DNA from: Deltaproteobacteria bacterium
GTDB taxonomy: Bacteria; Desulfobacterota; Dissulfuribacteria; Dissulfuribacterales; QOAL01
Direction: 5' to 3'
Length of the DNA stretch: 38,782 bases
NCBI GenBank assembly: GCA_026986785.1
Contig: JALSNW010000021.1
Location: 1-38,782, forward strand
Shown here: positions 1-38,782 of the stretch, in pieces
How positions within the stretch are numbered: position 1 is the first letter of the stretch
How the letters are laid out: each line of letters begins with the position of its first letter
Notes under the pieces: generated by a model
The model's database searches: none
Told to the model about the DNA's origin: nothing
Seen by the model: the letters and a program-made list of their open reading frames with translations, nothing else
Program-made: the position numbers and the translations under genes

Positions 1-484
1 ATGGCTGGACTAAGGGGGCAAAACGCACCGGTTCTCATCATTGGCGTGCACAAGGCAGAACTGCCCTTTGGAAGGGAGGTGGCCAAAATAGTGCTGCGCT
101 CCAAGGTTATACCCAACCTTAAAGTCATAGAGATAGAGGAAGGACTTGGCCAGCCCCACACATTCAGGGACAGAAAGTTCTTCTATGATGCCTTCCACAA
201 AGAGATATATCTCCAGATCTACCAGCAGGTCAAAAACAGACATGACCTGATCCTTGACCTCCATGCAGGCCATCTGCCATACCATCATACCCAAGCAGCT
301 ATGGCGATCAGACAGCCAAATATACGTTGGCATAGAAATCTACATGGAACAGCAGGGAAAATTCAAAGATGCAGATATCCTGTTTGCTGCCGAGGTGATC
401 AGACTAATAGCGTATTCCAAGGATGCTCTTAACCTGAGGACCAATCGTTTATCATATCATGTCAAGAACTGCCCTGGCTGGTGA
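1..484 (+). pseudogene. Frameshifted M14/aspartoacylase-like metal hydrolase remnant
   Basis: Frame 1 (1-432) reads as a sensible protein up to about residue 100, then turns into Arg/Cys-rich nonsense. The plausible continuation, a helical stretch reading DADILFAAEVIRLIAYSK, lies one frame over and ends at 484. The switch falls at about nt 300-340. The first part has GVHKAE (an HxxE pattern) and, about 70 residues later, ILDLHAG. Together these resemble the zinc-binding His-x-x-Glu and His of the succinylglutamate desuccinylase/aspartoacylase (M14-like) fold. Family assignment is inference from these motifs only. The gene could begin before the window. A sequencing indel would give the same picture as true decay. 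No partner gene is visible. Confidence 0.45.
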
Positions 485-967
485 CCCCCTGGGAGATTAG
501 GAGGCCATCTCGTTTTAGCTCTTCAAACTAAGTCCTTGTGAGAAATCACTGGCTCATCCCTACGCCCTGCTAATGCTTCTCTATATCTTCAATATTCTCC
601 AAAAGCTCTGTAAAATCGGGCATGGAGATAATCACGGTATTTTTTCCACTGATTTATGCGCGACGAATTATGTTTTTAGTCTTTTAAACAGATTTATTTG
701 TTGTATTTCATGCCCTTAATCACTTGAAACCTTTTCAAAAGAGAACAAGGAACGGCAACTAATTGAAGTCATTGAAAGATTGAACCAAAAAATTTAAGCG
801 CCGAACGAAATCCATGGAAATAGTAGCAGGAGGAAGCTGCCTGTTGCTGTCTCCTGGCTTTCATATCTTTGAGGCCCGAAATCCACTCCATCGTGAAAGC
901 ACAATCGAACTATCTGACTTTTATAACTTCTTGGTATTTTTCACCAATAAACTCACCCTAGGGATTT
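485..967. other. Gene-free stretch with short coding-like scraps
   Basis: No convincing gene was found here. A short minus-strand reading at about 587-640 (MPDFTELLENIEDIEKH) and a plus-strand tail at about 725-798 (ENKERQLIEVIERLNQKI) look like fragments of coding sequence with no usable upstream frame. With the broken hydrolase next door they suggest a decaying region. A 65-codon frame starting at 814 overlaps the antisense of the next gene and has no protein-like features. Confidence 0.4.
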
Positions 968-1774
968 CTAATCCACCTCGATGGAATCGGCAGTGGCTAT
1001 GTGTTCGATGATCTTCAGTTTTCCTGCCCCGAAAAGCGTGGTCATCAGCCAGTCATAGCCGAGGTTCAGGAGTTCTATATCGTCTTCCCTGATCTTTTCA
1101 AGACGGTCCCCGGGTATTTCATAGATGTTCAAAAAGGGACTGTAGAGCACGAAACGCCTGAAGGCGTCCAGGTTGTAGCTGGCCATGAAAAACATGTCCA
1201 GGGTCTTTTCCGGGATAGTGACGAAAGGTCCAAGGCTCTTTCTCCTAAGGATCAGCTCAACCCAGCCCTTGTTATATTCGTCATAGGGAGGAATGCCTTG
1301 CTTTTCCCGCCATTCGGCTATGGTCATCTCTGTGCCAAGATCATGGCCAAGGCAGTAGCCCTCCTTCACCAAGGCGAAGAAGCGCTCGTTGTCAGAGATG
1401 TCCGCATTGTGAAAAAGTCCTGCGGCCACTGGATAATAACGGCAGGCCACTGGCCTGTCCTCGTAGATGCTACATCCGTCTTCTCCGAGAAACGGGCAGG
1501 CATTGTCCCTTTCCGGGTCAAGTTTTACCATGGGAACTGGAAGATCGGAGGCCTCGATCTTTCCAGGCACGGTAAACCGGAGAAGAAGCTCGTCTGACGG
1601 CATATCGAGACGTTTTTTTATCCTAATGACGTCGTAAGGAGTGAGATAGGTATTGTTATTGTGGCAACACCTTGTAAAACATGCAAGATCTCTGTCACAG
1701 GAAAAGCAGATGGTGCTGTCAAGATCCAGTCTGACGGGCACTATGGGTTTTTCTACGTCTTTTGGAGCAAACAT
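968..1774 (-). CDS. YkgJ family cysteine cluster protein
   Basis: The protein of about 268 aa has the arrangement of the YkgJ (CxxCxxxxCC) metal-cluster family: an N-terminal cluster CFSCDRDLACFTRCC, then CPFLGEDGCSIYEDRPVACRYYPV. These cysteines are thought to bind Zn or an Fe-S cluster; the cellular role is not known. The ATG at 1774 is preferred over the one at 1789 because the bases just upstream (GAGGAA) make a well-placed ribosome binding site, whereas the outer ATG has none. The gene is divergent from the SDR gene, with only about 80 nt between starts, so the two share a promoter region. The family is common in Desulfobacterota. Function beyond metal-cluster binding is not inferred. 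Confidence 0.85.
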   Translation of the reverse strand: MFAPKDVEKPIVPVRLDLDSTICFSCDRDLACFTRCCHNNNTYLTPYDVIRIKKRLDMPSDELLLRFTVPGKIEASDLPVPMVKLDPERDNACPFLGEDGCSIYEDRPVACRYYPVAAGLFHNADISDNERFFALVKEGYCLGHDLGTEMTIAEWREKQGIPPYDEYNKGWVELILRRKSLGPFVTIPEKTLDMFFMASYNLDAFRRFVLYSPFLNIYEIPGDRLEKIREDDIELLNLGYDWLMTTLFGAGKLKIIEHIATADSIEVD

Positions 1775-1854
1775 GATTTTATTCCTCATTGGTCTTGTTT
1801 AGTCTTAGTATAATCGTAAACCCAATCCATAACAATGAAGTTGAGGGCAAACAC

Positions 1855-2718
1855 ATGAAAAACAGGCAGCGGTGCCAGGTGGCACTCATTACTGGCTCCA
1901 TCAGGGGGATAGGACTGGAGATAGCCAGTTCCTTTGCCCAAAAGGGACTTAGACTGGTTTTGACATATTACGACTGGCTCGACGATCTGGAAGGCATGAG
2001 GAGAAAGATGGACCAGGCAGGGGCAGACTACAGGGCCGTCTCGGTAGATCTCAGGAGGAGAGACCATGCCGAAAAGGCAGTAAAGACAGCTATCGAGGAA
2101 TTTGGACGCATCGACATACTCGTCAACAATATCGAACGCGGCGGATGGCCAGTGGTACATGGCCAATACACCCCTGAACAGTGGGAACTGGAATTCCATA
2201 CAACTGTCACTGCCAAGTGGCATCTCTTCAATGCAGCACTTCCATTCTTGAAAAGGAATAGAGGGGCAACAGTAATCAACATAACGTCGATCTCTGGCAT
2301 GATTGGCCGCACAGGCCCAGCAGGCCTGGTCTTCAATGACTGTTACAGCCTCTCCAACAGGGCAATGGGGCTGCTGACCGAACAATGGGCCAGAATGGGC
2401 GCACCTGAGGTGAGGGTCAATGAACTCGTCCTTGGTTTTTTCGAAACAAGACATGGCCCTGGGACCAGGGGTTGGGACATCTTGACGAGAGAACAGAGAG
2501 AAGACATCCTTGAACACACCCTTCTAAGACGCATGGGTAGACTGGAAGACATTGTAAAGGCTGTTGACTTCCTGGTCTTCGATGCCTCCTTCGTTACCGG
2601 GACGAGGCTCATCCTGGATGGCGGTTACAGCCTTGGCGGTGAAAAAGTCCCTCCCATGCCCAAAGGTGTGGTAACCCCTGGTGAGTCCACCTTTGGAGGA
2701 AGCAAAAGGCCTGAATAG
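1855..2718 (+). CDS. SDR-family oxidoreductase with altered catalytic site
   Basis: This is a Rossmann-fold short-chain dehydrogenase/reductase of about 287 aa. The cofactor motif TGSIRGIG lies near the N-terminus, the NNAG position reads NNIE, and the C-terminal FVTGTRLILDGGYSLGG is typical of the family. The catalytic region reads INITSISG followed by CYSLSNRA: Ser and Tyr are present, but Asn replaces the usual Lys of YxxxK. Activity may therefore be lost or changed. The open frame begins at a TTG at 1789, but the ATG at 1855 has a GAGGG seven bases upstream and matches the family N-terminus. The gene stands alone between the divergent YkgJ gene and a gene-poor region, so the substrate cannot be guessed. 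Confidence 0.85.
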   Translation: MKNRQRCQVALITGSIRGIGLEIASSFAQKGLRLVLTYYDWLDDLEGMRRKMDQAGADYRAVSVDLRRRDHAEKAVKTAIEEFGRIDILVNNIERGGWPVVHGQYTPEQWELEFHTTVTAKWHLFNAALPFLKRNRGATVINITSISGMIGRTGPAGLVFNDCYSLSNRAMGLLTEQWARMGAPEVRVNELVLGFFETRHGPGTRGWDILTREQREDILEHTLLRRMGRLEDIVKAVDFLVFDASFVTGTRLILDGGYSLGGEKVPPMPKGVVTPGESTFGGSKRPE

Positions 2719-2930
2719 ACAAGGGCAACGACTCCACTGTGACAAATAATGGCGCCTTGTTCATGAGAATTGTCTTTTTATGGGATCATGCTTATTTTTT
2801 TTCATAGAAGGGGATAAACAGTCTCCTTTAACCCGTCCTGTGGACATGGAAATGGGCACGGATCATGAAATCACCTTCATAGGCCCAAGCTATTTGGGCC
2901 AAAAGCTATCCATGGTGAAAGGCGATCCAA

Positions 2931-3245
2931 ATGAAAAAAGACCTGTTGTTCTTGGTTATAATCTTCTTTTTTTCAATGGGCTCACCCGGGTTTACTTGAG
3001 GCCCTCCTGTCAGCCACGGCACTGGTCCGAGTGCCCAGAAAAAGGAGAGCAAACAGGTAGAGCAAGAAAAAGGCAACCCGATAAGCCATTATAGGATAAA
3101 GAGCTATCACCAGGAGCACCAGGGCCTAAAGGACATGGCAATAGAGACTGAACAAAGAAATCCAGGCCATCAAGGGCCTAGCCTTCTTACCATAGAAACC
3201 CCTTCGTGTGACCAGAAAAGGGGGATTTGTTATATAAAATTCTGA
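2931..3245 (+). CDS. Possible small secreted selenoprotein (weak candidate)
   Basis: In the otherwise gene-poor 2719-3358 stretch, the ATG at 2931 starts a lipophilic leader (MKKDLLFLVIIFFFSMGSPGFT) that meets TGA at codon 23 (2997-2999). The same frame then stays open to codon 104 and ends at TGA 3243-3245. The part after the TGA is hydrophilic with a Cys pair near the end (CDQKRGIC). An AAGG lies a few bases upstream of the start. The TGA is followed by a strong hairpin with loop GGUCCG. No homologue is recognised, so this may be a selenoprotein, a decayed exported protein, or chance. A rival 104-codon frame at 2780-3094 has no protein-like features. The rest of 2719-3358 holds nothing I can name. 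Confidence 0.3.
3018..3035 (+). promoter_or_regulatory. SECIS-like hairpin after the TGA at 2997
   Basis: GGCACT and AGTGCC form a perfect 6-bp stem around the loop GGTCCG. The loop begins 24 nt after the TGA. A lower stem CTCCT/AGGAG (about 3004-3008 with 3042-3046) could extend it. The GGUC in the loop recalls the apical loop of the E. coli fdhF SECIS. Its meaning depends on the doubtful gene around it. Confidence 0.35.
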
Positions 3246-3358
3246 CATATCCCCCACATATTATGGCAATGTCCCTTGAAAAATTGGCCGCAGGGATGTA
3301 AAAGTTTGATATTTAATTATTATTTATCAATAAAATTACCGCGGCCTTGAACATTTGA

Positions 3359-4315
3359 ATGTATTTTCCCACTGCCCAGATAGAGACTGCCCCTTGGCTC
3401 CCACCCTTGGTGGCCTTTTCCATATCCTTCTTTACATCTATGGGCGGTGTATCCGGGGCATTTTTGCTACTGCCATTCCAGATGTCCTTTCTTGGATATG
3501 CCTCACCGTCTGTAAGCGCCACGAATCAACTGTTCAACATAGTGGCCATACCCAGTGGTGTGTACCGCTACTACAAAGAAAAACGCATGCTTTGGCCCTT
3601 GACCTGGATCGTCATCCTGGGCACCTTGCCTGGTGTGCTCATAGGGGCCATAATACGTGTTAGATACCTGCCAGACCCTACCAAATTCAAGCTCTTTGCC
3701 TCAGCAGTGCTTTTTTACATTGGATTTCGCCTGGTAAAGGACCTTCTGACAAAAGACAGAAAAAAGCAGGCTGGAGAAAGGGCACGCAAAAATCAAGAAG
3801 CTGAGAAACAAGCTATATCACCGAGTAAAGACAGTGAGATGAAAGACCAACACACTGCACCCAATGTAGAGGTAACCCACTTCAGCCTCAATAGGCTTGA
3901 GTACGATTTCCAAGGCCAGAGCTTTTCCGTGTCCTGTCTCGGCATATTCATATTGAGCCTGGTCGTAGGGGTGATCGGCGGGGTTTATGGCATAGGCGGT
4001 GGTTCCATCATTGCCCCTTTCTTTGTCACGGTATTTGCCTTGCCTGTCCACACAGTGGCAGGTGCTGCCCTAATGGGTACTTTCGTTACATCTGTAGCTG
4101 GCGTATTTTTTTACCAGATGGTTGCCGCCTACTATCCGACCATGTCCGTAGCGCCTGATTGGCTCCTGGGCTTTCTTTTTGGCATTGGAGGAACTGCTGG
4201 CATGTACATGGGGGCCAGATGCCAAAAACATGTCCCTGCAAAGGCAATAAAGTGGCTCCTTGCCGCCATAATCATATCTACTGCCCTAAAGTATCTATTG
4301 GCCTTCTTCAGATAA
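3359..4315 (+). CDS. TauE/SafE (TSUP) family membrane permease
   Basis: This 318-aa integral membrane protein has glycine-rich hydrophobic segments. The N-terminal half includes SFFTSMGGVSGAFLLLPFQMS and the C-terminal half VVGVIGGVYGIGGGSIIAPF, the paired internal-repeat signature of the sulfite exporter TauE/SafE family. A charged, Lys/Glu-rich cytoplasmic loop (about residues 130-180) joins the halves. The family exports sulfite, sulfoacetate or similar organosulfur anions; the actual substrate is not evident. The gene lies just before the arsenic operon but about 100 nt away, with an arsR promoter between, so it is probably a separate transcription unit. The upstream 3246-3358 region is AT-rich without a clear promoter of good spacing. 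Confidence 0.85.
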   Translation: MYFPTAQIETAPWLPPLVAFSISFFTSMGGVSGAFLLLPFQMSFLGYASPSVSATNQLFNIVAIPSGVYRYYKEKRMLWPLTWIVILGTLPGVLIGAIIRVRYLPDPTKFKLFASAVLFYIGFRLVKDLLTKDRKKQAGERARKNQEAEKQAISPSKDSEMKDQHTAPNVEVTHFSLNRLEYDFQGQSFSVSCLGIFILSLVVGVIGGVYGIGGGSIIAPFFVTVFALPVHTVAGAALMGTFVTSVAGVFFYQMVAAYYPTMSVAPDWLLGFLFGIGGTAGMYMGARCQKHVPAKAIKWLLAAIIISTALKYLLAFFR

Positions 4316-4377
4316 GCCCTCCCCTCTTTTCTTGTATCCTCGACAAGGACTCATAGTAAAGGATTAAATATTTTCTC

Positions 4378-4406
4378 TTGACAGGAAATAGTCATATAGC
4401 TATATA
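4378..4406 (+). promoter_or_regulatory. arsR promoter with overlapping operator dyad
   Basis: TTGACA (4378-4383), a 17-bp spacer and TATATA (4401-4406) make a near-consensus sigma-70 promoter. The perfect 12-bp palindrome ATATAGCTATAT (4394-4405) overlaps the -10 element, the usual place for an autorepressing ArsR operator. The predicted transcription start falls at or within a few bases of the arsR ATG at 4414. Confidence 0.65.
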
Positions 4407-4413
4407 GTTAAAC

Positions 4414-4785
4414 ATGCATACACCAACCATCAACAAAATAAGCAGACGTCTCAAGGCCATATCCGATCCCACCAGGATCAAGATCCTGGTCATGCTCTCA
4501 AAAAGGGAGTGCTGCGTCTGCGAACTCACTTCTGCCCTGGACTTGTCCCAGCCCACGGTGTCCCGTCATCTCAAACAGCTCGAGATGGAGGGCTTTGTAT
4601 CTGGCAGGCGGGACAAAAACTGGGTTCTATACCGCCTCTCTCCCCAGGAAGAATGCTGCCGCAAACTCATAAGTATCGTTATCACCAGGGCAGAGACAGA
4701 TCCTGAGATGAAGCATCTTCTCCAAAGGCTATCTGCGCTGGACCGTAACAATATTGCCAAGGATCTCCCACAAGAAGGTGCATAG
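4414..4785 (+). CDS. arsR: ArsR/SmtB-family metalloid-responsive repressor
   Basis: This 123-aa winged-helix repressor has the metalloid-binding sequence ECCVCELTSALDLSQPTVSR, in which vicinal cysteines sit at the start of the DNA-recognition helix, as in As(III)/Sb(III)-sensing ArsR proteins. A further Cys pair (ECCRK) lies near residue 85. It should bind DNA without metalloid and release on arsenite binding. It heads an operon with arsC, a DUF318 permease and small redox proteins. No ribosome binding site precedes the ATG, and the promoter places the RNA start almost at the ATG, so translation may be leaderless. The palindrome across the -10 is the likely operator. Confidence 0.92.
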   Translation: MHTPTINKISRRLKAISDPTRIKILVMLSKRECCVCELTSALDLSQPTVSRHLKQLEMEGFVSGRRDKNWVLYRLSPQEECCRKLISIVITRAETDPEMKHLLQRLSALDRNNIAKDLPQEGA

Positions 4786-4787
4786 AC

Positions 4788-5207
4788 ATGAAAAGGATCC
4801 TTTTTCTCTGTACCCAGAATGCCTGCAGGAGCCAGATGGCAGAAGGGATTGCCAATGCCATCTTAGGAGATGAGGTGAAATGCTTTTCTGCCGGCACAGA
4901 CCCCCACCCCATCAATCCCCTTGCCATCCGGACACTATGGGAACAGGGCATGGACATCAGCCGCGCCTATTCCAAACACGTAGACGAATTCACCAATACC
5001 CATTTTGACATCGTTGTCACCCTCTGTGCTGACGCAAAGGAGAACTGCCCATCCTGGCCAAGGCCAGCCAAAAAGATACATTTTGGCATGAATGACCCGG
5101 CCAAGGCCCAGGGCACAGAGGAAGAAAGACTCCAGGCCTTCAGACAGGCGAGGCAAGAGATCATGGAAAAACTCATCCCCATTCTGCAAAAAGAGCTTGG
5201 TCTTTAG
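4788..5207 (+). CDS. arsC: Arsenate reductase, thioredoxin-coupled (LMW-PTPase fold)
   Basis: This 139-aa cytoplasmic enzyme reduces arsenate to arsenite. The N-terminus MKRILFLCTQNACRSQMAEG carries the CX5R phosphatase-like loop (nucleophilic Cys8). The redox pair needed for the disulfide relay is in VVTLCADAKENCPSW (Cys about 80 and 87), and WPRPAKKIHFGMNDPAKAQG matches the arsenate reductase type rather than a phosphatase. It starts two bases after the arsR stop, so it is co-transcribed. The thioredoxin-like protein four genes down could be its electron donor, but that is inference. Confidence 0.93.
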   Translation: MKRILFLCTQNACRSQMAEGIANAILGDEVKCFSAGTDPHPINPLAIRTLWEQGMDISRAYSKHVDEFTNTHFDIVVTLCADAKENCPSWPRPAKKIHFGMNDPAKAQGTEEERLQAFRQARQEIMEKLIPILQKELGL

Positions 5208-5219
5208 GAGGCTGATGTC

Positions 5220-6176
5220 ATGCTGAAGATATTCACTCTCTTTGCTGATCTTGTCACATACCAGTGGTTTGGGATGTCTCCAGGCCATCACTTGACAGAG
5301 GCTATCCATTTCTTTGTAGAGGATACCACCAAGATATTCTTTCTCCTGGTCACCATAATATTCGTTGTGGCTATTGTCAGAAGCTTTTTCCCCCCTGAGC
5401 GTACCAGGAAGTTCCTGAGCAACAAGAAGGTGATAGTTGCCCACGTCTTGGCAGCACTCCTGGGGGTGGTCACACCCTTTTGTTCCTGTTCCGCATGTCC
5501 CCTCTTCATAGGCTTTGTGGAGGCAGGCATACCCCTTGGGGTGACATTTAGTTTTCTGATCTCGTCGCCAATGGTTAATGAGGTGGCCCTCATCCTGCTC
5601 TTTGGCCTCTTTGGCTGGGAAATAGCTGCCATTTACTTGGGAACCGGGCTTCTTGTGGCAGTGGTTGCAGGCATGGTGATCGGCAGACTCAACATGGAAC
5701 GCTTTGTTGCGGACTACGTATGGGAGATCAGGATGGGCCAGGCAGAGATTCCAGACATGGATTGGGCAGAAAGGATCGAATATGCAAGGGGTTACGTAAA
5801 AGATATCCTTTCAAAGATCTGGCTCTATGTCCTTGGTGGCATAGCGGTTGGGGCACTGGTCCACGGATACGTACCCCAGGATTTTCTCCTCAGATACGCC
5901 GGCCCTTCGAACCCTGTGGCCGTTCCAGTGGCCGTCATCCTGGGAGTCCCCCTCTACAGCAATGCCGCAGGAGTCATCCCCATAGTACAGGCCCTCATGG
6001 CCAAAGGACTCCCCCTGGGTACCACCCTTGCCTTCATGATGGCGGTCACCGCACTTTCCTTTCCGGAGATGGTGATACTCAGTCAGGTCCTCAAGAAACA
6101 GCTCATAATGACATTCGTGGGAATCGTCTCCATCAGCATCATAATGGTAGGATATGTGTTTAACATGTTGATTTAA
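5220..6176 (+). CDS. DUF318/YraQ-type permease (ArsP-like)
   Basis: This 318-aa integral membrane protein has about eight hydrophobic helices. It carries the DUF318 permease hallmarks PFCSCSACPLFIGFVEAGIP and FLISSPMVNEVALILLFG in the first half and a matching repeat (GVPLYSNAAGVIPIVQAL) in the second. Relatives include ArsP, an exporter of trivalent organoarsenicals, and uncharacterised permeases that travel with arsR and small thioredoxin-like genes, as here. The cysteines in CSCSAC are the likely metalloid or thiol contact. A strong AGGAGG precedes the ATG. The gene is within the ars operon, 12 nt after arsC and 6 nt before the BFD-like gene. Substrate (arsenite, methylarsenite or other) is unproven. 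Confidence 0.85.
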   Translation: MLKIFTLFADLVTYQWFGMSPGHHLTEAIHFFVEDTTKIFFLLVTIIFVVAIVRSFFPPERTRKFLSNKKVIVAHVLAALLGVVTPFCSCSACPLFIGFVEAGIPLGVTFSFLISSPMVNEVALILLFGLFGWEIAAIYLGTGLLVAVVAGMVIGRLNMERFVADYVWEIRMGQAEIPDMDWAERIEYARGYVKDILSKIWLYVLGGIAVGALVHGYVPQDFLLRYAGPSNPVAVPVAVILGVPLYSNAAGVIPIVQALMAKGLPLGTTLAFMMAVTALSFPEMVILSQVLKKQLIMTFVGIVSISIIMVGYVFNMLI

Positions 6177-6182
6177 CGATAG

Positions 6183-6419
6183 ATGAAAAATCAGAGAGAG
6201 GACATGGAAAGTCACAACACGGAAACCATCTGTTACTGCTTCGGCTACACCAGGCAGGATATATTGGAGGATATAGAGAAAAACATGGGCCGATCCACTG
6301 TGATGGAACGAATAATGGCAGAGAAGAAGAGAGGAAGCTGCCGTTGCAAAGAGCAAAATCCCAGGGGGCGCTGATGTTTAGCTGATGTCCGCCGTGTAGT
6401 GGACTCTGTAAAAGGGTAA
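6183..6419 (+). CDS. BFD/CopZ-like [2Fe-2S] protein with selenocysteine (TGA at 6372)
   Basis: This is a small cluster protein of 78 residues if the TGA at 6372-6374 is read as Sec. The N-terminal part has CYCFGYTRQDI and GSCRCKEQNPRGR. Related BFD-like/CopZ N-terminal domains, as I recall them, continue with a Cys-Cys-Leu-Gly-Asp/Glu-Val motif. Here the same frame continues after the TGA as CLADVRRVVDSVKG and stops at TAA 6417-6419, so TGA sits exactly at the first Cys of the CC pair. A good SECIS-like hairpin follows. The cysteines (CxC, CxC and the Sec-Cys pair) would hold a [2Fe-2S] or other metal centre. A second start at 6204 is possible. The gene lies inside the ars operon between the permease and the thioredoxin-like gene, suggesting redox or metalloid handling. 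Confidence 0.78.
6387..6404 (+). promoter_or_regulatory. SECIS-like hairpin after the TGA at 6372
   Basis: GTCCGC (6387-6392) pairs with GTGGAC (6399-6404), six pairs including one G-U, closing the loop CGTGTA. The loop starts 18 nt after the TGA and has G at its second position followed by U. These features fit the bacterial SECIS pattern of a small apical loop with an early G about 16-37 nt from the UGA. Confidence 0.65.
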
Positions 6420-6451
6420 ATGAAACAATATAAATCAAGGAGGTATCAAAA

Positions 6452-6682
6452 ATGAGAATAGAAATCCTCGGACCAGGCTGTGCCCGTTGCAAGGCCCTGG
6501 AAGAAAATGCGAAACAGGCCGCAGAAGAACTCGGCCTCGATGCGGAAATAGTCAAGGTCACTGAAATGGGAAAGATCATGTCATACGGCGTCATGTCCAC
6601 GCCGGGAGTCGTCGTTGACGGAAAGGTAAAGGGTTCTGGAAAACTCTTCAGTGTTGAAGAGATAAAGAAGATGCTGAGATGA
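6452..6682 (+). CDS. Small thioredoxin-like protein (MTH895/TM0996 type)
   Basis: This 76-aa minimal thioredoxin fold has the redox motif GPGCARCKALEENAKQA near the N-terminus, and cis-Pro and glycine segments in YGVMSTPGVVVDGKVKGSGK. This subfamily is regularly found beside DUF318 permeases and arsR. It probably passes electrons or thiol-bound metalloid between cytoplasmic partners such as ArsC, the permease or the neighbouring Sec protein. A consensus AGGAGG sits upstream of the ATG. Its stop overlaps the ATG of the TolC-like gene (ATGA), which implies translational coupling to the efflux pump. Confidence 0.9.
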   Translation: MRIEILGPGCARCKALEENAKQAAEELGLDAEIVKVTEMGKIMSYGVMSTPGVVVDGKVKGSGKLFSVEEIKKMLR

Positions 6683-8019
6683 ATCATACCCTGCGCCTAT
6701 GGCCTGTCTCCTGGCTATCGTCCCTGCTGCTCCTGCTCCTGGTTTCTCCTGGGGTTGCCACAGCGGACAAGGGGCTTGGTCTCCATGATGTAATTGCCAT
6801 AGCCCTTGAGAAAAGCCCAATGCTTAAGGCTGCCCAAAGTGACTTGAACGCAGCGAAATTTGGCATAAAGGCATCCAGGGGAAGATTCTTTCCCCAGATA
6901 AGTGGCTATGCTGGTTATGACAGAAAAAGTGATCCAGTAGTGGTGGTGCCAATAAAGGCATTTGGTGGAAAGCCTCCCACCTTCAGCAGGGACCAGTACA
7001 GGGCTGGTCTAAGCCTTGTCATCCCTGTCTATGAAGGCGGAAAACTCAGGGCACAGCTTGAAATGTCACGCTTTGCAAGTGCTGTGGCCTCACACACCCT
7101 ATCCTTTACACGCCAGGATCTCATTGCCAACATAACCAATGTATTCAATCAGATCCTCTATCTCAAGGGGCTTGCCATCTCCCAGGAGGAGACCCTTTCC
7201 GCCCTGAAAAAGGCGAGACAGGATGCTGCCCAAAAACTGAAGGTGGGCAAGATTGCGCCAGTGGATCTCATGCGCATGGAGACCCAGGTGGCCCAGCAGG
7301 AGCAGGATCTCATCACTACCCAAGAGGCAAAGAGACGGGCCAGGCACGCCCTGGTACTCCTCATGGGCTGGCAGAAAGACCAGCTTCCAGAGCTCAAGGG
7401 CAGCCTTGAAGTAGACCTTGACTCACATCTTCCAGAAAAACCAGACAGACTCGTAGAGGAGGCATGGTCCAAGCGGCCGGATCTGCTGGCATTGGAGGCA
7501 GCAGTCAAGAAGGCGGAGGCAGAACTTCGATATGCAAGGGGTAACCACCTGCCAAACCTGGATATCGTTGGAGACTATTCCAGGCATGCAGGAGGTGGGC
7601 TCCACGGAGACGAAGAGGTCTGGACTGGAGGGGTCGCCCTTTCCATGAACATATTCTCTGGTGGCACGATATCTGCTCAGGTGGGAGAGGCTGCAAGCAG
7701 GCTCTCTGCCCAAAGGTCCAGGCTCCTCCAGGAGAAACTCAAGGTCAGGGCCCAGGTACTGGATGCCATCTCAAGGCTTAAAGAGGCACGCCACCGCCTC
7801 TTGGTGGCGAAAAAGGCCAGCCGTACAGCAGAGGAAACCTACAGGATAGAACAACTGCGCTATGAAACAGGCGCTGGCAGCATAACGGATTCCCTCCTTG
7901 CCCAGGCGGCCTGGCAACAGGCCTTGGCAAACGAGATAGGGGCAAAATATGCTGTTCAAAAGGCCCTTGTGGATTTCAAGCTGGCAATGGGGAAAATAGA
8001 TAGGATGGGTGAAAAATAA
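6679..8019 (+). CDS. TolC-family outer membrane efflux protein
   Basis: This 446-aa protein has an N-terminal signal peptide (hydrophobic core SSLLLLLLVSPGVATA, cleavage near residue 30). Two repeats of long, charged, coiled-coil-like helices follow, as in TolC/OEP proteins, for example around KPDRLVEEAWSKRPDLLALE and in the corresponding C-terminal region. It should form the trimeric outer-membrane channel of the tripartite pump encoded with the next two genes. It overlaps the preceding thioredoxin-like gene by four bases, so the pump belongs to the same transcript as the arsenic genes. Whether it exports metalloid conjugates or unrelated compounds is not shown by the sequence. Confidence 0.92.
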   Translation: MNHTLRLWPVSWLSSLLLLLLVSPGVATADKGLGLHDVIAIALEKSPMLKAAQSDLNAAKFGIKASRGRFFPQISGYAGYDRKSDPVVVVPIKAFGGKPPTFSRDQYRAGLSLVIPVYEGGKLRAQLEMSRFASAVASHTLSFTRQDLIANITNVFNQILYLKGLAISQEETLSALKKARQDAAQKLKVGKIAPVDLMRMETQVAQQEQDLITTQEAKRRARHALVLLMGWQKDQLPELKGSLEVDLDSHLPEKPDRLVEEAWSKRPDLLALEAAVKKAEAELRYARGNHLPNLDIVGDYSRHAGGGLHGDEEVWTGGVALSMNIFSGGTISAQVGEAASRLSAQRSRLLQEKLKVRAQVLDAISRLKEARHRLLVAKKASRTAEETYRIEQLRYETGAGSITDSLLAQAAWQQALANEIGAKYAVQKALVDFKLAMGKIDRMGEK

Positions 8020-8022
8020 AAG

Positions 8023-9144
8023 ATGACAAAAAAAGTTGCAATCATAGCTGTGATCATAGCTGTCATGGCAGCAGGTATCTTCATAATCAGGCTGAAGAAA
8101 AAGGAGCTGTCAACAGTTCCTCCACCTCAAAGGCCACTTGTTGCAGTTGAGACAGCCCGTGCTGAAAAGGGAAGTTTCAAGATGTGGAGACGTTATCTCG
8201 CGGTTTTAAGGCCCAAACTGAGTGCTGAAATAGCCCCAAGGCTCACAGGCCACCTGACAAGCGTGCTGGTAAGGGAGGGAGATGGCGTGAAAAAAGGACA
8301 ACTCCTTGCCACCCTGGATGACAGGCCAGAAAGGGACCGGGTCTCCGGCCTGGAGGCAGAAGTATTGGCAGCACGCACTGCCTATGAAACCCAGGAGGCC
8401 ATATACCAGAGGGACAAACGACTCTTTGGGGCAAAGGCCATCAGCAAAGAGGCCCTTGACCGGTCGAAAAGTGCCAGGGACGCTGCCAGGGCAAGGCTCG
8501 TAAGTCTTGAAAAATCCTTGGCGAGTGCCAAAACAGACCTGTCATATACAAGGCTTGCAGCCCCCTTCGATGGTGTCATTACTGGCAGATACCAGGACCC
8601 GGGTGATCTGGCCGTGCCAGCAAAGGCTGTGGTCTCCATGGAGGCCCCCAAGGCCGGTTTCTATTTGGAGGCAAAAGTGCCCCAGTCAGAACTTTGCCGG
8701 ATAAAAAAGGGGGCATTGGTGAGGCTGTTGCCAGGCAGAAACGACCTGGCTACACTGCCTGAGGTCACTGTTACCAGATTGCACCCTGCTGTTACAAAAG
8801 GGAGCCTGGCAGCGATAGAGGCAGACATTTCAAAAAGGCCCTTTGGTCTCCCCTCTGGTTCCACGATCATGGTGGATATAGAGACGGGCCAGGCCAGTGG
8901 ATTCAGGCTACCATTCAGGTCATTGCTGGAGAATACCAATGGGACCTGGATATATCTGGTGGACAACCAGAGTCGAATACACATAACAAAGGTGGATGTC
9001 CTGTGGAAAGGCCCCGAGTTTGCAGTTGTCAGCTCCCAGGCATTGAAACCTGGCACGTGGGTGGTGGTCGCCCAGGAAAGCGCACTTCTCCGTCTCCACC
9101 AGGGGCAACGGGTATATGTAGCAGGAGACGCCCGTGGCAACTGA
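8023..9144 (+). CDS. RND efflux periplasmic adaptor (membrane fusion protein)
   Basis: This 373-aa protein has one N-terminal membrane anchor (VAIIAVIIAVMAAGIFIIRL). A biotinyl-lipoyl-like half (HLTSVLVREGDGVKKGQLLATLDD), a long alpha-helical hairpin (about residues 105-170) and the second half-motif DLSYTRLAAPFDGVITGRYQ follow. These are the ordered parts of HlyD/AcrA-family adaptors that bridge the inner-membrane RND pump and the TolC channel. It starts three bases after the TolC-like gene and its end overlaps the start of the RND gene by 11 bases, so the three are tightly coupled. No metal-binding His/Met-rich segment is apparent, which argues against a CusB-type copper adaptor. Confidence 0.92.
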   Translation: MTKKVAIIAVIIAVMAAGIFIIRLKKKELSTVPPPQRPLVAVETARAEKGSFKMWRRYLAVLRPKLSAEIAPRLTGHLTSVLVREGDGVKKGQLLATLDDRPERDRVSGLEAEVLAARTAYETQEAIYQRDKRLFGAKAISKEALDRSKSARDAARARLVSLEKSLASAKTDLSYTRLAAPFDGVITGRYQDPGDLAVPAKAVVSMEAPKAGFYLEAKVPQSELCRIKKGALVRLLPGRNDLATLPEVTVTRLHPAVTKGSLAAIEADISKRPFGLPSGSTIMVDIETGQASGFRLPFRSLLENTNGTWIYLVDNQSRIHITKVDVLWKGPEFAVVSSQALKPGTWVVVAQESALLRLHQGQRVYVAGDARGN

Positions 9145-12100
9145 ATCCAAGAAAAAACACCAGGGTCTCATAGAGAGATTTCTCGCCAACCCGCACCTCA
9201 TAATCTCGTTCATACTCCTGGCAGCGGCAATGGGCTTCATAGCCTTCAAATCCATGCCGCTCAACCTCTTTCCGGATGCAAATTATCCAGTCATCTCGGT
9301 GATAGTTCCCTGGCCAGGGGCATCGGCTGCAGACGTGGAAGACAAGGTTACCAGGATAATGGAAAAAGAGCTCTCCACGGTGGATCTTGTCAGAAAGGTG
9401 CGTTCAGTAAGCCAGGACGAGATGGCCGCGGTGAGTGTGGAGTTCGAATACAGAAAAGGGCTCGATGCAGCGGCAACCGATGTGGCAAACACCTTGAAGA
9501 GGATAGAGGCCCGCCTGCCTGTTGACATCAGGCCCCCTGAGATCTTCAGGGTGAGTGATGCCACGAGTCCTGTCTTCACCATTGCAATCACTGCCAGGCC
9601 CTCTGCCCACCTGGACCTGGAAAAGATACGCCAGTTGGCAGACAATGAGATAAGAGAGGACTTCCTTCGCATAAAGGACGTGGCAAACGTAGAGGTCTTC
9701 GGGGGGTATTTCCCAGAGCTCCTGGTGGAGGTTGACCCTACAAGGCTTCACGCCTACAACCTCTCCCTGGAGCAGGTAATAGCGGCCTTGAGGGGCCAGA
9801 ACGTCAATATACCCGATGGTTTGATCCTAAGGAAAAAGGGACAATACCTCATAAAGACCCAGGGAGAGACCCTGGAAAAAGCAAAACTTGCCAGGATTGT
9901 AGTAGGAGGAGACGGCGAAGGAGACGTCCATCTCGGAGACGTGGCAGTAATCAAGACGGGCTACCAGGAGCGCCAGAGCCTCTACAGGGGAAACGGCCAG
10001 GCAGCCATTGGCCTTAATATCCTGAGGCCGGAGAAGGGCCATGTAACCACTACCATCAAGGCTGTGGAAAAGGCCATGCCTGGGATAAGGGCCAAGTACC
10101 CAGAACTCAACTTCCAGGTGGCCGACACCCAGAAGACAATAATCGAGACCAGCATCTCAAACATGGTGGATGCCTTGCGAGATGCCATCATAATGACTGT
10201 GGGGGTCATATTCCTGATGCTGGCAAATGTCAGGATATCACTCCTTGCAGCCATATCCATACCCTTTACCTATTTCCTCACCTTTGCCGTCATGTATCTG
10301 TTGGGATACGAGCTGAACATAGTCACCCTCACGGCTGTGATCGTGGCAGTAGGCCTCCTCCTGGACGATGCGATAGTGGTCATAGAAAACATAGAACGCC
10401 ACTTTCATCAGCTGGGAAAACCCATATACAGGGCCGTGGTGGATGGCCTGAACGAGATCCTACTGGCAGACTGGTCAGGTACCTATACCACTGTGGTCGT
10501 CCTCATCCCCATCATGTTCATTGGTGGTTATGTCCAGAAGATACTAAGGCAGTTTACAGTGGTGTTGGCAATAGCCCTCCTGGCAAGCTTTCTCATCTCG
10601 GTTACCATCATACCACTTTTGGCCCCCTATCTGGTCAGGGCCAATTCCGGCCCAAACAGGCTTGAAGCCGTGGTGGCCCTTTTTGGCAGGTTTGTAATAG
10701 ATCCCATAAGGGATTTCTTTGCACGCCTCACCCATTTTGCCATAAGGCACAAACTCCTGTTCATAGTACCCGGCGTGGCCCTTTTGATAATAAGTGCCAG
10801 GGTTGTCATGCCCCTTGCAGGCAGGGATCTCATGCCGCCCATGGATACAGGCATCGTGAAGATCGCCTTTGAGACAGAGGCGGATTCATCCATAGAACAG
10901 ACAGAACGCGCTGCGAGAAAAATAGAATCCATACTCCTTGGGATGAAGGGGATAAAATCCATCTCCACCACTGTCGGCTCGGAACCAGGGGTGATCAGCT
11001 TTGGCACAGGGCGCATTCCACAACAGGGCCTTATCACCGCCCACTTCGTGGACCGGTTTCACAGGGACAAGACCATATGGCAGATGGAAGAAGAGATCCG
11101 GGAAAAGGCCAGGACCATCCCGGGGATCAGAAACATAGATGTATTCGATTTCGGGGCCACCCCGCTTTCATCCATAGCAGCGCCAGTAGATGTGATGATC
11201 TCTGGACCTGATCCAAAGGTACTGGACAGGATTGGAGACCAGGTTGAAGAAAGGATGTGGCATGTAAGAGGCCTCAAGACAGTAAGCCGATCATGGACCA
11301 TGGACAAGACAGAGATGCTCCTCAAGATCCATGTGGAAAAGGCACGAAGGTTTGGACTAAGCCCTGTTGACATAAGCCGCCAGCTTTCTGCTGCATTGAA
11401 GGGCACGCCTGCCTCGACCCTCAGGGTACCAGGAGAGGACGGATACCTGGTAAGGGTGCGTTATCCCACAAAAGACAGGGATTCGATCTCTGACGTGATG
11501 TCCATGTATCTACAGTCAAAAAATGGGCCTGTGCCCCTCGAGGAACTCGCCAGGATAGAAAAACGCTATACCAGGACAAAGTTCACCCGCCAGGGGCTGC
11601 AACCTGTCATAGACATATATGGTTACAGGGCCACGGCCTCCATAACCCATCTCCAGGAAAGGATAGAAAAGGCCCTATCAGGCCTCAGCCTGCCTCCTGG
11701 TTACGAGATAAGCCATGAGGGAGAGGTGAAGAACATGAAAGAGGCAGGAGTGAGACTGGCCAGGGCCCTGGGACTTGCCGTGATACTGCTCTATTTCTCC
11801 CTTGTGGCCACATTCCGCTCCTGGATCAACCCCATTACCATAATGGTGGCCATTCCCCTTTCCACCATCGGGGCTGCCTGGGGGCTGGTGCTCGTAGGCC
11901 GCCATGCCTGCATGCCTGCCAACATGGGCATGATCCTGCTGGCAGGCGTGGTGGTCAATAATGCCATCTTGCTCATCGACTTCATAGAAAATGCAAGGGC
12001 CAAAGGCATGGCACTGAAGGATGCCATAGAGCAGTCTGTCAGGGTAAGGACCCGCCCCATCCTCATGACAGCCTTCAGCACCATAGTGGGCATGCTTCCC

Positions 12101-12310
12101 ATAGCCGCCCAGAGGGCAATCGGCCTTGAACGGCTTTCTCCCCTGGCCGTGGTGGCCATAGGAGGGCTCCTGGTCTCCACCTTCCTGACCCTTGTCTATA
12201 TCCCCATATTCTATGACCTCTTTGACGGATTGAGACAAAAGGCCCGCACCTGGTTCAACAAGAGGGGCAAGGCAGTGGGTAGGGTCCGTATTGAGGACCA
12301 ACCATCTTAG
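9134..12310 (+). CDS. RND-family inner-membrane efflux transporter (HAE type)
   Basis: This 1058-aa proton-driven transporter has the full RND architecture: a first helix, a large periplasmic loop beginning near LFPDANYPVISV, a block of six helices, a second periplasmic loop, and a final helix block. The proton-relay motif VGLLLDDAIVVIENIERH has the paired Asp of helix 4. The C-terminal AGVVVNNAILLIDFIENARA and RTRPILMTAFSTIVGMLP are family hallmarks. Overall it resembles hydrophobe/amphiphile (HAE/AcrB) pumps more than CzcA/CusA metal pumps. The start is a GTG with AGGAG seven bases upstream, inside the end of the adaptor gene. Its operon with arsR/arsC hints at export of toxic arsenicals or their conjugates, but drug export is equally possible. 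Confidence 0.93.
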   Translation: MATESKKKHQGLIERFLANPHLIISFILLAAAMGFIAFKSMPLNLFPDANYPVISVIVPWPGASAADVEDKVTRIMEKELSTVDLVRKVRSVSQDEMAAVSVEFEYRKGLDAAATDVANTLKRIEARLPVDIRPPEIFRVSDATSPVFTIAITARPSAHLDLEKIRQLADNEIREDFLRIKDVANVEVFGGYFPELLVEVDPTRLHAYNLSLEQVIAALRGQNVNIPDGLILRKKGQYLIKTQGETLEKAKLARIVVGGDGEGDVHLGDVAVIKTGYQERQSLYRGNGQAAIGLNILRPEKGHVTTTIKAVEKAMPGIRAKYPELNFQVADTQKTIIETSISNMVDALRDAIIMTVGVIFLMLANVRISLLAAISIPFTYFLTFAVMYLLGYELNIVTLTAVIVAVGLLLDDAIVVIENIERHFHQLGKPIYRAVVDGLNEILLADWSGTYTTVVVLIPIMFIGGYVQKILRQFTVVLAIALLASFLISVTIIPLLAPYLVRANSGPNRLEAVVALFGRFVIDPIRDFFARLTHFAIRHKLLFIVPGVALLIISARVVMPLAGRDLMPPMDTGIVKIAFETEADSSIEQTERAARKIESILLGMKGIKSISTTVGSEPGVISFGTGRIPQQGLITAHFVDRFHRDKTIWQMEEEIREKARTIPGIRNIDVFDFGATPLSSIAAPVDVMISGPDPKVLDRIGDQVEERMWHVRGLKTVSRSWTMDKTEMLLKIHVEKARRFGLSPVDISRQLSAALKGTPASTLRVPGEDGYLVRVRYPTKDRDSISDVMSMYLQSKNGPVPLEELARIEKRYTRTKFTRQGLQPVIDIYGYRATASITHLQERIEKALSGLSLPPGYEISHEGEVKNMKEAGVRLARALGLAVILLYFSLVATFRSWINPITIMVAIPLSTIGAAWGLVLVGRHACMPANMGMILLAGVVVNNAILLIDFIENARAKGMALKDAIEQSVRVRTRPILMTAFSTIVGMLPIAAQRAIGLERLSPLAVVAIGGLLVSTFLTLVYIPIFYDLFDGLRQKARTWFNKRGKAVGRVRIEDQPS

Positions 12311-12326
12311 TTGAGGTGAAAAAAAC

Positions 12327-14780
12327 ATGCACAGACACCCTATTTCACCATTGATCTCAGCTGTTGTGCTTTTTTCTGTATCTCTTATCAATCCATCCAA
12401 ATTGGTTGCCCAGACATTACATTTCACCCCTGAGGTAACCAAGAGAAGTCTGGAAGAACAGGCCATTAGAAGGGCGTTTTCCGTATGCCCCCCTTTTTTC
12501 CTAAGGGATGATACAGGTGAGGTCATAGATCCCATACATGACAAAAACGTCCATAGGCCTTACAGCCCTGAAAAGACATGCGGTGTCTGTCATGACTATA
12601 AACGCATTACAAGTGCCTTTCACTTTCGACAAGGAAGGGGAGAAAAGATACCCTTGTGGCAGAAAAGGCGCTATCCCTGGGTAAGTTCGCCAGGTCAATA
12701 CGGAGGCAGGTGGTGAAGTCCTGCGCCCCTTTTCCCGCAGTTGGCGGCAAAGATGAATTCTTCTTCCCAGCAGATAGACATGAGCTCCTTCAATTTTGCA
12801 ATTGCCTGTGGGGCCTGCCACCCTGGTGGAGGTCCACTCGAGACGGATCGGGCGGGGAATCGTTATGACATTTACATGAAGAGGAAAAACTACCAATCAG
12901 GTGGAACGAACGACCTGGACGGTGACTATTACAAGGCCATGTGGACAAAAACAGGCGTACTCGAGGCCGACTGTCTCATCTGCCACATGCCAGGTTACAG
13001 GTTCAAGGACAGGGCATCTCAGATCAAGGCACTCAATTTCCGATATGCTGCCACAGTAGGGGCAGGGCTGGCCTTGGTGCAAGGCTCCATTAAGGACGGC
13101 CAAAATCCGACAGTAGAATATGATCCCACCAGATTTGACAAGACAGGGCATGTAAGGCTCAAGATCGTCCTTGAAATACCATCTGAGAACTGCCTGAACT
13201 GCCACGGGGAAAGCGATTTCAAAAAAAGGGGGGCGAGCTATATTGGCCAGGGAGTAGGACATCCTGGCAATTCAAATATACGCTGTGTCACCTGTCATTG
13301 GGCAGGTTCCCAGGCAAAAGACCCCAGGATTTCAGGCAGGGAAATGCATGAGATAGGAAAGGGAGACGATCCAGGCGGTTTTGTCAGCGACAATCTGGAC
13401 AATACGGTACGCACCTGTGCCGACTGCCACGAAAGCGGTAAATTCGGGGCAACTCTCATGCATCACAGGGGTATCCCCCCGCATCATTTCAAGAAGCTTT
13501 CCTGCTTGGTCTGCCATGTACCATGGCGCCAGGCAAAAGCGGCCTTGATCCAAGATTCAACTGTTTTCAACAAGGCACCAGGCATCTGGCCAGCACCAAA
13601 GAGGATATGGCAGTTTTACGGGCCTGATGCCAGGCCATGGAACTATTACGGACAGGTGCACGAAGAAGAGATGGATTTCCAGAGACACTACCTGTTTATA
13701 CCTGAGAAGGCCTGGTATAAAGGCAAGATATGGCCGGTGAACCGAGTGCACAGTCTATGGGTGGGTATCAAGAGAAAGGGCGTTCCAGGCATAGACATGG
13801 TGTTCATGAAGGATTATTTCATGATGTGGAAGGCCCATGAAAATGACCCGATAAACAATTTCCCCGAACTTTCTGAGATAAGGGACGACAATGGTGACGG
13901 GGTGCCCGAGGTGAACAGGACGAAAGAGATCGTGGCTCTTCTGTCATCAGTTCAAAACTATCTGGAAGCAAAAGGGGAACACATAGACAAGGACGACCGA
14001 GTAGTCTTTGTGCGGGACGGGGAATTTACTGCCGATGGACAGACTTGGCAGCTTGTCAAAAAATTTCCGTGGGAGGCAAGCCCATATGGATCTGTCTTCA
14101 AATTCTCCCACGACATCCAACCGGCATCCAGTGCCCTTGGGGCCAAGGGCTGCACAGACTGCCATAGCATGAACTCGAGCTTTTTCTTCAGACCTGTCCT
14201 CACTGGCCTGTGGAATGAGAGTGGACACCTATCCTACGAACCAAACTACCGGCTCCTCAATTATACGAGGGAGGCAGTCCTGGCCGGGGCCATAAGGCAG
14301 GAGTACATGGCACCTGTCATGTATTGGTTCACACTCACAGCCTTTGTCATCCTTGGTCTTGTAATCTGCGTCAAGGGGCCGAACCTGCCTCTATCTGATA
14401 CCCCGGCTACCAAACTCATGATACTCATCGTTACCATAGCTGGGGCAGGCCCTGCACTCGTCGTCGTTTTTGGCCACTTTCTTGGCCAGATGGCCTTGCA
14501 AGGATTGGCCCTCTTTCACAAGGGGACAGCAATCCTCGGCCTGCTACTGGCGATATGGCTCCTGGCTACGAAGGACAGAAAGACCATTATCTTCTGGCTC
14601 GGCATGGGGGTCATGCTTTGGCAGGCAGTGACAGGCAGTATCCTCATGTTTTCAGAGGATGAGAACCTGCGGCAGATCATATTTACGATCCATGACCTTG
14701 GTGCAATGGCAGGAGTCGGCCTTGCAGTGATAGCCTCTTTATTGTTTATATTGCAACTACCCGGAAACAAAACAGATTAG
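12327..14780 (+). CDS. Octaheme cytochrome c fused to membrane domain, with selenocysteine (TGA at 12714)
   Basis: Read through the TGA at 12714-12716 as Sec130, this is one 817-residue protein. An uncleaved or cleaved signal segment (about residues 8-28) leads to heme site 1 (CGVCH, residue 85). Sec follows in GGRW-Sec-SPAPLF, then seven more CxxCH sites: CGACH, CLICH, CLNCH, CVTCH, CADCH, CLVCH and CTDCH. The last about 170 residues form five hydrophobic helices with His in FGHF, LFHKG and TIHDLG that could ligate b-type heme. The layout recalls CbcL-like proteins that connect the quinone pool to periplasmic electron carriers. Both halves share one frame with no other stop, and the signal peptide exists only before the TGA. 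GAGGTGA precedes the ATG. The gene lies 16 nt after the RND gene. Confidence 0.82.
12730..12752 (+). promoter_or_regulatory. SECIS-like hairpin after the TGA at 12714
   Basis: CCGC (12735-12738) pairs with GCGG (12744-12747) around the loop AGTTG. After one C-C mismatch the stem continues as TTT/AAA plus a T-G pair (12730-12733 with 12749-12752). The loop starts 22 nt after the TGA, with G at its second position followed by U. A competing 5-bp stem CTGCG/CGCAG (12721-12725 with 12736-12740) is also possible, so the fit is weaker than for the other two. Confidence 0.5.
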
Positions 14781-14947
14781 GTAAAATTGCGAGCCCCTTT
14801 GCGGCTTCAAATACTGATGACCTATCACGGATTGAACTTCAGCTGTTGGATAAAAGAACAATAGGAACAGATACATGCTAACCACTCAATAAGTCAAAAA
14901 AAATTACTTTCTTCAGGCAGTTGAAGTGGATAATTCGGAATAAGAAG

Positions 14948-15367
14948 ATGCTACCAAAGGTATATATTCAACACAGGCTGTTCATGTGCCAGTCCAAGTT
15001 CTTGAAAGAAGCTGGCTTCAATGAGATAGTACCAGTCAACTATAACTTTCAGAACATGATCATAGTAGACACATGCCTTCTTATCCGAGAAGGCAAATAT
15101 ATCGTGCTTCAAACGAGTAGCTGTGGCTGCGGCCCACAGCCATATATAAAGACCTCCTTGCTACATGAAGAGGTGAAGTGGCATGAATCAAAATTCTGCA
15201 AAAGGCTATTACATTCAAACAATAAAAAAGACGCTGAACTGGCCAATCAAGATATCGTTTCAACTGTCTACGGGATCGAAAAGGCCCTTTCAGAAAGGGA
15301 AAAGGTCTTTATACTGGATGCACTGAAAGATCATCTTGGTACGGGGCTGATCATCAATTTTTTTTGA
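14948..15367 (+). CDS. Hypothetical protein
   Basis: This is a protein of about 139 aa that I do not recognise. It has a mixed alpha/beta composition. A central Cys-rich piece (TSSCGCGPQPYIK) follows a hydrophobic beta-like stretch (FQNMIIVDTCLLIREGKYIVLQ), and Cys also occurs in LFMCQSK and KFCKRLL. The pattern could bind metal, but no known motif is matched. The open frame extends to a TTG at 14921; the ATG at 14948, preceded by AAGAAG, is a more ordinary start. There is no signal peptide or clear membrane helix. It lies alone between the cytochrome gene and the convergent kinase. Codon use is more AT-rich than its neighbours, which may indicate transfer. Confidence 0.5.
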   Translation: MLPKVYIQHRLFMCQSKFLKEAGFNEIVPVNYNFQNMIIVDTCLLIREGKYIVLQTSSCGCGPQPYIKTSLLHEEVKWHESKFCKRLLHSNNKKDAELANQDIVSTVYGIEKALSEREKVFILDALKDHLGTGLIINFF

Positions 15368-15393
15368 TCAGCCTCTGCCCTCATCAGGCAGAC

Positions 15394-17985
15394 TCAGTGC
15401 CTATCCTGTCTGGATAGGATATCTGCCAGGGCTTGCTGGAGTATTCCAAGCTTAAAGGGCTTGGAGATGGCACCCTTGAAGCCAAACTTTCCTGGATTGG
15501 CCATGACCGGGTCATTTGCATATCCGCTGACCGCCACGATGACTGCATCTGGATCGAGCTTTCTCAGCTCCTCGGCATAGACGAGACCACTTTTTTGTCC
15601 AGGCAGGGTTAGGTCGGTTATGACCATGATGAATGGATCTCCCTTTTCCATGGCCTCCCTGTAGATGCGGAGCATGTCTTCCCCGACAGCCACTGCCGTT
15701 GTCTCAAAGCCCAGGTTCTGGAGCATTGCGCTTAGTACTTCCCTTATAAGGTCCTCATCGTCGAGGATGAGTATGCGCCCGCCTTTCTCCATAACCGTGG
15801 AGGGCATCGTTTGGTCCATATGTTCTGGTTCCTTTTCTGTCGCGGGTAGATGTATGGTGAATAGTGTCCCCTCCCCTGGCCTGGATGCCACAGCTATATG
15901 GCCCCCGTGCTTCTTGATGATAGAATGGACTACTGCCAAGCCTAATCCATTTCCTTCGGTCTTAGTAGTAAAATATGGATCGAAGATAGAGGGGAGCAGG
16001 GACCTGGGGATCCCGCAACCCTGATCTTGAACCTGTATTTGGATATATTTGCCCGGTTTAAGGGTAATATGCCCTGACTCCAGGATGATATTCCTGGCCC
16101 GAAGGGTTATGTTGCCGCCTTCTGGCATGGCCTGAACGGCATTTATCAACAGGTTGTTGAGTACCTGACTTATCTGGGAGGGATCGGCCTCGATTGGCCA
16201 TAGATCGTCATCTATCTCAAAGACCATCTTGATGGAACTACCCCGCACCACGAAGCTGGCAATCTCCTTGATCATGTCCTGAAGGAGAAGTGCAGTCTTT
16301 ACAGGCGTGCCCCCCTTGGTAAAGACCAGTAATTGCTGGGCCAGATCCCTGGCCTGATCCACCGCCTTTTCTGCCTTTACCAGAAAGTTTTCTACGTTCT
16401 GCTTCTCACCCCGGCTACAGGAGATCTGGGTAAGATTTATATAACCCTGGATACCCATGAGCATGTTGTTGAAATCATGAGCAATCCCCCCTGCCAATAG
16501 ACCCAGTGCCTCTATCTTTTGGGCCTTTATTATCTCCCTTTCAAGGCGGATCTTCTCGGAGATATCATAGATGACTATTACCAACCCCTTTATCTGATCC
16601 TCCAATGTGATGGGTGCAGAATTGAGAAGCACCACCCTGTCTTCACCACTTACGCTCTTCAGCACCACGCTCTTCTTTTCAAGCTCTTCCATGTCTTCCA
16701 GGTCCATATCTATGGGCCTGCTCGTCTCCTCATCCACGAGATTCAAGATGTCTTTGACCAGCCTGCCAATGGTTTGTTCTTCCTTGAGACCAGTCATCTT
16801 CTCGACCTCCCTGTTGACCAGGGTTATGATACCCCTGTCATCCACCACGATTACACCCTCTCTGAGTGATTGCAAGATAGCAGAGAGCCTCTGGTGTTCC
16901 CGCCTGAGCTGTTCCTCTTTCATCTTGATCTCTTTGATCACACCACCTGTGAACACAAAGAGATCTCTACCGTTTTTGTTTATGAGAAAACGCAGGCTCA
17001 CAAGAACTGGTATCTCACCTTCCCTGGCTAACAATGTGCACTCTTGGCTGCTCAACTCTCTATGTCTGGAAAGGGGGAACTCCAGCCCATGACACACGAA
17101 TAGATCCTGTAACCTCCACCTGTTTCTGATCTCATAGGTGGTCTCTGCCCCTATGGCCCTAACTGCTGCTGCATTCAGCTTGATGATATTTCCATCTTCA
17201 TCCACCACCAACAAGATGTCCGAGATAGTGGTTACTATCTTGTTGACAAAGAGATACGAACTCTTGAGGTTGAAGATGGTCCTCTTTATGACAGAGGTCA
17301 TCTTGTTGAAGGTGCGGCCCAGTTGTGCCACTTCCTCGATCGAGGATTCAACTGGCACCGAGACGTCAAACTTTCCTCCTGCAAAATCCTGTGCTGCGTT
17401 CTGAAGCCTCAATATGGGGGCAGTTATCCTGTCTGCGATCCGCAAGCAGATCAACGGGCCTATGATTATCCCCAGGGAAGATATTATAAGGATGAAGTAG
17501 TTATAAAGCCTGAAGGTGTTTTGAAGCGGTGTCAGGTCATACCCTATCTCTGCAACACCGTAGACCTGGCCTTGCAGTTTTACAGGCACGGCTATCTGGT
17601 AGAACCAATTGTCCTCTCTTTGTCTCTCCTTCACAAAGACATGGCCTGCCCTGGCCTGCCAAAACCCCTCGTCCCTAACTATCTTTCCCAACATATCAAA
17701 ATCATTATGGGCCTGGATCTTTCCATCAAGGGAACAGACCATCACGTAGAGGATATTGTCCTGCTCTGCCATGGCCTGGATCTGGAACATGAGGGAAGAA
17801 AAATGGCGGGTCAATAATGCACGTTTCGACTGAGAAGCCAGGGTATTTGCGAGGACCAAGGCCTCTTTCCTAAACTCCTCCAAAAACAGTCTTTCAGAAT
17901 AGTAACGAATAATAAGCATGGTGGTGACTATCACACAAGTCACCAGGACAAAGAATACTATTGTAATCTGTTTCTTTAGAGACAC
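15394..17985 (-). CDS. Hybrid sensor histidine kinase (HAMP-PAS-PAS-HisKA-HATPase-REC)
   Basis: This is an 863-aa membrane sensor. A first helix (about 7-27), a periplasmic region of about 130 residues and a second helix (about 160-182) lead to HAMP (about 183-237) and two PAS domains (about 250-360 and 370-490). The HisKA domain has phospho-acceptor His in GLLAGGIAHDFNNML (about 508), and the ATPase domain has DQGCGIP and GNGLGLAVVHSIIKKHGG. A C-terminal receiver follows with ILDDEDLI, phospho-acceptor Asp in MVITDLTLPG and the Lys of SKPF. The start is a GTG immediately after the TAA of the PhnD-like gene, so the two are one operon and that protein is the likely periplasmic ligand-binding partner. 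No separate DNA-binding regulator is nearby. Confidence 0.92.
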   Translation of the reverse strand: MSLKKQITIVFFVLVTCVIVTTMLIIRYYSERLFLEEFRKEALVLANTLASQSKRALLTRHFSSLMFQIQAMAEQDNILYVMVCSLDGKIQAHNDFDMLGKIVRDEGFWQARAGHVFVKERQREDNWFYQIAVPVKLQGQVYGVAEIGYDLTPLQNTFRLYNYFILIISSLGIIIGPLICLRIADRITAPILRLQNAAQDFAGGKFDVSVPVESSIEEVAQLGRTFNKMTSVIKRTIFNLKSSYLFVNKIVTTISDILLVVDEDGNIIKLNAAAVRAIGAETTYEIRNRWRLQDLFVCHGLEFPLSRHRELSSQECTLLAREGEIPVLVSLRFLINKNGRDLFVFTGGVIKEIKMKEEQLRREHQRLSAILQSLREGVIVVDDRGIITLVNREVEKMTGLKEEQTIGRLVKDILNLVDEETSRPIDMDLEDMEELEKKSVVLKSVSGEDRVVLLNSAPITLEDQIKGLVIVIYDISEKIRLEREIIKAQKIEALGLLAGGIAHDFNNMLMGIQGYINLTQISCSRGEKQNVENFLVKAEKAVDQARDLAQQLLVFTKGGTPVKTALLLQDMIKEIASFVVRGSSIKMVFEIDDDLWPIEADPSQISQVLNNLLINAVQAMPEGGNITLRARNIILESGHITLKPGKYIQIQVQDQGCGIPRSLLPSIFDPYFTTKTEGNGLGLAVVHSIIKKHGGHIAVASRPGEGTLFTIHLPATEKEPEHMDQTMPSTVMEKGGRILILDDEDLIREVLSAMLQNLGFETTAVAVGEDMLRIYREAMEKGDPFIMVITDLTLPGQKSGLVYAEELRKLDPDAVIVAVSGYANDPVMANPGKFGFKGAISKPFKLGILQQALADILSRQDRH

Positions 17986-18831
17986 TTAAAAAGACTCTGG
18001 TATCTTGTATTTTCTGATCTTTTCTCCTATCAGGCCAAGCTCATCTCCCGAGGGTTTGACAAATCCATGCCATGGCGAGGGGGAAAGGACCTTCTTGCTC
18101 AGGCTATTTCCTGGAGAAAGGTTCAAAAGGGCCTTGACCAGTATTGCCTTTTCCTTCTCTGGGAAACCTTTTTTAAGAGTAAGTAACCACCCTGGGGCTG
18201 GATCGGTATAGGAAAGTACCCTGAGTTGCTTGAATAGCTTTATGTTCCTTTCCTCATGGAAAAAATCACCGCACACAGCACCTGCATCATAATCTCCTAC
18301 GGCCACGGCCATAGCATTGGACACTCAATCTCCACCTGGGGCAATCTCGGAAAGATCTTTCAGGGGATCGATCCCGTTTTCCTTGAAAAGGATCCAGGCA
18401 CAGAAAAACTTCTGGGTGTTATGGATGGAGCCAAATAGGAATCGTCTGCCCCTTAGATCTGAAATCTTATGAAAGGGGCTGTCTTTTCTAACAATTATGG
18501 CCCCTCTATCCGTGGTCTTACCGTCTTTATTTATTGCTATTGCCACTGGTATAAAGGGTGCAAAACCTTTGTGCCTGTATGCAGAATAGGCATCTTGGAT
18601 CACCAGATCTGCCTTTGATATATCCCTGTGAAATTGTGCTGCATTGTCATACACAACCAATTTGAATGGCTTGTTGATGGCGAGGCTTAGGTAGTTGGCC
18701 AGGGGGCTGAACATTACGAGTGCCTTCTCCGGGGGCCAACACGGCTGGACAGCGAGGGTGTAACTGGCACCAATTGCCACACGTATGCCAGCGAGGAGGA
18801 AAAAGGCTATCCAAATAATCTTCTTTTTCAT
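17986..18831 (-). CDS. PhnD-like periplasmic binding protein with selenocysteine (TGA at 18327-18325)
   Basis: Read through the TGA, this is a 281-residue exported protein. A signal peptide (KKIIWIAFFLLAGIRVAIGA) is followed by a phosphate/phosphonate-type (PhnD/SsuA superfamily) binding fold. WPPEKALVMFSPLANYL is the typical first helix region, DLVIQDAYSAY the second lobe edge, and LRGRRFLFGSIHNTQKF matches the GS/T ligand-contact region. The TGA falls in APGGD-Sec-VSNAMAVAVGDYDAGAV, the conserved segment where relatives have GGH-D or similar and then the DAGAV strand. The frame is continuous, and the domain would be cut in half if translation stopped. AGGAG precedes the ATG. No transporter permease or ATPase gene is adjacent. 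The partner is the histidine kinase, so a sensory role is inferred. The oxidisable Sec might sense redox state or metal. Confidence 0.78.
18298..18313 (-). promoter_or_regulatory. SECIS-like hairpin after the TGA at 18327
   Basis: On the minus strand TATGGC pairs with GCCGTA (six pairs, one G-U) closing the tetraloop CGTG (18307-18304). The loop starts 17 nt after the TGA and has G second, followed by U, as in the BFD-like gene's hairpin. It fits the bacterial SECIS pattern. Confidence 0.6.
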
Positions 18832-18912
18832 AGATCCTGCTCCTTCTTAGATGAATAGGAGAATTTTTAAGGTTTCTCTTGCTATTTATCGAAAAAAAAG
18901 CAGGGATTATTA

Positions 18913-18928
18913 AAAGAGTCAGCTCTTT
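18913..18928 (-). terminator. Weak terminator after serS
   Basis: On the minus strand AAAGAG-CTGA-CTCTTT forms a 6-bp hairpin followed by a short T-rich run. It lies between the serS stop and the PhnD-like start. The stem is AT-rich, so termination would be partial. Confidence 0.3.
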
Positions 18929-18964
18929 CCAGGCCTGAAATCTCGAGGAGGACATCCATGTGGT

Positions 18965-21014
<2,050 letters not shown>

Positions 21015-21096
21015 ACAGGATTAAACCGCTTTTCTACGAGGATATACTAGAGATATCAAAAAATTCAACCCAACGAATCCATAAACCCGATCCCCC

Positions 21097-22632
21097 TCAG
21101 AATCCCAACTTTTCCCGATCAAGACTCCTGTACTGGATCGCCTCTGCAAGATGATCCAACCCAATAGAGTCCCCTCCTGAAAGATCGGCTATCGTCCTGG
21201 CTATCTTTATGACCCGGTGATAGGCCCTGGCACTGAGCCTGAGTTTGGCAGACACCTCTTCCAAAAACTTTCTGCAACCATGATCCAAGGGGCAATATCT
21301 ATCTATCTCCCTGGCAGACATCTGGGCATTCGAGTATATGCCACTATCTTCAAATCTCTTCTCCTGGATCTTCCTGGCATTGACCACCCTCTCTCTGATG
21401 ATTTCCGACCCTTCTCCCTTCCTGCCACTTGATAGCTGTCCATATGGCACGGCCGGCACCTCTATCTGGATATCTATCCGATCCAACAGGGGGCCTGAAA
21501 TCTTTGTCCTATACCTGTAAATCTGGGCAGGCGTACATGAACAGACCTGACCTTCCTGCCCAAAATGGCCACAGGGACAAGGATTTTGAGCTGCCACAAG
21601 GGTGAATCGCGATGGGAAGACCAAGGTCATTGAAGCACGACAGATCGTTACATAGCCATCCTCCATTGGCTGGCGCAGGCTTTCAAGGCAGTTCTTCTTG
21701 AACTCGGGAAGCTCGTCCAAGAACAACACCCCGTTATGGGCAAGGCTGACCTGGCCTGGCCTTGGAATCGTGCCTCCACCAATTATTCCTGCATCAGATA
21801 TGGTATGATGGGGAGAGCAAAAAGGGCGTCTGGTTATGAGCGGGGTGTCTTTTGAAAGTAGACCTGCCACACTATAGATACAAGTTGTCTCCAGGGCCTC
21901 TTCAAAGGTCAGGGGCGGAAGGATCGATGGCAGACGCCTTGCAAGCATGGTCTTTCCTGAACCCGGGGGGCCTACCATGGATATATTGTGGCCACCGGCC
22001 GCAGCCACCTCGAGGGCACGTTTCGCAGTCTCCTGGCCTATGACATCACTGAAATCAGGGCCATCACCGTGTTCACAGGCAAAAAGCCTATCCAGGTCAA
22101 CACAACTTTTGGGGATACGGCTCTGCCCGCGCAAAAACTCAACGACTTGGGACAAGTGCCCTGCTGGATAGACGTTGAGCCCTTGTACCACAGCCGCCTC
22201 CTTGGCATTTTCCCTTGGTACCACCAAGCCCGCTTTGTCCAGTTCCCTTACTACAAGGCCTATTGGCAACACCCCCTTGGCGGGCCTTATACTACCATCC
22301 AAGGACAACTCTCCACAAAAAACCAGACCATCCACCGCCTCTTTGGGGATGGTCCCGGAAACGATGAGGATTGCAAGGGCCAAGGGCAGATCCAGGCCAG
22401 TGCCCTCCTTCTTTATGTCGGCAGGGGCAAGATTTGCAGTTATACGCTGGGATGGAAAGGCATAGCCACAGTTTTTGATGGCGGCCCTCACCCTTTCCCT
22501 GCTCTCCCTTACGGCATTCTCTGGAAGGCCAACCAGATGGAAACCTGGAAGGCCAGGAGAGACGTCCACCTCTATCTCCACCAAGAATGCATTGATACCG
22601 ATGACAACACTGCCGTGAACCAATGAAAGCAT
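21097..22632 (-). CDS. YifB/ComM family Mg-chelatase-like AAA+ ATPase
   Basis: This 511-aa protein has an N-terminal Lon-S5-like domain (VHGSVVIGINAFLVEIEVDV, PADIKKEGTGLDLPLALAIL) followed by a magnesium-chelatase-type AAA+ domain. Walker A is MVGPPGSGKTMLARRLPSIL and Walker B is HNGVLFLDELPEF. The family Cys-rich patch NPCPCGHFGQEGQVCSCTP and the C-terminal helical domain (SARAYHRVIKIARTIADL) are present. ComM, a relative, is a hexameric helicase that promotes branch migration during natural transformation. Whether this organism is competent is unknown. The gene is preceded by the groEL terminator on the same strand and leads towards the TraB-like gene 82 nt on. Confidence 0.93.
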   Translation of the reverse strand: MLSLVHGSVVIGINAFLVEIEVDVSPGLPGFHLVGLPENAVRESRERVRAAIKNCGYAFPSQRITANLAPADIKKEGTGLDLPLALAILIVSGTIPKEAVDGLVFCGELSLDGSIRPAKGVLPIGLVVRELDKAGLVVPRENAKEAAVVQGLNVYPAGHLSQVVEFLRGQSRIPKSCVDLDRLFACEHGDGPDFSDVIGQETAKRALEVAAAGGHNISMVGPPGSGKTMLARRLPSILPPLTFEEALETTCIYSVAGLLSKDTPLITRRPFCSPHHTISDAGIIGGGTIPRPGQVSLAHNGVLFLDELPEFKKNCLESLRQPMEDGYVTICRASMTLVFPSRFTLVAAQNPCPCGHFGQEGQVCSCTPAQIYRYRTKISGPLLDRIDIQIEVPAVPYGQLSSGRKGEGSEIIRERVVNARKIQEKRFEDSGIYSNAQMSAREIDRYCPLDHGCRKFLEEVSAKLRLSARAYHRVIKIARTIADLSGGDSIGLDHLAEAIQYRSLDREKLGF

Positions 22633-22740
22633 GTCAACCTACGAAGAAAAGGACAGAAAACACATTTTTCAAGACCGTTGCCTCCAACTCTGAATAAAAA
22701 ACAGATGTTCTCTATATCATATCGGCCTCGGTGCAAAACA

Positions 22741-22774
22741 AAAAAAACCCTGCCTGGTACAATACCAGGCAGGG
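22741..22774 (-). terminator. Rho-independent terminator of groESL
   Basis: A perfect 12-bp inverted repeat, CCCTGCCTGGTA (22748-22759) and TACCAGGCAGGG (22763-22774), has a 3-nt loop. On the minus strand a T-run (22747-22741 and beyond) follows it directly. It lies 64 nt after the groEL stop. Confidence 0.93.
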
Positions 22775-22837
22775 CCCAAGTTCTATCGTCTATGTCGGCG
22801 ATCTTGCGAGCGGAATAATCCAGGTTTATAGAACCGT

Positions 22838-24484
<1,647 letters not shown>

Positions 24485-24582
24485 CTACTCCTCCATCTTC
24501 TTGGAATTTGTGTTTTTTTGTTTGTATTTAGAACAAACCTCTATGGGATCGTTTAAACAAAAATGAAAAGTTTGTCGTCCCT

Positions 24583-24873
24583 TTAATCCTCTATTATTCC
24601 CAGGACATCATCCTCCCTCATGATCAGATATTCCTCTCCTCCAATCTTCACCTCTGTACCAGCATACTTGCCGTAAAGAACCCTGTCTCCTTCCTTCACA
24701 TCCAGAGGCTTGACCTCTCCATTTTCCATGATCTTACCATTTCCAACTGCCACCACCTTACCTTCTATGGGCTTCTCTTTGGCAGTATCCGGGATTATGA
24801 TCCCTCCCTTGGTCTTCTCTTCTTCTTCAAGACGCTGAACCAGAATCCTGTCATGAAGTGGACGTATCTTCAT
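24583..24873 (-). CDS. groES: Co-chaperonin GroES (Hsp10)
   Basis: This 96-aa co-chaperonin starts [20 protein letters not shown]. It has the mobile loop [20 protein letters not shown] that docks on GroEL, and the C-terminal roof region [24 protein letters not shown]. The open frame extends 25 codons further upstream through the leader to 24948, inside the CIRCE. The true start is the ATG at 24873, which matches the family N-terminus and is preceded by a GGAG-like site. It is first gene of the groESL operon. Confidence 0.97.
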
Positions 24874-24941
24874 AGCCTTTTTCTCCTTTTTTAATTTATG
24901 GATTTTATGGAATCTTTTTGTAGGATGGCCATCCGTCTTTG

Positions 24942-24968
24942 TTAGCACTCATTGATTGCGAGTGCTAA
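24942..24968 (-). promoter_or_regulatory. CIRCE operator (HrcA site)
   Basis: TTAGCACTC-N9-GAGTGCTAA is an exact match to the CIRCE consensus. It lies about 70 nt upstream of the groES ATG and overlaps the end of the predicted -10. HrcA repressor binding here gives heat-shock control; hrcA itself is not in the window. Confidence 0.97.
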
Positions 24969-24994
24969 TATAAGTACGGATTTTGAAAATGCAA
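24967..24994 (-). promoter_or_regulatory. groESL sigma-70 type promoter
   Basis: On the minus strand TTGCAT (24994-24989), a 16-bp spacer and TATATT (24972-24967) precede and touch the CIRCE. This is the standard layout in which HrcA blocks a housekeeping promoter. Confidence 0.65.
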
Positions 24995-25024
24995 GATCCT
25001 AAGCAAAAAAATTTTGCGATTTTT

Positions 25025-25522
25025 TTATTTGTCCCAAAGAAATTTGATGGCCAGGAGAAATGCACCTACTGTAATGCTACTGTCAGCCACATTGAATGCG
25101 GGCCAATGATAGCTTCCCAGAAAAAAATCCATGAAGTCCACTACATAGCCGAACCTGATCCTGTCGACGAGGTTCCCGGCAGCCCCACCAAAGACCAAGG
25201 CCGAACCCCACAAGGCCAACCTGTCTCGCTTGCTTGTCCAGAACAGATAGACAATAGCCCCCAGGGCAAGGAGACTGACCATCTGAAAAAACAGGTGTCT
25301 CCATTTCTCCTGGCCTGCCAGGAGCCCAAAGGCTGCACCAGTATTTCTCACATAGGTCACATTGAAAAAACCAGGAATAACATTCAGGCTTTCGTGAAGG
25401 GCAAAATTGGACAATACCAGATTTTTGGTGATCTGATCAAGGACAAGCACAAAGATAGCAATGGTGAAAAAGGCAGCGAGCCTACCCCTGAAATCACCAT
25501 CTGTTGGATTCTGTTTAACCAA
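25025..25522 (-). CDS. lspA: Lipoprotein signal peptidase (signal peptidase II)
   Basis: This 165-aa inner-membrane aspartyl protease cleaves prolipoprotein signal peptides. It has four hydrophobic helices. The family motifs include DQITKNLVLSNF, NVTYVRNTGAAFGLL, the first catalytic Asp in GGAAGNLVDRIRFGYVVDF, and the second in FNVADSSITVGAFLL. The start appears to be TTG at 25522; no ATG is available upstream of the first helix and the ribosome binding site is poor, so the exact start is uncertain. It is the last gene of a minus-strand group with the M48 protease, KptA-like and HDOD genes. The groESL promoter lies just beyond its stop. Confidence 0.95.
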   Translation of the reverse strand: MVKQNPTDGDFRGRLAAFFTIAIFVLVLDQITKNLVLSNFALHESLNVIPGFFNVTYVRNTGAAFGLLAGQEKWRHLFFQMVSLLALGAIVYLFWTSKRDRLALWGSALVFGGAAGNLVDRIRFGYVVDFMDFFLGSYHWPAFNVADSSITVGAFLLAIKFLWDK

Positions 25523-25563
25523 GGCTTTTTTGTCCCGCCTGTCTCATGCGGCAATAAAACAGG

Positions 25564-27018
25564 TCAAGATCTCTCCTTTTCCTTGCTGAGGCGCCTGTAG
25601 GCCTCGCTGTCTTTGGGCAGGGAGGCAAGGGCCTTTTTCTTGTGATATTGGGCAACCTGTATGTTCCCCATGAGACTGTAATACCTGAAAAGGTAATAAT
25701 GGGCAAATCCTGGCCGGTTCAAGGCTGCATAACACCTACCCACCTGCAAGAGAAATTCAGGCATATCCTCCCACTGGGGCATGAGGCCCTGGAAAAGGTG
25801 CAAGGCCTTTCGTGCATGTCCTGTCTCAAGAAGTGCCCTGGCCAAGAAATATTTTGCAGAGACATCCCTTGGACGCTTTTGCAAATACGCCTTCAGCAGA
25901 TCAATGGTCTTGTGGTATTTCCCAGAATGGAAAAGGGTCTTGGCCTCATCCAATTGGAAAGAAATAGGGCTGGGTGCCAATTTTCCCAACCTGGCAAAGA
26001 CCTCCAGGGCCTCGTTGAATCGTCTTGCCTTGTCGAGACTGAGGGCATAACCATAGGTCGCCATGAGATTTTCAGGATCTTTCTTCAGGATACCCCTGTA
26101 ATATTCTATGGCCTCATCTGCAGACGTGGAAAAAACCCTCAACTTGGTCTGGATCCTGTGGAGGGTGAAAAGATCCTCCTTATGCCGTTCGTAACAAGGG
26201 TGGGTCTTCCACAGATCTTCTATGTATGTGATCCTCTCCTCTGGTGCAGGATGGGTCAAAAGGTATTTGGGAATGGATGATGAGCCGAGCCAGTTGTTCT
26301 TCATCATCTTTTCAAGGGTAGTCACCAACCCTCTGGGATCATAACCGGCCTTACATAGCCACTGATAGGCCCTTCGATCAGCCTCTTGCTCATCCGCCCT
26401 CGAGTATTGCAGACCAATGGATTGATTGAGGGCCATAGATCCAGTAAGGAGCGCAGAACCTGCCTCCCCCCCACCCAGGAACAGTCCTGCGATAGCCAAT
26501 ACGGCAGTGCCTATGTTGACGTATTTCATATTCTCCATACGCCGTGCAATGTGTCGCCCTTGGACGTGGCCAAACTCGTGGGCCAAGACGCAGGCCAACT
26601 CGTCTTCCGAATCTATTGCCTCGATGAGGCCAGAATGTACGAACACCAACCCTCCAGGCATGGCAAAGGCATTTAGTGCCGGATCTTCGATTACGAAGAA
26701 TTTGTAATGAAAAAACTTGGCCGGTATGACGTTTAGTATATTTTGGCCTATGCGTTCAACAAATTCTTCCACCTCCGGATCATTGACCAGCTTCACTTGG
26801 GGCAAGACGGTCTTGATGAGCTTTTGCCCCATTTCCCTTTCTTCCGGGATGGATATCATGGCGCTGGCAGGGCAGGAGGACAAAACGGTACCAAACACCA
26901 ACAAAACAGCCAATGATACCGAGATCCCTCGAAAAAAAACGGGCTTATCTTCTTTTCTTTTTTCTATCAATGTACCTTGATTTTTTCCTGAATCGTTTTC
27001 TTGATCTTGCATTAGCAT
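25564..27018 (-). CDS. Periplasmic M48 metalloprotease with TPR repeats (BepA-like)
   Basis: This protein of about 484 aa has an N-terminal export signal (ISVSLAVLLVFGTVLSSCPASA). The M48 zinc protease domain carries the HExxH motif in CVLAHEFGHVQGRHIARRM and a downstream zinc Glu in SRADEQEADRRAY. The C-terminal half is TPR-like repeats (from about residue 300). BepA (YfgC) of E. coli has this layout and takes part in outer-membrane protein and LptD quality control, so a periplasmic role is inferred. The open frame reaches 27135, but those residues are antisense-like. ATG 27018 or 27012, or TTG 26970, are the realistic starts, all overlapping the end of the KptA-like gene. None has a strong ribosome binding site, so translation may be coupled. 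Confidence 0.88.
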   Translation of the reverse strand: MLMQDQENDSGKNQGTLIEKRKEDKPVFFRGISVSLAVLLVFGTVLSSCPASAMISIPEEREMGQKLIKTVLPQVKLVNDPEVEEFVERIGQNILNVIPAKFFHYKFFVIEDPALNAFAMPGGLVFVHSGLIEAIDSEDELACVLAHEFGHVQGRHIARRMENMKYVNIGTAVLAIAGLFLGGGEAGSALLTGSMALNQSIGLQYSRADEQEADRRAYQWLCKAGYDPRGLVTTLEKMMKNNWLGSSSIPKYLLTHPAPEERITYIEDLWKTHPCYERHKEDLFTLHRIQTKLRVFSTSADEAIEYYRGILKKDPENLMATYGYALSLDKARRFNEALEVFARLGKLAPSPISFQLDEAKTLFHSGKYHKTIDLLKAYLQKRPRDVSAKYFLARALLETGHARKALHLFQGLMPQWEDMPEFLLQVGRCYAALNRPGFAHYYLFRYYSLMGNIQVAQYHKKKALASLPKDSEAYRRLSKEKERS

Positions 27019-27730
27019 TTTTTTGGAAAAGTGCTTCAAAGGATTCAACAGATGGGAAAAATGTCCCAGAATTCTTGAGCCCTTCCATAGCTGGTGCCTT
27101 GAGAGTGCCCTTTTCGGCAGGAGATCTCCCCCCACTCAGCTCGGCATCTTTGGATTCTCTACCAAGACCTTCCTTGACCTGGGGAAGGATCAACCATTGT
27201 CTTTCAATCCTCTTGGAAAGGTATAGGCCACCGCCTGCATATCGAAATCCCACTCCATCCCTATTTGCCTCTTCTGCCCTTATCTTACATAAGACTGGCT
27301 GGTTATGAAACCTCTTTCCATACAATAGGGCATCCTTCCTCGATGAAAAGAGTATGAGCCAGCCCTTTTCCTTTGGTGCTGTCAGCCCGTGGTTTTCTAC
27401 ATGGAACACCGCCCTTGGCCTGATGGGCATAAACAGCGTGTGGGGTGGCATAGACGAACGATACTCAAATATCCCCGGCTCTACGTATTCGGGCAAGGCC
27501 CTTATCTTCCCATCAGATACCTGTAGACCTTTTGGCCTGAAGAGAAGGACGTGTTGTTGGATCCCTGCCGGAGTCATACCCTTGAAGAGCCCCTCTTCCA
27601 AAAGGGCCTTGTGTAAATCCCTTATTGGGATCCACCCCTGGCCATCCCCAACGAGCCTGAACTCCGCAGGATTCCTTGCCAACATATTGAAAAGGAGTTT
27701 ATCGAATTTCTTTCTCTGCCGTTTGTCCAT
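26945..27730 (-). CDS. Divergent RNA 2'-phosphotransferase (KptA/Tpt1)-like protein
   Basis: This 261-aa protein follows the Tpt1/KptA pattern: FDKLLFNMLARNPAEFRLVGDGQGWIPIRDL is the N-terminal winged-helix start, and GLTAPKEKGWLILFSSRKDALLYGKRF plus GGGLYLSKRIERQWLILP resemble the ADP-ribosyltransferase-like half. KptA removes a 2'-phosphate from RNA using NAD. Key family residues look changed: the usual Arg-His-x-Pro near the start is Arg-Asn-Pro, and the His-Gly-Thr of the NAD site appears as Met-Pro-Ile. Catalysis may therefore be lost or altered. The tail is strongly basic (RSRKRFRKKSRYIDRKKKRR), suggesting nucleic acid contact. It overlaps the M48 protease start and follows the HDOD gene by about 25 nt. 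Confidence 0.7.
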   Translation of the reverse strand: MDKRQRKKFDKLLFNMLARNPAEFRLVGDGQGWIPIRDLHKALLEEGLFKGMTPAGIQQHVLLFRPKGLQVSDGKIRALPEYVEPGIFEYRSSMPPHTLFMPIRPRAVFHVENHGLTAPKEKGWLILFSSRKDALLYGKRFHNQPVLCKIRAEEANRDGVGFRYAGGGLYLSKRIERQWLILPQVKEGLGRESKDAELSGGRSPAEKGTLKAPAMEGLKNSGTFFPSVESFEALFQKNANARSRKRFRKKSRYIDRKKKRR

Positions 27731-27755
27731 TTATCTCAGCCCATAAAGGCATAGC

Positions 27756-28691
27756 CTATAGGGCAACTCCAGGAAAGATATGGTTGAAGAGGCCTTGAGA
27801 ACGAAGAAGCCTATAAAAAAAACCATGCCTTTTGGGAAAGTTTCGAACCGCATCGAATAGGATGTTATCCAATATCTTGTCCTCGATCCCGCATTCATCC
27901 ATGATGGCCATCTTTGCAAGATCAAGTCTCCTCGTGCCTTGCCCCTTCAACAGACCGGCCAAGATCAATTCCCTGGCCAGATCCGCAAGCAACAACAACC
28001 GTTGCTCATTAACCCCTCTCATCTTCAAATTAAACCTTGCTGGACAAATGGCAAGCTGGAGCAGCTCCGGCATGTTCCAATATCTTGCCAACTCGAGCCC
28101 CAGGCCCTCTGGATCATAGCCGCCACAGGCCCTTTTGAATCTTACTTCATCTATGACTCCAGATGGAGTCTTGGTGGCTGAGACAAATATATCTGGTATC
28201 ACGATTGCCGAAATGACCTCTCCCATGTTCCTGAACATAGAGACCACTGTCGCCTTTTCCTGATTGATCTTGAGCTCTTCTGCCAGTGCAGAGGCTATTG
28301 CCGAAGAGAAAACCCCCCGTGCAATGACAAAAAGACCAATATCCCGAGCAGGCACTATCCGTTGAGGAGGCCTTATGACATGGGCCTTGGATACAGCCTT
28401 GGCCAGATTTTCAAGCCCGAGAAGAACGACCATATATCTTACAGAGACAAGGTCCTTTCTATGGACGGAAAAAAAAGCTGAGTTCATCAGCCTGAAGAGC
28501 CTGAAGGTCAGCCCATAATCCTCCAAGATGACCTGTGAAATCCTTTTGGCACTGACATAGCGATCTCCGCATAGGGCCAATACAGCCCTTATCTTCTGGG
28601 GCCATGCAGGCACCCATGCATCCCGTGCCCTGGCGACCAGGATCTGGCCCTTTATCCTACGAGGCTTGTCTCGAGGGGCTTGCATCATCAC
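27756..28691 (-). CDS. HDOD domain protein
   Basis: This 311-aa cytoplasmic protein has the HDOD domain, an HD-phosphohydrolase relative without a complete metal site that is found in signal transduction proteins. ISQVILEDYGLTFRLFRLMNSAFFSVHRKDLVSVRYMVVLLGLENLAK is the diagnostic first part, and EELKINQEKATVVSMFRNMGEVI the second. No receiver, GGDEF or EAL domain is attached. The ATG is one of three Met codons in tandem. It heads the minus-strand group with the KptA-like, M48 and LspA genes, and its start is divergent from the HNH/EPS operon with about 250 nt between. Specific function unknown. Confidence 0.85.
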   Translation of the reverse strand: MMMQAPRDKPRRIKGQILVARARDAWVPAWPQKIRAVLALCGDRYVSAKRISQVILEDYGLTFRLFRLMNSAFFSVHRKDLVSVRYMVVLLGLENLAKAVSKAHVIRPPQRIVPARDIGLFVIARGVFSSAIASALAEELKINQEKATVVSMFRNMGEVISAIVIPDIFVSATKTPSGVIDEVRFKRACGGYDPEGLGLELARYWNMPELLQLAICPARFNLKMRGVNEQRLLLLADLARELILAGLLKGQGTRRLDLAKMAIMDECGIEDKILDNILFDAVRNFPKRHGFFYRLLRSQGLFNHIFPGVAL

Positions 28692-28774
28692 TCATCACCA
28701 ACGAGGTGTCTTGTTGACCAAGATATCTATGGTATATTTTCTTCGGGTTTTCGTCCATTCATCCATACCTAAAG

Positions 28775-28813
28775 GCCGCATCAGGGGAAAACGGCCTAGG
28801 CCTTATATGCGGC
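28775..28813. other. Nested inverted repeat in the HDOD-HNH divergent region
   Basis: GCCGCAT (28775-28781) and ATGCGGC (28807-28813) are perfect 7-bp arms enclosing the 10-bp palindrome GGCCTAGGCC (28793-28802). It lies about 12 bp upstream of the predicted -35 of the EPS-side promoter. It could be a regulator site or a structured transcript from the minus strand. Confidence 0.4.
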
Positions 28814-28824
28814 TATTTATTGTG

Positions 28825-28852
28825 TTGCGCAAACCGTGAAAAAAGATAATAA
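28825..28852 (+). promoter_or_regulatory. Candidate promoter for the HNH/EPS operon
   Basis: TTGCGC, a 16-bp spacer and TAATAA lie 92 nt before the HNH gene in an AT-rich region. It is the best sigma-70-like pair before the EPS genes. The rest of 28692-28943 shows no gene. Confidence 0.4.
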
Positions 28853-28943
28853 TCTATATCAATCATCGGTATGTTTTGCTTTTTATGGTAATTTTTATAA
28901 AAAATCGCGTCATCTCTCATCTAAAACTAATTAGGGTAGATAA

Positions 28944-29240
28944 ATTATAATTTTTCATCAAACTTCCGAAGAAGAGATTAGGCTTGAACGGAACAAGGCC
29001 AGGAAGCTCAGGAAAACGAGGTGGTGGCGACGAAAATGTGCGTCTGGAAGATGCCACTACTGTGGTAAAATCGTCGGCCCAAACAATCTAACCATGGACC
29101 ACCTGATCCCGCTGGCCAGAGGCGGGAAAAGCAATAGGGCCAACCTGGTCCCAGCCTGCAAGGACTGCAACAACAAGAAAAAGGCATCCCTCCCCTTTGA
29201 GTGGGAAGGCTATCTTGAACAGATTGAAAAAGAGATATAA
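28944..29240 (+). CDS. Small HNH endonuclease-like protein with non-standard start codon
   Basis: The frame ending at TAA 29238-29240 reads back to a stop at 28941-28943 and gives up to 98 residues: TSEEEIRLERNKARKLRKTRWWRRK, then CHYCGKI, LTMDHLIPLARGGKSNRANLVPAC and KDCNNKKKASLPFEWEGYLEQI. This is a complete HNH nuclease with CxxC/CxxC zinc knuckles and the DH...N core. The N-terminal EEEIR..RxKARxLR..WW segment is what I recall for the family, so the protein is not truncated. Yet no ATG, GTG or TTG exists before the core. ATT at 28944 (AGGG seven bases upstream) is the best start, with ATA 28947 or ATT 28950 as alternatives. It lies 19 nt before the Wza-like gene and probably shares its transcript. 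Confidence 0.7.
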   Translation: MIIFHQTSEEEIRLERNKARKLRKTRWWRRKCASGRCHYCGKIVGPNNLTMDHLIPLARGGKSNRANLVPACKDCNNKKKASLPFEWEGYLEQIEKEI

Positions 29241-29259
29241 GGGATTTTTGAGGAAAGCC

Positions 29260-29871
29260 ATGACTCGAATGGTATCTTGTGCATGTATCTTTGTGTTTTT
29301 CATTTGTTTTCTAATGCCTGGACCTGGATTTTCCAGCCCATCTTCTAACTCTCTCCAGGGGCATAAGGTCACAAAAGGCGAGACAGATTCTACCTACAAG
29401 ATAGGGGCAGGCGATGTCTTGACCATTCAGGTCTGGAGGGAACCAACCCTTTCCGGGCAATTCACGGTCAGGCCGGATGGCAAGATCACCTTTCCCTTGT
29501 TGAATGATGTCGATGCTGAAGGGCTCACTCCCCTTGAGCTCAAATCCGCCCTGGAGAAAGGGCTGTCAAAATTCATTTCTTCTCCAGTGGTGACCGTGGG
29601 TGTACAGGAGGTCAATAGCAAAAACATATATGTATTGGGCAAGGTCAATACACCGGGGAAATATCCCCTTACCTCAGAGACCACGGTCCTCCAGGCAATA
29701 GCAGAGGCCGGGGGCCTGGCCGAATGGGCAAAGGGGGACGATATAGTAATCCTGAGAAAGAAAGATGGCAAACAGATAAAGCTCGAATTCGACTATGACG
29801 AGGTATCAAAAGGCAAACACCTCGAGCAAAACATATATCTGAAACCAGGTGATACAATTGTCGTACCTTGA
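29260..29871 (+). CDS. Polysaccharide export protein (Wza/PEP-CTERM EPS type)
   Basis: This 203-aa exported protein has a signal peptide (CACIFVFFICFLMPGPGFS; Cys residues make a lipoprotein possible). The polysaccharide biosynthesis/export domain reads YKIGAGDVLTIQVWREPTLSGQFTVRPDGKITFPLL, and an SLBB domain reads NIYVLGKVNTPGKYPL...TVLQAIAEAGGL. It should form the outer-membrane exit channel for an extracellular polysaccharide. The open frame runs back to 29197 into the HNH gene, but the ATG at 29260 with GAGGAAA upstream is the proper start. It is first of the five EPS genes 29260-34773, whose content matches exosortase/PEP-CTERM-linked EPS loci. Confidence 0.92.
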   Translation: MTRMVSCACIFVFFICFLMPGPGFSSPSSNSLQGHKVTKGETDSTYKIGAGDVLTIQVWREPTLSGQFTVRPDGKITFPLLNDVDAEGLTPLELKSALEKGLSKFISSPVVTVGVQEVNSKNIYVLGKVNTPGKYPLTSETTVLQAIAEAGGLAEWAKGDDIVILRKKDGKQIKLEFDYDEVSKGKHLEQNIYLKPGDTIVVP

Positions 29872-31321
29872 TGGGATACTGGTAAAAAGGTTGTCCCTTT
29901 TCCTATACCTTTCTTTAGTCTTTGCTTGTCCATTCACATCCAAGTGTAGGGCCGATTGGAGTCCTCACGTCAAGGGGAGTGTGGAACAGATTTACGACTC
30001 CAACATTTTCTTGGATCCCCAAGGTGTCAAGGGCAGAAAGAGCAGGTCGGATTTCAGGACGAATCTTGGAACCACCATTGGGCTGACGAATCAGACGAAG
30101 TACAGAGTCCTGTCCATAGACTATTCACCTACCTACTCGCTGTTTGTGAAAAATGGAGGTGAAAGTTATCTTAGGCATACGGCTCGTCTGGATCTTGTCC
30201 AAGACCTGGATGAACACCTCTTTTTCTATATCCAAGACCATTTTGATTACAATCAAGAAGCTCAATCTCTTAATCAAGAATCTACTGCCGTTAACTACGG
30301 CAGGGAGAAAAATATCACCAATGATTCTGAAATGGGCTTAGTCTATGGATTTGGCCCTGAAGACAGTGTTAAAATATTCTATTATGACAACAGATTGATA
30401 TATCTTAACGATTCGAATCGAAGTTTCGAGCGTTACAATTATGTTGGCAACGACGACTCGGTGGAATATGGTCCAGGAGCAGAAATTGAGTATTGGCTGA
30501 ACGTAAGAAATGGCCTTTCTCTTTCTTATCAGTGGCAAAGAATAGATTACAAAATAGAACCATCCAAGAGAGTCGACCATGTCGACTTAGGTTATCTACA
30601 TCGATGGAGCCCAAAAACTCTATTTAGAATAGACTACATCTTTGACAATGTAAGAAGTTTTGGGCATCTTGCTCCTGATTATAAGATCCATCAGACCCAG
30701 GCAGGCCTTGAAAGGTCCATCAGTCCCTCCTTATCTTTCTCTATAATGGCAGGCTACTACCATAGGTCCATGGATGAAATGGACCTAAAAAGCCCAGAAG
30801 ATATAAAATATAACTTCGACACCTCAAAAAACGACGGCTTCATGGGCCATCTCGAGATGCAATATGAGAGAGAGCATTGGAGTGCCAAGATGACGGCAGA
30901 ATCGGGAGTAAGGCTTGAATTCAATGATTATAACAACAGGGGATATACCCCCTACAGGAGCATTCGCATCGATATGAATTACGAATTTTCTTATAGATTA
31001 AACGGTGTTGCAGGCATTGGATACACATATGAGAATTCACCTGATACAGCAACGGCCCTTTTAGAGAAAGATCACCGCGTGGAGACCTATTATGCATCCT
31101 GCAGTCTAACATATCTCATTAAAAAATGGCTTCAGTGTAAATTAAGTTATACGTACAATGATCAATCTGAAACATCACTTAGACAGTACGAACTCGGTTA
31201 TAATGACCATGTTTTTCTGTTCAACTTGACTGCATTCTATGACTGGATGAGACACGGGGGAAAATCAAAAGGCAACCATGACTCAGATACAAGATATTCC
31301 AGAGCAACAACCTCAATTTAA
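29849..31321 (+). CDS. Outer-membrane beta-barrel protein of the EPS/PEP-CTERM locus
   Basis: This is a protein of about 490 aa with a signal peptide (SLFLYLSLVFACPFTSKCRA). Alternating hydrophobic/polar strands rich in Tyr, Phe and Asp follow throughout (for example YRVLSIDYSPTYSLFVKN, RVETYYASCSLTYLIKKW). It matches the barrel protein usually found in exosortase-associated EPS clusters (TIGR03016-like), thought to assist polysaccharide secretion through the outer membrane. The GTG at 29849 overlaps the exporter gene by 23 nt; a later start near the signal peptide is possible. Its end overlaps the chain-length gene by 44 nt. Codon use is more AT-rich than in neighbouring housekeeping genes. 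Confidence 0.8.
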   Translation: MIQLSYLDGILVKRLSLFLYLSLVFACPFTSKCRADWSPHVKGSVEQIYDSNIFLDPQGVKGRKSRSDFRTNLGTTIGLTNQTKYRVLSIDYSPTYSLFVKNGGESYLRHTARLDLVQDLDEHLFFYIQDHFDYNQEAQSLNQESTAVNYGREKNITNDSEMGLVYGFGPEDSVKIFYYDNRLIYLNDSNRSFERYNYVGNDDSVEYGPGAEIEYWLNVRNGLSLSYQWQRIDYKIEPSKRVDHVDLGYLHRWSPKTLFRIDYIFDNVRSFGHLAPDYKIHQTQAGLERSISPSLSFSIMAGYYHRSMDEMDLKSPEDIKYNFDTSKNDGFMGHLEMQYEREHWSAKMTAESGVRLEFNDYNNRGYTPYRSIRIDMNYEFSYRLNGVAGIGYTYENSPDTATALLEKDHRVETYYASCSLTYLIKKWLQCKLSYTYNDQSETSLRQYELGYNDHVFLFNLTAFYDWMRHGGKSKGNHDSDTRYSRATTSI

Positions 31322-32885
31322 TATATATCAATATATACAAGTAATAATTCGACGCAGGTGGCTTATCACATTTACAGCCATGGTGATATTGATGGCAGGT
31401 TTTTTGTTCTGCCTTTTTTCGCCTCTGGTTTATCAGGCCTCTACCCTGATTGTTACAGTGCCTCAAAAAGTACCTGAGACTTATGTTCATTCCACTGTAA
31501 CAGGCAGTACTGAAGACCGAATCAGGTCCATCCTACAAGAGGTTACCAGCCGAACCTACTTGGAAAAATTGATAAAGAAATTTGATCTCTATCCGGAAAT
31601 GAGAAATAAATATCCCATGCAAACGGTAGTAGAAGAGATGAAAAAGGCTATCCAGATAGAGGAGGCAAAGCTGGCAGGGAAAAAAAGGGATAGAAAATCG
31701 AGATTTCTATCTTTCAACCTGATTTACGAGGGGAGCAATCCAGAAAAGGTGGCCCAGGTGGCAAATGCCCTTGCAAACAGGTTTGTCGAGCAGAATCTCG
31801 AGCTTCGGACGACCCAGTCGGAAAATACGGCCAAGTTCTTAGACTCTCAGCTCAAAAATATATATGTCCAGCTCAAAAAAAGGGAAGAGGCGCTTAAAAA
31901 TTACAAGCTTGCCCACATGGGAGAGCTTCCTGAACAGACAGCTGGCAATGTTGCCACCCTTACCGCACTCCAACAGCAACTACAAAGCCTTGAAGAAAAT
32001 ATCAGGAGGGCAGAAGACAGGGCAATGCTTTTGAGACAGCAACTTGCAGATGAAGGAATAGCCATGAGGGCAGCTGCCTCCACCGAGTCGAAAGATGGGC
32101 ATGCTACATCATCAATCAACGCACTGTCTCTCCCTGAGATGCGAGAAAGGCTGAAGATCCTGAGATCGCGCTATACGGCCAGACATCCTGATGTCATTGC
32201 CCTTGAAAAGGCGATAGAAGAGCGTGAAAAGCTCTCAGGCCAGGAAAAAACGCAGGAAAAGGTAGGAAGGCTTACTGGGAACCCTGCCCTCGATGCCTTA
32301 AAATTCCAGTTAAAAAGCGCCGAACTCGATATTAGCCAGATGAAAGAAGAGAGAAAGCACCTGAAAGAGCAAATTGCCAAGTACCAGCAACGGATAGAAA
32401 ATGCCCCCAAGAGGGAACAGGAATTAATAGATCTCACAAGAGACTATGAAAACCTTAAACAGACTTACGATAGCCTGCTTCAAAGAAAGCTTGAGGCCGA
32501 ACAGGCAGCGGCCCTTGAAAGGCGTCAACAGGGTGCCCAGTTTCGCATAGTGGATCCTGCCAAGGTGCCGGAGAGGCCTGTTAAGCCCAAGCTAAAAAAG
32601 CTCCTGCCCATGGTAGTAGTCCTTGCCTTTGGAGGGGCGATAGGCCTGGCGTTCGCCCTGGACCTGTTGAGTCCTTATTTCTATGACCCGGATGATGTAA
32701 CAAAGGCATTCAACCTGCCGGTCCTGGCATGTATTCCCTTGTTACTTACTGAACAGGAGCAAAGAGCACGAAGGCGCAAGGAAATGCTTTTATTGGGCAC
32801 CTCTTTGGCAGGTTATACCGTTGTATTTTCACTTCTGGCCATTATACTCTTGAAAGGCCCCGGGGCCTTTTCAGGCCTCATTTGA
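31278..32885 (+). CDS. Polysaccharide chain-length determinant (Wzz/GumC-like, PEP-CTERM EPS type)
   Basis: This 535-aa inner-membrane co-polymerase has an N-terminal helix (RRRWLITFTAMVILMAGFLFCLF). A large periplasmic part with long coiled-coil helices (about residues 175-400) follows. A proline-rich approach PAKVPERPVKPKLKKLL leads to a second helix (PMVVVLAFGGAIGLAFALDLL), and there is a third hydrophobic segment at the C-terminus. It sets glycan chain length together with the tyrosine kinase two genes down. It lacks a fused kinase domain, consistent with the separate autokinase. AAAGG precedes the ATG. The stop lies just before the ATPase start. Confidence 0.92.
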   Translation: MTQIQDIPEQQPQFNIYQYIQVIIRRRWLITFTAMVILMAGFLFCLFSPLVYQASTLIVTVPQKVPETYVHSTVTGSTEDRIRSILQEVTSRTYLEKLIKKFDLYPEMRNKYPMQTVVEEMKKAIQIEEAKLAGKKRDRKSRFLSFNLIYEGSNPEKVAQVANALANRFVEQNLELRTTQSENTAKFLDSQLKNIYVQLKKREEALKNYKLAHMGELPEQTAGNVATLTALQQQLQSLEENIRRAEDRAMLLRQQLADEGIAMRAAASTESKDGHATSSINALSLPEMRERLKILRSRYTARHPDVIALEKAIEEREKLSGQEKTQEKVGRLTGNPALDALKFQLKSAELDISQMKEERKHLKEQIAKYQQRIENAPKREQELIDLTRDYENLKQTYDSLLQRKLEAEQAAALERRQQGAQFRIVDPAKVPERPVKPKLKKLLPMVVVLAFGGAIGLAFALDLLSPYFYDPDDVTKAFNLPVLACIPLLLTEQEQRARRRKEMLLLGTSLAGYTVVFSLLAIILLKGPGAFSGLI

Positions 32886-32887
32886 AG

Positions 32888-33901
32888 ATGTATCTAAGGT
32901 TTTATAACCTCAAGGAAGAGCCCTTCTCCCTTTCCCCGGATCCTGATTTTCTCTACCTGAGTGAGGTCCACAGGGAAGGCCTGGCCAACCTTCGATATGG
33001 GCTCATACAAAAAAAGGGATTCATCGTTATCACCGGTGAGGTGGGTACTGGCAAGACCACCTTGATAAACGCCCTGCTTTCGGAAATCCCCCAGGAGGTG
33101 AAGACCGCCTTCATCTCCAATCCCAAACTCAAGACCGAGGAATTCTTTTTCCTCCTATCCCGGGCATTCAAACTTGGAAATGGTGACAACAAGGCCAAGT
33201 TTCTCATCAACTTTACGGAGTTCTTGGAACGACTCGACAAAAACGGGGAAAATGTCGTACTTATCATAGATGAGGCCCATTGCCTGCCAGAAAAACTACT
33301 TGAGGAGATCAGGCTTCTTTCCAACCTCGAAACCCCGCATTCAAAGCTCCTAAACATCATTCTGGTAGGACAGCCCGAATTTGAAAAGACCTTGGACCAT
33401 CCAGGGTTCAGGGCACTGAAACAGAGAATCACCCTGAGATACAGGCTCAAGCCCTTAAGCAAAGAAGAGACCAGAGAATACATAAAGGTCCGCCTCTCCA
33501 GGGCGGGTTCAAAGGATGTAGGTGTATTCTCCGAAGGGGCAATTTCGGCTATCTACAGGTATTCAAAGGGTGTTCCACGAGTAATAAACCTCCTTGCAGA
33601 CCGTGCCATGTTGACCGGTTTTGTCAAGGAAACCAAGGTGATCGACGATAAAATCATCAGGGAGTGTGCGGCCGAGATCGGGTTTGGCAATGCAGAGCTC
33701 AACAGGGTAGAAAAAGATAGGCTCAAGAAGAACGATAGGGAAACAAAAACAGGGCGTCATCTCCTGAGAGCTGGCTTGGCCTTCCTGATTTTGGGGGCAA
33801 TACTTGCCATCTTCTGGTTCGTAAGCCTTTCCAATGCTGAAAGACAAAAACTTATCACGGATCTCACTATATTATTTTCAGGAGAACTATGGGAAAAATA
33901 G
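32888..33901 (+). CDS. ExeA-like AAA ATPase of the EPS/PEP-CTERM locus
   Basis: This is an ATPase of about 337 aa. FYNLKEEPFSLSPDPDFLYLS is the typical N-terminus of ExeA/GspA-like proteins and of the XrtA-associated ATPase. Walker A is GEVGTGKTTLINALL and Walker B VVLIIDEAHCL; a sensor region reads LLNIILVGQPEFEKTL. One membrane helix near the C-terminus (LAFLILGAILAIFWFVSL) anchors it. Its role in polysaccharide assembly is not defined. The frame allows a TTG at 32882, but the ATG at 32888 matches the family start. Its 3' end overlaps the kinase gene by 13 nt. Confidence 0.9.
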   Translation: MYLRFYNLKEEPFSLSPDPDFLYLSEVHREGLANLRYGLIQKKGFIVITGEVGTGKTTLINALLSEIPQEVKTAFISNPKLKTEEFFFLLSRAFKLGNGDNKAKFLINFTEFLERLDKNGENVVLIIDEAHCLPEKLLEEIRLLSNLETPHSKLLNIILVGQPEFEKTLDHPGFRALKQRITLRYRLKPLSKEETREYIKVRLSRAGSKDVGVFSEGAISAIYRYSKGVPRVINLLADRAMLTGFVKETKVIDDKIIRECAAEIGFGNAELNRVEKDRLKKNDRETKTGRHLLRAGLAFLILGAILAIFWFVSLSNAERQKLITDLTILFSGELWEK

Positions 33902-34773
33902 AAGAGGCACTGAAAAAATTAGATGCACAAAATCTTGGGACAGCCGCAGGCCAAGCCCAGAACGCACCGGTTGACAAAAAAAATTACGCTGAGAAGGCAG
34001 CGGCAGAACACGAGGGTGACACCCCCTCCCCTGTTTCAAGCCAGGGTAACGAGCCTGCGACAACGACGACAAGGATGCTGAAACAGGGACCTGTGGATTT
34101 CAGGGTGGTGGTCTATCACAACCCGGAGTCCCTTGCTGCCGAACATTTCAAGGTGCTCCGGGGCAATATCATGCACCCTGCCGATGGGAAGGGGATAAAA
34201 TCAGTACTTATCACCTCTGCCTTGGAACAAGAAGGCAAGACCATGGTGGCATGTAACTTGGCAGTTAGCATAGCCCAGAGCCTTGATCCCTATGTCATGC
34301 TAATTGATGCAGATGTTAGAAGGCCCAATGTCCACAATATGCTGGGGCTTAGCAAGGTAAAGGGTCTTACGGATTACCTGGAGTCAGATTCACCCCTGTC
34401 TGAATACCTCATAAAGTGCAACATCGACAAGATGACCATTCTCCAGGCAGGATCCCTGGTAAGAAACCCGGCTGAAATCATGACCTCGGAAAAGATGAAG
34501 TATCTCGTTAAAGAGGTAAGGCAAAGGTATGAAGACAGATTTGTCGTAATAGATTCTCCGCCGGTCAACCTGGCAGCAGAAACCTTGGTACTTGCCCAGC
34601 AGGTGGATGCCATCGTAATGGTAGTCCGATACGGCATTTCAGACAAAAACGCCGTTGATGAGGCATTAAACAGATTGGAAAGGGGGAAAATCTTAGGAAT
34701 GGTCTTTAATGGATTCGAGGTGACTCCGAGGAAATATACCTATTACAAGAAAAGATATCATTATGGTAAATGA
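33889..34773 (+). CDS. Tyrosine autokinase (BY-kinase, CpsD/CapB-like) of EPS locus
   Basis: This 294-aa cytoplasmic kinase belongs to the P-loop BY-kinase family. The Walker A is in LITSALEQEGKTMVACNLA, Walker A' in VMLIDADVRRPNVHNMLGL and Walker B in FVVIDSPPVN. The C-terminus carries the tyrosine cluster KYTYYKKRYHYGK, which is autophosphorylated in this family and controls polymer length via the Wzz-like partner. The N-terminal MGKIEEALKKLD is characteristic of the exosortase-associated subfamily. It ends the operon; a bidirectional terminator follows, and no exosortase gene lies in the window. Confidence 0.92.
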   Translation: MGKIEEALKKLDAQNLGTAAGQAQNAPVDKKNYAEKAAAEHEGDTPSPVSSQGNEPATTTTRMLKQGPVDFRVVVYHNPESLAAEHFKVLRGNIMHPADGKGIKSVLITSALEQEGKTMVACNLAVSIAQSLDPYVMLIDADVRRPNVHNMLGLSKVKGLTDYLESDSPLSEYLIKCNIDKMTILQAGSLVRNPAEIMTSEKMKYLVKEVRQRYEDRFVVIDSPPVNLAAETLVLAQQVDAIVMVVRYGISDKNAVDEALNRLERGKILGMVFNGFEVTPRKYTYYKKRYHYGK

Positions 34774-34812
34774 AATTAATTTTACAAAAGATCCATGGCA
34801 TAAACAATCAAG

Positions 34813-34836
34813 AAAGGCGGCTTGAAAGCCGCCTTT
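34813..34836. terminator. Bidirectional terminator between kinase and PEP-CTERM genes
   Basis: AAAGGCGGC (34813-34821) and GCCGCCTTT (34828-34836) form a 9-bp stem with loop TTGAAA. It lies 40 nt after the kinase stop and 27 nt beyond the end of the convergent PEP-CTERM gene. The A-T ends of the stem supply U-tracts on either strand, though these are short. Confidence 0.75.
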
Positions 34837-34862
34837 CCTCTATATCAATAGTAGTTTATCAA

Positions 34863-35648
34863 TCAACCCTTTCTCATCTTGCTGCTTGAGCAAAGCCCAA
34901 GACCTACCAGGCCAAAACCGATCAAGAGGACCGTGGCCGGTTCGGGGACATGTTGATATATGACGTCATTTGCACAGGTAGGCGCAAAACCTATTATGGC
35001 GTTGCTCCAATCTACGTTGTTAATTGTGTTAGCAAGATCGAAATCAAAAACTACATAGTTGGTAGGAGGCGCGCTATTAGGTACAAAATCAGTAAAATTT
35101 TGTAACGAGCCAATTTCTGTAGAGGCAGTTATAAGTGCATCACTGGCATGGACGGGGTGATAATTTCGATACCACGTTTCGGGGTCGGATTTAAAAACGC
35201 CAGTTGATAAATCATAATAGTTATCGTTTTGTCCCTTTTTTGCAGAAACGCTAACGCCATTATTTACCTTGTAAAGCGTGGCACCGGAGGTTGCTGTCAC
35301 ATCCACAAAATAATCCCAGAAAAAATCACCATCCGTATCCAAAAAAAGATCACCGGCAGCATAGGAAGAAGAAGAACTTACACTATCATAGGCAATTTTA
35401 ATCTTTTCCAATGCGCCAGAAGAGTCTGTTTCTATCGTACCACCTGTTAATTCCGGCGTGCCGATCACATCCGTGTCATTGTGAGCTGTATTATAAGTAT
35501 CGGTCCATGATTCCCCATTAGCCCATCTTTGATTATCACCCCAATAATTGTTGGAGTCACCAAAACTGTAAAGGGTGGCTTGAGCAGCCCCTTGAACAAA
35601 GACAAAAACAAATCCCATCAAAAAGATTCCCAATAACAATTTTTTCAT
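34863..35648 (-). CDS. PEP-CTERM sorting domain protein (exported)
   Basis: This 261-aa exported protein has a signal peptide (LLLGIFLMGFVFVFVQGAAQA), a Ser/Thr/Asp/Tyr-rich body and the classic tail: VPEPATVLLIGFGLVGLGLCSS followed by basic residues. An exosortase would recognise VPEP and cut it. The IIGFAPTCANDVIYQ segment before the tail resembles the W-x-P-x-CANDVI motif common in this group. Its position convergent to the EPS operon fits the usual pairing of PEP-CTERM proteins with EPS secretion. AGGAGG precedes the ATG. A sigma-54 promoter and paired dyads lie upstream, so expression is probably controlled by an enhancer-binding regulator. Confidence 0.9.
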   Translation of the reverse strand: MKKLLLGIFLMGFVFVFVQGAAQATLYSFGDSNNYWGDNQRWANGESWTDTYNTAHNDTDVIGTPELTGGTIETDSSGALEKIKIAYDSVSSSSSYAAGDLFLDTDGDFFWDYFVDVTATSGATLYKVNNGVSVSAKKGQNDNYYDLSTGVFKSDPETWYRNYHPVHASDALITASTEIGSLQNFTDFVPNSAPPTNYVVFDFDLANTINNVDWSNAIIGFAPTCANDVIYQHVPEPATVLLIGFGLVGLGLCSSSKMRKG

Positions 35649-35707
35649 AATACTCCTCCTATGTTTTCTAAAAATCTTTATGCATATTTTTCATCAGATA
35701 TCTTTAA

Positions 35708-35723
35708 AGCAATAGATATGCCG
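35708..35723 (-). promoter_or_regulatory. Sigma-54 promoter of the PEP-CTERM gene
   Basis: The minus strand reads CGGCATATCTATTGCT. The -24 GG and -12 GC are separated by exactly 10 bases, and the flanks match TGGCAC-N5-TTGCW at most positions. The predicted RNA start (about 35697) leaves a leader of about 50 nt with AGGAGG before the ATG at 35648. Confidence 0.72.
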
Positions 35724-35741
35724 TAGAGATAAAATATTCAT

Positions 35742-35799
35742 GGCAAAAAAATGGAAAAAAGACGTGCTCTAAAAAGATTACGGCAAAAAAATGGAAAAA
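35742..35799. repeat. Direct repeat upstream of the PEP-CTERM promoter
   Basis: GGCAAAAAAATGGAAAAA occurs at 35742-35759 and again at 35782-35799, exactly 40 bp apart. The second copy runs into the first GGAAA-N4-TTTCC dyad. Function unknown; it could be a duplicated half-site or an A-tract bend. Confidence 0.6.
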
Positions 35800-35826
35800 G
35801 ATTTCCCACAACGGAAAAGTTTTTCC
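35793..35826. promoter_or_regulatory. Tandem dyads, probable enhancer-binding activator sites
   Basis: GGAAA-AAGA-TTTCC (35793-35806) and GGAAA-AGTT-TTTCC (35813-35826) share the pattern GGAAA-N4-TTTCC and are exactly 20 bp apart. The second is inside the longer perfect palindrome ACGGAAAAGTTTTTCCGT (35811-35828). They lie about 100 and 120 bp upstream of the predicted sigma-54 start, the usual distance for sigma-54 activators. Confidence 0.65.
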
Positions 35827-35963
35827 GTGATTTTTTTTCACACAGGACATTTTTCGTGCAAAATGCAAAGGCTAACATATTACCCAATAAAATGCCTAAT
35901 GACTCTATGATCAAATACCGATAAACTTAGAAAAAGAGCACCGGCGCATAGACCTGCTCTTTA

Positions 35964-35992
35964 TTGACAAGAATTTATTTGGACTCTATCTT
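35964..35992 (+). promoter_or_regulatory. Sigma-70 promoter for the sugar operon
   Basis: TTGACA (35964-35969), 17-bp spacer, TATCTT (35987-35992). RNA would start near 36000, giving a leader of about 315 nt before the aminotransferase ATG at 36314. No gene longer than about 12 codons is seen in that leader. Confidence 0.6.
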
Positions 35993-36161
35993 TCAAGGGT
36001 TCGACCAGTTTTCCCATTTAACTTTTTGAAGGAATGAAACATCCTGGCCTGCTATTCTGCTTATAATGGCAAAGCCAAGGCCTATATTTGGTAAAAGCTG
36101 GTAGCATACCTTCTTTATTCAAGGCAGAAACATTAAACGGGAAGAACAATTTCACCCAAAT

Positions 36162-36172
36162 GGCGGTAGCAT
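36162..36172 (+). promoter_or_regulatory. ops-like element (RfaH/NusG-paralogue recruitment)
   Basis: GGCGGTAGCAT matches the ops consensus GGCGGTAGnnT used by RfaH. It lies in the transcribed leader about 160 nt after the predicted start and before a sugar-nucleotide operon, the normal context. A partial copy, CTGGTAGCAT, lies at 36098-36107, reminiscent of the CTGGTAGC part of JUMPstart sequences. Confidence 0.55.
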
Positions 36173-36178
36173 GTCTGG

Positions 36179-36299
36179 AGTTGGCGGGTTTATTGGGTTT
36201 GTTGGGCTTGTTGGGTTTATAGGGTTTATTGGGTTCATTGGGTTTGTTGGGCTTGTTGAGTTGGTTGGGTTTGTTGAGTTGGTTGGGGGTTTGTTGGGT
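36179..36299 (+). repeat. 9-bp G/T-rich tandem repeat with G-quadruplex potential
   Basis: About a dozen imperfect units of GGGTTTRTT (variants GGGCTTGTT, GGGTTTATA, GAGTTGGTT) end just before the aminotransferase ribosome binding site. GGG runs every nine bases satisfy the four-tract G-quadruplex rule with 6-nt loops on the non-template strand and in the RNA leader. On the minus strand it reads as Asn-Pro-Thr repeats, which is not taken as a gene. Confidence 0.85.
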
Positions 36300-36313
36300 T
36301 GAGGAGGGATGAT

Positions 36314-37441
36314 ATGAAAGTTCCGTTCGTTGCGCTGGCTAAGCAGCATAAAGTATTTAAATCTGAGATACTCTCGATGATTTCGCATGCCCTTGACGAG
36401 GCTGCCTTTATCGGTGGGGAAAATGTGGCCAAGTTTGAGGAAGAATTTGCAGAATTTTGCAATACGAGCCATTGTGTGGGGGTTTCCTCTGGTACAGATG
36501 CCCTACGTTTTGCGCTAATTGCAGTGGGGATTGGGGCTGGGGATGAAGTGATAACCGTACCTAACACTTTTATTGCTACAACAGAGGCCATAACGCAAGT
36601 AGGGGCAAGGCCGGTTTTCGTGGACATAGACCCTGTTACGTACAATATGGATGTCTCCCAGTTGGAGGGCGTCGTAACGGACAAGACAAGGGCCATTTTG
36701 CCAGTGCACCTTTATGGCCAGGCAGCAGACATGGATCCGATCATGGAGCTTGCCAGAAAATTCAATCTTTCTGTCATCGAAGATGCCTGCCAGGCACACG
36801 GCGCCTTATATAAGGGTAATTCATGCGGTTCCATGGCAGATGCAGGCTGCTTCAGCTTTTACCCGGGAAAAAACCTCGGAGCCTGCGGTGAAGGGGGAGC
36901 TGTGGTGACAGATAATGCGGAATTGGCCGGTAGTGTACGGATGCTAAGAAACCACGGCCAAAAGGAAAAATACATCCATGAGATCGAGGGGTATAATGGA
37001 AGACTCGATGCCATTCAGGCAGGTATTCTTAGAATAAAGCTCAAGCAATTGAAGGATTGGAATGATGCCCGCATAGGAATAGCTGCCTGTTACCAGAGGC
37101 TCCTTTCAGACATACCTTTCATAAGGCTTCCCCAGGAAGCCACCTATGCCACCAGGTGTGTGTATCATCTCTATGTCGTTTTGGCAGAAAAGAGGGATGA
37201 ACTCAGGCAGTACCTTTATGCAAAGGGCATTGAGACAGGGCTTCACTATCCAGTGCCTCTACACCTTCAGAAGGCATACGAACATCTTGGTTATAAGAAG
37301 GGGGATTTCCCTGTGGCAGAACAGGTTGCTGAAAAACTTCTTTCCCTTCCAATTTATCCAGAGATGACAGAGGCCCAGGTAGAATATGTAGCTGATTCCA
37401 TAAAGAGTTTTTACACGCTTTCAAAAAATGGCAAAATTTAA
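36314..37441 (+). CDS. DegT/DnrJ/EryC1/StrS sugar aminotransferase
   Basis: This 375-aa PLP enzyme aminates a nucleotide-linked keto-sugar. [19 protein letters not shown] is the usual start. [13 protein letters not shown] and [15 protein letters not shown] form the cofactor pocket, [14 protein letters not shown] supplies the Asp that binds PLP nitrogen, and the Schiff-base Lys is in [19 protein letters not shown]. The start is the ATG at 36314, with AGGAGG seven bases upstream; the TTG at 36299 in the same frame precedes that site and is not used. The gene ends 14 nt inside rfbA. With RfbA it points to an amino-deoxyhexose for surface glycan. Confidence 0.93.
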
Positions 37442-38318
37442 AGGAATAATTCTTGCGGGTGGATTTGGCACAAGGCTCTATCCTTTGACACTTGGCGTGA
37501 GCAAACAGCTCATGCCAGTATATGACAAGCCAATGGTCTATTACCCTTTTACCACCCTTATGCTTGCCGGAATAAGGGAGTATCTCCTTATTTCAACTCC
37601 TAATGATTTGCCCCTCTTCGAAAGGTTATTGGGTGATGGGGCCAAATGGGGTATCTCTATCAGTTATAAGGAGCAGCCGCACCCAGGCGGGATAGCCCAA
37701 GCTCTTACAATCGGAGCCGATTTTATAGGAAAATCCAATGTTGCACTCATTCTAGGAGACAACCTCTTTTTTGGCCATGATCTCCCGGAAAAATTGTCAA
37801 GGGCAGTGCATAGAATAAGGGGAGCAACAGTCTTTTGTTATCACGTCAAGGATCCTCAAAGATATGGGGTGGTAGAAATAGGCGAAGATGGCAAGGTCAA
37901 AAACATAGTGGAAAAACCTAAAAGGCCCAGGTCCAATTGGGCAGTAACCGGTCTGTATTTCTACGATAGCAGGGCTGTAGAGATAGCTCAAGCCCTTAGT
38001 CCTTCGGATAGGGGAGAGCTTGAAATCACAGATGTAAATAATGAATACCTGAAAAGAGGTGAGTTGTTTGTGGAGCAGTTGGGCAGAGGTTTTGCGTGGC
38101 TTGACACCGGCACCCACGCTTCTCTTTTGGATGCCGGTCGGTTCGTACAAATAATGGAGGAGCGTCAGGGATTAAAGATAGGATGTCCGGAAGAGGTGGC
38201 ATGGCGTATGAAATTTATTGATTCCAAACAGCTTGTTTCCTTGGCTCAGGAGTTGAAAAAGAGTGGTTATGGCAATTATCTCTTGGGCTTTTTAGACTCC
38301 GAACAGGGGGTAGTATGA
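37428..38318 (+). CDS. rfbA: Glucose-1-phosphate thymidylyltransferase
   Basis: This 296-aa nucleotidyltransferase makes dTDP-glucose from dTTP and glucose-1-phosphate, the first step to dTDP-rhamnose and other dTDP-deoxysugars. The N-terminal signature [35 protein letters not shown] binds nucleotide. [37 protein letters not shown] and [19 protein letters not shown] are conserved family segments in order. It overlaps the aminotransferase gene by 14 nt and the next gene by 4 nt (ATGA), so the three are translationally coupled. rfbB, C and D are not in the window. Confidence 0.96.
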
Positions 38319-38782
38319 TTAGAATAGGTTTGATAGGCTATGGTTACTGGGGGCCGAACCTGGCAAGAAATTTCCACAACAACCCAAATACCCAACTTTT
38401 ATCCATCTGTGATTTTTCGCATGACAGGCTGAAGGCAGCGGCAAAAATCTATCCATACATAGACTTTTTGGACAACGTGGATGATTTTTTCAAGGATAAT
38501 CGTTTGGATGCCGTGGCTATTGCGACTCCTGTCTCCACTCATTTTAGTTTGGCACAAAGGGCAATCGAAACTGGAAGGCACGTATGGCTTGAAAAACCAA
38601 TGGTGGAAAAGGTGGAGCAGGCAGAGAAGTTGATAGAACTTGCAACCCAAAAAAACAAGAGATTGATGCTCGATCATACCTTCATCTATACAGGGGCTGT
38701 GAGAAAGATAAAGGAGCTTGTTTCACAAGGAGAGATAGGTGATCTGATCTATTATGATTCTACCAGGGTGAACCTTGGTCTT
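38315..38782 (+). CDS. Gfo/Idh/MocA family oxidoreductase (3' end beyond window)
   Basis: The first 156 codons of an NAD(P)-dependent sugar dehydrogenase are present. The N-terminal Rossmann motif is [19 protein letters not shown], and the family Glu-Lys-Pro motif appears in [20 protein letters not shown], followed by [19 protein letters not shown]. Members oxidise or reduce nucleotide-sugar carbons, for example the 3-position before transamination by a DegT partner such as the one two genes upstream. The start overlaps the rfbA stop as ATGA. The sequence runs off the window end without a stop. Confidence 0.92.

Follow-up and report, generated by a model that had tools for sequence, protein, structure and literature searches.

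A predicted selenocysteine-containing CopZ/BFD-like [2Fe-2S] protein encoded in an arsenic operon of a Deltaproteobacteria bacterium

The arsenic operon and its UGA-containing gene

We analyzed a stretch of 38,782 nucleotides (hereafter the window) from a Deltaproteobacteria bacterium (assembly GCA_026986785.1, contig JALSNW010000021.1). An arsenic operon is found in this window with all its genes on the forward strand: an arsR gene, an arsC-like gene, a gene for an ArsP_1 permease, a small gene with an in-frame TGA (hereafter the UC gene, after the adjacent selenocysteine [Sec, U] and cysteine predicted in its product), a gene for an ArsE-family thioredoxin and a set of TolC-/RND-type export genes, whose names are our reading of the open reading frames (ORFs). 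The features are the following:

4414..4785, + strand: arsR-type metalloregulator gene (HTH_5, 70.9 bits; HTH_metalloreg, 91.2 bits, over the cut-off)
4788..5207, + strand: arsC-like arsenate reductase gene, LMWPc family (LMWPc, 70.3 bits, over the cut-off)
5220..6176, + strand: ArsP_1-family permease gene (ArsP_1, 254 bits)
6204..6419, + strand: gene for a predicted Sec-containing CopZ/BFD-like [2Fe-2S] protein (reading frame running on through a TGA taken as Sec, profile scores, homologues)
6372..6374, + strand: predicted UGA codon for the Sec that opens the U-C pair (TGA kept in every homologue read)
6375..6377, + strand: codon for the Cys that completes the U-C pair (TGT or TGC in 87/87)
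6387..6404, + strand: bacterial SECIS-like hairpin, 6 bp stem, loop CGUGUA (folding, synonymous constraint, compensatory pairs, published bSECIS criteria)
6452..6682, + strand: MTH895/ArsE-family small thioredoxin gene (TIGR00412, 107.1 bits, over the cut-off; Thioredoxin_3, 100.4 bits)

These profile scores agree with the first-pass annotation, which had placed the UC gene between an ArsP-like permease and a small thioredoxin in an arsR/arsC operon. The arsC-like gene also scored 140.8 bits against arsC_pI258_fam, which is under the cut-off of that model (174.3). A TauE/SafE permease gene (3359-4315) stands before arsR, and near relatives have a TauE gene separating the UC and thioredoxin genes.

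The only TGA inside the frame at 6183-6419 is at 6372-6374, giving ...CYCFGYTRQDILEDIEKNMGRSTVMERIMAEKKRGSCRCKEQNPRGR-U-CLADVRRVVDSVKG-TAA. As had been claimed, the frame continues past this codon, through the Cys, to a TAA stop (6417-6419). The ATG at 6204 is a likelier start than 6183 because AGAGAGG lies just 5' of it and homologues start nearby. From this ATG, the product is 71 residues long with Sec at residue 57 (residue 64 from the alternative start at 6183). We found no second copy of the UC gene in the window's genome. Genome-wide recoding of UGA was rejected as unneeded, the adjoining thioredoxin gene using an ordinary TGA as its stop.

Conservation of the UGA codon and of the hairpin

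Homologues with one TGA were found in 13 other genomes of the window's family. Across the class, all 18 aligned sequences (the window's included) present U-C in one column, and the two CxC motifs are invariant as well; a degenerate copy without the motif (L028, genome G033) was omitted from this homologue set. Scanning named genomes yielded 80 loci, all of which read TGA followed by TGC or TGT at the equivalent place. These come from "Deltaproteobacteria" and Desulfobacterota (metagenome-assembled genomes as well as isolates), from Nitrospirota and, in small numbers, from Pseudomonadota, Verrucomicrobiota and Synergistota. When 395 genomes were drawn from the phylum, an internal TGA was observed in 58 of the 62 genomes with a match, and the remaining four matches are more distant and read CC. 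The comparison of Cys and Sec forms proposed by the first-pass annotation finds Cys forms only in more distant homologues and none inside the UC subfamily at the 80 named-genome loci.

The motif is GRUC in the window and GxUC in most of the family, and the residues past the UGA (UC, DVR) are conserved across phyla. That the in-frame TGA at 6372 falls on the first Cys of a Cys-Cys motif, as initially described, is borne out by 87 of 87 homologues with TGA followed by a Cys codon and by Cys-Cys in distant CopZ proteins. Homologues run on beyond this position, with none of the early endings predicted for the opposite case. At the level of sequence, these comparisons confirm a UGA-Cys pattern far beyond chance. 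In a tree of the 87 short sequences, which is weak owing to few columns and long branches, the rows with Cys fall mostly outside.

A six-pair hairpin with loop CGUGUA had been reported 18 nt after the UGA. The hairpin was recovered (6387-6404, GUCCGC-CGUGUA-GUGGAC), but the 18 nt are the distance from the UGA to the loop, and the stem already starts 12 nt after the UGA. Folding gave −7.4 kcal/mol for the stem alone (z −2.9) and −10.7 kcal/mol for the 32-nt stretch 6380-6411 (z −2.95; 3 of 200 shuffles equally good). The published bSECIS model has a loop of 3-9 nt, a stem of 4-16 bp, a G within the first two nucleotides of the loop, a UGA-to-loop spacing of 16-37 nt and a minimum free energy of −7.5 or lower (PMC13188914). 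The hairpin agrees with these criteria through its 6-nt loop, 6-bp stem and 18-nt spacing, and through its energy when flanking pairs are included (−10.7, relative to −7.4 for the stem alone). No Rfam match was found in 6300-6500.

We further analyzed the hairpin across 87 distinct sequences. The Arg codon of the 5' arm is CGC in all 78 cases of Arg, whereas the Arg codon that follows is never CGC (CGT 30, CGG 19, AGG 1); CGC represents 21% of Arg codons in neighboring ORFs and 10% in the window. The Val before the 5'-arm Arg is encoded by GTC in 73 of 85 cases. Compensatory changes occur at two pairs: numbered from the U of UGA, pair 18-31 is C-G 73 times, U-A 8 times and U-G 5 times, and pair 19-30 is C-G 83 times and U-A, A-U and U-G respectively 2, 1 and 1 times. 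The suggested covariation check thus returned two-sided changes in the wider set, and none among the 18 closest sequences alone. Overall, 97.1% of stem cells are paired (97.2% in the 18 closest sequences), relative to 24-57% when the 3' side is slid. No formal probability is attached to this constraint because the 87 sequences share ancestry.

The Sec machinery on which the first-pass annotation had made its reading depend is complete in the window's genome: tRNA-Sec (74.9 bits; ARAGORN anticodon tca), SelA (603 bits), SelB and SelD were all above cut-offs. SelA is too widespread in the class to set carriers of the UC gene apart: it was detected in 42 of 46 genomes and in 18 of the 19 genomes with a UC match (the exception is the draft genome G007). 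The SelD gene of the window's genome (G000:C28:10066-10989, L153) itself contains one in-frame TGA and probably encodes another selenoprotein.

Because the TGA-Cys pair is conserved, the SECIS-like hairpin is constrained and the genome encodes the Sec machinery, the UC gene almost certainly encodes a selenoprotein with an invariant Sec-Cys pair. Placing Sec at the first Cys of the CC motif, as first proposed, is backed by the conservation of U-C and by CC in distant CopZ homologues. We rejected as extremely improbable that the UGA is a true stop yielding a truncated BFD-like protein with incidental or remnant matches downstream: the standard code does give a 63-aa ORF from 6183 and TGA is the ordinary stop of the adjoining gene, but conservation across phyla extends beyond the UGA, CopZ homologues have CC at its place and synonymous sites of the hairpin are constrained. 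Calling this UGA a stop would hide a functional C-terminal end.

Domain kinship, genomic settings and possible roles

By both sequence and fold, the closest solved relative of the UC protein is the [2Fe-2S] domain of Archaeoglobus fulgidus CopZ (2hu9), whose Cys118-Cys119 (chain numbering) align on U-C. Together with the alignment of CC homologues on UC, this upholds the suggested CopZ/BFD kinship. The AlphaFold model (mean pLDDT 87.8) has 2hu9 as its top fold match (probability 0.93, TM 0.65, but E 0.45), and its likeness to Bfd is weaker. The UC protein reached the cut-off of no NCBIfam model: CopZ_Nterm_CC (NF047645) gave 59.6 bits over positions 77-137 of 138 only, its cut-off of 100 bits applying to the full two-part protein, and CopZ_Nterm_CU (NF045877) gave 27.2 bits relative to a cut-off of 190. 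Fer2_BFD (PF04324) scored 19.3 bits over positions 1-48 of 50, under its 26-bit gathering cut-off. CopZ-type proteins from plasmids and other genomes read NPxGSCC or NPRGRCC where the UC family has NPxGRUC, and the Cys-type proteins mostly possess a further N-terminal half ahead of the matching region. We also observed a second BFD-like subfamily (CYCSGVTKGDI...GRCRETNPRGRUC; L163 near 1575, genome G145 contig 157) with an in-frame TGA at the place of GxUC, and its relatives L157 and L158 read CC.

The UC family keeps six chalcogen residues (CxC, CxC and UC), and cluster binding is predicted from homology, with the low Fer2_BFD score speaking against it. Four of these residues would hold the [2Fe-2S] cluster, and the two spare ones would be one residue of the UC pair and the first Cys of the second CxC. 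The latter Cys is missing from A. fulgidus CopZ, which likewise counts against this reading. It is unlikely that Sec itself is a cluster ligand by which the redox potential or lability of the cluster is tuned. If the domain follows CopZ, one residue of UC must be the fourth ligand, and the sequence alignment is compatible with either. However, Cys119 of A. fulgidus CopZ, which we take to be a cluster ligand, aligns with the Cys and not with Sec, so that Sec would be left free.

The genomic settings of the relatives suggest several partners. In 14 of 18 loci of the class-level set, from the window's taxonomic order, the UC gene stands directly behind an ArsP gene, and one more locus has the ArsP gene within 1.4 kb. 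At eight loci, mostly in Nitrospirota, the UC gene follows acr3 within 1 kb (TIGR00832, 462 bits), and at five it follows chromate transporter genes. In the latter loci (L114, L129, L133, L136 and L137) it stands close behind the transporter gene, often with TauE, MFS, CrcB and DUF190 genes next, which suggests an anion/oxyanion setting rather than arsenic. The UC gene is beside merA at three loci (L102, L113 and L131). At L088 (1806-3473), behind merR, a single frame runs from the UC BFD domain through the UGA into a full MerA core (TIGR02053, 568 bits). Cys-type CopZ-MerA fusions were also observed at L148 (plasmid pK2D_1) and at L155, the latter judged from the following frame. The ars, acr3, mer and chrA queries detected nothing within 5 kb at about 46 of the 80 named loci, partly through contig ends. 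Since over half of these loci thus have no tested metal-resistance gene nearby, the arsenic role is putative and would be lineage-specific, and a general metal role is putative as well.

Sec is mostly found in redox chemistry, and BFD domains carry electrons. The UC gene adjoins one for an ArsE-type thioredoxin, and several relatives have DsbD-like or thioredoxin genes nearby. It is possible, if somewhat doubtful, that the UC protein is a redox protein and not a metal carrier, acting as electron-transfer partner or selenol reductase for the neighboring reductases and thioredoxin, or as a [2Fe-2S] protein with a general anti-oxidant function. Against this, a metal relay accounts at least equally well for the fusion to MerA and for the direct pairing with ArsP, Acr3 and ChrA, permeases that work without electrons.

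The best explanation overall, which we consider very likely, is a free-standing CopZ/BFD [2Fe-2S] protein, decoded with Sec. More tentatively, it may be a small redox/metallochaperone module whose Cys and Sec residues bind or reduce thiophilic metal(loid)s. SelB and tRNA-Sec would decode the UGA as selenocysteine at the SECIS hairpin within the gene. Next to the cluster, the spare residues would then most likely make up a soft-metal or selenenylsulfide site, where a thiophilic metal(loid) would be bound or reduced before being passed on. In the window's operon, the ArsP-type permease would receive As(III) or an organoarsenical, and the ArsE-type thioredoxin might act as reductant; in relatives, the partners of the same module would be Acr3, chromate transporters or MerA. 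The affinity of selenols for arsenite could, but need not, be the reason for the Sec-Cys pair, because relatives also adjoin mercury or chromate genes, or no tested metal gene. It is rather unlikely, though conceivable from the sequences, that the UC protein is a portable Sec-Cys [2Fe-2S] relay serving whichever neighbor is present (ArsP, Acr3, ChrA or MerA), possibly with Sec touching the cluster. These results indicate that, in an iron-sulfur protein that probably handles metals, Sec was retained and almost never gave way to Cys.

Comparison with known CopZ-type and MerA systems

Reviews list a "(2Fe-2S)-binding protein (copper chaperone CopZ family) form 1" (cd10141; PMC13188914, PMC9312934), to which the 2026 review of this pair assigns the motif GxUC and which it places among the families predicted with high confidence or in later rows of that table. 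This selenoprotein shares with the UC protein the CopZ-like domain family and the Sec-Cys order in GxUC; the identity of the two (record WP_245779778.1) rests on motif and domain. We infer that the UC gene's family is already known, because the gene matches the motif and domain listed for form 1. An ars, mer or chr setting of form 1 is not described in these reviews, CopZ goes unmentioned in the main text of the GOS paper of 2008 that the review cites, and our search, thin on subscription literature, found no published account of such a setting. The conserved place behind arsP, the pairing with acr3, chrA and merA, and the MerA fusion offer concrete partners for a family for which we found no stated role. 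The recurrence of arsenic, mercury and chromate genes beside the UC gene thus makes its role open to testing.

The Csac_0668 family (form 2; CopZ_Nterm_CU, NF045877) is likewise a CopZ-type [2Fe-2S] selenoprotein. It differs by its Cys-Sec order and its two-part model of 161 positions, whereas the UC protein presents Sec-Cys.

The N-terminal domain of A. fulgidus CopZ (2hu9) and the bacterial "copper chaperone Copz family" possess a BFD-type [2Fe-2S] half with a CYC and a CC pair matching UC. Those proteins present Cys-Cys and an extra N-terminal half, whereas the UC protein corresponds to the [2Fe-2S] half alone, with Sec.

Finally, MerA often carries a metal-binding domain ahead of its core, and the UC domain of L088 likewise stands ahead of a true MerA core. 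The UC domain is not of the HMA type, however, and is fused at one locus of the subfamily while being a separate gene elsewhere. By analogy, this fusion represents the best hint of a chaperone role for the UC domain.
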